A stretch of DNA of 64,000 nt from Lysobacterales bacterium (lineage in GTDB: Bacteria; Pseudomonadota; Gammaproteobacteria; Xanthomonadales; BPKI01), in NCBI GenBank assembly GCA_026005055.1, contig BPKI01000001.1, forward strand, positions 62,001-126,000. The letters run 5' to 3'. A program made the position numbers and the translations under genes. Positions 1 through 64,000 of this stretch are shown piece after piece (the stretch's first letter is position 1; the number at the start of each line of letters is the position of its first letter). The notes under the pieces are model-generated. The model saw nothing but the letters and a program-made list of their open reading frames with translations. It was not told the origin of the DNA and ran no database searches.

Positions 1-123
1 GATCCCAAGCCTCGCCCCCGCTGCGACCAAGATGCGGGCCTTGCGCAGTGCGAGCTCGCCGCCCCCCAACAGGATCACTTGGCGGCCCTCGAGGTCGAGT
101 TGGACGGGAAGGGTGTGGGGCAT
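1..123 (-). CDS. cysG: Siroheme synthase / precorrin-2 dehydrogenase N-terminus (partial, runs off window start)
   Basis: Not in ORF track. Reverse strand from ATG at 123 reads MPHTLPVQLDLEGRQVILLGGGELALRKARILVAAGARLGI, a CysG/Met8p-type Rossmann GGG motif; divergent from a CysB-like LysR gene. Confidence 0.75.
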   Translation of the reverse strand, partial: MPHTLPVQLDLEGRQVILLGGGELALRKARILVAAGARLGI

Positions 124-273
124 CGCAAATCGTCGGAATCGCCGTCATACCATCCTGCCGCCCCCCCATCGCCGGCCGAAATAAGCGATCGGCAAGGCGC
201 GATACGCTTTGCGCATGATCACCCTAAGCGGCGCTGGCACAATCGCCAGTCTCGCGGAAGACAGCTTCGCCCC

Positions 274-1242
274 ATGACGCTCACCCAGCTCCGCTACTTC
301 GTCGCCATCGTCGACGCCGGGCTCAACATCACCCTCGCGGCGGAGCGCGTGCATGCCACCCAACCGGGCCTCTCGCGCCAGATCAAGCACCTCGAGGACG
401 AGTTGGGAGTCAAGCTGTTCAACCGGGGCCAGCGGAGCCTCGATGCGCTCACCCCGGCCGGCCGGGAAGTGCTCGCGCGAGCACGGCGGATCCTCGCCGA
501 GGCCGACAGCATCCGCGCCTTCGCCGCCAACGAACGCGGCGCCATCGATGGCCGCCTGACCGTCCTCACCACGCATACCCAGGCGCGCTACGTGCTGCCC
601 GAGGCGCTCGCCGCGATCAAACGCGACTGGCCTCTGCTCAGCGTTCAGATCGAGTCGGTCGGCGACGAAGAAATCGGCGGCAGACTCGAGCGCGGGATCG
701 CCGATCTGGCGCTGGTCAGCAGCGCCACCCACCCCCCCACCGGTGGGCTGGTCGTCCCGCTTTTTCGCTGGCGACGAGTGCTGCTCATTCGCCGCGACGA
801 TTCGCGTTTCGCCGTCGGGTTACCACCGAGGATGACCGACCTTGCCCGTCATCCGCTGGTCACCTACGAATCGGCGCTGCGTCCGGAGTCGTCCCTGCGG
901 CGCGCTTTCTCCGCATTCGGTCTGGAGCCGGACATCGCGGTGACGGCTCGCGATGCAGACCTGATCAAAACCTACGTACGGGTCGGTCTCGGCATCGGTA
1001 TCGTCGCCGAGATGGCGGTCGATCCGGACGATCCCGAGCTGATCGTCCTGCCCGCCCCGCCGGAGATTCCCGAGTGCACGGCCTACGGCGTGCTGCCGGA
1101 GCAGCGGGTCGCACGCGACTACACCCTCGCCCTGCTGCGGGCGATCGCGCCCCATCTCGATCGTCACGACCTGCGCCGGGCGGCGAGCGGGGCGGCGCAG
1201 CCGAGGTGGCCCGAGCCCCCGCCTTGGTCCGCGCGTCTATAA
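274..1242 (+). CDS. cysB: LysR-family regulator, CysB-like
   Basis: MTLTQLRYFVAIVDAGLNITLAAERVHATQPGLSRQIKHLEDELG; ATG 274 chosen over the upstream ORF start at 79 because the HTH begins there. Confidence 0.82.
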   Translation: MTLTQLRYFVAIVDAGLNITLAAERVHATQPGLSRQIKHLEDELGVKLFNRGQRSLDALTPAGREVLARARRILAEADSIRAFAANERGAIDGRLTVLTTHTQARYVLPEALAAIKRDWPLLSVQIESVGDEEIGGRLERGIADLALVSSATHPPTGGLVVPLFRWRRVLLIRRDDSRFAVGLPPRMTDLARHPLVTYESALRPESSLRRAFSAFGLEPDIAVTARDADLIKTYVRVGLGIGIVAEMAVDPDDPELIVLPAPPEIPECTAYGVLPEQRVARDYTLALLRAIAPHLDRHDLRRAASGAAQPRWPEPPPWSARL

Positions 1243-1270
1243 TCCGCTTCTCCCGCGAGTATCGCCGCCC

Positions 1271-1489
1271 ATGCGCCGCAATCCAGCCGAGGAGCCCAGC
1301 ACGCCCGCCAATGCCGAAAGGCGCTACGAGGTCCGGCCGGAGGACTTGCCGCTCTCCTGCCCGATGCCGGGCATGAGCCTTTGGAACTCGCATCCGCGGG
1401 TGTATCTCCCGATCGAAGCGACGGGCGAGGCGCGCTGCCCCTATTGCGGCGCGGTTTACGTGCTCCGCCGGGAGCGGCAAGCCGCCTGA
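1271..1489 (+). CDS. Zinc-finger (CHCC type) domain protein
   Basis: LSCPMPGMSLWNSHPRVYLPIEATGEARCPYCGAVYVL, typical zf-CHCC pattern. Confidence 0.8.
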   Translation: MRRNPAEEPSTPANAERRYEVRPEDLPLSCPMPGMSLWNSHPRVYLPIEATGEARCPYCGAVYVLRRERQAA

Positions 1490-1490
1490 G

Positions 1491-2600
1491 GTGAGCCGCC
1501 CGCTCACCGTCATCCAGCTTCTGCCCGCGCTCCGCGGGGGCGGCGCCGAACGAAGCGCCATCGAGATCGCCGCCGCCCTGCGCCGAGCAGGGCACCGCGC
1601 CATCGTCATTTCGGCAGGAGGGGCGCTCGAGCGCGAGCTCAGGAACGAAGGCGGCGAGCACCTCACCCTCGACATCGGCAGCAAACGCATCGCGACGTGG
1701 TTCCGAGCGCGCGCCTTGGCCCGCGTGTTCGCCGAACTCAAGCCCGACATCGTGCACGCCCGCTCTCGTCTGCCGGCTTGGCTGGGCTGGCGCGCGATCC
1801 GCCGCCTGCCGCCGCCCCGCCCGCATTTCCTCACCACCGCCCATGGGCTTTACCGCCCTGGCTGGTGGTCTTCGATCATGACCCGCGGCGAGCGGGTGAT
1901 CGCGGTCTCGGAGACGGTGCGAGCGCATTTGCTCCAACATTGGCCGCGCCTCGATCCTGAACGCATCCGGGTCATTCCCCGCGGCATCAATCCGCTCGCG
2001 TGGCCCTACGGCTACCGGCCGATGGCCGAGTGGCTTGCCACCTTTCACCGGGAATATCCTGCGCTCGCGGGCGGGCCGCTGATGACCCTGCCCGCCCGCG
2101 GGACCCGCCGCAAAGGCCATGCCGTGGCCATCCGGCTGCTGGCCAAGCTCAGAGGAAGCGGCCTCGACGTCAGATTGCTGCTCCTCGGCGTGCTCGAGGG
2201 GGCGCGCTCCTCCTACCGCCAAGAGCTCGAGCGGCTCACCGATCGGCTCAGGCTCCGACCTTGGGTGGTCTTCGCGCCGATGCGTCAGGACATCCGCGAG
2301 ATTTACGCCACCAGCGCGCTCGTGCTCCAGCTCTCGACCGAACCCGAGGCCTTCGGTCGCACGGTCATCGAGGCGCTCGCGCTCGGCCGCCCCGTGATCG
2401 GCTTTGCCCACGGCGGAGTGGGAGAGCTCCTCGCTGAGCTCTATCCGCCAGGGATCGTCCCCGCCTGCGATGAGGGCGCGCTCGCCGAGCGCGCGCAGGC
2501 CCTGCTCAACGCGCCCCCGCCGGTTCCCCGCTTCTCGGGCTACACCGTGGCCGCGATGCAGCAGGCGACGCTCGCCGTGTACGAGGAGCTCATCCGATGA
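1491..2600 (+). CDS. Glycosyltransferase family 4 (LPS core type)
   Basis: GTG start; LLPALRGGGAERSAIEIAAALRRAGH N-terminus and TEPEAFGRTVIEALALGRPVIGFAHGG donor-site motif. Confidence 0.88.
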   Translation: MSRPLTVIQLLPALRGGGAERSAIEIAAALRRAGHRAIVISAGGALERELRNEGGEHLTLDIGSKRIATWFRARALARVFAELKPDIVHARSRLPAWLGWRAIRRLPPPRPHFLTTAHGLYRPGWWSSIMTRGERVIAVSETVRAHLLQHWPRLDPERIRVIPRGINPLAWPYGYRPMAEWLATFHREYPALAGGPLMTLPARGTRRKGHAVAIRLLAKLRGSGLDVRLLLLGVLEGARSSYRQELERLTDRLRLRPWVVFAPMRQDIREIYATSALVLQLSTEPEAFGRTVIEALALGRPVIGFAHGGVGELLAELYPPGIVPACDEGALAERAQALLNAPPPVPRFSGYTVAAMQQATLAVYEELIR

Positions 2601-3805
2601 TCGCCCGATACGGCGTTGGTGTGCTTCTCGTCTTCCTCGCCCTGTTGCCTTTCGGGCGGGCCTCGGAGCTTGCTTTGCTGCTCGGCGCTGCGCTCGGGCT
2701 CGTCGTCTTTTTTGCGAAGGATCGTCATCTGCGCAACGATCCGCGCCTGCCCTTGCTGCTCGCGCTCTTTCTCGGCTACTGGCTACCTCAGCTCTTCTCC
2801 GCCTTCGATGCCGTGGCCCCGGCGAAGGCCTGGAGCGAGGTCCTCGCCGACCTTCGCCTGCTGCCCTTCGGCTTCTTCGCGCTCGCCGCCTTGCCCGATC
2901 GAATCGCCCTTCGCCGGCTGATGCTTGGCGCGGGGCTGATCCTCGCGGTCTTCACCGTGGATGCGCTCATCGCCGCGGTCGCAGGCCGCGGGCTGGGCGG
3001 TCCCGAGGCGGCCGATCGCCTCTCGGGTATCTTCGGCGCCGACAACCTCAAGCTCGGCCCCACCCTCGCCGTGCTCTCCCCACTACTGCTCTGGCCCCTG
3101 TCCGAGCGCTTCGGTGTGCGGGGCGGCGCCATCGCCCTGCTCGCGCTCGGCATGGTCGTGCTGCTCGCCGGGGCGCGGGCCGGCTGGCTGATGTTCGCGC
3201 TCGTGAGCCTCGCGTGGCTCTTCGCATTCTCGCCGCGCGCGAAGCGGCCTTTCGCGCTGATCGGAGCGCTTCTTATCGGGGGCGGCGTGGTCGTGCTCGC
3301 CGCTACGCTCTCCGAGCGATTCGCCGCCCGCATCGAGCGCACGGCCTTGATCCTCCGCGGCGAAACCGCTGCCGTGGACGAAGCGCTCGCCCACCGGCTT
3401 CCGATCTGGCGGGCAGCGCTTGCGATGTATGCCGAGCATCCGCTCAACGGGGTTGGGGTTCGCGGCTTCCGTTACGCCTATCCTCGTCACGCCGAGCCAG
3501 AGGATCGCTGGGTGGGCTTTTCCGGCGATCCCGCGCAGGGCGCTTTTCACGCGCATCAACTCGTGCTCGAGCTTGCGAGCGAGACGGGCACGCTCGGTTT
3601 GGCCTGCTGGCTGATCGCCTTGCTCAAGGCGATCCGCGCCTGGCGGCAAAGCCATCCGGAAGTTCGCCGCGATGCGTGGCCCTTCGCGCTGGTCCTCCTC
3701 GTGATGCTTTTTCCGCTCAACACCCACTTCGCCTTCTATTCGAGCTTCTGGGGCACCCTCTTCTGGTGGCTTCTTGCGCTTTATGCCGCCGCCCTGCGCC
3801 GATGA
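2597..3805 (+). CDS. O-antigen ligase / polymerase family membrane protein
   Basis: Multi-TM protein with NGVGVRGFRYAYPRHA and HAHQLVLELASETGTLGLACWL motifs; overlaps GT gene by 4 nt. Confidence 0.85.
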   Translation: MIARYGVGVLLVFLALLPFGRASELALLLGAALGLVVFFAKDRHLRNDPRLPLLLALFLGYWLPQLFSAFDAVAPAKAWSEVLADLRLLPFGFFALAALPDRIALRRLMLGAGLILAVFTVDALIAAVAGRGLGGPEAADRLSGIFGADNLKLGPTLAVLSPLLLWPLSERFGVRGGAIALLALGMVVLLAGARAGWLMFALVSLAWLFAFSPRAKRPFALIGALLIGGGVVVLAATLSERFAARIERTALILRGETAAVDEALAHRLPIWRAALAMYAEHPLNGVGVRGFRYAYPRHAEPEDRWVGFSGDPAQGAFHAHQLVLELASETGTLGLACWLIALLKAIRAWRQSHPEVRRDAWPFALVLLVMLFPLNTHFAFYSSFWGTLFWWLLALYAAALRR

Positions 3806-4683
3806 GGGATCGCTGCCTCGCTTTCGCCCCCTTCGCTTGGCTGCTCCAAGCGCTCGCCCGCCTGCCATGGCCGATGCTCATGGGCTTCGGGCGGCTGCTC
3901 GGCGCACTCGCCTGGCGGCTTGCCCGCAGCCGGCGCCGGGTGGTCGAGGAAAATCTGCGCCTGGCATTTCCTGAGCTCTCCGAGCAGGAGAGAAAGCGCC
4001 TCGCCCGACGGAATCTGATCGCGACCGGCGTCGCGCTGGCCGAGCACCTCGCGGCCTGGTTCAGGCCGCGCCTGCCCGCGGGACTGGCGCGGATCGAGGG
4101 CCTAGAGCGACTTTCCGGGCAAGGGCCGGTCCTGCTCCTCTCCGGGCATTTCCTACCCCTCGAGCTCGCCGCGCGCCTCCTCGCCGAAGCGAGCGGCGAG
4201 CGCTACCACCTCCTCGCCCGGCCTTACCGCCCTAGTCTGGAGCGGCTGATCCGACGCGGACGAACGCGCTACGCGGCCTCGGTGATCGCCAAGGACGACG
4301 CTCGAAGCCTGCTTCGTCTCCTGCGCGCGGGACCGGGGCTCTTCTATGCCCCCGATCAGCGCGGCGGAGCGCGGGCACCCAAGCTTTCTTTTTTCGGGAT
4401 CGAGGCCCCGAGCCACGTGGCCACGGCCAAGCTCGCCGCTCGCGCGGGCGCTCGCGTTCTGCTGTTCTCCTTTCGCCGCGAAGCCGATGGTCGCTACCGG
4501 CTACGGCTCGAAGCCGCCGACTGGCCGCTCGCCGACCCGATCGGCTTCACCAAGGCTTACCTCGCTTGGCTCGAAACCCGAATCCGCGAGGCGCCGGAGC
4601 AGTATCTCTGGGCGCATCGGCGTTTTCGCGACGCGGGCGGCGGACCGTACAGCCGCGCCGCCCTGCGCCGCAAGCACCGCTGA
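3802..4683 (+). CDS. Lipid A biosynthesis acyltransferase (LpxL/HtrB-like)
   Basis: In-frame ATG at 3802; VVEENLRLAFPELSEQERKRLARRNLIATGVALAE ... YAPDQRGG. Confidence 0.85.
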   Translation: MRDRCLAFAPFAWLLQALARLPWPMLMGFGRLLGALAWRLARSRRRVVEENLRLAFPELSEQERKRLARRNLIATGVALAEHLAAWFRPRLPAGLARIEGLERLSGQGPVLLLSGHFLPLELAARLLAEASGERYHLLARPYRPSLERLIRRGRTRYAASVIAKDDARSLLRLLRAGPGLFYAPDQRGGARAPKLSFFGIEAPSHVATAKLAARAGARVLLFSFRREADGRYRLRLEAADWPLADPIGFTKAYLAWLETRIREAPEQYLWAHRRFRDAGGGPYSRAALRRKHR

Positions 4684-4693
4684 GGAGCGGCGC

Positions 4694-6694
4694 TCAGAAC
4701 TGCAGGCTCCAGGCGTCGATGTAGCCATTGTCGCCAGTCGCGCCGTCGTAGACCTCGAGACGCCAAGTGCCATTGGCCGGCACCGAGGAGGCATTGACGG
4801 TATAGCTCGCGATCAGGTTGCGGATGCTACCACCCGTGCGGTTGTGGAGCGTCCAAGCCATTCCATTGGGGGCGAGCAGACGCACCCTGAGATCGCCGAT
4901 GTAGGTGTGCTTGATGTCCACGTTGACCCGCAGATTGCTCGGGGCGTTGCCGCTGCGTCCGCTCACCGTGATCGGGCTGGTGGTGGTGCTGAAATCGCGG
5001 ATCGCGTAGTCCGCGGTGTTCTGGAAGAGGCTCGGCGCAGAGGAAGCCGTGGTCGCCTCGGCAATGGCCGAATACGCGCTGACGTTGCCGGCGTTGTCGT
5101 AGGCGCGGATGCGATAACGATAAGTGGTGCCGGCGGAGAGGCCGCTGTCCGAATAACTGGTGCCGGTGACGGTCGCGATCTGCGCGAAGCCTGTGCAGCC
5201 CGCCCCCGTACAGCGTTCGATGCGATAGCCAGCGAGCCCCGAGCCGCCGCTGTCCGTCGAGGCACTCCAAGAGAGGTTGATCGCCGAGCTGCCGCTCGCG
5301 CTGGCACTGAGACCGCTCGGGGTGGTGGGCGGGGTGGTGTCAGGCGGCGGGCTGCTCGCGCGGTAGCCATCGAGGAACTGAACGCCCGACCCGATCGGAT
5401 CGAGCCAGTCGGAAAGACGGGTCGAGCTGCTGCCGCCACCGGTCCAGGAGACCGACAGCCGCCCGTACCAGTCCGGATCGTCGTTGCCGCAGGCGGCGTA
5501 GCCGCCGTGGAGCTGCCCGATCAGGCGCTTGTTGGGATCCCACAGACCCGAGCCGGAGGAACCGCCCTCGGTCGTGCCCTGATCCCAGTCGGCGACCCGC
5601 CAATGGGTGGTGCCGCTGCCCGTGGCACCGAGATAGCTCGCCACCGTGAGCGGATGGTTCTCCACTGAGATCCGCTTCTCGTGACCGGAGGGATGATGGA
5701 TGCCCACCGCCGAGGATGGGGTCGCACCGCTACGGTCCCAGCCGGACCAGAAGGGGTTGGCTCCGGTCGGTACCGCGGTGTTGAGCTCAAGCAGCGCGAA
5801 GTCGCTCGCCGCGTTGTTGGCGCGCAGCGTCGCACCCGACTGCGAATGGCTGGCGATGCTGCGCGAAAGCGGCGTGCCGCTCGCGCTCGAACCCGGGGTG
5901 CGGCAGGTGCTGCTCTGATAGTTCCAGTACACCACGACCGTGTTCGCCACCGAATTGCTGCTGATGCAGTGGTTGGCGGTGAGGAACAGCGGCCGGGTGG
6001 TGCGCTGAGTGTTTGCGATCAGCGTGCCGGTGCAGACGTAGCCGCTGCCGCTCTTGGTGAAGGTGTAGTGCCCGACCGAATCGATCTGGTCGCGCCAGCC
6101 ATCGCCGGCGGGACAAGCCACGTCCACGTTGCAGGCGCCCGATTTCTGGATCGGCTCGGCGGACTCGAATAGCCCCCGATAGCCATGCATCACCGCGCCG
6201 AGCTCGAGCGCCACGGCATGGCGCAGGGACTCTGGCACCCTGAGCTCGAGCAGGGCGCGCTCGCCGGCAATGTAGGGCGAATAGAAGCTCGCGCCCGAGA
6301 GATCGCGGGCGGTGATGCGCCGCTCGTTGCCCTTGCCATCGCCGATGATCCGAAGCTCGGCGCCGAGGGGAAGCTCCAAGCGCGAGAAATGGAAGTCGAG
6401 GGTGCGGGCGCCGGGGGAGACGAGCTCGAAGCGCCACACTGCCATCCCCTTCTCACGCGACCAACGCCCGAAGCCGGGCTGGCCGAGCCGCAAGCCTTCG
6501 ACCGGAATGGCGACGCCGTAGCGGTAGGGACCGCCTTGCGCCTTCTCGTCCTCGAGCCGGATTTTGGCCAAGTCGGGCGCTGGGAGGACGAAAGCCTCAC
6601 CCATCGAGAACGCTTCGTCGGCCTCGCCGTTGCGGGCGAAAGCATGGGAGGCGAGCGCGGTCAGGACCGCAATGGCAAGGATGGAACGGCGCAT
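4694..6694 (-). CDS. Secreted trypsin-like (lysyl endopeptidase-like) serine protease with Fn3 and proprotein convertase P domain
   Basis: Signal peptide MRRSILAIAVLTALASHAFA; LTANHCIS, SDFALLEL and TEGGSSGSGLWD catalytic motifs; Fn3-like repeat; C-terminal DLRVRLLAPNGMAWTLHNRTGG P-domain. Confidence 0.88.
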   Translation of the reverse strand: MRRSILAIAVLTALASHAFARNGEADEAFSMGEAFVLPAPDLAKIRLEDEKAQGGPYRYGVAIPVEGLRLGQPGFGRWSREKGMAVWRFELVSPGARTLDFHFSRLELPLGAELRIIGDGKGNERRITARDLSGASFYSPYIAGERALLELRVPESLRHAVALELGAVMHGYRGLFESAEPIQKSGACNVDVACPAGDGWRDQIDSVGHYTFTKSGSGYVCTGTLIANTQRTTRPLFLTANHCISSNSVANTVVVYWNYQSSTCRTPGSSASGTPLSRSIASHSQSGATLRANNAASDFALLELNTAVPTGANPFWSGWDRSGATPSSAVGIHHPSGHEKRISVENHPLTVASYLGATGSGTTHWRVADWDQGTTEGGSSGSGLWDPNKRLIGQLHGGYAACGNDDPDWYGRLSVSWTGGGSSSTRLSDWLDPIGSGVQFLDGYRASSPPPDTTPPTTPSGLSASASGSSAINLSWSASTDSGGSGLAGYRIERCTGAGCTGFAQIATVTGTSYSDSGLSAGTTYRYRIRAYDNAGNVSAYSAIAEATTASSAPSLFQNTADYAIRDFSTTTSPITVSGRSGNAPSNLRVNVDIKHTYIGDLRVRLLAPNGMAWTLHNRTGGSIRNLIASYTVNASSVPANGTWRLEVYDGATGDNGYIDAWSLQF

Positions 6695-6797
6695 GGAATC
6701 CCCTGTGGTGGCAACGGTGTCGTGAGCCTACGGACGAGCCGCGGGGCTTGTGCCGTGGCATCCGACCCCGCGCGGCCGATGGGCAGCGCACCGTAAA

Positions 6798-6813
6798 CGT
6801 GAGCTCGGTCACG
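6798..6813. promoter_or_regulatory. Candidate CRP/Clp-type operator CGTGA-N6-TCACG
   Basis: CGTGAGCTCGGTCACG, about 104 nt upstream of the protease start codon. Confidence 0.45.
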
Positions 6814-6852
6814 GTCAATGTGCACCGCAACATGCGGCGAAAAGCGCGCGTC

Positions 6853-8337
6853 TCAGCGGCCCACACCCAAACGTTTGCGTTCCAGCCGCCGCAAAAACTC
6901 CTCCATGATCCGCCGGTAGAGATCCTCGCCCAGGTAGGCATCCTCGACCCCGGACTCGATCGAGGGATTGTCGTTGACCTCGATGATCACCGTGCGGTCG
7001 CCGATCTGCTTCAGGTCCACCCCATAGAGTCCGTCGCCGATGAACTGACAGGCCCTGAGCGCGAGCTTGACGACCTCCGAGGGAGCCTCACGCACGGCCA
7101 TCGTTTTCCATTTACCGTGGCGGCGGATGCCGCTCGCCGCGTGGTTGTAGATCTGCCAATGCCCGCGCGACATGAAATACTGGCAGGCATAGAGCGCCTG
7201 CCCGTTGAGCACCCCGACCCGCCAATCAAAATCGGTGTAGAGATATTCCTGCGCGAGCAGTAGGGCGGTGTGCTCGAACAGGCGTCCGGCGCCGGCGAGC
7301 AGCTCTTCCATGTTGTCGGCTTTGACGATGCCGCGGGAGAAGGAGCCATCGGGAATCTTGAGCACGATGGGAAACCCGAGGAGATCGGGCAGGGCCCGCA
7401 GCCGCTCCGCGTCCTCGCGGTCCACGATCTCGGTGCGCGGCGCAGGCAGCTTACGGCTCTTGAGGAGATCGGCGAGGTAAATCTTGTTCGTGCACTTGAG
7501 GATGGAGGTCGGATCATCGATCACCACCATGCCTTCGCGCTCGGCCTTGTGAGCGAAGCGGTAGGTGTGATGATCCAGCGCCGTGGTCTCGCGAATGAAC
7601 AGGGCGTCGTATTCGGCGAGCCGCGCGTAGTCATGGCGGGTGATGGGATCGACGTCGACCCCGAGCGCGCGGCCGGCGCGCACGAAGTTGGCGAGCGCCT
7701 TGCGGTCCGAGGGCGGCCACTCCTCCTCGGGGTTGTGGAGCATGGCGAGGTCGTAGCGATAGCGCCGCCGCGCTCGCGGCTTGCGCCAAATCTTGCGGCT
7801 GAAACGCTCCAAGGCGGCGGCGAAGGCATCTTCCTGCTCGTCGTGCAGTGCGGCCAGGCCCACGGGACGAATCTGACTGATCTGCCAAAGCTTCTGCCGC
7901 TCGAAGGAGATGCGGAGAATCGGCGCCGGAAAGGCCTCGAAGATCTGCCGTGCGAGGTCGGAAAGCTCGCCGGATGCAGTCTCGCCGAAGTACACCAAGA
8001 GCGAGAACTCGGTCGCATCCCGTCCCTCGGCCGGCAGGTACCGCTTGAGTCGGCTGTTGAGATCGGCGACGTCCAGGCCGTAGAGCGATTTACGGCGTAG
8101 ATCGTTGAGCGTGCGCACCGAGGGAATCACCCGGTGACCGCGCGCCTCGGCGAGCAGCGAGACGTAGTAGCCGAGGCCGAGGTAACGCGAGCTGCGGCAG
8201 AGATTGATGACCTGCGTGCGCGGCTCCTCGCCACCGATGGGCATCCGCAGATATTCCAAGGCGGGAATGACGTTCTCCGACGGGTGGTAGGCACCCCAAT
8301 CGGACATCCGCTCGACGACGATCAGCAGCCGACTCAT
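6853..8337 (-). CDS. RimK-family ATP-grasp protein with RimK-like N-terminal domain
   Basis: MSRLLIVVERMSDWGAYHPSENVIPALEYL ... KIPDGSFSRGIVKADN ... VIIEVNDNPSIESGVED. Confidence 0.88.
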   Translation of the reverse strand: MSRLLIVVERMSDWGAYHPSENVIPALEYLRMPIGGEEPRTQVINLCRSSRYLGLGYYVSLLAEARGHRVIPSVRTLNDLRRKSLYGLDVADLNSRLKRYLPAEGRDATEFSLLVYFGETASGELSDLARQIFEAFPAPILRISFERQKLWQISQIRPVGLAALHDEQEDAFAAALERFSRKIWRKPRARRRYRYDLAMLHNPEEEWPPSDRKALANFVRAGRALGVDVDPITRHDYARLAEYDALFIRETTALDHHTYRFAHKAEREGMVVIDDPTSILKCTNKIYLADLLKSRKLPAPRTEIVDREDAERLRALPDLLGFPIVLKIPDGSFSRGIVKADNMEELLAGAGRLFEHTALLLAQEYLYTDFDWRVGVLNGQALYACQYFMSRGHWQIYNHAASGIRRHGKWKTMAVREAPSEVVKLALRACQFIGDGLYGVDLKQIGDRTVIIEVNDNPSIESGVEDAYLGEDLYRRIMEEFLRRLERKRLGVGR

Positions 8338-8396
8338 GGGGCTCGCAGTGTGGCAGAAATCGGCCCGCGGCTGGGTCAGCGGATAGAATGGCACCC

Positions 8397-8906
8397 ATGC
8401 CGCAGAGGGCGTCGGTACGGGTGCGCAGGGCAGGACCTGCCGATCTTCCGGCGCTCCTCGCACTGGAGCACCACGCCTTCGCCAGCGATCGCATGAGCCC
8501 CCGTCAGTTCCGCTACCACCTGCGCCATCCGCGCAACCGCCTCCTCGTCGCCGAGGCGGAGGGCCTCCTGCTCGGGGCGGCCCTGCTCATGCTCCGACGC
8601 GGGGCCCGAAGCGCGAGGCTCTATTCCATCGCCGTCGCGGAGTCCGCGCGCGGACGCGGCATCGGGCGGAGACTCCTCAGTCGCTGCGAGCAGGAGGCGC
8701 GGGCGGCCGGCGCCGAGCGGATGGTGCTCGAAGTGCGCAGCGACAACGAGGCGGCGCTGGCGCTCTACCGAAAGATGGGTTACCAGCCATTCGCGCATCG
8801 CCGCCATTACTACGAGGATGGCGCGGATGCGATCCGCCTGCGCAAAGCGCTCCCGAGGAGGGCCGCCCGCGCCGGGCAAAAAAGCGCGGCGGAGATGCGG
8901 CGATGA
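8397..8906 (+). CDS. GNAT-family N-acetyltransferase (RimI-like)
   Basis: LYSIAVAESARGRGIGRRLLSRCEQEARAAGAERMVLEVRSDNEAALALYRKMGY; start moved to ATG 8397 because TAGAAT at 8384-8389 overlaps the upstream ATG. Confidence 0.85.
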   Translation: MPQRASVRVRRAGPADLPALLALEHHAFASDRMSPRQFRYHLRHPRNRLLVAEAEGLLLGAALLMLRRGARSARLYSIAVAESARGRGIGRRLLSRCEQEARAAGAERMVLEVRSDNEAALALYRKMGYQPFAHRRHYYEDGADAIRLRKALPRRAARAGQKSAAEMRR

Positions 8907-9130
8907 GCCCTGGCAAGAGCGCGCCCGCGGTGCGCGGCGCGATCTACAGCTGGCTTCGCGAGAAGGGCGAAGTGAAAATCGGCGCCGAGACCTCGCCCGA
9001 GGCCATCAAAGCGCGCTTCGGAATCACGCCGACACGCTTCTGGCACACCATCGAGGCGCTCCGGCGCGATCGCGAGCTCGTGGTCGAGGGCGGCCGCATC
9101 CGCTTCCTCGAACCCCACGAGCGCTGGTGA
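8903..9130 (+). CDS. Small conserved-looking protein, possibly winged-helix
   Basis: 75 aa, 4-nt overlap with GNAT gene; AIYSWLREKGEVKI...FWHTIEALRRDRELVVEGGRIRFLEP. Confidence 0.6.
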   Translation: MSPGKSAPAVRGAIYSWLREKGEVKIGAETSPEAIKARFGITPTRFWHTIEALRRDRELVVEGGRIRFLEPHERW

Positions 9131-9188
9131 GCGCAAACGGGCCGCGGCTATCCTTGCTCGCACCCCCCAGCGCCAGCCGGAAGAACCC

Positions 9189-11264
9189 ATGTCTGCCCTT
9201 CTGCTGCTCCTCGCGATGAACCTGACCGAAACTCTCTCGTCCGAGGACCCTTATCTCTGGCTCGAAGAGGTCGAGGGCGAACGCGCGCTCGAATGGGCGA
9301 AAGCGCGAAGCGCCGAGACCATGGCCCAATTCGAGCGAGAGGAAGCCTTCCGCACGCTGCGCGATCAGCTGCTGGCCATCCTCGACACGGAGGCGCGCAT
9401 CCCTTACGTGACCTGGCATCGCGGCAAGCTCTACAACTTCTGGCGCGACGCCAAGAACCGGCGCGGGCTTTGGCGGCGCACCACGCTCGATGAGTATCGA
9501 AAGCCGGAACCGTCTTGGGAGATCGTGCTCGATCTCGATCGGCTCGCCGAGGAAGAAAAGGAAAACTGGGTCTGGGCTGGCGCCGAGATGCTGCCCGATG
9601 GCGACCGCGCCTTGATCCGGCTTTCTCGGGGCGGCGCCGATGCCACGGTCGTGCGCGAGTTCGACCTTGAAGAAAAGCGTTTCGTCGAGGGCGGCTTCTC
9701 CCTTCCTGAGGCCAAGAGCTGGGTGAGCTGGCGCAATCGCGACGAGCTGTTCGTCGGGACTGATTTCGGGCCGGGCAGCCTCACGAGCTCGGGCTATCCG
9801 CGCACCTCGCGGCTGTGGAAGCGGAACACGCCGCTCAGCGACGCGCCCGAGGTCTTCGCCGGCGAGAGCAGCGATGTCTTCGCCGGTGTGAGCGTGGTTC
9901 GAAGCCGAGGCAAGAGCTATGAGCTCGCGCTGCGGCGCGTGGGCTTCTTTACCAGCCGCTACTTCCTGCGCGAGGAAGACGGGAGCCTGCGCCCGATCGA
10001 GGTGCCGGAAGACGCCGAGATCGGCTTCGCCGGCGATCAGCTCCTGATCGAACTCAAGAGCGATTGGACGATCGGCGAGCGGCGCTGGCCCCAGGGCGCG
10101 CTCCTTGCGATACCGCTGGCCGATTTCCTCGAGGGAAAACGCGAGTTCACGATGCTCTTCACCCCCGGCCCGCGGCGCTCGCTCGGAGGCTACGCGGTCA
10201 CGAAGAACGCGGTGATCGTACACGAGCTCGACAACGTGCTCTCCAAGCTCTACGAGTGGCGCCTCGGGGAGGAGGGTTGGCAGCGGCGCGCGCTTGCGGT
10301 GCCACCTGCCTCGCTCAGCATCACCGCCCTGGACGACGAGCACAGCGATACCTACTTCGTCAACGCCGCGAGCTTTCTCGAGCCGGACACCCTGTATCTC
10401 GCCGAGGTCGGTCAGGACGGATGGGAGAAGCTCAAGGCGCTGCCCGCCCAATTCGACGCCACGGGCCTCTCGGTCACACAGTACGAGGCGACGAGCAAGG
10501 ATGGGACGCGCATCCCCTATTTCCTGATCGCTCGCAAGGACCTGCCGCTCAATGGCGACAATCCCACCCTGCTTTACGGCTACGGCGGCTTCGAGGTCGC
10601 CTTGCGACCTGCATATGCGCCGCTCGTCGGCAAGGGCTGGCTCGAGAAGGGCGGCGTCTATGCGGTGGCCAACATCCGAGGCGGCGGGGAATTCGGTCCC
10701 GCCTGGCATCGCGCCGCGCTCAAGGAGAACCGCCAGCGCGCCTACGATGATTTCATCGCCGTGGCCGAGGATTTGATCGCGCGCAAGATCACCTCGCCCA
10801 AGCGCTTGGGCATCCGCGGGGGATCCAATGGCGGGCTTCTCACCGGCGTGATGCTCACCCAGCGCCCGGATCTGTTCGGGGCGGTGGTGATCCAGGTGCC
10901 GCTCTTGGACATGCGCCGCTACCACCTGCTGCTCGCCGGCGCGAGTTGGATGGCCGAATACGGCAATCCCGACGATCCCAACGAGTGGGCCTACATCGCC
11001 CGCTATTCGCCCTATCAGAACCTCAGGCCCGATGTGGCCTATCCGCCGGTGCTCCTGACGACTTCCACCCGCGATGATCGGGTCCATCCCGGCCACGCGC
11101 GCAAGTTCGTCGCCCGCCTCCTTGAATTCGGCAAGGACGTGACCTATTACGAGAACACCGAGGGCGGGCATGGCGGTGCCGCCGACAACCCGCAACGGGC
11201 CACGATGGAAGCGCTGACTTACGCCTGGCTCGCCAAGCAGCTCGGGCTCAAGCCGCCTGGCTGA
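9189..11264 (+). CDS. Prolyl oligopeptidase family S9A serine peptidase
   Basis: GIRGGSNGGLLTGVMLTQRPDLFGAVV; PVLLTTSTRDDRVHPGHARKF; ENTEGGHGG. Confidence 0.9.
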   Translation: MSALLLLLAMNLTETLSSEDPYLWLEEVEGERALEWAKARSAETMAQFEREEAFRTLRDQLLAILDTEARIPYVTWHRGKLYNFWRDAKNRRGLWRRTTLDEYRKPEPSWEIVLDLDRLAEEEKENWVWAGAEMLPDGDRALIRLSRGGADATVVREFDLEEKRFVEGGFSLPEAKSWVSWRNRDELFVGTDFGPGSLTSSGYPRTSRLWKRNTPLSDAPEVFAGESSDVFAGVSVVRSRGKSYELALRRVGFFTSRYFLREEDGSLRPIEVPEDAEIGFAGDQLLIELKSDWTIGERRWPQGALLAIPLADFLEGKREFTMLFTPGPRRSLGGYAVTKNAVIVHELDNVLSKLYEWRLGEEGWQRRALAVPPASLSITALDDEHSDTYFVNAASFLEPDTLYLAEVGQDGWEKLKALPAQFDATGLSVTQYEATSKDGTRIPYFLIARKDLPLNGDNPTLLYGYGGFEVALRPAYAPLVGKGWLEKGGVYAVANIRGGGEFGPAWHRAALKENRQRAYDDFIAVAEDLIARKITSPKRLGIRGGSNGGLLTGVMLTQRPDLFGAVVIQVPLLDMRRYHLLLAGASWMAEYGNPDDPNEWAYIARYSPYQNLRPDVAYPPVLLTTSTRDDRVHPGHARKFVARLLEFGKDVTYYENTEGGHGGAADNPQRATMEALTYAWLAKQLGLKPPG

Positions 11265-11353
11265 GCGCTTCCCCGCCGGCGGCCGCCTTCACGGGGGCGG
11301 CCGTCGCCGTGGCTATACTGCAAACTTCAACCGTCGCCGACCGCGGTACGACG

Positions 11354-13537
11354 ATGCCGAAGTCCGCACTGTTCGTCCTGATCCTCTCTCTTGGCTCGTG
11401 GCTCGCCGGCTGCCAGCCGGCCTCGAACGAAGGAGGTGATGCGATGAAAAGCGCTGTACAACTGCGGCAAGCAGTCACCGACCCGACGCTTCCGCCGGAG
11501 CCGCAGGCCGCAAAACGGCCCTTCACGGTGACCTCGCCCAACGGGAACCGCCAGGATCCCTGGTACTGGCTGCGCGACGACGAGCGCAAGAATCCCGAGG
11601 TCTTGGCCTACCTCGAGGCCGAGAACGCCTGGGCCAAGGCCTTCGAAGCGCAATACGCCCCGCTGGTGGAGAAACTGTTCCAGGAGATCGTGGGCCGCAT
11701 CAAGCAAGACGATTCCACCGTGCCGGTGCGCGATCGCGGCTACTGGTACTACACGCGCTTCGAGGAGGGCAAGGAATACCCGATCCATTGTCGGCGCCGC
11801 GACGCTGCCGGCGCGCTCGAGGAAGTGCTCCTCGACGTCAATCAGATGGCCGCGGGCCATGCCTTTTTCCAAGTTGGCGATTTCGAGGTCTCCGACGACA
11901 ACCGCCTGATCGCGTGGCTGGAGGACACCGTCGGTCGTCGGCAATACGTGCTCAAGGTCAGGGACCTCGAGAGCGGCGAAATCCTCTTGCCCGGCATCGA
12001 GCGGGTCTCGAGCTTCGCCTGGGCCGCCGACAATCGCACCCTGTTCTACGTCGAGAACCACCCGGTCACCCTGCTCTCGTACCGGGTGAAGAAGCACGTG
12101 CTCGGCACCGACCCGGCTTCCGACCCGGTGGTTTACGAAGAGCAGGATCCGAGCTTTTACACCGCCGTCGGCCGCAGCGGCTCGCGCCGCTTTTTGCTCA
12201 TCGGCCTCTCCAGCACCGAGGCCAGCGAGTTTCGCTTCCTCGAGGCCGACCGGCCCAATGGCGCCTTTCGCGTGTTCCTGCCGCGCGAGCGCGGGCACCT
12301 CTATCAGCCTGAGCATGTCGGCGATGCCTGGTTCGTGCGCAGCAATTGGCAGGCGCCCAATTTCCGCATCATGCGCGTACCGCTAGGCAGCGAGGGACAG
12401 CGCGAGCGCTGGCAAGATTTCGTGCCGCATCGGGAGGACGCCTTCATCGACGGCTTCCAAGCCTTCAGCCGTTTCCTCCTGGTGGCCGAGCGCTCGGATG
12501 GGCTCAGGCAGCTTCGCATCAAGCCGATGGATGGAAGCTCCTGGCTGATCGCCGCGGATGATCCGGCCTACACGATGGCGCTCGGGGACAACCGCGAGCA
12601 GGACACCGACAAGGTGCGTTACCTCTACACCTCGCTCACCACGCCGAACTCGGTCTTCGAGCTCGATGTGCGCAGCGGCGAACGGACCTTGCTCAAGCAA
12701 GACCCGGTGCTCGGGGATTTTTCTCCGGCCAACTACCAGAGCGAGCGCCTCTGGGTTCCGGCCCGTGACGGCGAGAAGATTCCGGTCTCGCTGGTCTATC
12801 GCAAGGGCTTCCGCCGCAACGGCAGCGCCCCGCTTTATTTGCATGCCTACGGATCCTATGGCTCGAGCCGGGACCCCACCTTCAGCTCGACGCGGCTTTC
12901 CCTCCTCGACCGCGGCTTCGTCTTCGCCATCGCCCACGTCCGCGGCGGGCAGGAGCTGGGCCGGCGCTGGTACGAAGCCGGCCGGCTGCTCAACAAGATG
13001 AACACCTTCACCGACTTCATCGACGTCGCCGAGTATCTGGTGAAGGAGGGCTATGCCGCCAAAGACAAGGTCTTCGCCATGGGCGGCTCGGCGGGCGGAC
13101 TCCTGATCGGCGCGGTGGCGAACATGGCGCCGCAACTCTTCGCCGGCATGGCCGCCCACGTGCCCTTCGTGGACGTGGTCACCACCATGCTCGATGAGTC
13201 GATCCCGCTCACCACCAACGAGTTCGACGAGTGGGGCAACCCCAAGGAGAAGGTGTACTACGAGTACATGCTGTCCTATAGCCCCTACGACAACGTGCGT
13301 CCGCAGGCCTATCCGCCCCTTTACGTGACCACCGGGCTTTGGGACTCGCAGGTGCAGTACTGGGAGCCGGCGAAGTGGGTGGCGAAGCTTCGCGCGACGC
13401 GCACGAACGATGCGCCGATTCTGTTCCGCACCCAGATGGAGGCGGGGCACGGCGGACGCTCCGGACGCTTCCAGAAGCTGCGCGAGGTGGCGGAGGAGTA
13501 CGCCTTCTTCCTCCATCTCGCCGGCATTCGCGAGTAA
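11354..13537 (+). CDS. Oligopeptidase B-like S9A peptidase with lipoprotein signal peptide
   Basis: MPKSALFVLILSLGSWLAGCQPAS lipobox; FAMGGSAGGLLIGAVANMAPQLFAGMAAHVPFVDVVTTM; QMEAGHGG. Confidence 0.88.
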   Translation: MPKSALFVLILSLGSWLAGCQPASNEGGDAMKSAVQLRQAVTDPTLPPEPQAAKRPFTVTSPNGNRQDPWYWLRDDERKNPEVLAYLEAENAWAKAFEAQYAPLVEKLFQEIVGRIKQDDSTVPVRDRGYWYYTRFEEGKEYPIHCRRRDAAGALEEVLLDVNQMAAGHAFFQVGDFEVSDDNRLIAWLEDTVGRRQYVLKVRDLESGEILLPGIERVSSFAWAADNRTLFYVENHPVTLLSYRVKKHVLGTDPASDPVVYEEQDPSFYTAVGRSGSRRFLLIGLSSTEASEFRFLEADRPNGAFRVFLPRERGHLYQPEHVGDAWFVRSNWQAPNFRIMRVPLGSEGQRERWQDFVPHREDAFIDGFQAFSRFLLVAERSDGLRQLRIKPMDGSSWLIAADDPAYTMALGDNREQDTDKVRYLYTSLTTPNSVFELDVRSGERTLLKQDPVLGDFSPANYQSERLWVPARDGEKIPVSLVYRKGFRRNGSAPLYLHAYGSYGSSRDPTFSSTRLSLLDRGFVFAIAHVRGGQELGRRWYEAGRLLNKMNTFTDFIDVAEYLVKEGYAAKDKVFAMGGSAGGLLIGAVANMAPQLFAGMAAHVPFVDVVTTMLDESIPLTTNEFDEWGNPKEKVYYEYMLSYSPYDNVRPQAYPPLYVTTGLWDSQVQYWEPAKWVAKLRATRTNDAPILFRTQMEAGHGGRSGRFQKLREVAEEYAFFLHLAGIRE

Positions 13538-13544
13538 GGGGTGT

Positions 13545-14216
13545 TCAAAAACCCAGGCGACGAAGCTCCGCGGCGGTCCGCTCGTCCTCGGGGACGGCGC
13601 TAAATCCGCCTTGGGGGCCGATCAGCACGCGATAGCGCGCACCGTCGAACAGGGGCATGAACACGCCCGATCCGAACTCGTTCTCGATGAAGCCGAACAT
13701 GCGGGGCAGCTGCGCCGCCAGAAGGGCGAGGTCCAAACCTTCCCCCGCAAGTTCGAGCACTTGCGCCACTTCCCGCTGCTCGCGTGCTGCGCTCGTGAAG
13801 CGACCGGAAAGGCGCTCGAGCCGATAGAGCGGGCTGAAGCCGAGGCGCCTGGCCCAGCCCGAGAAGCGCACCACCCGTCCCTCGAGCCGCCACTGCTCGG
13901 CCTCGAGCGTGAAGCCCCGGACGCGGCCGTCTGCCGCCGTGAGCTGCAGGTAGAAGCGCGAGGGGCCCACCGCGCGCACCGCGACCCGAGCCGCTTCTTG
14001 CTCGGCAAGAAGCCGCTCGTACGAGCGGCTCGCCAAGGCCAGCGTTCCGGCATAAGCCGCCAGCGCGAGGCCGAGAACGGCGAAGCCCAGGCGCAGGACC
14101 GAGCGAAGCCAGCGCCGCCGCCGCGCGTGCGCGAACATCGAAAAGCCCATCCACACGGCGAAGGACGAAGCGAGCAGCGCGACCGTCAGGGACGAGGCGA
14201 AGAGCGATGAGAACAT
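13545..14216 (-). CDS. Conserved membrane protein of unknown function
   Basis: MFSSLFASSLTVALLASSFAVWMGFSMFAHARRRRWLRSVLRLGFAVLGLALAAYAG, two predicted TM segments. Confidence 0.7.
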   Translation of the reverse strand: MFSSLFASSLTVALLASSFAVWMGFSMFAHARRRRWLRSVLRLGFAVLGLALAAYAGTLALASRSYERLLAEQEAARVAVRAVGPSRFYLQLTAADGRVRGFTLEAEQWRLEGRVVRFSGWARRLGFSPLYRLERLSGRFTSAAREQREVAQVLELAGEGLDLALLAAQLPRMFGFIENEFGSGVFMPLFDGARYRVLIGPQGGFSAVPEDERTAAELRRLGF

Positions 14217-14274
14217 GGCGCGTTCTCGCGGCAACCGGCGGAGAAAGGTTCTCCGGCACTATACTGGCCGCGCC

Positions 14275-14436
14275 ATGCCCGCGCGCATCCGCCATCGTCT
14301 CCTCATCCTGCTGCTGGTGCCCTTTTTGCTCTCGGCCTGCGGCAATCGCGGCGATCTCTACTTGCCGCCCGAGGAACCGCCGCCCGCGGAGACGCCGAAG
14401 CCGGAGCCTGCTGAACCGCCGAAGGCCGATGAGTAA
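14275..14436 (+). CDS. lptM: Small LptM-like lipoprotein
   Basis: MPARIRHRLLILLLVPFLLSACGNRGDLYLPPEEPP; lipobox LSAC and GNRGDLYLP motif directly before dapF. Confidence 0.82.
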   Translation: MPARIRHRLLILLLVPFLLSACGNRGDLYLPPEEPPPAETPKPEPAEPPKADE

Positions 14437-15373
14437 GCCGCTGTCTTACGGCCTGCTCTCGGCAGCGGGCAACCGCATCCTGATCCTCGATGCGAGCGGG
14501 GCGGAGCGAAGGAGGCTTGATTTCGCCGCGCTCGCGCCGAGGCTCGAACCGGGCTGGTCCTTCGACCAGCTCATGCTCCTCTCGCGTGGGCAGGATGGAT
14601 GGCAGGTGCAGATCTACAATCGCGACGGCTCTCCGGCGGAACAATGCGGCAATGGCATGCGCTGTCTCGCCGCTTGGCTCGATCGGCAGGGGCTGCTCGA
14701 TCACGGCTCGACCACGGTCCACACCCCCGCAGGCAGGGTGCGACTCGAAAAGCGCGACGGTCGAGGCTTTTTCGTGGCGCTCCCGCCGCCTTCCTTCGAT
14801 CGGCAGGCCGTCCGGTATGCGGGCCCGTTCGTGCACGATCCCATGCTCCGCCTCGACCGTGGCGTGATCGCCATCGCCGAGCTCGGCCCTGTTGTTCGCC
14901 GCGTGCTCCCTGCCGAGTCCGAAATCGCCTTCGATCTCGTGTCGATGGGCAACCCGCACGCCATCATCTGGATCGGTCACGCGGACACCGCTCATCAGGA
15001 CGAATCGCTGCGAAGCGACGATGCGCCGAGCGACGACACCCTGCTCGCTCGGTATCCCCTCGCCGCGGTCGCCCAGGCGATCGAGGCGCGCTCGCTCTTC
15101 GAGCGTGGGGTCAACCTGAGCGTCGCCCTTCGGCCGAAACCCAATACCGACCGCATCCACGCCCGCGCCCACGAGCGCGGGGCCGGCGAAACCCAAGCCT
15201 GCGGCAGTGCCGCCTGTGCGATCGCGGCTTCGGCGCGGATCCGTGGCTGGATCGGAAGCCGAAGCGAGATCGTCTTTCCCGGTGGAACGCTCGAAGTGAT
15301 CTGGAAAGGCCCGGGCGATCTCATTTGGCTCGGCGGTCGAGTGGACTGGATCCTGGAAGGTGAGCTTCGATGA
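14429..15373 (+). CDS. dapF: Diaminopimelate epimerase
   Basis: EQCGNGMRCLAAWL and ETQACGSAACAIAA catalytic Cys motifs. Confidence 0.93.
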   Translation: MSKPLSYGLLSAAGNRILILDASGAERRRLDFAALAPRLEPGWSFDQLMLLSRGQDGWQVQIYNRDGSPAEQCGNGMRCLAAWLDRQGLLDHGSTTVHTPAGRVRLEKRDGRGFFVALPPPSFDRQAVRYAGPFVHDPMLRLDRGVIAIAELGPVVRRVLPAESEIAFDLVSMGNPHAIIWIGHADTAHQDESLRSDDAPSDDTLLARYPLAAVAQAIEARSLFERGVNLSVALRPKPNTDRIHARAHERGAGETQACGSAACAIAASARIRGWIGSRSEIVFPGGTLEVIWKGPGDLIWLGGRVDWILEGELR

Positions 15374-16047
15374 ACGAGCAACCGAGAGGCCCGAGCGCCC
15401 AAGAGGTCGCAGCCTATCTGCGGCGACACCCCGATTTCCTCATCGAGCATCCGGATCTCGCGCTCACCCTTCGCATCCCGCGCCAGAACGGTCCGGCGAC
15501 CTCGCTGGCCGCCTATCAGCTCGAGGTGCTGCGCGAGCACAACGCCGAGCTCAAACGCCGCCTCCAGGAGCTGGTGCAGCTCGCCCATGAGAACGAGCGT
15601 TTGAGCCTGCGAATCCACGCCTTCGCCCTCTCTCTTTTGCGTGCGCGCTCGCGCGGGGAGGCCCTTTCGCGGACGGTGGCGGCCCTGCGCGAGGACTTCG
15701 CCACCGAAGCGGTCCGCATCGCCCTTTACGACGTCGAGCCAGGGCTCGGCGACGGGGACTGGTTGATCCATCTGCCGCGCACCGATCCCCGCTTCTCGCT
15801 TTTTCACGACACAGTCGAGCGCCGAGCCGTGCTCTGCGGACGCTTGAAGCCGGAGAAGCTCGAGGTGCTCTTCGTTCATCGAGCCGGAGAGATCCGCTCG
15901 GCCGCCCTGCTGCCGTTGCCGGCGGCGGGCCTGCTCGCGATCGGCAGCACCGATCCCGAGCGCTTTCATCCGGGGATCGGGACCTTCTTCCTCGAGCGGC
16001 TGGCCGAGATCGTCGCGGCGGCGCTCGCGCGTTTCGAGGCGGCATGA
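15370..16047 (+). CDS. DUF484 family protein
   Basis: EVAAYLRRHPDFLIEHPDLALTLRIP; conserved dapF-DUF484-xerC order. Confidence 0.9.
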   Translation: MNEQPRGPSAQEVAAYLRRHPDFLIEHPDLALTLRIPRQNGPATSLAAYQLEVLREHNAELKRRLQELVQLAHENERLSLRIHAFALSLLRARSRGEALSRTVAALREDFATEAVRIALYDVEPGLGDGDWLIHLPRTDPRFSLFHDTVERRAVLCGRLKPEKLEVLFVHRAGEIRSAALLPLPAAGLLAIGSTDPERFHPGIGTFFLERLAEIVAAALARFEAA

Positions 16048-16976
16048 GCCTGGCCGAGGCGCTGGCGGCCTTTCTCGATCATCTCGCGCTCGAAAAACGC
16101 GCCTCGGCGCACACCGTGGCCGCTTACCGGCGCGATCTCGAGTTTCTTCTCGCCTACCTAAGCGAAGCCGGCATCGCCGAACCGCAAGCGATCCGCACGT
16201 CTCACTTGCGGGCTTTTCTCGCCGAGCAGCACCGCGCGGGCTTGAGCGGGCGCACCCTTGCGCGCCGTCTGGCGGCGATCCGCGCTTGGTTCCGCTACTT
16301 GCTCCGCCGCCACGGACTGCCCGCTGACCCCAGCCGCGGCGTGCGTGCACCGAAGACCGTGCGCCGGCTGCCGGAGGTCTTGGATGTCGATGAGGCCATC
16401 CGCGCCGTCGAGATTCCGGTCGCGGATGCGCTCGATCTGCGCGATCGGGCGATCTTCGAGCTGCTTTACTCCTCCGGACTGCGCCTGTCGGAGCTGGTCG
16501 CCCTGAACTGGGAGGACCTCGATCTCGCGCGCGGGCTCGTTCGGGTGCTCGGCAAGCGCGCCAAGGTGCGCGTCGTGCCGGTCGGAAGTCATGCGCTCGC
16601 GGCGCTCAAGGACCTGGCCGAGGCGAGCGGCCGCTGCGAGGGCCCGATCTTCCTCAGTCGGCGCGGGGAGAGGCTATCGGCGCGAAGCGTTCAGGCGCGT
16701 CTTCGCCTCCACGGACTGCGGCGTGGATTCGGCCGGCGCCTGCATCCGCACCTGTTCCGCCATTCCTGCGCCAGCCACCTGCTCGAATCCTCAGGCGATC
16801 TGCGGGCGGTCCAGGAGCTGCTCGGCCACGCCGATCTCGCCACCACCCAGATCTATACCCACCTCGATTTCCAGCACCTCGCTCAGACCTACGATCGAGC
16901 CCATCCACGCGCGAAGCGCAAAGGCATGGCTTCGCCCGGCCCCTCCTTGGCAGAGGGGGAACCGAGCAAGCGATAA
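16044..16976 (+). CDS. xerC: Tyrosine recombinase XerC
   Basis: ALEKRASAHTVAAYRRDLEFL ... HLFRHSCASHLLESSGDLRAVQELLGHADLATTQIYTHLD. Confidence 0.93.
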   Translation: MSLAEALAAFLDHLALEKRASAHTVAAYRRDLEFLLAYLSEAGIAEPQAIRTSHLRAFLAEQHRAGLSGRTLARRLAAIRAWFRYLLRRHGLPADPSRGVRAPKTVRRLPEVLDVDEAIRAVEIPVADALDLRDRAIFELLYSSGLRLSELVALNWEDLDLARGLVRVLGKRAKVRVVPVGSHALAALKDLAEASGRCEGPIFLSRRGERLSARSVQARLRLHGLRRGFGRRLHPHLFRHSCASHLLESSGDLRAVQELLGHADLATTQIYTHLDFQHLAQTYDRAHPRAKRKGMASPGPSLAEGEPSKR

Positions 16977-17731
16977 AGCTCCGCCTTGAGCCGAATCCCT
17001 TGGCTGCGGATCCACTCGCGGGCGTGCTCGAACTCGGGATCGAGCTCGGCCACGAGCTGCCAGAAACGCGAAGAGTGGCTGCGGATCTTCAAGTGCGCGA
17101 GCTCATGCGCGATCACGTAGTGGAGTACCGCAGGCGGCGCATGGATCAAGGCCAGGTCGAGCGACATCCGCCGCGCGGCGCTCAGGCTACCCCAAAGCGA
17201 GCGGAGCGGGCGGATGCGGAGGGCGGCAGGCGCGACACCGAGCCGCGCCGCGAGCTTGCGCCCGATCCGTAGCGCATCACGCCGCAGTTCAGCCGATAAG
17301 AAGTCCCTGAGCAGCGAACGGGCGAGGGGAAGCTCGGCATCGTTCAGCCGCGCCACATGAAGCTCGAGCCACCCGGGCTGACTGAGCAGTCGCGGCTCGG
17401 CCGAGACTCGCCAAACCAGGGGCCAAGGCCGCCCCCGGAGCAGGAACTCATCGCCCACTCCCACCTTGAGCGGCGCCCTGCGCGCCCCGAGGGCATCGAG
17501 CTCGGCGAGACGGGCGATGATCCAACCTCGACTCTCGGCGAGAAATCGCTCCACCGAACGCGATGCCACGCGCGGCGGCAGGGTCAGACGGAGAACCCCT
17601 TCCGGCTCCACGCTGAGCCGAAGCCGCCGTGCGCGGCGGCTCGGGACCCGCCTCATCCACGCCACACGTCCGCCGCCGAGCTCGACGCTCAGCCAACTGC
17701 TCGCGTTCGAGGGCCTCGCCGGCCGGCTCAT
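16889..17731 (-). CDS. YgjP/SprT-like M48-type zinc metallohydrolase domain protein
   Basis: VLHYVIAHELAHLKIRSHSSRFWQLV (HELAH zinc motif); SLWGSLSAARRMSLDLALIHAP. Confidence 0.85.
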   Translation of the reverse strand: MSRPARPSNASSWLSVELGGGRVAWMRRVPSRRARRLRLSVEPEGVLRLTLPPRVASRSVERFLAESRGWIIARLAELDALGARRAPLKVGVGDEFLLRGRPWPLVWRVSAEPRLLSQPGWLELHVARLNDAELPLARSLLRDFLSAELRRDALRIGRKLAARLGVAPAALRIRPLRSLWGSLSAARRMSLDLALIHAPPAVLHYVIAHELAHLKIRSHSSRFWQLVAELDPEFEHAREWIRSQGIRLKAELYRLLGSPSAKEGPGEAMPLRFARGWARS

Positions 17732-18645
17732 CGGACGGAAAGCGGAGTCGGGATGGCCTTTTCATTTTCCTCCGCCTCGGCGATCTCGAACAAGCGCTGA
17801 AGCTCCCCGAACAGGAGCGAGAGTTCACCCGCCTCGAGCGCGAACTGCGACGCGAGCCGATCTTCTCCGCTTTCATCCTCCGAAAACTCGCCGACCATGC
17901 GGATCCGCGCGAGGCTGAGGTCTTCGCGAAGCTCGAAGACCAAACGCTCCCGAAATCCGAGCTCGAGACGCACGACCCGCAAGCCCTCCGCGAGATACGC
18001 GCGGATCGCCTCACCCCGCGGCACGCTTCCCTGGATCCGCACCCTCGCCCCATCCTCCCCGCGAAGCAGGGCGCCTTCGCCGAGGGAGAATCCGGCCGGA
18101 AGGGCCTCCCCGGAAACCCAGGCGGTGAAACGCGCCGCCGGATCGCGCCGCGGCCGGATCGGCCGGGCGGGCAGATGACCGAGCGCGCTTCGAAGCAAGG
18201 ACAGCGCCTCTTCGGCACGCGCGCGCGAGGATGCGGCAAGGGCGATCCAACCCGCGCCGCGGTCGAGCAGGACCCAGCCGCTTCGCCGCCGCACGAGAGC
18301 CCGCGGTAAGAGTTCGGCGAGCTTTTCCGCCCGCCATCGCCGGCGAAGGCTGCGCGCCGGATCGCGACCCTCTGCACGGCGGAAAGCCGCGGCGAGATCC
18401 TCCACCGCCGCCGCGAGCACGCTCGCAGGAAGCACGCGCTCGGCGCGGACGAAGCGCAGCAGAAGCCGCGGGCCGCTCGCAAGGACGAGTCGCTCGTCCG
18501 CTCCACCCCAGGGCGAGGCGAATCCGAGGCAGAAAGGCTCGAGCGCACCGGGCTCGCGGATACTCGCCGAAGCAAGCGCTCGCTCGAGCTCGGCATCGGA
18601 AGGAAGGGCGGGAGAGCGGTAGAGGAACAGCGTTCGGAACAGCAT
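17728..18645 (-). CDS. rdgC: Recombination-associated protein RdgC
   Basis: MLFRTLFLYR...FCLGFASPWG...LRFVRAERVLPASVL. Confidence 0.82.
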   Translation of the reverse strand: MLFRTLFLYRSPALPSDAELERALASASIREPGALEPFCLGFASPWGGADERLVLASGPRLLLRFVRAERVLPASVLAAAVEDLAAAFRRAEGRDPARSLRRRWRAEKLAELLPRALVRRRSGWVLLDRGAGWIALAASSRARAEEALSLLRSALGHLPARPIRPRRDPAARFTAWVSGEALPAGFSLGEGALLRGEDGARVRIQGSVPRGEAIRAYLAEGLRVVRLELGFRERLVFELREDLSLARIRMVGEFSEDESGEDRLASQFALEAGELSLLFGELQRLFEIAEAEENEKAIPTPLSVR

Positions 18646-18699
18646 CGGAGCTCCGCGCAAAGGAGAGGGGTGGGCGCAATCGGCAAGCGCGAGGGGCGT

Positions 18700-19584
18700 T
18701 CAAGCTCGGTCGGCGCTTCCACCGAGCCATGCCGCCGCATCGGGGGGTGCCGCCGAGAAAGCCCTCAGGGCGCCGAAATCGAAGAGCCTTCGGTCGAGCA
18801 GTTGCGAGGGTCGCACCTCGCCTAGCGCCCGCAGGATGTTCTCCACCCGGCCGGGATGACGACGATCCCATTCGGCGAGCATCCGCTTGACCACCTGGCG
18901 CTCGAGGCCCTCCTGCGAGCCGCAGAGATGGCAAGGCAGGATCGGAAACCCGCGCTCGGCCGCATAGCGGGCAATGTCGCGCTCGCGGCAATAGGCAAGC
19001 GGCCTGATCACGATGTGTTTGCCATCGTCCGAACGGAGCTTGGGCGGCATCGCCGCCATTCGCCCGTGGAAAAACAGGTTGAGAAAAAAGGTCTCGAGGA
19101 TGTCATCGGCGTGGTGGCCGAGCGCGATCTTGGTGAAACCCTCGCGCTCGGCGCAGGCATAAAGCGCCCCCCGGCGTAGCCTGGAGCACAGCCCGCACAT
19201 GGTCTTGCCCGCAGGCACGACCCGCTTGACCACGGAATAGGTGTCCTGCTCGAGGATCAGGAACGGCATCCCTTCCGCTTCGAGGTAACGGGGCAAGATG
19301 GTGGGGTCGTAACCAGGCTGCTTCTGATCGAGGTGCACCGCTACCAGCTCGAAGCGCACCGGCGCCTTGCGCTGGAGCTGCCGCAAGATATCGAGCAGGG
19401 TGTAGCTGTCCTTGCCGCCGGAGAGGCAGACCATCACCCGGTCGCCCTCCTCGATCATCCCGTAGTCGGCGATCGCCTGTCCGACCAAGCGGCGCAGGCG
19501 CTTGTTGAGCTTCGCGCGCTCGCGTTCGGCCTTGCGCGGATCGCGCGGAGCCGGCGATTTCAAAGGAATCACGGCGGGTTCCAT
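18700..19584 (-). CDS. ttcA: tRNA 2-thiocytidine biosynthesis protein TtcA
   Basis: [18 protein letters not shown] (PP-loop), [11 protein letters not shown] and LPCHLCGSQ CxxC motifs. Confidence 0.93.
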
Positions 19585-19698
19585 GGCCGAGATTGTAAGC
19601 CCCCGCAAGCGGGCCCTCCGGGGGAGCATGCAAGCCCATGTCCTCTTTCGCGACGAAGCCGCGCATTTCAGGGACGGGTTTCCTCTCAACGTGCGCTC

Positions 19699-21462
19699 AT
19701 GCTCATCGGACTGTCGGTCGTCTCGCTGCTGTTCGCGCTTGCCTGGGTCGACGAGGGCGGTCATCAGCCGCCGGAAGGCAAAGCCTCGCACGACGCCCTC
19801 CAGCGTCAACTCGACGCCCGCGCGAGGGCGACTTTCGCCCGCACCGTGCCTTTCGGCTCGCCTGAGGCGCGGAAAGAAACCGTACTCCCCGAGGTCGTGG
19901 CGAAAGCCGGCAGCATCGGCGGCCGGGACGGCGATCTCGATCAGCAGATCCGCGTCTTCACCGTCACGAATGAACCCGGCATCTCCCGTTACATCGCCGA
20001 CTATGGCGGCCGTCCGCCAGTGGCCACCGCGTATGCCGTCGGCCAGACCAGCGGCCTTCGCATCGTGCTCGCGGGTCAGGCCGGACTGCCCTCAGGCTCG
20101 TTCCCGACTCGAATCGGCATCATCCAGTTCCGCAATGACGGCACGATCGATCCCGATTTCTCGGTCAGCGACATCGGCCGCCAATACGTCGACATTTCCA
20201 ATCCGCAGCTTCACCTTGTGAGCGGGCTGGCCGTGCTCGACGAGACCATCGGCACGAGTTTCCTGCATCGCATCTACCTCCTCGCCGAGGACCGCAGCAA
20301 TCCGAGCCAGTACAACTTCGCGCTGCTCTGCTTCCGCCGTCCCCTCGACGATCCGAGCGCGGCGTTCACCGTCTGCCCCGGCTTCGAGCCCGCGGGAGTT
20401 CGCTATTACAACGCGAACCTCGCCTCGAGCTGCCCCAGCAATCACAGCCGTCCGGGAGCGATCGCCCTCGGCATCAATGCCGCCAACCTGCCGGTCATCT
20501 ATCTCGGCGGCAGCGTGCAGCGGACTTTCAACGCCTGCGGGGACTACGACATGGCCGTGCTCCAGGTCAACATCGCCGGCGACCCGCAGACCGGCTTCGG
20601 CCCATTCGGCACCGGCTGGGCGACCGCTTTCGTGAGCCACAGCGCGGGCAATCCGCCCTACGTCGGCGTCGCGCGCGCGCTCTTCGGCTTGCCGGCGGGG
20701 ACCGGGGTCTTCTTCGGCGGATCGGTGCGCAATGGGGCCGGCAGTGAGCACGCCATCCTCGGGCGATTCAACGGTTCGGGAAGTCTGGTCAGCAGTTTCT
20801 GCGCCGCAAGCGACACGAGCTGCGACTCGCCGAGCAGCTATCGCAACGGCTTCCGCGGCTTCTCAAGCCTGCCGAACGGCGAAGTCGCCGCGGTCGCTCC
20901 GCTTTCCTTCGCATCCGGCGGACGGATCGCACTGGTCCGAGCGCGAACGACTTCATCCGACGCGGCGCGCGCACAACTGATCAACGCGAACGGCGGCTGC
21001 TCCACGCCCCTCCCCTGCAACGAGGTCGTGCTCGCACCCGCTTTCGGCGACGGACCGCTCTATCCGGCGGCCATCCTACCGCGCCTCGATACGAACGGCA
21101 TCATCGATCCTCGTTTCTTCGTCCTGGTGGGCTGGGGCATGGTCAGCGACCCCTTGAGTCCCACCGACGGCAAGGCTTTCGCGATCGCCCTGCGCGACAA
21201 CGAGACGGGAAGTCTCGTACTGGATGCGGGATTCGCCAGCACCCCCGGTGCCGGTCACCGCAATGTGATCACCTGGCCCAACAACTCAGGGCCGAGCGCG
21301 GTGCGCGACACCCGAATCCACGCCGCCCATCGCGACCGGCAGGGGCGCATCCTCCTCGCGGGCAGCAATCGCGCCACCGAGGACTCGGGCGGCGAGTACG
21401 ACATGGGCTTCGCCCGACTCCAAGGTGGCCGCGTCTTCTCCGACGGTTTCGAATCGCCCTGA
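19699..21462 (+). CDS. Exported protein with delta-60-like repeats and C-terminal VFSDGFESP
   Basis: N-terminal hydrophobic signal [34 protein letters not shown] and [15 protein letters not shown] segments; ends [10 protein letters not shown]. Confidence 0.75.
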
Positions 21463-21479
21463 GGGGCGATCTTTCGCCT

Positions 21480-21515
21480 CCCGCGGTCGAACCCCCGCGA
21501 CCGCGGGATTTTTTT
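21480..21515 (+). terminator. Intrinsic terminator
   Basis: CCCGCGGTCG-aacccccg-CGACCGCGGG followed by ATTTTTTT. Confidence 0.88.
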
Positions 21516-21554
21516 CTTCCGGCCGCAGGCGCCGATGGCTAGACTGGATGCGCG

Positions 21555-21758
21555 ATGCAGCGCGATCCCGCCGAGCTCAGTCGTCTGCTCTACCGTCTGC
21601 GCGAGGAGCACCGCGACCTCGACCGGATGATCGCCCGGCTGGTCGAGGATCCCGGCTTCGATGAGCTGGCTCTCAAGCGCATGAAGAAGCGAAAGCTCCT
21701 GCTCAAGGATCAGATCGCGCGCCTCGAGAGCATGCTCATCCCGGACCTCGATGCATGA
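21555..21758 (+). CDS. YdcH/DUF465 family protein
   Basis: LREEHRDLDRMIARLVEDPGFDELALKRMKKRKLLLKDQIARLE. Confidence 0.85.
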   Translation: MQRDPAELSRLLYRLREEHRDLDRMIARLVEDPGFDELALKRMKKRKLLLKDQIARLESMLIPDLDA

Positions 21759-21768
21759 TCGCGATCGC

Positions 21769-22338
21769 TCAGCCGAGCGAGCTCACCGTGAGCCGCTGTC
21801 GGCGCGCCCAGTCCTCGATCGCAGGGCCGAGCTCTTCCACGCGTGGGTCGAGTTGGCCGCGCATCGCGAGCAGAATCTGCCTCCGCACCACGAAGGAGCC
21901 TTCCTCGTCGAGCCGAACCAGGGCGAGGTGACGGTCCTCGGCAAAGAGCAGCGGTGCCATCGCTTCGGCGAAGGCATCGCGTCTTGCGGCGAAGCCGACG
22001 AGCAGAAGCTCCGCCTCTTCTCCTTCGGCGCGCTTCCACAGTGAGGCAAAGTCGATCGTCGGCAGTTCTTGCCCGAGGATCACCGCGACCGCGGGTGGGG
22101 AAGGATGAGGCTTTCCGCGCTCGCGCTCGTGGGCGCGGCGGATGAGGGCGCCGTAGCGGGACGCAAGCGGCCTGCCCAACGCGAAAAGCTCCGGCCGCTG
22201 CCGACCCAGCTTGCGAAGGAAGGACCAGGCTTCCTTCGGCGAGCTTTCGATCAGCCGCTCGGCCTCAGCCAAGGCCTGCTCCGGATCGGCTGGAAGCGGA
22301 GACCGGCCCGAAAACAACGATTTGAGAAACTCCCACAT
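21769..22338 (-). CDS. Hypothetical protein
   Basis: 189-aa ORF MWEFLKSLFSGRSPLPADPEQALAEAERL...; coding frame between ydcH and plsB. Confidence 0.65.
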   Translation of the reverse strand: MWEFLKSLFSGRSPLPADPEQALAEAERLIESSPKEAWSFLRKLGRQRPELFALGRPLASRYGALIRRAHERERGKPHPSPPAVAVILGQELPTIDFASLWKRAEGEEAELLLVGFAARRDAFAEAMAPLLFAEDRHLALVRLDEEGSFVVRRQILLAMRGQLDPRVEELGPAIEDWARRQRLTVSSLG

Positions 22339-22368
22339 CGCTCGATCCTCGAGGAAGTCATGTGCTGG

Positions 22369-24933
22369 TCAACCATCGCTTGGCGCCTCGACGGGCGGCT
22401 CCAGTCGGGCCCGCGCCTCTGGGCTGAGCTTCTGCACGGCATGGCGAAGTTCGCGCCGGAGAATCAGACGAGCGTCCTCGACCACCTGCGCGAGCTCATC
22501 GCCGAAGACCAGGCGACCGTCCTCATCGAGCTCGATCACCCCACGGTTCTTGAGCTCCTGCAAGAAAGCCCGGAACAGTGAGCGGTCGAAGTACTCCGGC
22601 GCGTTCATCTCGTAGACGAGCGTCAGCCGCTGTGCCGTCAGATGGCAAAGCTGCTCGACTTCGGCCATGGTCAGCGTGCCCGAGCCGTTCTTGACGAGCA
22701 CACTGAGAGCGAGGTAGTAGCGTTCGAAGGCTTGAAGCAGTCCGCGCGCGATCAGACGTAGCCGGAAAGCCCCGTCGGTCTGTCCTGCTTCACGCGACAG
22801 GATGCGACCCCCGCGGCTCTCGATGAGCAGTCCTCGTCGAACGTAGAAGCGGATGACCGCATCGAGCCGATCGCTCCAGCCATCCTCGTCCCAGGGCAGG
22901 AACAGCTCGTTGCGGATGTAGGGATAAACCAGTCGTCCCAGCCTGTGGATCGCCGCCCGGCTCATGCGCCGATTGTTGCTAAAGCAAAGGGCTACCCACG
23001 CGGCGTCGGCGATGAGGTGAAGCACGTTGTTGCGGTAGTAGCTCGCCAGGATCGCCTGGCGTTCCTCCATGGCGATCACATCGCCCAGCGGATGCTGGAT
23101 GCGGCGGAGCAGTCCGAGCGCTTCGCCGCGGGCGATGATGCCTCGCGCGTCCTGCTCGCACACGGTCACTCGATCGGAGAACGGGACCGAGCGGAAGAAA
23201 TCCCGCAAGAGCTCGAGATGAGCCGCGAGATCGCTCTCGGGCAGGGCCGCCTTCGGTGCCGAGAGCAAGGCAAGGGCGAGCAAGGCGACCGGATTGACGT
23301 CGGCCGCCTGATTGATGTTCTGAAGGATCCGCCGACCGAGCTGTTCGAGCACGGCTCCCCACCAGCTCGGCCGATCCTCACCCAGGGGCTGATCGCGCCA
23401 CCCGGGCGCCCAGCGATCGAGGATCTCCTCGAGCGGCACCGGTTCGCCGAAGTTCACCGTCACCGAGCCGTGGCGTCGGCGCAGGATGCGGAGAGAGCGG
23501 AGCAGCCCCCACCAGGACTCCCGCCTCTTCGGCTGTCCGGACAGCTCGCCGATGTAGCTCTCGACCTCGAAAACCTTCTCGTAGCCGAAGTAGACCGGCT
23601 GGAAGACCACTGGGCGCCGCGGAGAGGCCAGCGCGCCCCTCACCGTGATGCCGAGCATCCCGAGCCGAGGCGGAAGCAGGCGACCGGTACGCGATCGCCC
23701 CCCCTCGATGAAGTACTCGAGCGCCACCCCGCGCCGTACGAGCGCTGCCACGTACTCCGAAAAGACGGTGGAGTAGAGCGCGTTCGCCTTGAAGCTGCGT
23801 CGCAGGAAGAAGGCGCCGCCCCGCCTGAGCAGCGGTCCGAGCACGGGCAGATTGAGGTTGATCCCGGCCGCGATGTGCGGCGGCACCAATCCCCGCACGT
23901 AGAGCACGTAGCTCAGCAGCAAGTAGTCGATGTGACTGCGGTGACAGGGCACATAGACCATCTCCCGCCCCGGTGCGATCTCGCGCACGGTCTCGAAATG
24001 GTTGACCGCCACACCCTCGTAAATCCGGTTCCAGAAGGCGGTGAGCAGGAAATACATGCTGCGCACGAAGGGGTGCGAGTAATCGGCGGCGATCTCCCAG
24101 GCGTAGCGGCGAGCGCGCCGCGCCGCACGCTCGAGCGGGATGCGCTCCCGCTCCGCAGTCTGCTCGATCGCCGCGCGAACCGCCGGTGCGCGCATCAGTT
24201 CTCCGATCAGGGTCCGGCGGTGCGAGAGATCGGGGCCGATGACGGCGGAGCGCACGTTGCGGAAGTGCATTCGCAGGAGACGCGCGAGCCTGAGCTTCGC
24301 CCGCTCGGGGGGGAGCCCAGCCAGGCTCTCGCTCAGGTGGATCGGCGCACCGAACCGGATGTAGGTGTCTCGGCCATTGAGAAGGATCGCGAAGAAACGG
24401 CGAAAACGGCCGGCGAGCGGCCAGTTTTCGGCGAAGAGCACGCGAAACCACCCGCGCTGCCGCTGCGGTGCGCGTCCGACGAAGACCGAGACTGGCACCA
24501 GCGAGACATCGGACAGCACACCCTCCGCGTGCCGTTCGAGGATCAGTTGCAGTCGGCGAGAGCGCAGGAAAGACCGGCCCCGACGGAAGAGGCGCGGCCG
24601 CTTGAGCACCGCGAGCCACGCGCGCAGTCGAGGCGCGTTCGTGAGGAGGAAGGAAAAAGGCGAGGGTAGGCCGCGCTCACGGCACAACCGCTCGAGGATG
24701 AGGAGCGAGGAAAGACCCTCGCGCTCGAGCACATAGACGACCCGCCCCGGGGGAACTCGACGGTCGGCGTCGGGCGGGTCGCAATGGTATCGAATGAGGG
24801 GCTTCAGAAGCCCGCCGAGCAGGCGCAGCGGCCACGGCGGTCGCCCGACCGAGCCCTGCTCCCGCGAGCCGAGCTCCACGCCGCGCCCCTCGGACACCGC
24901 CTCATGCTGGCCGAGGCTGCCCCCCGAGCTCAC
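22369..24933 (-). CDS. plsB: Glycerol-3-phosphate 1-O-acyltransferase
   Basis: MVYVPCHRSHIDYLLLSYVLY, FFIRR-type GGAFFLRRSFKANALYSTVFSEY, YFIEGGRSRTGRLLPP; exact start uncertain. Confidence 0.93.
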   Translation of the reverse strand: MSSGGSLGQHEAVSEGRGVELGSREQGSVGRPPWPLRLLGGLLKPLIRYHCDPPDADRRVPPGRVVYVLEREGLSSLLILERLCRERGLPSPFSFLLTNAPRLRAWLAVLKRPRLFRRGRSFLRSRRLQLILERHAEGVLSDVSLVPVSVFVGRAPQRQRGWFRVLFAENWPLAGRFRRFFAILLNGRDTYIRFGAPIHLSESLAGLPPERAKLRLARLLRMHFRNVRSAVIGPDLSHRRTLIGELMRAPAVRAAIEQTAERERIPLERAARRARRYAWEIAADYSHPFVRSMYFLLTAFWNRIYEGVAVNHFETVREIAPGREMVYVPCHRSHIDYLLLSYVLYVRGLVPPHIAAGINLNLPVLGPLLRRGGAFFLRRSFKANALYSTVFSEYVAALVRRGVALEYFIEGGRSRTGRLLPPRLGMLGITVRGALASPRRPVVFQPVYFGYEKVFEVESYIGELSGQPKRRESWWGLLRSLRILRRRHGSVTVNFGEPVPLEEILDRWAPGWRDQPLGEDRPSWWGAVLEQLGRRILQNINQAADVNPVALLALALLSAPKAALPESDLAAHLELLRDFFRSVPFSDRVTVCEQDARGIIARGEALGLLRRIQHPLGDVIAMEERQAILASYYRNNVLHLIADAAWVALCFSNNRRMSRAAIHRLGRLVYPYIRNELFLPWDEDGWSDRLDAVIRFYVRRGLLIESRGGRILSREAGQTDGAFRLRLIARGLLQAFERYYLALSVLVKNGSGTLTMAEVEQLCHLTAQRLTLVYEMNAPEYFDRSLFRAFLQELKNRGVIELDEDGRLVFGDELAQVVEDARLILRRELRHAVQKLSPEARARLEPPVEAPSDG

Positions 24934-25814
24934 TCGGCCGCTTGCGGCTCCGCCATGCGCGCCTGGGCGATCTGCGCCAGGAGATCGCGGCCATACCAGC
25001 CGCCATCACGCCGGACCATGACCCCCTCCGAAACGATCGGTACACCGAGCATATTGAAGGTGGTGCGGACGGTCGCCTCGTCGCCCTTCTCGGCGATGAC
25101 TTCGACCTTGAGACTGTCGAGGGACTGATCGACGGAAAAGTCGAAGGCTTCCAGCAGACGCTTGAGGCCGGCGAGGACGATGCCGGACTTGAGAAGCAAC
25201 TGCTCGAACGACATGGCCTTGAGCTCCTCGAGATCTCGCATCCCGAGCTGCTCGGCCGTGGCCGCCGCCGCCTCGACGGCCTTGCGGATGCGGGCGCGGT
25301 CGTTGAAGGGGGTCTTGATCGCCCACTGGCTCATCGCTTCCATGATTTGCCGAGCCTGCTTCTTCTGCTCCGGCGAGAGATTCTCGTCTTGCTCGATCAT
25401 CGAGATGGCGAGACCGCTGCCCATCATGATCGCCATCGGCAACTGCGCCATCTGCTGATCGAGCTGCTGCAACTGTGGCTCGAGGGTCGTCATGATCGCA
25501 TCCACCGCACCCTTCTGGGTGAGGGTGGCCATGGCGGCACCGAATTGAGCCCGCTCCTCGTCGCTGAAACTCATCTCGGCGCGGATGCGATCCCACTGGG
25601 TGCTGAGCTCGGCGTACTCCGAGGGCGGCAGCGCCGCCTTGAGGAGCCCTGCCACGTCGTTGCGGCGGAATGCGGAATTGATCGAGCGAACGGCATCGAC
25701 CGGCGTGTCGAGCTTGGCCGGCGCCGCGGCATCCGCAGCCCCGTCCTGTTCGCGGCTACAGCCGAGGATCAGCAGAACGGAAAAGACGAGCAGGGCGGTG
25801 CGAAGACGAACCAT
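24930..25814 (-). CDS. Putative lipoprotein of unknown function
   Basis: MVRLRTALLVFSVLLILGCSREQDG lipobox LGC; 4-nt overlap with plsB. Confidence 0.75.
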   Translation of the reverse strand: MVRLRTALLVFSVLLILGCSREQDGAADAAAPAKLDTPVDAVRSINSAFRRNDVAGLLKAALPPSEYAELSTQWDRIRAEMSFSDEERAQFGAAMATLTQKGAVDAIMTTLEPQLQQLDQQMAQLPMAIMMGSGLAISMIEQDENLSPEQKKQARQIMEAMSQWAIKTPFNDRARIRKAVEAAAATAEQLGMRDLEELKAMSFEQLLLKSGIVLAGLKRLLEAFDFSVDQSLDSLKVEVIAEKGDEATVRTTFNMLGVPIVSEGVMVRRDGGWYGRDLLAQIAQARMAEPQAAE

Positions 25815-25881
25815 TGGGGGAACCCCGGAGGAGAGAACCCCCATTCTCTCCGCTCGATCGAGAGGCCCGCAAGGGGTCGAG

Positions 25882-25915
25882 AAAAAACCCCGGTCGGCGT
25901 GGGTTCCGACCGGGG
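25882..25915 (-). terminator. Intrinsic terminator
   Basis: Minus strand CCCCGGTCGG-aacccacg-CCGACCGGGG followed by TTTTTT. Confidence 0.9.
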
Positions 25916-25972
25916 CCCGGCGCATCGCCGGAGTGGGAACGCATTGTCGTCGGTCACCGCTACTTCCGTAGC
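25882..25972 (-). ncRNA. Candidate intergenic small RNA with three hairpins
   Basis: Minus strand: TTGCAA-17 nt-TATGTT promoter (25980-26008), hairpin CGCTAC-GGAA-GTAGCG (25973-25958), hairpin CCGGCG-ATG-CGCCGG (25931-25917), then terminator. Confidence 0.5.
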
Positions 25973-26038
25973 GAGCTTCAACATACACTCGCGGAAAGTT
26001 TTTTGCAAGTCTTCTCAGGAAGAATCGCTATCTAACTG

Positions 26039-26755
26039 TTATGAAAGTGCTTTTTTTATTCGATCGGAGAGCTCCGCCACGGCTCGCCGGGGATCGGGCG
26101 CATCCCGGATCGGCCGGCCGATCACCAGGTAGTCCGCGCCCGCGGAGATCGCCTCGGCGACATCGACCGTTCGTTTCTGATCGTCGAGGTTGGCCACCGG
26201 ACGGATCCCAGGGCATACCAAGATCAGCGAGGTTCCGAAGCAGGCCCTTACCGAGGCCACCTCCAGCCCCGAACTGACGATGCCATCGCAACCCGCCGCG
26301 ATCGCAGCCCGTGCGCGCGAAAGCACCAGCTGCTCGACCTCGCACGCGAAGCCCAGCGCCTGGAGATCGGCGCGATCGAGGCTGGTCAGGGCCGTGACCG
26401 CGAGAACCTTGAGCGATCCCTTCGCCTCGGCTGCGGCCCGCAGCATCCCGTCGTTGCCATGGACGGTGACGAACTCCACCGGATAGCGCGAGAGCCCGCG
26501 GACCGCCCGGCCTACGGTCGCCGGCACGTCGAAGAACTTGAGGTCGGCGAAGACCTTCTTGCCGCGAGCATGGAGCTCCTCGATCAAGCGGAAGTAGTCG
26601 CCGCTGGTCAACAGCTCCATACCCAGCTTGTAGAAGCTCACGGCCTCTCCAAGCCGCTCGACCAGATCGAGCGCTTGTCCACGATCGGGCACATCGAGCG
26701 CGACGATGATCCGCTCTTCTGGGCGCAGCTCCGGGGTGGCGTTCGGCAGGCGCAT
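26039..26755 (-). CDS. pyrF: Orotidine 5'-phosphate decarboxylase
   Basis: RIIVALDVPDRGQALDLVERL; FADLKFFDVPATV; DYLVIGRPIRDAPDP. Confidence 0.93.
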   Translation of the reverse strand: MRLPNATPELRPEERIIVALDVPDRGQALDLVERLGEAVSFYKLGMELLTSGDYFRLIEELHARGKKVFADLKFFDVPATVGRAVRGLSRYPVEFVTVHGNDGMLRAAAEAKGSLKVLAVTALTSLDRADLQALGFACEVEQLVLSRARAAIAAGCDGIVSSGLEVASVRACFGTSLILVCPGIRPVANLDDQKRTVDVAEAISAGADYLVIGRPIRDAPDPRRAVAELSDRIKKALS

Positions 26756-26764
26756 GCTCGATCC

Positions 26765-28717
26765 TCAGGAGGGGGCGTCGGCCGCGAGCAACTGCCGGAT
26801 GCGTTCCCGGTGCCAGGCGGCCTCCGCCGCGGCGCTCGAGGGCTCCGGGTTCCCCTCGCGCAATAACGCGGCGGGAATCTCCGCGAGGAAGCGGCTGGGT
26901 TCACTCCGGCTCCAAGTGCCGCCCGCGCGGCGCATCTCCGCGCGGCTGAGGATGAGATGCTCGCGTGCTCGGGTGATGGCCACGTAAAGCAACCGGCGCT
27001 CCTCCTCCAACTGACCTTCCGCGAGCGCGTGGTCATGGGGAAGGATTCCCTCCTCGAGGCCCGCCACGTACACCACGGCGAACTCGAGCCCTTTTGCGGC
27101 GTGGATGGTCGAGAGCAGGACCGAATCATCGGATTCCTCTCCATCCTCCCGCGACATGAGAGCGAGCTCGTTGAGGCCCGCCTCCCCTTGTAGCCCGCGC
27201 CGCTCGAGGAAAAGGACGAACTGCTCCAGCCGCTGACGTTTCCGCCTGCCCCGCTCTTGATCGCGATCCCGAGCGAAGGCATCGAGCATCCCGCTCTCGC
27301 TCAGGATCATCCTCGCCAAAGCGGCGAGGGAAACGGAGCGAGCGGCGGATCGCCAGCGCTCGATGGCTGCCACGAACTCGGCGAGACCGCGCAGACGTGA
27401 ATCCGCGCGCTCGGCGAGGAGACGATGCGCGCCGGCGAACAAACCCTCTTCGGCACCGAGAGCGGCCAGACGCTCGATCGTTCCCTCCCCCACCGCTCGC
27501 CGAGGGCAGCAGACCGCACGCAGGAAGGCCACGTCATCGCGCGGGTTGCAGACGAGACGGAGATAGGCGGTCAGATCGCGGATCTCGCGATGCTCGAAAA
27601 AGGAGATGCCGCCGCTCACCCGATAGGGGATCCGGTGCAGACGAAAAGCCTCTTCGATCGGTCGCGACTGATGGTTGCTCCGGTAGAGCACGGCGAAATC
27701 GCGAGGCCGGCGTCCCTCCACCTCGATTCGCCGCGACAGATCGAGAGCGATGCGCTCGCCTTCCTCCTCCGGCGTGCGACAGCGCCACAGCGCCGGTGGC
27801 TCCCCGCCATCGGCCACGCTGCGCAGTTGCTTCTCGAACAGATGCCGGTTGTGCGCGATCAGGGCATTGGCCGCCCGCACGATGGCGGCGGTGGAGCGAT
27901 AGTTGCGCTCGAGCTTGATCACCCTGAGCTTCGGAAAATCCTCGGCGAGCAGCCGCAAGTTCTCCGGATGCGCACCGCGCCAGGCATAGATCGACTGATC
28001 GTCATCACCGACCACGGTGAAAGGCTTTCCGTCGCCGACGAGCTCACGGAACAAGCCATACTGGGCCAGATTCGTGTCCTGCCATTCGTCCACGAGCAGG
28101 TGATCGAACCGGGATCGCAAGCGTTGGCGAAGCGAGGCGTCGGCGCGGCAAGCGCGAAGCGGGCGAAGGATGAGATCGTCGAAGTCGATGGCATTCAAGG
28201 TCTCTAAGCGAGCCACGTAGTCCCGGTGGAGGCGCATCGCCTCGAGCGTGATGCCATGCGCTTCGGCGATCGCAGGCTCCGCTGACGGATCCTTTTGCCG
28301 CTGGCGCGAGACCTCGGCGAGGAGCGCGGACAAGGCCGAACCCTCAAGACCCGCGATCTCGGCGAGCAAGCGCCTCGCATCCTCGGCATCGAGCAAGGAG
28401 AAACCGCGGCGCAGGCCGAAGCACGCGGGGGATTCGCTCAGGAGCGAGAGGCCGAAGGCGTGGAAAGTACCCACGCGGACGGCGTTCGCCCGCTCGCCGA
28501 TGGCCGAGCGCAACCGCTCGACCATCTCGCGCGCGGCTTTGCGAGTGAAGGTGAGCGCCAGCACCCGCCTGGGCTCCACACCCTGCGCACCGATGAGGTG
28601 CGCCACCTTGGCCGTGATGAGCCGGGTCTTCCCCGAGCCCGCACCGGCCAAGACCAGGACCGGACGCGAGCATTCGCGCACCGCCTCGCGCTGTTCGGCG
28701 TTGAGATCCAGGGCCAT
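26765..28717 (-). CDS. rep: ATP-dependent DNA helicase Rep
   Basis: [88 protein letters not shown]. Confidence 0.93.
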
Positions 28718-28774
28718 CGGCGAGGCATCCTATCCTTGCCTGATCTCCCTCGCCACCATCCATCCAGCAGGCGC

Positions 28775-29419
28775 ATGGCCAAGCTCTACTTCTACTACTC
28801 GGCGATGAACGCCGGAAAGACCACCGTTCTACTCCAAAGCGCGCACAACTACCGCGAGCGCGGCATGCGCACCCTCATTCTGGTGCCCCGCTGCGACACC
28901 CGTTACGGTGAGGGCATCGTCGCTTCCCGAATCGGGCTCAGCGCCCGCGGCACCCCCTTCGACCGCGACGACGATCTCGAAAGCCTGGTCCGCGCCGATC
29001 TGGCCGCGCACGGCCCTCTGCACTGCGTCCTCGTCGATGAGGCGCAGTTTCTCACCAAAGCTCAAGTCTGGCAGCTCAGCGAAGTCGTCGATGCGCTCGG
29101 CATCCCGGTGCTCACCTATGGGCTTCGCACCGATTTTCGCGGCGAGCTCTTCGAGGGCAGCCAGTATTTGCTCGCCTGGGCGGATGAGCTCGTCGAGATC
29201 AAGACCATCTGCCACACCGGCCGCAAAGCGACGATGGTCGTGCGGGTGGACGAGCAGGGCCGCGCCCTCTCCGAGGGTCCTCAGATCGAAATCGGCGGCA
29301 ACGAGCGCTACGTCTCGGTCTGCCGCGCCGAGTTCAAGCGCATTCTGCGCGGTGAGAGCCGGATCGAGCCGCTGCAACCACCGCTGCCCTTGCCCGCTCC
29401 TGATCCTGCTCAACGCTGA
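28775..29419 (+). CDS. tdk: Thymidine kinase
   Basis: [53 protein letters not shown]. Confidence 0.93.
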
Positions 29420-30222
29420 CAGCGCGGGCACCACGCCGTCATCCTCCCTGCAATGCGCATCGCTTTCAGGGTCGTGCCGCAGATCCGGCAGGGCTCTCCG
29501 CCGCGACCATAGACGAAAAGCTCTTGCTCGAAATACCCGGGCTTGCCATCCGGGGCGAGGAAATCCCTGAGGGTGGTACCGCCTCGGCGGATCGCATACG
29601 AAAGCCGCTCGCGGATGGCCGCGACCAGCCGCTCGAGGCGAGCGAGCGAGATCTGCCCCGCCGAACGCTGCGGGCGGATGCCGGCGCAAAAGAGCGCCTC
29701 CTGCGCGTAGATGTTGCCGACACCCACGACGATGTGTGGATCCATGATCAAGCTCTTGATCGGGGCGATCCGGCCGCGGCTTCGCCGCCATAGGTAAGCG
29801 CCATCGAAGACGGGGTCGAAAGGTTCCGGCCCGAGAGCGGCGAGCGCCGGATGCAGCGTCCCCTGCGGCTGCCACAGCCAGCAGCCGAAGCGCCGAGGAT
29901 CCGTGAAGCGCAGCACGATCCCGCCCTCGAGCATCAGGTCGAGATGATCATGAGCCCCCGCCGGAGCGGCTTCTGGATAGAGCCGCAGCGTGCCCGACAT
30001 ACCAAGGTGCACGATCGCCGCGCCGCGCTCGACTTCGATCAGCAGATACTTCCCGCGGCGCCCGACCGCCTGCACGCGCTGCCCTGCGAGAACTTCTGGG
30101 AGCTCCTCGGGCACCGGCACCCGAAGCCTTCGCTCGCGGACGAGAAGGCGCTCGATCCGTCGTCCGCGAAGGAAAGGCTCGATGCCCGCGCGGGTGGTCT
30201 CGACCTCGGGGAGTTCTGGCAT
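29410..30222 (-). CDS. mutM: Formamidopyrimidine-DNA glycosylase
   Basis: [30 protein letters not shown]-terminal zinc finger [26 protein letters not shown]. Confidence 0.95.
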
Positions 30223-30286
30223 AGGCGGCTGGCGCGAGGCGCTGAAGCAGCGTATCGTAGCGGCTCGCCCTCACGACCTCTGCTTT

Positions 30287-31501
30287 GTGCCAGACGCGCT
30301 TCTCGACTTTCTGAGCAGCGGGCTCTTCTCGCCCAGTCTGCTCCTCCTCGGCCTATGGCTGCTTTTGAGCATCGAGCTCACCATCCTCACCGTCACCCTT
30401 TATCTCCACCGCAGCCAAGCTCATCGCGCGGTGGACTTCCATCCCGCTCTCGCGCATGTCTTCCGCTTCTGGAACTGGTTGAGCACGGGGATGGTGGTGC
30501 GCGAGTGGGTGGCGGTCCACCGCAAGCACCACGCCCGCTGCGAGACGGAGGAAGACCCGCACAGCCCCGCGATCCACGGCATGCCGCGCGTGCTCTGGCA
30601 CGGGGTGAGCCTCTATCAGCGCGCCAAGCGGGAGCCGGGCTTACTGAGCAAATATGGGCGCGGCGCGCCCGAGGATCGCCTCGAGCGATGGCTTTATGGC
30701 CGGCGAAGCTCAATCGGTCCTGCGCTATATCTCCTCATCGAGTTCCTCGCATTCGGCGTCCCTGGTATCGCCATCTGGGCACTTCAGATGCTCGCGATCC
30801 CGGTGCTTGCGGCCGGCGTGGTCAACGGCCTCGGCCACGGTGTCGGCTACCGCAACTTCGAGACCGAGGATCGCTCGACCAACCTCCTGCCTCTCGGCTT
30901 GTTCCTCGGTGGCGAAGAGCTTCACAACAATCACCACGCCTTTCCCACCTCGGCCCGCTTCGCGCTGCGAAGAGGCGAGATCGATCTCGGCTATCTGATC
31001 CTGAGGGGCCTTCAGCGCCTTGGGCTCGCGAATATCCTCCGCGAGGCGCCCCAGGTCGGCGAGCGAGCCGGCATCACCTCACCGGATCAGGAGACGCTGC
31101 GCGCTCTGCTGATCGACCGCTTCGGAGTCATGAGCCGCTATTTCCGCGAAGTCACGCTGCCCACCTTGCGCCAGGAACTCGCCTCGCGCGGCGGGCGTCT
31201 GCGCGCGCTTCCCCGGCGGATGCGCAGGGCGCTGGCGAGCGGCCCGCATTGGCTGGATGCGGCAAACCGCGAACGCTTCCGCCTTTGGCTCTCCGAATGC
31301 CCGCTCACGGCCCGATGCGTCGAGTATCGGCAACGTCTGCGTCTGCTGATCGCACGCGGTTCCGCCGACGCCGAAGCGCTGCGACTGGCCTTGCGCGATT
31401 GGATGCGCGAGGCCGAAGCGAGCGGCATCGAGGCTCTCGCCCGCTTTGCCAGCCGGCTCGCGGCCCTGAGTCCCGTGCCCCTGAGGGCAAGCGGCGGCTG
31501 A
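30287..31501 (+). CDS. Membrane acyl-CoA/fatty acid desaturase
   Basis: YLHRSQAHRA, VAVHRKHHARCETEEDPHSP and GEELHNNHHAFPTSARF histidine boxes; GTG start at 30287 inferred. Confidence 0.87.
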   Translation: MPDALLDFLSSGLFSPSLLLLGLWLLLSIELTILTVTLYLHRSQAHRAVDFHPALAHVFRFWNWLSTGMVVREWVAVHRKHHARCETEEDPHSPAIHGMPRVLWHGVSLYQRAKREPGLLSKYGRGAPEDRLERWLYGRRSSIGPALYLLIEFLAFGVPGIAIWALQMLAIPVLAAGVVNGLGHGVGYRNFETEDRSTNLLPLGLFLGGEELHNNHHAFPTSARFALRRGEIDLGYLILRGLQRLGLANILREAPQVGERAGITSPDQETLRALLIDRFGVMSRYFREVTLPTLRQELASRGGRLRALPRRMRRALASGPHWLDAANRERFRLWLSECPLTARCVEYRQRLRLLIARGSADAEALRLALRDWMREAEASGIEALARFASRLAALSPVPLRASGG

Positions 31502-31577
31502 ACGCGAATCGTATCGCCGCTTGTCAGCCGACCGGCATTGGTGTTCGCTGTAGCGGTCTTGGCTTCGGATTTTCCCC

Positions 31578-31934
31578 GTGCGTCTCCTGCGCTACCTCCC
31601 CGTCCTCGTCGGCATCCTCGCCCATGCGAGCCTCTCGGCCCGTGAGCGCGGAAGCGTCGTGCTGATCAACGAATCCTCCTTCGCCATCGTTCAGCTCTTC
31701 ATCTCGCCGAGCGACCGATTTCTGTGGGGCGAGGATCGCCTCGGCTGGGACGTTCTCGAATCCGGCGGCCGCGTTCGCATCCGGGACGTCCCATGCGGCC
31801 GATACGACGTCCGCCTCGTCGACGAGGACGGCGATGCCTGCGTGGTCTATGGGGTCTCGATCTGCGGCAAGCGTACGGAATGGGTCATCCGCGATGGGGA
31901 TCTCCTCGCCTGCCAGTGGCTGAGCTTCGAATGA
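31578..31934 (+). CDS. Small exported protein of unknown function
   Basis: GTG start; signal MRLLRYLPVLVGILAHASLSA; INESSFAIVQLFISPSDRFLWGEDRLG. Confidence 0.65.
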   Translation: MRLLRYLPVLVGILAHASLSARERGSVVLINESSFAIVQLFISPSDRFLWGEDRLGWDVLESGGRVRIRDVPCGRYDVRLVDEDGDACVVYGVSICGKRTEWVIRDGDLLACQWLSFE

Positions 31935-32189
31935 GCGAGGCGAAAGGCGGCCGAAGCGGTCGAACCGCGTGGGAGCCGCACGAAGAGGACCCGCGGCGGA
32001 GAGGCCGGCACACGGAGCTGTGGCGCCTTCACCGAGACGACCGAGGGTCTTCGGGAATCGAACATCCGCCACAGCAGCGAGGAGGTGCACCCCGTCCTTT
32101 CACCGTTCCGGCTTTTCCCTGATCGCCGCAAACACGCCGCGTTCCCCGCGCGCGGCAGACAGGGGCCTCCGTTCCGCCTCAGGATGAGA

Positions 32190-32354
32190 TCACTTGATCT
32201 TCGCCTCTTTGTAGAGGACGTGCTTGCGCACCACCGGGTCGTACTTCTTGAACTCGAGTTTGTTCGGCGTGTTCTTCTTGTTCTTGTCGGTGGTGTAGTA
32301 ATGCCCGGTTCCGGCGGAGGAGACGAGCTTGATCTTCTCGCGTTTGGATGCCAT
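32190..32354 (-). CDS. rpmG: 50S ribosomal protein L33
   Basis: 54 aa, below ORF-track cutoff: [54 protein letters not shown]. Confidence 0.95.
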
Positions 32355-32364
32355 CGGCGAACCC

Positions 32365-32601
32365 TCAGATCTTCTCGCCGCGCTTGCGAAGCTCGGCGAT
32401 CACCGCCTCGATGCCCTTCTTGTCGATCGTGCGCAAGCCGTGCGAGGACACCCGCAAACGGACGAAACGCTTCTCGCTCGGAACCCAGAAGCGATGCTCG
32501 TGGAGATTCGGCAGGAAACGGCGACGCGTCTTGTTGTTCGCGTGGGAAACGTTATTTCCGGTCCGCACCGTCTTGCCGGTGACTTGACAGACTCGGGCCA
32601 T
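32365..32601 (-). CDS. rpmB: 50S ribosomal protein L28
   Basis: [40 protein letters not shown]. Confidence 0.95.
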
Positions 32602-32748
32602 GGGGCACCTCTTCGGAATCTCATGCCAAGCCCGCGCCATCGGCAGCGGGCGAGCCAGAAAGCATAACGCCGCGCTTCGAGCACAGCAAGAGCGGCGGGT
32701 TGCAGCGGTCAGCACCTGCTGCCGCGAACGGCGCCACCGATGTGCGGG

Positions 32749-33600
32749 CTAGTGGATCCGGTCGAGCAGTCCCTGGAGCTGATCGAGATCGTAGAAATAC
32801 AGCACCAGACGCCCCTTCCCTCCGCGACCTTGGCGAATCTCGACGCGGGTGCCCAAACGCTCGCCGAGCTCCTCCGCGAGGCGTAGCACGTCCGCATCCG
32901 CTTTGCGCGCCCCCTTGCGCCGAGCTCCTGGCTGCGCGCGTACCCGGCGTTCGAGCTCGCGCACGCTCCAGCCCTTGGCCGAAGCCTCTCGGGCCAGGGC
33001 GATCGCGCGCTCTCGCGGCAGGGTCACCAAAGCACGGGCATGGCCCATCTCCAGCCCGCCTTCGGCGAGCAGTCGGCGGACCTCCTCCGGCAGATCGAGC
33101 AGGCGGAGGAGATTGCTCACCGAGGCGCGCGAGCGGCCCACCGCGCGAGCGAGCTGTTCATGAGTGAGACCGAACTCCTCGATCAGCCGCTCCAGTGCCT
33201 GCGCTTGCTCGATGGCGTTGAGATCCTCGCGTTGGATGTTCTCGACCAGGGCCATCGCGAGCGCCGTCCGGTCATCGGCCTCGCGGACCACGCAGGGCAC
33301 TTCGGTCAGCCCCGCGATCTGGGCCGCGCGCAGGCGACGCTCACCCGCGATCACCTCGTATCGGTGATCGTCCAGCCGCCGCACGATGATCGGCTGGATG
33401 ATGCCCTGGGCACGAATCGAATCGGCGAGCTCGGCGAGCGCCTGCTCGTCGAAGCGCTGTCGCGGCTGGAATCGGCCGGCGCTCAGCTTTCCGACCGGTA
33501 AGGTTTCGATTCGCCCCTCGCCCTCTTGCGCCGCTTCCCCCGCGCCGAGGTTCAGCAAGACGTCGAGGCCGCGACCGAGCTTCGGGCGCTTGCTGCTCAT
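32749..33600 (-). CDS. parB: Chromosome partitioning protein ParB
   Basis: RPKLGRGLDVLL; QPIIVRRLDDHRYEVIAGERRLRAAQIAGL; ALVENIQREDLNAIEQA. Confidence 0.95.
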   Translation of the reverse strand: MSSKRPKLGRGLDVLLNLGAGEAAQEGEGRIETLPVGKLSAGRFQPRQRFDEQALAELADSIRAQGIIQPIIVRRLDDHRYEVIAGERRLRAAQIAGLTEVPCVVREADDRTALAMALVENIQREDLNAIEQAQALERLIEEFGLTHEQLARAVGRSRASVSNLLRLLDLPEEVRRLLAEGGLEMGHARALVTLPRERAIALAREASAKGWSVRELERRVRAQPGARRKGARKADADVLRLAEELGERLGTRVEIRQGRGGKGRLVLYFYDLDQLQGLLDRIH

Positions 33601-34388
33601 CGCGCGCTCCCAGCCGTCGCCCGCCAATCGCGCTCGCGCCGGATGAGCTCACCGGCCAGACCCAGGTAGGCCGCTGCACCGCGCGAGTCGCGGTCGTAAC
33701 GCAGGATCGAGCGGCCGTGACTCGGCGCCTCGGCGAGCCGCACGTTGCGCGGCACCACGGTATTGAATACGAGATCGCCGAAGTAGCGCACGATCTGCCC
33801 GGAGACCTCGGTGGCCAGATTGTTGCGCGCATCGAACATCGTTCGGAGCAGGCCGTCCACTTGCAGATCGGGATTGAGCCGCTTCTGAACCGCCTGGATG
33901 GTATGTAGGAGCGCAGTAAGCCCCTCGAGCGCGAAATACTCGCACTGCACCGGAATGATCACGCCGTCGGCGGCGGCCAGCGCATTGAGCGTGAGCAGAT
34001 TGAGGGCCGGAGGACAATCGACGAGGATCGTTTCGTAACGCGCTCGCACCGGCTCCAGCCGCTCTCGGAGACGGCGCTCCCTGGCCAGCGCGTCGAGCAG
34101 GCGTACTTCGACGGCGGTGAGATCGCTGTTGCCTGGAAGCAGATCGAAACCCTCCTCGGTACGCCGGATGGCGGCGGCCGCCTCGGCCTCCTCGAGGAGC
34201 ACCTCGCAGGCGCTCGGACGCGCCCGAGACTTGTCGACCCCGCAGGCCATGGTGGCATTGCCCTGAGGGTCCAGATCGACGAGCAGCACGCGCCGCCCCG
34301 CCTCGGCGAGGGCGGCGGCGAGGTTGACCGAGGTGGTGGTCTTGCCCACCCCGCCCTTCTGATTGGCCACCGCGACGATGCGAGTCAT
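33597..34388 (-). CDS. parA: Chromosome partitioning ATPase ParA
   Basis: MTRIVAVANQKGGVGKTTTSVNLAAALAEAGRRVLLVDLDPQGNATMACG. Confidence 0.95.
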   Translation of the reverse strand: MTRIVAVANQKGGVGKTTTSVNLAAALAEAGRRVLLVDLDPQGNATMACGVDKSRARPSACEVLLEEAEAAAAIRRTEEGFDLLPGNSDLTAVEVRLLDALARERRLRERLEPVRARYETILVDCPPALNLLTLNALAAADGVIIPVQCEYFALEGLTALLHTIQAVQKRLNPDLQVDGLLRTMFDARNNLATEVSGQIVRYFGDLVFNTVVPRNVRLAEAPSHGRSILRYDRDSRGAAAYLGLAGELIRRERDWRATAGSAR

Positions 34389-35044
34389 GCCCCATTCTCG
34401 TCCGCCACCGGCCTCGATTGCTCGAGGACGAGCAGATGCCGCTCCGCGCGGAGGTCGGGAACCTCGATGCGATGGACGGCCGCGAGTCGCCAGCCGGCCG
34501 GCAACTCGCGCAACTCATCCTGCGGCAAATGGCCCTTCATCGCCAAGACCCGCCCGTGTGGCGCCAGGATCGGCGCAGCGAGACGAACGATCTCGGCCAG
34601 ACGGCCCAAGGCGCGCGCGACCACCACGTCCTCCCCGTGCTCCGCCCGCAGCGCCTCGGCCCGGCCCGCGAAGACCTCGACGTTCGTCAAAGCGAGATCG
34701 CGGACGACATGGCGCAGGAATCGGGCTTTCTTCTCCCGCGCCTCGACCAGCCGCACGCGGACATCGGGCCGGGCGAGCGCGATGGGGATTCCAGGCAATC
34801 CCGCGCCGCTGCCGAGATCGCTCAATCGAGATATCGCAGCGAGATGGGGCACCACCGCGAGACTGTCGAGAAGATGCGCGCCGAGCATTTTCCCCCGCTC
34901 TCGAACCGCGGTCAGGTTGACGACCCGGTTCCAACGTTCGAGCGCGTCGAGATAGTCGAGGAGCCGCGCGACCTGGGCATCGGCGAGCACGAGGCCGAGG
35001 GCCCGAGCCCCTCTCGCGAGCCGCAAAGCCTCATCACTCTTCAT
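34385..35044 (-). CDS. rsmG: 16S rRNA (guanine527-N7)-methyltransferase
   Basis: LERWNRVVNLTAVRERGKMLGAHLLDSLAVVPHL; DLGSGAGLPGIPIAL. Confidence 0.93.
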   Translation of the reverse strand: MKSDEALRLARGARALGLVLADAQVARLLDYLDALERWNRVVNLTAVRERGKMLGAHLLDSLAVVPHLAAISRLSDLGSGAGLPGIPIALARPDVRVRLVEAREKKARFLRHVVRDLALTNVEVFAGRAEALRAEHGEDVVVARALGRLAEIVRLAAPILAPHGRVLAMKGHLPQDELRELPAGWRLAAVHRIEVPDLRAERHLLVLEQSRPVADENGA

Positions 35045-35078
35045 CGGGACAGATTTCCGACCGCGCAGGGGCGGTCGC

Positions 35079-35600
35079 TCAGGGCGTCGGTACCAGGGCC
35101 AGATCGAGTTGCAGCCGGGTGATCATGATGCCCTGCGAGCGGAGAAGCCGGTTGATGCGCTGCTTGAGCGAGCGGGAAACGGACTCCGCAGGCTGCTCGC
35201 AAAGCGCCTCCGAGGACGCGGATCCCGCCAGCTCGGCGAGCGCGCGGGAGAGCTCCGCAGAAATGCGCTCGTGCGCCCGGGTGCCGCTCCTCGCAGCCTC
35301 CAGGGGATCTAGGAACTGGAAGAAGACGACCCCCTCGACGGCGATCGCCCGCAGATCGCCGCAGGCGAGCAACCGTCGCTCTAGCCTCATGCTGTGACCG
35401 GTGAGGCTGACCCGCCGCACCACGCGGTCGGCCAAAGGCAAGAGCACTCGCAGCCCGGGCGTGAGCACGCGCTCGCTGCGGCCGAAGCGGCGCACCGCCA
35501 ACACCTGCCCCTCGGGTACGCGCAACAACGCCCGCCGCCCCGCAAGGAAAAGGAGGAGGACGAACGAAGCGAATGCGGCCGTGATCCAGGCGGCGGACAT
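35079..35600 (-). CDS. Short SPFH/band-7 (slipin-like) membrane protein
   Basis: TM N-terminus then LLRVPEGQVLAVRRFGRSERVLTPGLRVLLPLADRVVRRVSL; stops after GIMITRLQLDLALVPTP. Confidence 0.75.
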   Translation of the reverse strand: MSAAWITAAFASFVLLLFLAGRRALLRVPEGQVLAVRRFGRSERVLTPGLRVLLPLADRVVRRVSLTGHSMRLERRLLACGDLRAIAVEGVVFFQFLDPLEAARSGTRAHERISAELSRALAELAGSASSEALCEQPAESVSRSLKQRINRLLRSQGIMITRLQLDLALVPTP

Positions 35601-35623
35601 GAAAAAGGTTCCCTGACAGACTC

Positions 35624-38607
<2,984 letters not shown>

Positions 38608-38673
38608 GCGCTTCGTTCCGAAGCGCGCTCTCGCCTGCAAAGATATGCGCAAGCCCCCCGAAGGAGAGCCGCC

Positions 38674-39570
38674 GTGAGTGAGAGCCGATTGCTTTTCGAG
38701 GAGCAGCCCGTTCTGCACGAGGATCCCCAGCCTGGCCCGCTCTATGCGGTCTTCGGGCAGCCGGTGGCGCATTCCCTCTCGCCCATGATCCACCAGCGTT
38801 TCGCGGCGCAAACGCGAAAGTCGCTTCGCTATGAGGCGATCGAGGTCGCACCGGGCGGCCTCGCCGATGCGCTTTCGGCCTTTTCCGCCCGCGGCGGCGT
38901 GGGGGCCAACATCACCTTGCCGCTCAAGGCCGAAGCCTTGCGTATCGCCTCCGAAGCGAGCGAATTCGCGAAGCGGGTCGGCGCGGCCAATGTTTTGAGC
39001 CGCATCGCTTCGGGTTGGCGCGCCGAGAACACCGATGGCAAGGGTCTGATCGCCGATCTCGCCGAAAGGCATCGCCTCGATCTGCGCGGACGACGGGTGC
39101 TCCTGCTCGGCGCTGGCGGCGCCGCCCATGCCGCGGCTTTCGCCCTGCTCGATGCCGGGATCGGCGAGCTTTACATCGTCAATCGCACCCCCGAACGCGC
39201 CGACCGCCTGGCCGATCGCATCGGGGAGCCGGATCGGGTGCACACCCGCTACTGGCAAGACCTCGACCGCATCGGCGCCTTCGACCTGATCCTCAATGCC
39301 ACCTCGGCGGGTCACACTCATCAAACGCTCGCGCTGCCAAGCAGCATCATCGGCACCCGCTGCGTGTGCTACGACATGAGCTACAGCCTGGCCGCGGTTC
39401 CCTTCCTCGCCTGGGCGCGTGCGGCCGGCGCGCAGCTTGCGCTCGATGGGCTTGGGATGCTCGTGGAACAGGCCGCCGAAAGCTTCCTCATCTGGCACGG
39501 TGTGCGCCCGGACACCGAGGACGTGCTCGCCGAGCTTCGCGCTCACCTTCCCGCCCAGGCCGTCGAATGA
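38674..39570 (+). CDS. aroE: Shikimate dehydrogenase
   Basis: GTG start with AGGAG SD; YAVFGQPVAHSLSPMIHQRFA; GANITLPLKAEA; NTDGKGLIADL; LLGAGGAAHAAAFALLDAG. Confidence 0.93.
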   Translation: MSESRLLFEEQPVLHEDPQPGPLYAVFGQPVAHSLSPMIHQRFAAQTRKSLRYEAIEVAPGGLADALSAFSARGGVGANITLPLKAEALRIASEASEFAKRVGAANVLSRIASGWRAENTDGKGLIADLAERHRLDLRGRRVLLLGAGGAAHAAAFALLDAGIGELYIVNRTPERADRLADRIGEPDRVHTRYWQDLDRIGAFDLILNATSAGHTHQTLALPSSIIGTRCVCYDMSYSLAAVPFLAWARAAGAQLALDGLGMLVEQAAESFLIWHGVRPDTEDVLAELRAHLPAQAVE

Positions 39571-39848
39571 GCGCGGTCTTTGCATGCCGTCCCGGCTGCG
39601 CAGCCTGCTGCATCGCCCCATCGATCGCATCGCCGATCCCGGGCATGCCGCGCGGCAAACCCGCCGGCGTCCCTTGCGTGCAGCTCGATCGGGAAGGGCG
39701 CTGCCGACTTTACGGACGAAGCGAGCGACCGCTCGTCTGCGTGCGGCTGCGGCCGGAGCCGGCGATGTGCGGCAGCAGCCGCGAGGATGCGCTCAGGCGC
39801 CTCGAGCGCCTCGAGCGGATGACGGCGCCCGAGACGAGCAGAGGCTGA
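39567..39848 (+). CDS. YkgJ-family cysteine-cluster protein
   Basis: CRPGCAACCIAPSIASPIPGMPRGKPAGVPCVQLDREGRCRLYGRSERPLVC. Confidence 0.85.
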   Translation: MSAVFACRPGCAACCIAPSIASPIPGMPRGKPAGVPCVQLDREGRCRLYGRSERPLVCVRLRPEPAMCGSSREDALRRLERLERMTAPETSRG

Positions 39849-39885
39849 AACGGGCCCTCGCAATCGCCGCCAATCGCCCTAAAGT

Positions 39886-40422
39886 TCAGCCGCCCTCGCT
39901 CAGGTAGCGATCCTTGAGCGCCACGTAGTGACGGGCGCTGTAGTAAAGCGCCTCGATCTCGCGATCGCTCAAGCGGCGCTGAAAGCGCGCGGGGTTGCCC
40001 ACCCACAGCTCGCCCTCGCCCACCACCTTGCCGGGCCCCACCACCGCCCCGGCCCCCACCAAGGCGTGCCGGCAGACCCGCGCCCCATCGAGCACGATCG
40101 CGCCCATGCCGATCAGGCAGGCGTCCTCGATGGTGCAGGCGTGGATGATCGCGCCATGGCCGATGGTCACATCGGCACCGATGAGGGCTGGAAAGCCGCC
40201 TGGGGTGTAGGGTCCGTCATGGGTGACATGCACCACGGTCCCATCCTGAATGTTGCTCCGTGCTCCGACTCGAATGCGGTGCACGTCGCCGCGCAGCACC
40301 GCACCCGGCCACACCGAGGCATCCTCACCGAGCTCGACATCGCCGATGACGAGCGCGCTCTCGGCGATGTACACGCGCGCGCCGAGGCGCGGTTCGATGC
40401 CAGCGAAGACGCGTACGGGCAT
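39886..40422 (-). CDS. Gamma-class carbonic anhydrase-like (YrdA) hexapeptide protein
   Basis: MPVRVFAGIEPRLGARVYIAESALVIGDVELGEDASVWPGAVLRGDVHRIRVG; GHGAIIHACTI. Confidence 0.9.
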   Translation of the reverse strand: MPVRVFAGIEPRLGARVYIAESALVIGDVELGEDASVWPGAVLRGDVHRIRVGARSNIQDGTVVHVTHDGPYTPGGFPALIGADVTIGHGAIIHACTIEDACLIGMGAIVLDGARVCRHALVGAGAVVGPGKVVGEGELWVGNPARFQRRLSDREIEALYYSARHYVALKDRYLSEGG

Positions 40423-40465
40423 GGCTCGAAAGTGAAAGCGCAAAGCTTCGGCTAGACTGCACCGA

Positions 40466-41878
40466 ATGGAGGTCGCGCTTCAACATCCAAGCGAGCAGGC
40501 GCTCGCCGAACGGCTGTCGGCCATGCGCGAGGCTCATCGCCGAAAGCCGCCGTCCTTGGCCGAACGCCGGGCGCGGCTCAAGGCCCTGCGCCGGCGCTTC
40601 GCCGCCTCGCTCGATGCGATGTGCCAGGTGGTGGCGGCGGACTTCGGCCGGCGCTCGCGCCACGAGACGCTGCTTGCCGATGGCATGACCGTGCTCGATG
40701 AGCTCGATCATGCCATCCGCCATCTGCCGCGCTGGGCGCGCGCGCGAGGGGTGTTTCCCGGATTCAAGCTTTGGCCCGCTTCCGCCCGACTGCTGCCCGA
40801 GCCGCTCGGGGTGGTGGGGATCCTCGCTCCCTGGAACTACCCGGTCAATCTCAGCCTCATTCCTCTGGTTGCCGCCTACGCCGCCGGCAACCACGTGCTC
40901 CTCAAGCCTTCGGAGTACGCCCCGCGCACTGCGCAATGGCTCGCCGCGCTTCTCGGCGAGCTTTTTCCGCCGGAACAAGTGAGCGTGGTGCTGGGGGATG
41001 CCACGGTCGCCAAGGCCTTCGTCCGCCTGCCCTTCGATCATTTGTTCTTCACCGGCTCCACTGCGATCGGCCGCGAGGTGATGCGCGCGGCCGCCGAGCA
41101 TCTGGTGCCGGTGACCCTCGAGCTCGGCGGCAAATCGCCGGCGATCGTCGCTCCCGGCTATCCGATCGCGCACGCCGCCGAACGCATCGCCGCTGGCAAG
41201 TGTTTCAACGCCGGGCAAACCTGCATCGCGCCGGACTATGCCCTGCTGCCCGAGGAGGCGCTCAGGCCCTTTGCCGAGGCCTTCCGCGAGACGGTGAGGC
41301 GGCGCTACCCCGAAGGCGCTCGAAGCCCCGATTACACGGCCATCATCCACGAACGGCAGTACCAGCGCCTCGAGGCGTGGCTGGCCGAGGCCGAGCGCGA
41401 AGGGGCGGAGATCGTGCGCTGCTTCGAGGGCGATGCCGAGGCGCGGATCTTCCCCCCTACGCTCGTGCTCGAGCCCCCGCCGCCGATTCGCCTCAGCTGC
41501 GAGGAAATCTTCGGGCCGATCCTGCCGCTCGTGCCCTACCGCCGTTACGAGGAGGCGCTGCGCCACGTCGAGGAACGTCCTCGTCCGCTCGCTCTGTACT
41601 TTTTTGACCAGGACCGAGGCCGGCTCGCCACCGCGCTCGCGCGGCTGCCCGCGGGTGGGGTCACGGTGAACGACACCATGCTGCACGTGGCAAGCCCCAA
41701 GCTTCCCTTCGGCGGCATCGGCCCGAGCGGCATGGGCGTCTATCACGGCGAGGCCGGTTTCCGCACCTTCAGCCATTTCAAGCCGATTCTTCATCAGCCG
41801 CGGCTGAATGCGCTGCGCTGGCTGGTGCCGCCTTATCGCGGCCTCGCCGATCGGTTGATCCGCCTGATCGTGCGGTGA
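40466..41878 (+). CDS. Coniferyl aldehyde dehydrogenase-like aldehyde dehydrogenase
   Basis: GVVGILAPWNYPVNLSLIPLVAAYAAGNHVLLKPSEYAPRTA; VTLELGGKSPAIV; KCFNAGQTCIAPDYAL. Confidence 0.9.
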   Translation: MEVALQHPSEQALAERLSAMREAHRRKPPSLAERRARLKALRRRFAASLDAMCQVVAADFGRRSRHETLLADGMTVLDELDHAIRHLPRWARARGVFPGFKLWPASARLLPEPLGVVGILAPWNYPVNLSLIPLVAAYAAGNHVLLKPSEYAPRTAQWLAALLGELFPPEQVSVVLGDATVAKAFVRLPFDHLFFTGSTAIGREVMRAAAEHLVPVTLELGGKSPAIVAPGYPIAHAAERIAAGKCFNAGQTCIAPDYALLPEEALRPFAEAFRETVRRRYPEGARSPDYTAIIHERQYQRLEAWLAEAEREGAEIVRCFEGDAEARIFPPTLVLEPPPPIRLSCEEIFGPILPLVPYRRYEEALRHVEERPRPLALYFFDQDRGRLATALARLPAGGVTVNDTMLHVASPKLPFGGIGPSGMGVYHGEAGFRTFSHFKPILHQPRLNALRWLVPPYRGLADRLIRLIVR

Positions 41879-41882
41879 AACG

Positions 41883-42365
41883 GTGTGGAAATCCGCTCTC
41901 CGCTGGCTTGGAGCGTGGTTCACGGCGGCGATGCTGGCCGCGGTGGCCTCGAGCCTGATCCAGACCCAGCTCAACCTCGCCGCACTCGCGAAGCTCGGCG
42001 TGGATTTGCCCTTGGCGGTCCGGCTCAAGGCGAGCGCCCACGATCTGCTCCACTTCGCGCCGCTCCTCGGCCTTCTCCTCGGGCTTGGGTTCTTGATCGC
42101 CTTCGCCGTGGCCGAGCTCATCGCGCGGCGCTGGCCGGCGGCGCGTCAGGTGCTCTTCCCGCTGGCTGGAGCGAGTGCCATGGGCGTGATGCTTCTCCTC
42201 CTCAAGCTCGCCTTGCCGGTGACGCTCATCGCCGCGGCGCGCAGCGCCTTCGGGGTCTTTCTGCTCCTTCTCGCCGGCGCCTTCGGCGGCTGGCTCTTCG
42301 AGCGCCTGCGCGCCTGGCAGGCCCTCGCCGCGGCCCTCGCTAACCGCTCCGGGAAAGGCCGATGA
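41883..42365 (+). CDS. Membrane protein of unknown function
   Basis: Multi-[37 protein letters not shown]...; GTG start. Confidence 0.7.
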
Positions 42366-42921
42366 AGGCGAGAAACTCGCCGCGCGTGCGCGGATCGTCG
42401 CGAAAAGCGCCGAGCATGTGCGAGGTGATCATGCTCACCCGCGGCTTGTTGACGCCACGCGTGGTCATGCACTGATGCACCGCCTCGATGACCACCCCCA
42501 CCCCCAGCGGATCGAGCGCATCCTGAATGCAGTGCGCGATCTCCGCGGTCATTTTCTCCTGCACCTGCAGGCGCCGCGCGTAGGCCTCGACCACTCGCGC
42601 GAGCTTGCTGATCCCCACCACCCGACGCCGCGGGAGATAGCCCACATGCGCTCGCCCGATGATCGGCGCCAAGTGATGCTCGCAATGCGAGGCGAACTCG
42701 ATGTCCCTGAGCACCACCATCTCGTCATAGCCCGCGACCTCCTCGAAGGTGCGAGCGAGATAAGCGCGCGGATCGATCCGATAGCCGGAAAACCACTCGC
42801 GGAAAGCATCGACCACGCGCTTGGGGGTATCGCGCAAGCCCTCGCGCGAGGGATCATCCCCTGCCCAGCGCAGGAGAACCCGCACCGCTTCCTCGGCTTG
42901 CTCGCGGCTCACTTCGCTCAT
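42340..42921 (-). CDS. folE: GTP cyclohydrolase I
   Basis: [55 protein letters not shown]. Confidence 0.95.
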
Positions 42922-42928
42922 CGCTGTC

Positions 42929-43486
42929 TCACTGAAAACCCGGTTGGCCGATCTGCTCGGGCCGTTGCGGCACCCGCTTGAGCCGCGAGGGATCGTAGCC
43001 TTGCGCGGCGAGCCTTGCCAGCAGCGCCTGATAATCCTGCTCGGACATGTCGGGCGAGCGCGCCATCACCCAGGCGTATTCCCGCGAGGCGTGTCCGAGC
43101 AGGAGATGGCCGGTCTGAGGATCGAGGTAAAGCACCTCGAAATCGAAAGTGAAAGGCCAGTAGAAGCGGCTTCGCCAGCGCGTATACGTCGGCGGGTCGA
43201 GGGGCCATGCCACCCCTTTCAAAAGGCGTTCGGGCGCCGCGAAGTCACCCTTGCGCGAGTAATAGAGGTCATCGAAACGCCCATCGCCGCGCGGGCGATA
43301 CTCGACGCGCGAGCCGACTCGCCCGCGTTCGGCGAAGTAGGGAATGTTGGCGATCACGTACCAAGTGCCGACGAAATCGGAAAGCGCCACGCGCTCGGGG
43401 CGTTTCAGCGGGGGAAGATCGCCCGGCGAGCGGGCGGCGCAGGCCGAGAGCAGCGCGACGAGCAGGAGGAGCGGAAGCGGATGCAA
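42929..43486 (-). CDS. Outer-membrane lipocalin (Blc-like)
   Basis: Lipobox [47 protein letters not shown] start at 43486 inferred. Confidence 0.82.
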
Positions 43487-43538
43487 GTTGCAGCACGAGC
43501 CAAGGAGACATACCGCCCGAGCATGGGCCAGCGAACGC

Positions 43539-43567
43539 CGAGGCGATGTGAAAACGTGATCGCCTCG
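43539..43567. promoter_or_regulatory. Perfect 9-bp inverted repeat in divergent intergenic region
   Basis: CGAGGCGAT-gtgaaaacgtg-ATCGCCTCG between lipocalin and PQQ-propeller gene. Confidence 0.45.
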
Positions 43568-43627
43568 TAACAACTGTGACGGCGATGCCTCTAGACTGAG
43601 GCCAACGGTCTTTCGCGAAGCTTCGGC

Positions 43628-45613
43628 ATGAGTCGGTTTCGCCCCTGGCGGGCGCTCGGCGCGGCAGCGACGCTGCTCGTCCCGCCTTCGCTTTCGGCGC
43701 AGCCGATCTTCGCCGATGGCTTCGAACAGCGGGTGCCACCCGCGGCCATGGCTTGGCATCAACACGCCGCCGATGCCGCACGGCGAAGCTACGTGGCCTC
43801 AGCGGTGCCCCTCCCTTGGCGCTGGAAATGGGCATGGAACGGACCCACGGAAAGCGGCGGCATCGTCCCCGGCAAGAGCTCGCTTCCTCGCAACGTCCAG
43901 CCGATCACCGGGAATGGACGGGTGTACGCGGCCGCCGGCCACCGGGGGCTCTTTGCCCTCTCGGCAGCCAGCGGCGAAGTGCTGTGGAACGCGAGCTTCG
44001 CCGGTCCTGCCCTTTCCACGCCCGCCTACCAACCCGGCGCCGATGCGCTTTTCGTCGCGAGCGGAGAGGGCCGCTTGCACCGGCTCGACGCGGCGACAGG
44101 GACGAGCCTGCTCAGCGTCCCCCTGGCCGGCCCGGCGCGCACCCCGCCCCTCCTCCTTCCCGACCGGGTCCTGGTGGCCGCGGGCACAGTGCTTCATGCC
44201 TTTCGCGCCAGCGATCTCACGCCGCTTTGGAGCCACGATGCCGGTCGCCTGATCGAAACCGCCCCGGCGGCGAGCGCCGATGGACGGGTGATCTTCGCCA
44301 CCGAGGATCTCGAGGTGCGCGCGGTCGATGTGAACAGCGGGCTTGAGCTCTGGCGCCGCAAACCCTCGCCGAGGCAACCCGCCCTCCACCCCGAAGGCTT
44401 GCCTTTCACCGCCGCGGAAGCGAGCTACCGCTTCGCCTGGCCGGTGATCGCGGATGCCCAGGGTCTCGTGTTGATCAAGCTCAGGCTCGATTGGCAAACG
44501 ATGTGGGACTACGGCGCGCAGACCAGCAATGCCTCGATCCGCGCGTTCTTCGCGGCCAATCCCGGGCAGCAGGCCCTTCACGCGCTTCGCTTGAGCGATG
44601 GGCAAACCGCCTTCATCGCCAACATCGGTCACGGCGGCTACGGCAACGGCGACTACATGCCGATGGGGCCGCAGCCGGTGATCCGGACCCTCGCGGATGG
44701 CACGCAGATCGCCTACGCGATCGTCCGCGGCCGTCACGATCTCGATCCGCGCTGGGATTCCTTCTTCGGCGAGCTCGTCCTCGATACGAGCCTGCCCGGA
44801 TTTCAGCCCGGGGACATCCGCTGGATCCGCTACCCCGGGATCGTGGACTTCCTGCTGACCGACGAGCAACCGAATCTCTCCATGGCCGGCGATCAGCTCT
44901 TCGGCGGGCATTGGATGGCGGGCTATGCCATCCGCCCCCTCGATCGAAGCCCCGCCTACGGCAGCTACGCCAACCCGATCCCCGCCGAACCGTTGCCTCA
45001 CATCGTCACCTCGAGCAACTCGGGAAGCTTCAGCCCCACGCACTGGTCGCCAGGACCGCTCGCGCAGGATGGGGATGCTCGGCTCTTCCCCTTCGGTTTC
45101 TACATCTACTGGAACCAGGGCCCGGTCTATGACGCCTACTGGAGCGAATACGCCGTCTGGGTGGTCTCCGAGGGGCTGGTGCTCTTCCGAAGCTGCGATG
45201 GGGCGATCGTCGCGCTCGAGCATGGATCGCCCACCGCCGCCCCCGCGGCGAAGGTTGCCGGCGCGTCGCCACCGCCGCCGCTGCCCGGGCCCGCTTGGGT
45301 GCGCGCCGAGGAGGCCCGGGCTCATGCCGGTCGGCGGACGAGCGTCGAGGGCCGTATCGCCCGAGTGTTCAACAACGGCAAGGCGATCCAGCTCTATTTC
45401 GCCTGGCCGCACAAAGGCCATTTCAAAGTGCTGATCGAGCGCCCCGACTGGCCGGCCTTCGGGCCGGGTCTCGGTTGGACGCGGGGCTACGATCGGGCAG
45501 GGCTCTATGCGCGCGGTCAGCGCGTTCGCGTCCATGGCCTGATCAGCTGGTACCAGGGCGATCCGGTCATCCGCATCGAGCGCCCCGAGGCGATCGAGGT
45601 GCTCGAGCGATGA
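43628..45613 (+). CDS. Secreted PQQ-type beta-propeller protein with C-terminal OB-like domain and N-terminal IFADGFE motif
   Basis: Signal peptide ending LSAQP; repeated GLFALSAASGEVLWNASF / RLHRLDAATGTSLLSVPL blades; C-term RTSVEGRIARVFNNGKAIQLYFAWPHKGHFKVLI. Confidence 0.78.
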   Translation: MSRFRPWRALGAAATLLVPPSLSAQPIFADGFEQRVPPAAMAWHQHAADAARRSYVASAVPLPWRWKWAWNGPTESGGIVPGKSSLPRNVQPITGNGRVYAAAGHRGLFALSAASGEVLWNASFAGPALSTPAYQPGADALFVASGEGRLHRLDAATGTSLLSVPLAGPARTPPLLLPDRVLVAAGTVLHAFRASDLTPLWSHDAGRLIETAPAASADGRVIFATEDLEVRAVDVNSGLELWRRKPSPRQPALHPEGLPFTAAEASYRFAWPVIADAQGLVLIKLRLDWQTMWDYGAQTSNASIRAFFAANPGQQALHALRLSDGQTAFIANIGHGGYGNGDYMPMGPQPVIRTLADGTQIAYAIVRGRHDLDPRWDSFFGELVLDTSLPGFQPGDIRWIRYPGIVDFLLTDEQPNLSMAGDQLFGGHWMAGYAIRPLDRSPAYGSYANPIPAEPLPHIVTSSNSGSFSPTHWSPGPLAQDGDARLFPFGFYIYWNQGPVYDAYWSEYAVWVVSEGLVLFRSCDGAIVALEHGSPTAAPAAKVAGASPPPPLPGPAWVRAEEARAHAGRRTSVEGRIARVFNNGKAIQLYFAWPHKGHFKVLIERPDWPAFGPGLGWTRGYDRAGLYARGQRVRVHGLISWYQGDPVIRIERPEAIEVLER

Positions 45614-48600
45614 AGCGAAAAGCGCTCGTGGCCGCCCTCGCGCTCGCCGCCGCCCAGGCGAGCGGGCAAAACCTGCTCGAGAACGGCGGCTTCGAGCAGC
45701 TTTCCGGCAATCAAGCGAGCGGCTGGCCGGGGCTCACCACCGCCTATCTCAGCAGCACCATCGTGCGAAGCGGGCAGCGCGCGGTGGCGATCGAGCGCGA
45801 TCAAGCCGCCGATGGCCCTTCCTGGTCGCAGGGCTGGCTCCCCACCTCGGCCGGCGCTCGCTACAAGCTCATCGGCTATGTGCGCTGCGATGCCTTCGAG
45901 GGGCAGGGCTGGGGCCACGCCCTGCTTGGCATCGTCCACGCCGACTGGAGCGAGGAAAGGATCGCCCCGGAACGGCTCACCGCCTCTTGTGGCGATGGCA
46001 CGTGGCACGGATTCGCGTTGCGCTTCAACGCCAAACCCGGGGGTACGCTCGTGCGCTTTGGCGTCTTCGGGCCCAAAGAACGGGTGCGGCTTTACTTCGA
46101 CGACCTCGCCTTGGTACCGGCTTCCGCGCCGAACCAGCCGCCCTCGGGTCAGGCCAGCCTCAGCCCGCTCTCGGGCAGCGCGCCGCTGACCGTGAGCTTC
46201 GCCGCAAGCCTCGAGGATCGCGATGGCGCGGTCGCCGAGATCCGCTGGGACATGGGCGATGGGCGGCTTCATGAGCAGGCGTCGGGCAGCCACCTCTACC
46301 GCTTCGCGGGGCGTTATCCGGTGCGCCTGATCGCGCTCGATGATGAAGGCGGACGCTTCGAGCGAAGCTTCGAGGTGGTGGTCCATGATCCCGCCGCCCC
46401 GCGCCTGAGCGTGCTCGCCCCTGAGGATGGCAGCAGCACGGCGGCAGAGACGATCACGCTGAGCGGCAATGCCTTGCCTGCGATCCTCGATCCGGCACCG
46501 CTTGCGACCCTGGTCTGGGACAACCTCGACCTCGAGCCCGCGACCGCAGGCGCGATCCCGGCGAGCCCGAACTTCAGCCTGACGGTGCCGCTCAAGCCCG
46601 GCCGCAACCGGCTGCTTCTCACTTTGAGCGACCAGGCGGGGCGGATCGCCACGCAAAGGCTCACCGTTCATCGCACCCTGAGCGCGCCGGTGATCCGCGA
46701 ACTGTGGACCGCTCCTCGTGAGGTGGAGCGCTTCGCCACCTGGCGCGCCACCTTTCTGCTCGATACGGTCGCCGAGCAGCCTTTCTTCGATTACGACCCC
46801 GAAGCGCCCTCGCCCGAAGACGGCGTTGCCGGCGTCCGCGCCGAAGCCGAGATCACCCTCCCCAACGGTGTTCTGCTGCGACAGCCCGCCTTTCAGCGCG
46901 CCGACCTCATCGAGCGCGAGGGCCTTTGGCACGACCTGGGCAGCCGCCGTTTCGAGCTTCGCTACACGCCGCGCCTGGTCGGCACCCATGCCATCCGGCT
47001 CAAAATCAGGGATGCCTCGGGCGAAAGCACCCTCGATCTTGGCACCATCGAGGTCAGCGAGAGCAGCCGTCCCGGCTTCATCGGCCGCGCCAGCGACTCG
47101 CGCTACTTCGCCCGCGACTCCGGGCAGGCTTACATCCCCATCGGGCCGGCGCTCGATCCCCGGCATCATGAGAACCACGGTGCGCTCACATGGCGTCGGC
47201 CGTGGCTCGGCGGCTTTGGCGCCTTTTCCACCAACTGGTCGCGCTGGATCTCGAGCGCCGAGCGCCACGGCAACGAGGGCTTCATGGCCGCCCTCGAGTT
47301 CCGCGAGCGGCTACCGTGCCGCGAGCTTTCCTTCCCGCTCTTTTGCTCCGGAAGCTGTGGCGCGAGCGATGAAGACGGGGAAGGCTGGCGGCTGTGGCAG
47401 GGCTTCCTGCTCGAAGGGCAGACCGGTTTCCGCGTGGTGAGCGGGCGGCGTTACCGCCTGCTCATACGCCTCAAGCTCGATCCGCTCACCCCGCGAGCCG
47501 CCGCGCCCGCGGGCCTTGCCGTGCGCTTGCACGACTGGCCGCCTCCTGGCCAGAGCTGGCGGAGCTACCTCGAGAGCCTCGGGCCCGCGCATACCCTGCT
47601 CGCCCCCCTTTCCGGCCCGCGGCCCTGGCACACGGTGCTCGTCGATTTCACGGCCGCCATCACCGCCGAGGATCTCTCCTTGCACCTGCATGGCGTCGCC
47701 TCGGGGCGGGCTTGGCTCGATACGATTTCCCTGCGCGAGATCGACGCGCAGGGCCGCTATCTCAGCGGCGAGCTGCTCCGCAACCCCCGCGCCGATCACC
47801 ACCGCTACGTTGACGAGAAGGGTGCGCGCGAGATCGAGCATCTGCTCGAACGGGCCGAGGCGCAGCGCGTGGCGCTGCAGATGGTGGTGCAGGACAAGAA
47901 CGACTGGATCCCGCGCCATCTGAGCGATCTTGGGGTATTCTCGCCGCGCGGCGGCGGTTACTACCAAGGCGAGGGCACGCGCTGGCGTTGGCTCGCGCGC
48001 CAGTGGTGGCGGTACTTGGCTGCGCGCTACGGACCCTCGACCGCGATCTTCGCCTTCGAGCTCAACAACGAGGGCTCGCCGGATGATCGCGCCCATTGGC
48101 AAGCGGCGGAAGACTTCGCCCGCTTCTTCGCGCAGCAGGCGCATCCGCATCTGGCGAGCACCTCGTTCTGGTGCTGCTGGCGCCCGGCCTTCTGGGGTGA
48201 TCATCAGAACTTCCCGCACCTCGGCTACGCCGACCTTCACGAGTACAGCAACGACGGAGAGCTTGGGAGTCAGCGTGAGGCGCTGGAGGCGGATTTCGCC
48301 GCCATGCACCTCTTCCGGGTGGCGAAAGTGCGGCAAAGCCCGGTGGGGCGGCCGGTGATCCGCGCCGAATCCGGGCTCGAGCCGGGCACCAGCCATTTCG
48401 AGCTGCTCGCCAACCAGCCCAATCCCGGCATCTGGTTCCACAATCTGCTCTGGGCGCAGCTCGATGGCTCAGGCGTCTTCGATCCCGGGTATTGGTGGCA
48501 GGAGCATTTCGAGGCGGTCGATCGCTATCTGCTTGGAAGCGCTCAGGCCGGGGTTTCGCGCGCCTTGCTCGCCGCGCCTTATGCCGCCTTCGTCGCCAGC

Positions 48601-48987
48601 CTCGGCCGCGAGGCCGGCGGCTTCGTCGATCTCGACGCCGAAGTGCAAGGCGAACTGAGGGTCATCGGCCAACGCCACCTGGGCCGCGGCGAAGCGCATC
48701 TTTGGGTGCAGAACCCGCACTCGACGTGGAAACGCTGGATGCTTCAACCCGCGACGGTGACGCCGACGCAGGGCAGCGTGCGCATCGGCCTTGGCCAGGC
48801 CGGGCGCTATCGCATCGAGCGCTTCGACACCTGGCAGGGCGGAGTGATCGAAAGCTTCGTGCAAGATAGCGACGCCCAGGGGCGCATCCTGCTCACGGTG
48901 AGCGGGCTTCTCCGCGATACCGCCTTCCGCATCATCCGGCTCGGCGGCGCCGAGGGCATCTTCGCCGACGGTTTCGAGGCGCCGTGA
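45610..48987 (+). CDS. Large secreted multidomain protein: carbohydrate-binding-like and PKD-like modules plus clan GH-A-like domain, C-terminal IFADGFEAP
   Basis: Signal MKRKALVAALALAAAQASG; LSGSAPLTVSFAASLEDRDGAVAEIRWDMGDG (PKD); FAFELNNEG (Glu codon 48070) and PVIRAESG (Glu codon 48367) as putative GH-A catalytic motifs; ATGA overlap with upstream gene. Confidence 0.75.
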   Translation: MKRKALVAALALAAAQASGQNLLENGGFEQLSGNQASGWPGLTTAYLSSTIVRSGQRAVAIERDQAADGPSWSQGWLPTSAGARYKLIGYVRCDAFEGQGWGHALLGIVHADWSEERIAPERLTASCGDGTWHGFALRFNAKPGGTLVRFGVFGPKERVRLYFDDLALVPASAPNQPPSGQASLSPLSGSAPLTVSFAASLEDRDGAVAEIRWDMGDGRLHEQASGSHLYRFAGRYPVRLIALDDEGGRFERSFEVVVHDPAAPRLSVLAPEDGSSTAAETITLSGNALPAILDPAPLATLVWDNLDLEPATAGAIPASPNFSLTVPLKPGRNRLLLTLSDQAGRIATQRLTVHRTLSAPVIRELWTAPREVERFATWRATFLLDTVAEQPFFDYDPEAPSPEDGVAGVRAEAEITLPNGVLLRQPAFQRADLIEREGLWHDLGSRRFELRYTPRLVGTHAIRLKIRDASGESTLDLGTIEVSESSRPGFIGRASDSRYFARDSGQAYIPIGPALDPRHHENHGALTWRRPWLGGFGAFSTNWSRWISSAERHGNEGFMAALEFRERLPCRELSFPLFCSGSCGASDEDGEGWRLWQGFLLEGQTGFRVVSGRRYRLLIRLKLDPLTPRAAAPAGLAVRLHDWPPPGQSWRSYLESLGPAHTLLAPLSGPRPWHTVLVDFTAAITAEDLSLHLHGVASGRAWLDTISLREIDAQGRYLSGELLRNPRADHHRYVDEKGAREIEHLLERAEAQRVALQMVVQDKNDWIPRHLSDLGVFSPRGGGYYQGEGTRWRWLARQWWRYLAARYGPSTAIFAFELNNEGSPDDRAHWQAAEDFARFFAQQAHPHLASTSFWCCWRPAFWGDHQNFPHLGYADLHEYSNDGELGSQREALEADFAAMHLFRVAKVRQSPVGRPVIRAESGLEPGTSHFELLANQPNPGIWFHNLLWAQLDGSGVFDPGYWWQEHFEAVDRYLLGSAQAGVSRALLAAPYAAFVASLGREAGGFVDLDAEVQGELRVIGQRHLGRGEAHLWVQNPHSTWKRWMLQPATVTPTQGSVRIGLGQAGRYRIERFDTWQGGVIESFVQDSDAQGRILLTVSGLLRDTAFRIIRLGGAEGIFADGFEAP

Positions 48988-49019
48988 GCCCATCGGGACT
49001 TGGGAAGCACTCTTCACGA

Positions 49020-49048
49020 TTGACCGAAGTATTTGTCGGGCCTATAGT
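49020..49048 (+). promoter_or_regulatory. Sigma70-like promoter of zapB-like/zapA operon
   Basis: TTGACC - 17 nt - TATAGT. Confidence 0.7.
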
Positions 49049-49056
49049 TCCAAGCG

Positions 49057-49278
49057 ATGGGACCTGGGGAGGAATTGTGGCTTCGATTGGAGCGCCTCGA
49101 GCGCAAGCTCGAGCGGCTGCTTGAGCTTTGCCGCCGCCTGCAGGAAGAGAATCACAGTCTGCGGCGCAGTCAGGAGCAACTGGTCCATGAACGGGCCGAA
49201 CTCATCTCGCGCAACGATCAGGCGCGAGCGCGGGTGGAGGCCATGATCGCTCGCCTGAAGACGATGGAGCAGGGTTGA
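49057..49278 (+). CDS. TIGR02449-type (ZapB-like) coiled-coil protein
   Basis: RLERLERKLERLLELCRRLQEENHSLRRSQEQLVHERAELISRNDQARARVEAMIARLK; directly before zapA. Confidence 0.88.
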   Translation: MGPGEELWLRLERLERKLERLLELCRRLQEENHSLRRSQEQLVHERAELISRNDQARARVEAMIARLKTMEQG

Positions 49279-49583
49279 TGAGCGAGCCCGTCAACGTCCG
49301 TATCCTCGATCGCGACTACCTCGTCGCCTGCGAGCCCGAGCACCGACCGCGCCTGCTCGAAGCGGCCGCCATGCTCGACGCTCGCTTGCGCGAGCTCAAG
49401 GCCGGTGCGCGCGGCGTGCCACCGCTGGAGCGCATGGCCGTCCTCGCCGCGCTCAATCTGGCCAACGAATTGATCGAGGCGCGCCAGGCCCTCGCTCGCA
49501 CGCAAAGCGCGCTCGAGCGCATCGAAGCGCAAATCGCGCCCCGTATCGACCGTCTCCTCGAAGAGAGTTCCGGGGCGCGCTGA
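49278..49583 (+). CDS. zapA: Cell division protein ZapA
   Basis: MSEPVNVRILDRDYLVACEPEHRPRLLEAAAMLDARLRELK; MAVLAALNLANEL. Confidence 0.92.
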   Translation: MSEPVNVRILDRDYLVACEPEHRPRLLEAAAMLDARLRELKAGARGVPPLERMAVLAALNLANELIEARQALARTQSALERIEAQIAPRIDRLLEESSGAR

Positions 49584-49607
49584 GCGAGCCATTCGGGTAG
49601 AATGTTC

Positions 49608-49803
49608 GCCAGGCGTCCTCTGCGGTGTGCGACAGCGCGCTCAACAGTGTGCCTTGACCCTATCGACGACCTCGGGAAAGCGAGATCGCGTCCGGTGTGC
49701 AGGTCCGCTGCGAGCGGAAAGCCTGAAGGACACGTGAGCTTGCCCACCTGATCCCAGGGATCAAGGTCGTTTTGCGTGCACCGGCATCGCGGAGGGTGCC
49801 ACT
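49608..49803 (+). ncRNA. ssrS: 6S RNA
   Basis: Between zapA and fau; -10 TAGAAT at 49598-49603; 17-pair closing stem GGCGTCCTCTGCGGTGT (49612-) with GCATCGCGGAGGGTGCC (ends 49800); conserved CACCTGATCCCAGGGATCAAGG resembling E. coli CACCUUGAACCAAGGGUUCAAGG. Confidence 0.9.
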
Positions 49804-49825
49804 CGGAATCGATGCGGAGCGCTCG

Positions 49826-50428
49826 GTGAGCGATCGTCAGCTTTTGCGCCGGCGGATGCGCGCCTACCGCCGCACGCTGTCGGCGCGGGAGCGCGCCGAG
49901 GCCGCCGACGCGATCGCCTACCATCTGCTCGCTCTCCCGGGTCTCGACGAGATGAAAGCCGTCGCGGGCTATTTCGCCGTCGATGGCGAGCTGCCCTTGT
50001 CGTCGGTCGCGAGCCGGCTGATCGCGCTCGGCAAGCGTTATTACCTGCCGGTGCTCGAGCCCGGACAACGCCTCTCCTTCCGCCGATTCGACGCCGACGC
50101 GCCCTTGGTGCCGAACCGCTTCGGCATCCCCGAACCGAGCACGGGCGAGTCGCTCGCGCCGGAATGCCTCGACCTCGTTTTTCTGCCGCTGATCGCGTTC
50201 GATGCGCTCGGTAACCGGCTCGGCAGCGGCGCAGGTTATTACGACCGGACCTTCGCCTTCCGCCGTCATGCGGCGACCGACCGCCCTCTGCTCGTCGGAG
50301 TGGGCTACGCCTTCCAGCAGCGCCCTCTGTTGCCTGCGGCCGACTGGGACATTCCGCTGGATTTCGTGCTCACCGATCGCTCCCTCATCGACTGCCGGTC
50401 CCTCCGTCTCGAGGAGGCGGCGCGATGA
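49826..50428 (+). CDS. fau: 5-formyltetrahydrofolate cyclo-ligase
   Basis: GTG start after 6[41 protein letters not shown]. Confidence 0.92.
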
Positions 50429-50886
50429 GTCGCTGGCTGCTCAAGACCGAGCCCTCGGAGTTTTCGATCGAGGATCTCGCCGCGCGCGGGGAGGAAGCCT
50501 GGACCGGGGTGCGCAATTACCAGGCGCGCAATTTTCTGCGGAGCATGCGCCCAGGAGATCTCGCGCTGATCTATCACTCAAGCTGCGCGCGGCCGGCGGT
50601 GGTCGGCATCGGCCGGGTCCAAAGCGAAGCTTTTCCCGACCCCACCCAGTTCGATCCGGAAAGTCCATACTTCGATCCGCGCAGCCGTCCCGAGGCGCCG
50701 CGCTGGTATGCGGTGAACATCGCGTTCGAGCGGCGTACCGAGCGGCCGATCGCGCTTGCCGCGATCAAAGCGCAACCCGCGCTCGCCGCGGACTTCCCCC
50801 TCACCCGCCGCGGCAATCGCCTGTCGGTGATGCCGGTGACCGAAGCGCAATGGCGAGCGATCCTCGCCTTGGAGAGAGTCCGATGA
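50425..50886 (+). CDS. EVE domain protein
   Basis: [54 protein letters not shown]. Confidence 0.93.
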
Positions 50887-51545
50887 GCGAGGATCCGCGC
50901 GAGCGCGGCAAGCGGCTATCGGCGCTCAAGGCGCTCGATTGGGTCGAGGAGGGCATGGTGGTGGGGGTCGGCACCGGCTCCACCGTGGCCTACTTCATCG
51001 AGGCCCTGGCCAAGCGCCGCCACGACATCGAGGGCGCGGTGGCGAGCTCGCGCGATACGGCGGCCAAGCTCGAATCCCGCGGCATCCGCTTGATCGATCT
51101 CAACGCGGCGGGCGACATCCCGCTCTACGTGGATGGCGCCGATGAATGCGACCCCTACGGCCGCTTGATCAAAGGCGGCGGCGGGGCGTTGACCCGCGAG
51201 AAGATCATCGCCGAGGCTGCAGCCCGCTTCGTCTGCATTCTCGATGCGAGCAAGCAAGTCGAGCTGCTTGGGCGATTTCCATTGCCGGTCGAAGTGATCC
51301 CGATGGCGCGCTCCTTGGTCGCGCGCAAGCTCAGGGCGCTCGGCGGCCTTCCCGTCTGGCGGGAGGGCTACGTGACCGACAATGGCCACTGGATCCTCGA
51401 TGTCCATGGATTGAGCATCCTCGATCCCGTGGCGCTCGAGCGCGAGATCAATCAGATTCCCGGGGTGGTGACCGTGGGGCTCTTCGCCCGCCGGCCGGCG
51501 GATCTGATCGTCGTGGACGGCGAAGTGAGACACCCCGGCCGCTGA
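50883..51545 (+). CDS. rpiA: Ribose-5-phosphate isomerase A
   Basis: [60 protein letters not shown]. Confidence 0.95.
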
Positions 51546-51551
51546 GCCGAG

Positions 51552-52628
51552 CTAGCTGCCCTCGCCGCGAGCACCCTGTTCGGCGGCGATGACCTTGAGC
51601 AGTCCGGACAGACCACCCTGCAAAGCGTAGGCATCGAAGCCGATCTTGCTCAGGATGAACGCCGCGGCACCGCTTCGCTCGCCGGTGTTGCAATAGACGA
51701 CCACCTTGCGTTTCTTATCGAGCGTCGCCAGAGCCTTCTCGCGCAGGACGAACAGCGGCGCGTTGATCGCGCCCTTGATCGCACCTTGCGCGAACTCATC
51801 GGGCATCCGCACGTCCACGATCTGGGCACCCTGACGGGCCATGATCGAGGCCTTGGCCGGCGTCAGCCAAGCCACCGCCGGCGGCTTGAGGACCTCATCG
51901 AAAGCGGCCTTGGAGAGCCGCATGAGTCGGCAAGGCTCAAGGGTGCTGACCGATGCATTCCTCACGGTGTTCGCGAGAAAGGCATCCTCGCCGAAACTGT
52001 CGCCGACACGCAGCGTCGCGAGGACCGTATCGCGGCCACCGATCATGCGCGAGACCGCGACCGATCCTTCTCGGATCACGTAAAAATAATCCGGCGCGTC
52101 TCCCTCCCGGATGACCGTCTCCCCGGCCGGCACCCGGATTTCCTCGAAACGCTGAAACATGCGCTCCAGATTGGCCGAGGGCAGCTTGTGCATGGCCCGG
52201 CAACGCAGAAGTTGGAAGACCCAGCGATTGGCGTCGGGCGAAGGGTCGTAGTGCTTGAAGTTTTCGCTGCGGCTGAGCTGATCCCACACGAGGATCTTCT
52301 CGAGCAACCTGCGATCGAAACGCAGCACTCGCGCCCGCTTGCTCTCGACCACGGCGGTGAAGCGCCGCGGCCTGGTATCGCCCAAGGGGTAGCGCCCCTG
52401 CAACGCATTCGCATCGTGCGACTTGGCCCGGCCGTCGGGATAGTCGCACCGGATGCTGCCATCGACCACGTAGATCGTGTCTTCGTCCTCCTCCCCGGCG
52501 GAGAACAGAACCTCGCCCTTCTCATGAGTGGCGGGACGCGCGACCTCGTCGGCGAGGAACGCGAGGTGTTCCTCGCGCATCCCGTCGAACGGGTAAAACC
52601 GGCGCAGGTCTGCGATGGCGATGCTCAC
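51552..52628 (-). CDS. Cyclic-nucleotide-binding domain(s) fused to rhodanese domain
   Basis: Two cNMP-like domains (second: PAGETVIREGDAPDYFYVIREGSVAV...GDSFGEDAFLANTVRNASV) and rhodanese IVDVRMPDEFAQGAIKGAINAPL...VVYCNTGERSGAAAFIL. Confidence 0.88.
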   Translation of the reverse strand: MSIAIADLRRFYPFDGMREEHLAFLADEVARPATHEKGEVLFSAGEEDEDTIYVVDGSIRCDYPDGRAKSHDANALQGRYPLGDTRPRRFTAVVESKRARVLRFDRRLLEKILVWDQLSRSENFKHYDPSPDANRWVFQLLRCRAMHKLPSANLERMFQRFEEIRVPAGETVIREGDAPDYFYVIREGSVAVSRMIGGRDTVLATLRVGDSFGEDAFLANTVRNASVSTLEPCRLMRLSKAAFDEVLKPPAVAWLTPAKASIMARQGAQIVDVRMPDEFAQGAIKGAINAPLFVLREKALATLDKKRKVVVYCNTGERSGAAAFILSKIGFDAYALQGGLSGLLKVIAAEQGARGEGS

Positions 52629-52700
52629 GGCGGAATCCCCCTTGGGCCAGAAGGCGATGAAAGTGTAGCGGCTCCGGTCATCGGTGCCAGCGTGCCCCCC

Positions 52701-53285
52701 TCAGTCTCGAAGCGCGGCCAGGAAGGACTCCACGGCAGGCAGGTCCCGGTCGTAGAAGAACTCTTCCGCCGCGAGGTAGAGCAGATAGCCCAGACGCCCT
52801 CGATCGTCGAGCGAGGCGACCGCGAGGGCGCGATAGCGCAGGCCCTCCTCGTCGGCCATGCGCAACTCGAAGCGCACGGCGCGTCGCCCTTTCCAGCGAC
52901 TGGGCTGGGGAGGACCGAAGACCTCCACGCCCACGAAACCTTCGGCACCGAGCGCATCGGCGAACAGCTCCGGGAGATCGAGCAGGCCGAGCGCGGAACG
53001 AACGGTCGCGCCGCCCTGCCGCTCGAATCGCCACATCCCCGACAGGACTTCGCGTCCCTTGCCGAGCCCATCGGCGATCAGGATCAGGTTGAGGCTCGGC
53101 CCGTCTCGGCTCAAGATCCAGATCGGTGCGCGACTCAGCACCGACCAATCGACCGGGCTGACGACATCGGCACCCAACACGCGAAACGGGCGGTCGGCCA
53201 CGACGTAGCTCGGCGCGCATCCCGTGGCGAATGCGAGCGCGACGATGGCGAAGACGAATCCCCCGAGCGAGCGATGAAGGCTCAT
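52701..53285 (-). CDS. Putative lipoprotein
   Basis: MSLHRSLGGFVFAIVALAFATGCAPSYVV lipobox; 4-nt overlap with M48 peptidase gene. Confidence 0.75.
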   Translation of the reverse strand: MSLHRSLGGFVFAIVALAFATGCAPSYVVADRPFRVLGADVVSPVDWSVLSRAPIWILSRDGPSLNLILIADGLGKGREVLSGMWRFERQGGATVRSALGLLDLPELFADALGAEGFVGVEVFGPPQPSRWKGRRAVRFELRMADEEGLRYRALAVASLDDRGRLGYLLYLAAEEFFYDRDLPAVESFLAALRD

Positions 53286-54409
53286 TGCATCTCCCACTCG
53301 ATGAGGGCTCGGTCGGGCGCCTCGGGCTCGAGCTCGAGATACCGTCGAAACGCCTCCCGCGCCTTGGCCTGATCGCCTCGAGCCTTCGCCACCTGGCCGA
53401 GCAGTCGCCATGCGCGCGCCGAGGCCTGGCCTTCCTCGACCAAGGCTTCGAGAAGCCTCGCGGCCTCGGCGAGATCCTCGGGCTTGCCGCTGCGGCGCAG
53501 GATCTCCGCGCGCCGCGGACGCAGGATCTCGGGCGGGTCGCCCGAGCGCTCGAGGCGCTCGAGCAAAACCAGCGAGTCGGCCCGCGAACGGCGCCCGAGC
53601 TCGTCATCGAGCCAAGCCTCGAGATGACGTGCGCGCAGCGACCTCCACCTCGACCCATCGCGCGGCACCGCGATCTCGGGGGCACTCGCAGCCAGCCGCT
53701 CGAGCGTTCGAACCCGCTCGCGGGTGGGCGGGTGAGTGGCGAACAAGGTCGGAATCGCGGTCGGACGCGCCCGTTCCTCGGCGAGCAGTCCGGCGAAAAG
53801 CTCGGCGCCGGCCCGCAGCGGATAGCCCGCGGCCGTCATCCGCTCGACCGCGAAGCGGTCCGCTTCTCGCTCTTGATCGCGCGAGTAGGCGAAAAGCGCA
53901 GCGACGATGCCGAATTCGGCGATCGCGCCGGCCTGATACTCGCCCGTAGCCCCAGCCGCGAAGGCGACGAGGTTGAGGAGGTTGCCGGTCCGGTGGAGCG
54001 TAGTCCAGCGCTCCTCGGAGTGCCGCTCGGCGTAATGACCGATCTCGTGGGCGATGACGAAGGCGAGCTCCGCCTCCTCCACGGTCCTCAGCATGAGGCC
54101 GGTGAACAACGCCATCGCCCCGTTGGGGAGCATGAAGGCGTTGGCCTGGGGCGAGCGCAGCACGTAGAGCCGAAGCCCTCCGCAGCGCTTTTCATCGAGC
54201 ACGCAGACGAGCTCCCGCAGATGGACCACCAGCTCGTGATCCTCGGGCAGACGACGAGGCGAATCCCGCAGCCGTTGTTCCAAACGCTCGGCCTCGGCGG
54301 TCAGAGCCCCGGAGGAGTCGGCGTGGACCGGTGTCGCGAGCAGGATCAGGACCAGCAGACCGAGGGCTGGAGGTGCCGCCAGGCATCGCGAAAGAAAGCG
54401 GCCGTTCAT
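53282..54409 (-). CDS. Secreted M48 family zinc metallopeptidase with TPR-like C-terminus
   Basis: Signal MNGRFLSRCLAAPPALGLLVLILLATPVHA; LAFVIAHEIGHYAERHSEE; DQEREADRFAVERM. Confidence 0.9.
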   Translation of the reverse strand: MNGRFLSRCLAAPPALGLLVLILLATPVHADSSGALTAEAERLEQRLRDSPRRLPEDHELVVHLRELVCVLDEKRCGGLRLYVLRSPQANAFMLPNGAMALFTGLMLRTVEEAELAFVIAHEIGHYAERHSEERWTTLHRTGNLLNLVAFAAGATGEYQAGAIAEFGIVAALFAYSRDQEREADRFAVERMTAAGYPLRAGAELFAGLLAEERARPTAIPTLFATHPPTRERVRTLERLAASAPEIAVPRDGSRWRSLRARHLEAWLDDELGRRSRADSLVLLERLERSGDPPEILRPRRAEILRRSGKPEDLAEAARLLEALVEEGQASARAWRLLGQVAKARGDQAKAREAFRRYLELEPEAPDRALIEWEMQ

Positions 54410-55104
54410 CAGAGCGGAGCTTTGTTCAGTACTTTGCGCACCACCTCATCGGCAGGCCCGGGACTGCGCAGGTCGCCGCCCATGCTGAGCAAGCGGTTCG
54501 TCCAGACGACCGACCCGTCCTCGAGGTCGATCAGGTGGACGTAAACGAACTGCTGACCCAAAGGCACGTTCACGCCGAGGAAGAGTCCTGCGATCATCAT
54601 CGCCTTGCGCGCGTCGCTGGAATAGCTATCCCGGACCAGCATGAACAGGGCATAACGCGCATCCGGATCCAAGATGCGCACCCCCGGGCCGACGGTCCAG
54701 TCGAGCTTGCCGCGCTTGTGGGGCAAGCGCAGATTCGGATCGACCAAGGTCTCAGCCAGACGGCGGTTGAGCAGCCAGTACTGTCGCGCCCGGTCCTGAT
54801 CGTCCTCGGGCGGTCGAAGCGCGACGCGGAAACGAGCGCCGCGCCGCTTCAGTTCCGCTCCGAGGGCGCGCTCGATGTTCCTCAGCGCCTGCTCGGTCCA
54901 ATCGCGCCGGAGCACCGGTACGCCACTCGTGGGCAGCTCGTAGACCAACACGTCCGGCGCGAGCAAGACGATCTCGGCGTTGGCGCCGAGTTTCGCACCC
55001 TTCGCATCCTCCGCCACCCGCGGGGCGGTCGTGGCGCACCCCGCCACCAGCCCGAACGCGAGGACCGCGGCCAGCGGGCCGAACCACTCGCCTCGCCAAG
55101 GCAT
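54409..55104 (-). CDS. Putative lipoprotein in M48 operon
   Basis: MPWRGEWFGPLAAVLAFGLVAGCATTAP lipobox; NAEIVLLAPDVLVYELPTSGVPVLRRDWTEQALRNIERALG. Confidence 0.78.
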   Translation of the reverse strand: MPWRGEWFGPLAAVLAFGLVAGCATTAPRVAEDAKGAKLGANAEIVLLAPDVLVYELPTSGVPVLRRDWTEQALRNIERALGAELKRRGARFRVALRPPEDDQDRARQYWLLNRRLAETLVDPNLRLPHKRGKLDWTVGPGVRILDPDARYALFMLVRDSYSSDARKAMMIAGLFLGVNVPLGQQFVYVHLIDLEDGSVVWTNRLLSMGGDLRSPGPADEVVRKVLNKAPL

Positions 55105-55655
55105 CGCGTTTTCTCCGGGACTTCGACTCTCCGAGACTATAGCGCGCCGCGGGACCGTCGGGCGCGCTCGCACCCGCGGAGCACCCGATGAGGGGACCAG
55201 GGCGGAGGATGAGGGCGCGCCGCCTGCAGGCGGGCGGAGGAATTTTCACCCGCTTCGCTCGCTCTCACCGGCGCATCGCCTCGAGGACGCCACCGCGGAT
55301 GCCACTGCTCCGAGGCTGCGCGGGCGTTCGCATCGCTCCCAGGCCCCGAGACGGGATCGGTGCTCTTTTGTCGAAAAGCCCAAGCCCTCGTGGCTCGATC
55401 CTCGCCGAAGCGGGGACGAGGCGCTCATTCGCCCGCGCGATGAGGCGACTGAGGCCTCCGGGGGCCGCACCCGGCATCGGATCCATACGTCTGTCTCGGC
55501 CGAGCGATGATGGACCGATCGCCGCTCGATTCGGCTTACGGGCGCTCCGCCTCAGCGGCCTGAGAGCGGTTCGGCGGGGATCATCCGCGTTCGATCCCCC
55601 AGCGCCCCCTGCCGACGAGGGCAGTAGACGAGGAGCAGGGCTCGCCGGAGGGGAA

Positions 55656-55729
55656 TGGCTGGGGGACTAGGATTCGAACCTAGACTGGCGGAGTCAGAGT
55701 CCGCTGTCCTACCGTTAGACGATCCCCCA
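55656..55729 (-). tRNA. tRNA-Gln (anticodon CUG)
   Basis: TGGGGGATCGTCTAACGGTAGGACAGCGGACTCTGACTCCGCCAGTCTAGGTTCGAATCCTAGTCCCCCAGCCA; 7-bp acceptor stem, GTTCGAATC T-loop, encoded CCA. Confidence 0.96.
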
Positions 55730-55779
55730 GCGGACCGCACGATTGTAAGCCGCGCAAGCCGACTTCAGCAGCCCCGACC

Positions 55780-56172
55780 TCAGCGCTTGGAGTACTGGGT
55801 CGCGCGGCGGGCCTTGTGCAAGCCGACCTTCTTGCGCTCCACCTCGCGCGCGTCGCGCGTCATGAAGCCCGCAGCGCGGAGCTTCGGCTTCAGCGATTCG
55901 TCGTAGGCGACGAGCGCGCGGGCGAGACCCAAACGAATCGCGCCGGCCTGACCCGACAGACCGCCGCCAGAGACCGTGGCATAGACGTCGAAGCGATCGC
56001 TCAGCTGGGTGAGGACCAACGGCTGCCGCACGATCATCGACGCCGTCTCACGCCCGAAGAATTCATCGAGCGGGCGATCGTTGACCGTGATCCTTCCGGT
56101 GCCGGGCCGCAGGAAGACGCGAGCGGTGGAGGTTTTGCGCCGACCAGTGCCGTAATACTGTGTGGAGGCCAT
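55780..56172 (-). CDS. rpsI: 30S ribosomal protein S9
   Basis: [35 protein letters not shown] ... [17 protein letters not shown]. Confidence 0.97.
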
Positions 56173-56180
56173 GGCGATCC

Positions 56181-56609
56181 TCAGAGATCGAGCGGCTGCG
56201 GCTGTTGCGCCGCATGCGGGTGTTCGGGGCCGCGATAGACCTTGAGCTTGCGGAACATCGCGCGGCCGAGCGGGTTCTTGGGCAGCATCCCCTTCACGGC
56301 GAGCTCGATCACTCGCTCCGGATGCTTCGCCAGCATCTCGCGCAACGAAGCGCTCTTCAGGTTGCCCACGTAACCCGTGTGACGGTAGTAACGTTTGTCG
56401 TCGAGCTTGCGGCCAGTAACCGCGACCTTCTCGGCGTTGACCACGACGATGCAGTCGCCGGTATCCACGTGCGGCGTGTAGATGGGCTTGTGCTTGCCGC
56501 GCAGCCGGCGCGCGATCTCGGCGCAGAGACGACCGAGGACTTTGCCGCTCGCATCGACCACGAACCAGTCGCGACGAACCGTTCCGGGTTTGGCGCTGAA
56601 GGTGCTCAT
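56181..56609 (-). CDS. rplM: 50S ribosomal protein L13
   Basis: [51 protein letters not shown]. Confidence 0.97.
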
Positions 56610-56710
56610 GTCGAAAGTCCCGATGCTCAAGGGGACGAAAGACCCGACATTATCATCGAGAGCGAATCCTGACGCAAGTTTGGGATCGCGAGATGATAGG
56701 ATCGGCGCCG

Positions 56711-57874
56711 ATGGCCGCGCCCGCGCCCGATTCCGAGCTCCTCCGCCTCACCGATCTCTGCGTACGCTGCGGGTTGTGCCTGCCCCACTGCCCGACCTAC
56801 CGCATCGCTCGCGAAGAGGGCGAGTCTCCCAGGGGCCGGATCGCCCTCGCCGCCGCGCTGGCCGCCGACGGCGCCTTGAAGGCGGATGCGACCTTGAGAC
56901 GCCATCTCGATCAGTGCCTGCTCTGCCGCGCCTGCGAGCAGGTCTGTCCTGCAGAGGTTCCCTTCGCGCGGATCATGAGCCGGGCACGCGAACGACTCGG
57001 CCCACGTCGCGATCGTCCGCTCCCCTACCGGCTGATCCTCGGTCTGCTTGCCCGACCCCGCCTATGGCGCCTCGCCCTCGCCCTCCTCCATGCGGGCGAG
57101 CGCCTCGGCTCATCACGCCTTCTCGCAAGCCTTCGTCTGCGTCCGCCGCTCGCGATCCTGCCCCGCCTCCCGCCGCGGTGGCGCCCACGCCGCGCGAGCG
57201 ATGGTGCAGCCGTCTATCTTTTCGAGGGCTGTTCCACCTCGCGCCTGGCCAGCGATGCCTGCCGTGCCGCCGAGGCGATCCTGAGGCGTCTTGGGTTCCG
57301 TGTGCTCGCCGCTGCCAAGCCCCATTGCTGCGGCGCAGCCCTCCGCCACGAGGGGCTGTTGCAGCCAGCCGAAAGGCTGGCGAAAGCGCTGCACGCGGCC
57401 TTCCCCGAACCGGTGCCGGTGCTGGTTCTCGACAGCGGCTGCCTCGAGGCGGTGCGAAACGCGCTCGGCGAGCGCGCCCAGGATATCCACACCTTCCTGC
57501 TCGCTGAGGATTTGCCGCGGCGCGTGCGCTGGAAGGAAGGCCAGGTCGAGGCGCTCCTCCATCAGCCCTGCACGCTCAGGGCCGAGCCTTCGGCACGCGC
57601 GGCGCACGACCGTCTTCTCGCGTCCGTGCCGGGGCTCGTTCTCCGCGCCTTGCCGGAGCGCGCGCACTGCTGCGGCGCGGGTGGACTCCAGTTTCTCCTC
57701 GCCTCACCGACTTCGCTGCGCTTGCGCGAGGAGCTGGATGGCGCTCCCGAGATGCCGCTGATCACCGCGAATGTCGGCTGTCGGGCATGGTTCACCGCCG
57801 GCCGCTTCGCACGCTCCGGTTCTGGACGGGTCTATCATCCGCTCGAATCCATCGCCGAGCGTATCGAGAGATGA
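56711..57874 (+). CDS. GlcF-like (Fe-S)-binding oxidoreductase subunit
   Basis: [15 protein letters not shown] and [17 protein letters not shown] ferredoxin motifs; two CCG domains ([22 protein letters not shown]). Confidence 0.88.
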
Positions 57875-58536
57875 ACGTGCCGTCCGCGAAGCCGAGCCTC
57901 CGCCTGAGCGCGATCGACCATCTGCTCGCCGCCATCGGGCAGGGACTGATGCTCGCTCGAGCCGAGCGCCTGCCGGCGGCGCGGGCGAATCCCGCAGACG
58001 CCATCGCCGATGAGGCGGCGCTCTCCGAGGCCGAGCGGCGGCATGCTGCAGGCCTCATGAGGGTCAACCATGCCGGCGAGATCTGCGCGCAGGCTCTCTA
58101 CGCAGGGCAAGCCCTGCTCGCGCGCGACGCCGCTTTGCGGGCGCATTTGCTGGCCGCCGCCGACGAGGAGATCGATCACCTCGCCTGGTGCGCGGAGCGG
58201 CTATCCGAACTTGGCGAAGGACCCAGCCTGCTCAGCCCGCTGTGGTACTTCGGAAGCTATGCGATCGGGATGCTCGCCGCATCCTTCGGCGACCGACAGA
58301 GCCTCGGCTTCGTGGTCGAAACCGAGCGCCAGGTGGAAGCGCACCTCGACGAACATCTGGATCGCCTGCCGCCTTCAGACCGGCGCAGCCGGGCGATTTT
58401 GCGAGCGATGCAGGCAGAGGAGCGCCGTCACGCCGAGGAGGCTCTCGCCCGCGGTGCCGCATCGCTGCCCGATCCAGTGCCGCGGCTGATGGCCCTCGCT
58501 GCCCAGGTGATGAAGACGATCGCCTACCGCATCTGA
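57871..58536 (+). CDS. coq7: 3-demethoxyubiquinol 3-hydroxylase (Coq7)
   Basis: [57 protein letters not shown]. Confidence 0.94.
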
Positions 58537-58551
58537 GCGAGACCGCCGGAA

Positions 58552-59409
58552 TCAGGACAGATTCCGGCCGTGGAACAGCTCCTCGATCTCCTGCTTCAGT
58601 TCCTTCTCGATGCGCAGCCGTTCCTTGAAGGGGAGCTTGCGGGCGTCGATCTCGAAGAGATAGTTGTCGAGGTCGAAGTCCTTGATGTGCATCTTCGTAT
58701 GGAAGATGTTCTCCTGATAGACGTTCACATCGAACATCTCGTAGCGGTTCTTGATCGCCTTCGAGAGGTAGTCCTGGATCGAGTTGATGCGGTGGTCGAT
58801 GAAATGCTTGCGGCCCTTCACGTCGCGCGTGAACCCGCGCACCCGGTAATCCATGATCACAATGTCCGACTCGAAGCTCTCGATGAGGTGATTGAGCGCC
58901 TTGAGCGGTGAGATCACTCCGCAGGTCGCGACGTCGATGTCCGCCCGGAACGTGGCAATGCCATTGTGCGGATGGGTCTCGGGATAGGTGTGCACGGTGA
59001 TGTGGCTCTTGTCGAGGTGACCGACCACGCTCGTCTCCGAGGGGTGCTCGCGGATCGCGCCCTCCACCATCCGGTTGCCCGCCGCCTTGCGGTCGATGAC
59101 CGGCTGCTCGGAAATGAGGATGGTCACCGAGGCACCGCGCGGGTCGTAGTCCTGGCGAGCGATGTTGAGGATGTTGGCGCCGATGATCTCGGCGACCTCG
59201 GTCAGGATCTGGGTCAGGCGCTCGGCGTTGTAGGCCTCGTCGATGTACTCGATGTAGCGGGCCTGCTGCTCCGGCGTGATCGCGTAGCAAATGTCGTAGA
59301 TGTTGAAGCTGAGCGCCTTGGTGAGGTTGTTGAAGCCCTGCAGCTTCAAGCGCGGGAGCGGCTTGACGAGATTTTTCACTGGATCACAACGCACGAGCGA
59401 AACTACCAT
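58552..59409 (-). CDS. speD: S-adenosylmethionine decarboxylase proenzyme
   Basis: [44 protein letters not shown] processing site; start could be internal GTG at 59379. Confidence 0.94.
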
Positions 59410-59555
59410 GCCCCTGTCGGACGCCTGTCCCGCCCGACGACCTTCCCTCGTCCCCGTCCGGGCACGAGTCCACACCATTTTCCCTCAACGGTGCGTTTCG
59501 TGCATGATCGGCCGGGTGTCCCGGACCATTCACGCCCGCCGCAGGATCCAGCGGA

Positions 59556-59786
59556 TCACCGCTGCCGACGCGGCACGGCGGGGATCCGCCCAAGCTCCGC
59601 GGGTACACCCGGAAAGACCGCCGAGAGATGGCGCTCCGCCTCCCGGCGCGTGCGGAAGCGCCCCCTCAAGACGCCCGTGGCCGGATCGCGAACCTCGAAC
59701 CAAGTGCGCGGCCCCTCGCCAGCTTTGTGTTCCACCACCAGCTCGATCTCGTGGCCCGCATAGGACTGCAGTGCGATTCGTTCCAT
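59556..59786 (-). CDS. Small hypothetical protein
   Basis: MERIALQSYAGHEIELVVEHKAGEGPRTWFEVRDPATGVLRGRFRTRREAERHL. Confidence 0.6.
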   Translation of the reverse strand: MERIALQSYAGHEIELVVEHKAGEGPRTWFEVRDPATGVLRGRFRTRREAERHLSAVFPGVPAELGRIPAVPRRQR

Positions 59787-59923
59787 GACACCTCCCGGAG
59801 ACATCACCGCCATGATGAGCGAGCGCGCCTTCGTTTTTCGTAAGGACCTTCTCGGACCGTTCGCCAGGCCTTCGGTTCCCGAGAGAAAGTGATACGCTCT
59901 GCGCACCGCGATCGAATCCGATC

Positions 59924-60682
59924 ATGACCGAGGCGATGCCCGTTCTCGCGCTTTCCTCCTCTGCTGACTCCTCCCCGCTTCGGCGGAGCTCGATGCTGGA
60001 ACTGGACGCCGCCGCGCTCGAACGCCTCCTCTCTCATTGGCGGCTCAAGCGCTACCCGAAACGAGCCCTCGTGATGCGGCCGGGGGATCCCGCCGACACC
60101 CTCGCCTATTTGATCCGCGGCTCGCTCGAGGTCTGCGCCGCCGACGACGAGGGCCGGGAGATCATCCTCGCGCGCGTGAACCCTGGTGAGTTCATCGGCG
60201 AACTCGGCCTCTTCCTCAACACCGGCCGACGCAGCGTGGCGGTACGGGCGCGGGCGAGCTCGCAGGTCGCGGAGATCACCTATCAGCGACTCTTCGAGCT
60301 CTTCGAGCGGGAGCTCGCTGCCGACTGTCCCCGCATTCTCTTCGCCATCGGTCGGCAGATCAGCCAACGACTGCTTCAGAGCCGGCGCAAGATCAGCCGG
60401 CTCGCTTCGCTGGATGTCATCTCCCGCATCTGGCAGACCCTGCTCGATCTCTGCGCCGAGCCGGATGCGATGAGCCATCCCCGCGGCACGCAAATCAAAG
60501 TGTCGAGGATCGAGCTCTCGCGCATGGTCGGCTGCTCGCGCGAGGTGGCAGGCCGCGCGCTCAAGCGGCTGCAGGAGCAGGGGCTCCTCGTGGCCGCGGG
60601 CAAGACGGTGATCGTGTTCGGCGTCAAGGCGGGCTCGGAACCCTCGCCGCAGATGCTCGCGCGTCCGAAAGAAGGCTCTTGA
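59924..60682 (+). CDS. clp: CRP-family regulator, Clp-like
   Basis: cNMP fold RALVMRPGDPADTLAYLIRGSLEV...GEFIGELGLF and HTH KVSRIELSRMVGCSREVAGRALKRLQEQGLL; next to speD and trpC. Confidence 0.87.
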   Translation: MTEAMPVLALSSSADSSPLRRSSMLELDAAALERLLSHWRLKRYPKRALVMRPGDPADTLAYLIRGSLEVCAADDEGREIILARVNPGEFIGELGLFLNTGRRSVAVRARASSQVAEITYQRLFELFERELAADCPRILFAIGRQISQRLLQSRRKISRLASLDVISRIWQTLLDLCAEPDAMSHPRGTQIKVSRIELSRMVGCSREVAGRALKRLQEQGLLVAAGKTVIVFGVKAGSEPSPQMLARPKEGS

Positions 60683-61448
60683 GCGCGAGCCCGGGATCGG
60701 GCGCACGCATGAGGCGTTCGCCGATCAGGAAGGCGCGGATGCCATGTTCGGCCAAACGCCGCAGGTCGGTCCCGCTTGCGATCCCGCTTTCGGCGACCAC
60801 CATGCGCTGAGGCGGAATCTGGCGCACCAGCCGCTCGCTCACCGCGAGATCGACGCGAAAGCTGCGCAGGTCGCGGTGATTGATGCCGATCATCGCCTCG
60901 CCGGCCGCGAGCGCGGCGGCGAGCTCCTCCTCGCCATGCACCTCGATCAGCACCTCGAGGGCAAGCTCGCGAGCGAGCGCGGCGAGCTCGGTGAGTTCGC
61001 CCGCGCCGAGACAGGCTGCGATCAAGAGCACCGCATCCGCGCCCAGAAGCCGCGCCTCGTAGATCTGCCAGGGATCGATCAAGAAATCCTTGCGCAACGC
61101 CGGAAGGCCCGAAGCCGTCCGCGCCGCCATCAGAAACTCGGCGCGGCCTTCGAAGAAGCGCTCGTCGGTGAGCACCGACAACGCCGCGGCCCCGCCGGCC
61201 TGATACTGCCTCGCGTGCAGCACGGGATCGAAGTCCTCGCGGATGCGGCCTTGGCTCGGACTCGCGCGCTTGATCTCGGCGATCACCGCGAGCTCCGCTT
61301 CAGCGATCCGCGCCGCGAGCGCCGCCGCGAAAGGCCGCGGCGGAGGAAGATCGCGCACGCGCGCCCTGAGTTCGGCAAGAGGCAAGCGAAGACGCCGTTC
61401 GGCAAGCTCCTCGCGCTTGGTTGCGATGATGCGGGCCAAAACATCCAT
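60624..61448 (-). CDS. trpC: Indole-3-glycerol phosphate synthase
   Basis: VIAEIKRASPSQGRIREDFDPV; LRKDFLIDPWQIYEARLLGADAVLLI; IGINHRDLRSF. Confidence 0.95.
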   Translation of the reverse strand: MDVLARIIATKREELAERRLRLPLAELRARVRDLPPPRPFAAALAARIAEAELAVIAEIKRASPSQGRIREDFDPVLHARQYQAGGAAALSVLTDERFFEGRAEFLMAARTASGLPALRKDFLIDPWQIYEARLLGADAVLLIAACLGAGELTELAALARELALEVLIEVHGEEELAAALAAGEAMIGINHRDLRSFRVDLAVSERLVRQIPPQRMVVAESGIASGTDLRRLAEHGIRAFLIGERLMRAPDPGLALKSLLSDARASAARVPSPP

Positions 61449-61450
61449 CG

Positions 61451-62500
61451 TCAGCCGCCTCCCACCGCCTGGCCGGCAAGGGCGCGCGTGAAGGCCACGT
61501 ACTCCTCGAGCTTGGCCAGCGCCTGGCCCGAGCGGATCGCCTCCCGCGCCCGTGCGACTCCCTCCGCGATGCTCGCGGCGATGCCGACGACGTAGAGGGC
61601 GGCGCCGGCATTCAGCACCACCGCATCCTGCGCCGGCCCCTCGGCGCCGGAGAGCGCCTCGAGCAGCTTCAGCCGCGAAGCCTCGACGTCGGAAACGGCC
61701 AGCGCCTCCCGCCTGGCCTCGGGCAGACCGAGCTCGCTCGCACTCAGGGTGTACTCGCGGATCGCACCCTCGTTCAGTTCTCCAACCAGAGTGGGCGCCC
61801 CCAGGCTCAGCTCATCGAGCCCATCCAGACCATGGACCACGAGCGCTCTTCGCGCACCCAGACGCGCCAGAACCCTGATCAAGATGCCGACGAGGTCCGG
61901 ATGGAACACGCCGAGCAGCACGTGGGGCGCATCCGCAGGATTGGTGAGCGGACCTAAGATGTTGAACAGGGTGCGCACTCCAAGCTCGCGGCGAACCGGC
62001 CCGAGCGCGCGCAAGGCGGGGTGGTGGACGGGCGCGAACATGAAGCCGATGCCGGTTTCGCTCAAGGCGCGCGCGACCTGCTCGGGTTCGAGCTCGATCG
62101 CCGCGCCGAGTGCCTCGAGCACATCGGCGCTGCCTGACTTCGAGGACACGCTGCGGTTTCCATGCTTGGCCACCCGCGCACCGCAGGCGGCGGCGACGAA
62201 CATCGCGGCGGTGGAGATGTTGAAGCTATGCGCACCGTCGCCCCCCGTGCCGACGATGTCCACCAGGTTCTCGCGGAGAGGAACCTCGACGCGCCGCGCG
62301 AGCGCGCGCATCACCCGCGCCGCGCCGGTGATCTCGCCCACCGTCTCCTTCTTGACGCGCAGGCCGATGATGAGCGCCGCGACCAGCGCCGGGCTGAGCG
62401 TCCCGCTCAGCACCTGGCGCATGAGCGCCTCCATCTCGTCCTCGAAGATCTCGCGGTGCTCGATGATGCGCTGAAGCGCCTGCTGCGCGCTGATGCTCAT
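61451..62500 (-). CDS. trpD: Anthranilate phosphoribosyltransferase
   Basis: [53 protein letters not shown]. Confidence 0.96.
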
Positions 62501-62510
62501 CGCAAGTTCC

Positions 62511-63104
62511 TCAGGCGGTCACCGCCGTGCCGGCGAGGAAATTGGCGAGCAAGCGGTGTCCATACTCGCTCAGGATCGATTCCGGATGGAACTGCACGCC
62601 AAACACGGGGTGCTGCCGGTGGCGCACGGCCATGATCTCCTCGCGCTTGCCCTCCTCATCGAGCGACCAGGCGGCGATTTCGAGCGCTTCGGGCACGCTT
62701 TCCGGCTCGATGACCAGCGAGTGATAGCGCGTGGCGACGAAGGGGCTCGGCAAACCCTGGAACACGTCTCGGCCGTCGTGCTCGATGCGCGAGGTCTTGC
62801 CGTGCATGACCCGCCGCGCGCGCACGATCCGCCCGCCGAAGGCCTGGCCGATGGCCTGATGACCGAGGCACACCCCGAGGATCGGAATCTCGCCGGCGAA
62901 GGCGCGCACCACCTCGAGCGAAATCCCCGCTTCATCCGGCGTGCAAGGGCCGGGCGAGATGACGATGTGACTGGGATCGAGCCGGCGGATCTCCTCGATC
63001 CCGATCGCATCGTTGCGGAAGACACGCACCTCCTCGCCGAGCTCGCCGAAATACTGCACGAGGTTGAAGGTGAAGCTGTCGTAGTTGTCGATCATCAGGA
63101 TCAT
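62511..63104 (-). CDS. trpG: Anthranilate synthase component II
   Basis: [59 protein letters not shown]. Confidence 0.95.
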
Positions 63105-63114
63105 GGCATTCGCC

Positions 63115-64000
63115 TCACAGGCCCGCGGCCGCTTCGGCCACCGCCCGGAACAAGGCGCGGCCTTTGTTCATCGTCTCCTCCCATTCGCGCTCGGGCACGG
63201 AATCGTGCACGATGCCGGCGCCCGCTTGGACGTGCAACATGCCCTCGCGCAGCACGGCCGTGCGGATGGCGATGGCGAGATCGGCATCGTCGTGCCAGCC
63301 GATGTAACCGACCGCGCCGGCGTAGATATCGCGCCGAACAGGCTCGAGTTCGCGGATGATCTCGAGCGCCCGCACTTTCGGCGCCCCGGAGACCGTGCCG
63401 GCGGGAAAGGTGGCGCGGAAGACGTCCATGAAATCAAGCCCAGGGCGGAGCCGGCCGCTCACTTCGCTCACCAGGTGCATGACGTGGCTGTAGCGCTCGA
63501 CCACGAACTGCTCGCCGACTTCGACGCTGCCTGGCACGGCGATCCGCCCGACGTCGTTCCGGCCGAGATCGACGAGCATGAGGTGCTCGGCGCGTTCCTT
63601 GGGATCGGCGAGGAGCTCCGCTTCGAGCCGGTCGTCTTCCTCCGGGGTCCGCCCGCGGGGCCGAGTTCCCGCGATGGGACGAACGGTGACCCGATCCCCT
63701 TGCTTGCGCACGAGGATCTCGGGCGAGGAGCCGATCACCTGGGTATCCCCGAAGTCGAGGTAGTAGAGGTAGGGCGAGGGATTGAGGGCGCGCAGCGCGC
63801 GGTACACATCCACCGGCCGTGCGCGAAATGGCAGCGACAGACGCTGGCTCAACACCACTTGGAAGGCGTCGCCGGCGGCGATGTAATCCTTGATCCGCTC
63901 CACCGCGCGCAGGAAATCCTCGCGCGGGAACGAGGTGCGAAAATCACTCTCGGCGAGCGCTTCCTTTCCGAGTAAGTCCGGATAGGCCGAGGCACCGTGA
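63115..64000 (-). CDS. trpE: Anthranilate synthase component I (N-terminus beyond window)
   Basis: [39 protein letters not shown]; frame stays open to 64000 ([39 protein letters not shown]). Confidence 0.94.

Follow-up and report, generated by a model that had tools for sequence, protein, structure and literature searches.

A predicted small RNA gene downstream of pyrF, a putative divergent orthologue of sX14/sRNA-Xoo3, recurs across Xanthomonadales

The region between pyrF and a putative lipoprotein gene almost certainly holds, on the sequence evidence assembled here, a separate gene for a regulatory small RNA (sRNA) and not just the terminator of pyrF. The gene lies in a 64,000-nucleotide stretch of DNA (the window), and expression of the RNA in the window organism is predicted from its promoter, its fold and its relatives. 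The reading that best explains the data is that of a stand-alone sRNA gene, orthologous to sX14/sRNA-Xoo3 and present order-wide, whose product most likely acts as an Hfq-bound repressor pairing through a C-rich linker. We put the probability of this explanation as a whole at roughly 0.78.

A predicted sRNA gene between pyrF and a lipoprotein gene

The sequence, read directly, confirmed that the elements described in the original prediction are present in the gap that runs from the stop codon of pyrF (26039) to the start codon of the lipoprotein gene (25814). The features of the locus, by position in the window, are as follows.

26039..26755, minus strand: pyrF, orotidine 5'-phosphate decarboxylase, the upstream neighbour (PF00215, 160.7 bits)
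25980..26008, minus strand: putative sRNA promoter, with -35 TTGCAA (26008-26003), 17 nt, and -10 TATGTT (25985-25980), scored with a matrix from 58 relatives
25882..25973, minus strand: predicted sRNA, ~92 nt, its start placed from the promoter and its end at the T6 run, from fold, covariance models and promoter matrix
25973-25958, minus strand: 5' hairpin CGCTAC-GGAA-GTAGCG (CGCTACGGAAGTAGCG), from sequence and fold
25931..25946, minus strand: conserved C-rich linker CAATGCGTTCCCACTC, anti-Shine-Dalgarno-like, a candidate pairing region (CAATGCGATTCCCCCTC in the relatives of family f12)
25931-25917, minus strand: small hairpin CCGGCG-ATG-CGCCGG (CCGGCGATGCGCCGG), the most sequence-conserved element (CCGGC...GCCGG)
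25882..25915, minus strand: Rho-independent terminator with a 10-bp stem, an 8-nt loop and T6, from sequence and fold
24930..25814, minus strand: putative lipoprotein gene, the downstream neighbour, without a Pfam family and beside plsB in many Xanthomonadales families
22369..24933, minus strand: plsB, glycerol-3-phosphate acyltransferase (PF19277, 343 bits; PF01553)

The terminator stem, CCCCGGTCGG-N8-CCGACCGGGG, occupies 25915-25888 and is followed by the T6 run at 25887-25882. The core of the linker, GTTCCCACTC, lies at 25940-25931 on the minus strand, and its last base, C25931, is common to the linker and the small hairpin. The fold of the sRNA region has a z-score of -3.64, with 1 of 200 shuffles equally stable. 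The linker had been described as unpaired; it is present and conserved, but the predicted fold of the window copy pairs part of it in a weak middle stem, where several bases have an unpaired probability of 0.06-0.14.

Scored with the matrix from the 58 relatives, from which the window was left out, the window promoter ranked first among 255,804 placements over the two strands of the window (19.1, versus 12.8 for the runner-up). The pattern in the relatives is TTGC/TTGA-N17/18-TA---T shortly 3' of the pyrF stop. A generic scan of the window for TTGACA/TATAAT and terminators detected neither the sRNA promoter, because just 8 of its 12 consensus bases match, nor the terminator, which is nevertheless evident by eye and by fold. 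The proposal that GCGAG...CTCGC forms an operator had to be abandoned: arms of at least 5 occur in 11.5% of the relatives and in 10.1% of shuffles, and the repeat is not conserved.

Two further features of the window were recorded. The short leader of the lipoprotein gene (25853-25815, minus strand) carries two inverted repeats directly before the ATG, GGAGAGAA-TGGGGG-TTCTCTCC and GGGG-TT-CCCC, a possible means of controlling lipoprotein or plsB expression locally. A 6S RNA lies at 49614-49799 on the plus strand (RF00013, 102.6 bits).

The promoter and the 3' half are kept in relatives

A DNA search with the intergenic region of the window against 61 genomes yielded no relative, the region being too divergent, and we therefore used pyrF as an anchor and read the sequence past its stop codon. 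In several families of Xanthomonadales, pyrF is followed by the same layout. A promoter comes first, then a 5' part that varies, a C-rich stretch, a hairpin of the form CCGGC-loop-GCCGG and, last, a terminator ending in a T run. This layout is absent from the pyrF loci read outside the order (e.g., Methylocaldum and Woeseia). The form closest to that of the window is found in family f12 (CAATGCGATTCCCCCTCCGG against CAATGCGTTCCCACTCCGG), whose lipoprotein, like that of f4, is 33-39% identical.

Two covariance models were built with the window excluded, R1 from six relatives and R2 from 37; their E-values are rough, since calibration was short. The best match of R1 in the window was 25945-25882 (25.9 bits, E 5e-5; next match, 11.2 bits) and that of R2 was 25946-25882 (31.4 bits, E 7e-6; next match within the window, 9.7 bits), so that a model blind to the window picks out the proposed RNA as the best match in 64 kb. 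In the R2 alignment, 95% of the cells pair, 11 of the 16 pairs are changed on both sides, and 86 cells carry two-sided changes, versus 20.6 in shuffles; these counts lean towards structure, because the alignment was fitted to it. The two-sided changes fall nearly all in the terminator stem, where 10 of the 11 pairs show compensatory changes in relatives, and the small hairpin hardly varies in sequence. When the 3' half was aligned with MAFFT, the terminators were misplaced. Promoter, linker, small hairpin and terminator are all conserved and, together with the compensatory changes, bear out an independent gene for an sRNA of ~90 nt; the fold stability, the promoter rank and the leave-window-out model all exceed what chance would give.

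With strict filters and E 0.01, R2 matched 143 of the 299 genomes of the order, about half. Where a type-1 pyrF was located, 65 of 69 genomes had the match directly 3' of it on the same strand, at a median gap of 143 nt. Beyond the order, 8 of ~227 genomes from the same class (~3.5%) gave weak matches (29-36 bits), with pyrF, the lipoprotein gene, plsB or uvrD near none of them. Score alone is therefore not decisive genome-wide; score, promoter and position after pyrF together are. In the whole-genome model search, the window locus was not among the matches listed at first look. A candidate paralogue in the window genome (G000, at 2085675; 24.4 bits with R1, 21.2 bits with R2) was rejected: it coincides in part with the end of a gene for a repeat-rich surface protein and with the terminator of that gene.

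Conservation of the two hairpins, a point on which the prediction could be judged, was uneven: the small hairpin is kept, and the 5' hairpin is lineage-specific in sequence. It occupies the same place in many relatives and shows compensatory changes in Xanthomonadaceae (UA/GC, GC/AU and CG/UA). That of the window has no sequence relative among the relatives compared, all of which are from other families. In family f9, the 5' hairpin loop of four loci (L048, L054, L138 and L167), GCACG(C/T)GGATGT, resembles a CsrA/RsmA site; other members have unrelated loops, e.g., ATTACATCGCACTGTAAC. Tentatively, and with somewhat less than even confidence, we suggest an order-wide core sRNA in which the 3' half (linker, hairpin and terminator) would be a fixed module for ribosome-binding-site pairing and Hfq, while the 5' domain would be exchanged or rewritten per family, giving different 5' binding domains by lineage.

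Relation to sX14/sRNA-Xoo3

The RNA had been proposed as undescribed, a claim that has to be given up. In genus g38, presumed to be Xanthomonas because its RF02233 scores reach 119 bits, the sRNA locus is that of Rfam family RF02233 (sX14/sRNA-Xoo3). The gathering score of this family (80 bits) was passed in seven genomes, and of the best matches for which pyrF was located (32), 30 fall 0-2000 nt downstream of that gene; the window RNA occupies the same slot, 3' of pyrF and in the same orientation. RF02233 and R2 match identical loci in four genomes (G001, G099, G183 and G286). R2, built with neither the window nor a likely Xanthomonas locus (L152), gave them nearly the same score (31.8 bits for L152 and 31.4 for the window). 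RF02233 itself has no match in the window at its gathering score (80 bits) or up to E 5, and none in the window genome at E 0.1. Since this threshold is failed, we do not file the window RNA in that Rfam family and call it a divergent orthologue. Judged by sequence, then, the window RNA is a putative divergent orthologue of sX14/sRNA-Xoo3, the family appears broader than its Rfam model, and the RNA is not wholly undescribed.

Nor did any other Rfam family score above threshold at the sRNA locus. The sub-threshold leads were set aside: P15 (RF00627; 16.9 bits, gathering score 70) and NsiR1 (RF02399; 19.0 bits) rest mainly on the CCCCGGUCGG terminator, and an anti-hemB lead was mainly a terminator match too. 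P15 matches of similar size are scattered over the genomes of the order, unrelated to pyrF.

Published work on the Xanthomonas RNA bears on its size and handling. sRNA-Xoo3 gives a Northern band of ~80 nt and, by 5' RACE, a length of 93 nt (PMC3039613), with which the size predicted for the window RNA (~92 nt) agrees. It peaks in early growth and drops strongly in an hfq mutant; its deletion had no obvious phenotype, although 26 protein spots changed, many of them related to oxidation-reduction or stress (PMC3039613). sX14 likewise accumulates to a much lower level when hfq is mutated, and complementation restores it (PMC3771888).

Alternative explanations

The RNA could be nothing more than a terminator, adorned with hairpins, at which pyrF transcripts end, or it could be a cis-acting leader or attenuator of lipoprotein-plsB, starting at 25973 and using the terminator as a regulated stop. 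Its position directly after pyrF on the same strand fits the former, and transcription of pyrF would also stop at its terminator. However, relatives keep a dedicated promoter with 17-18 nt spacing, the linker and hairpin are conserved beyond the terminator, and the 5' end of the Xanthomonas RNA was mapped by 5' RACE (PMC3039613). Moreover, four genomes of family f12 (G257, G212, G030 and G021) have pyrF elsewhere and yet keep the sRNA, preceded by a class B acid phosphatase gene (Pfam identification in L187 and L188) and followed by the lipoprotein gene and plsB. These f12 genomes, like the window and many relatives, still have the RNA upstream of lipoprotein-plsB, as a leader would be; against that role, the RNA follows pyrF with no lipoprotein or plsB gene within ~3 kb in L208 (likely Xanthomonas) and L209 (genus g51), and the next long frame downstream lies on the opposite strand in L150/L157. 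The genes flanking sRNA-Xoo3 are also differently oriented, and that RNA is discrete, at 80-93 nt (PMC3039613); in the window copy the terminator is perfect and no antiterminator is evident. Because the sRNA is kept both without pyrF and without lipoprotein/plsB, neither account is favoured: we judge the leader very unlikely and the pyrF 3' end even more so. The f12 loci L185-L188, with a divergent pyrF elsewhere, also provide an empty-slot comparison for operon rearrangement.

If an sRNA gene is accepted, its ancestry and mode of action could still be read differently. An unrelated sRNA might have come to occupy the same slot by convergence, as the failure of RF02233 to match the window and the completely different 5' halves would allow; yet the two RNAs share a promoter motif, a linker, a CCGGC hairpin and their position, the loci matched by both models bridge the two forms, and CAATGCG(A)TTCCC(C/A)CTCCGG is common to the window and its f12 relatives, which makes convergence quite unlikely. 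An RNA that titrates CsrA/RsmA is suggested by the GGA displayed in the 5' hairpin loop of the window, where CUACGGAAGUAG fits an ANGGA site, and by the f9 relatives with GCACGCGGAUG in that loop. A sponge of the CsrB/RsmZ type has several conserved loop GGA motifs, whereas the window RNA has one, and GGA is absent from this loop in most relatives and so is not the conserved feature. Conservation lies in the linker, rich in C, and in the terminator with its U tail, and Hfq dependence is known for the orthologue in Xanthomonas (PMC3039613; PMC3771888); we consider titration very unlikely.

Proposed mechanism and targets

We return to the stand-alone sRNA. Transcription would start from its own sigma-70-type promoter just past pyrF, and a terminator belonging to the sRNA gene would stop it short of the lipoprotein gene. 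The resulting RNA would combine a lineage-variable 5' domain with a conserved C-rich linker, the CCGGC...GCCGG hairpin and the U-tailed terminator. Bound by Hfq, it may act in trans, the linker pairing with G-rich ribosome-binding sites and blocking translation; the pairing, and ribosome-binding sites as its targets, are predicted from the linker. Given an sRNA, an Hfq-bound base-pairing repressor is its probable mode of action, because the C-rich linker, the stable hairpin and the U-tailed terminator, together with the Hfq dependence of the orthologue, make up the usual anatomy of Hfq sRNAs. The window genome encodes Hfq (100.9 bits), and the window RNA has its own promoter and a U-tailed Rho-independent terminator, as Hfq-dependent trans-acting sRNAs do.

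Pairing with ribosome-binding sites is our best guess for the linker. With crude gene calls, its pairing with start regions in the window showed no excess over shuffled linkers. Exact complements of the linker 10-mer were found at two other places in the genome, and both lie within coding sequences.

Comparison with known systems

The literature found describes sX14/Xoo3 as an RNA of Xanthomonas, so far known only from plant-pathogenic members, for which neither relatives (none is given in Xylella) nor a direct target are known and whose deletion has no obvious phenotype (PMC3039613 for Xylella and the phenotype). According to the sequence comparisons, this known but little-understood RNA is order-wide in Xanthomonadales. 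As an order-wide gene that is kept where its neighbours are gone, sX14/Xoo3 becomes a candidate core regulator; the breadth of the family allows a comparative alignment that separates conserved from variable parts and suggests non-pathogenic hosts for target finding.

The proposed mechanism resembles that of sX13 of Xanthomonas, whose C-rich motifs are used against G-rich ones close to translation starts (PMC3771888). In contrast to the window RNA, sX13 carries its C motifs in three hairpin loops and is Hfq-independent, and we found no homology between the two. The closer parallel is sX14/sRNA-Xoo3. The 5' domains of the two RNAs are unrelated in sequence and their linkers differ (UUCCCACUC in the window and GUCCACC in sX14/Xoo3), but both lie in the same-strand slot after pyrF behind a TTGC... 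promoter, have a mapped or, in the window, predicted length of ~90 nt and run from a 5' hairpin through a C-rich stretch and a CCGG hairpin to a U-tailed terminator.
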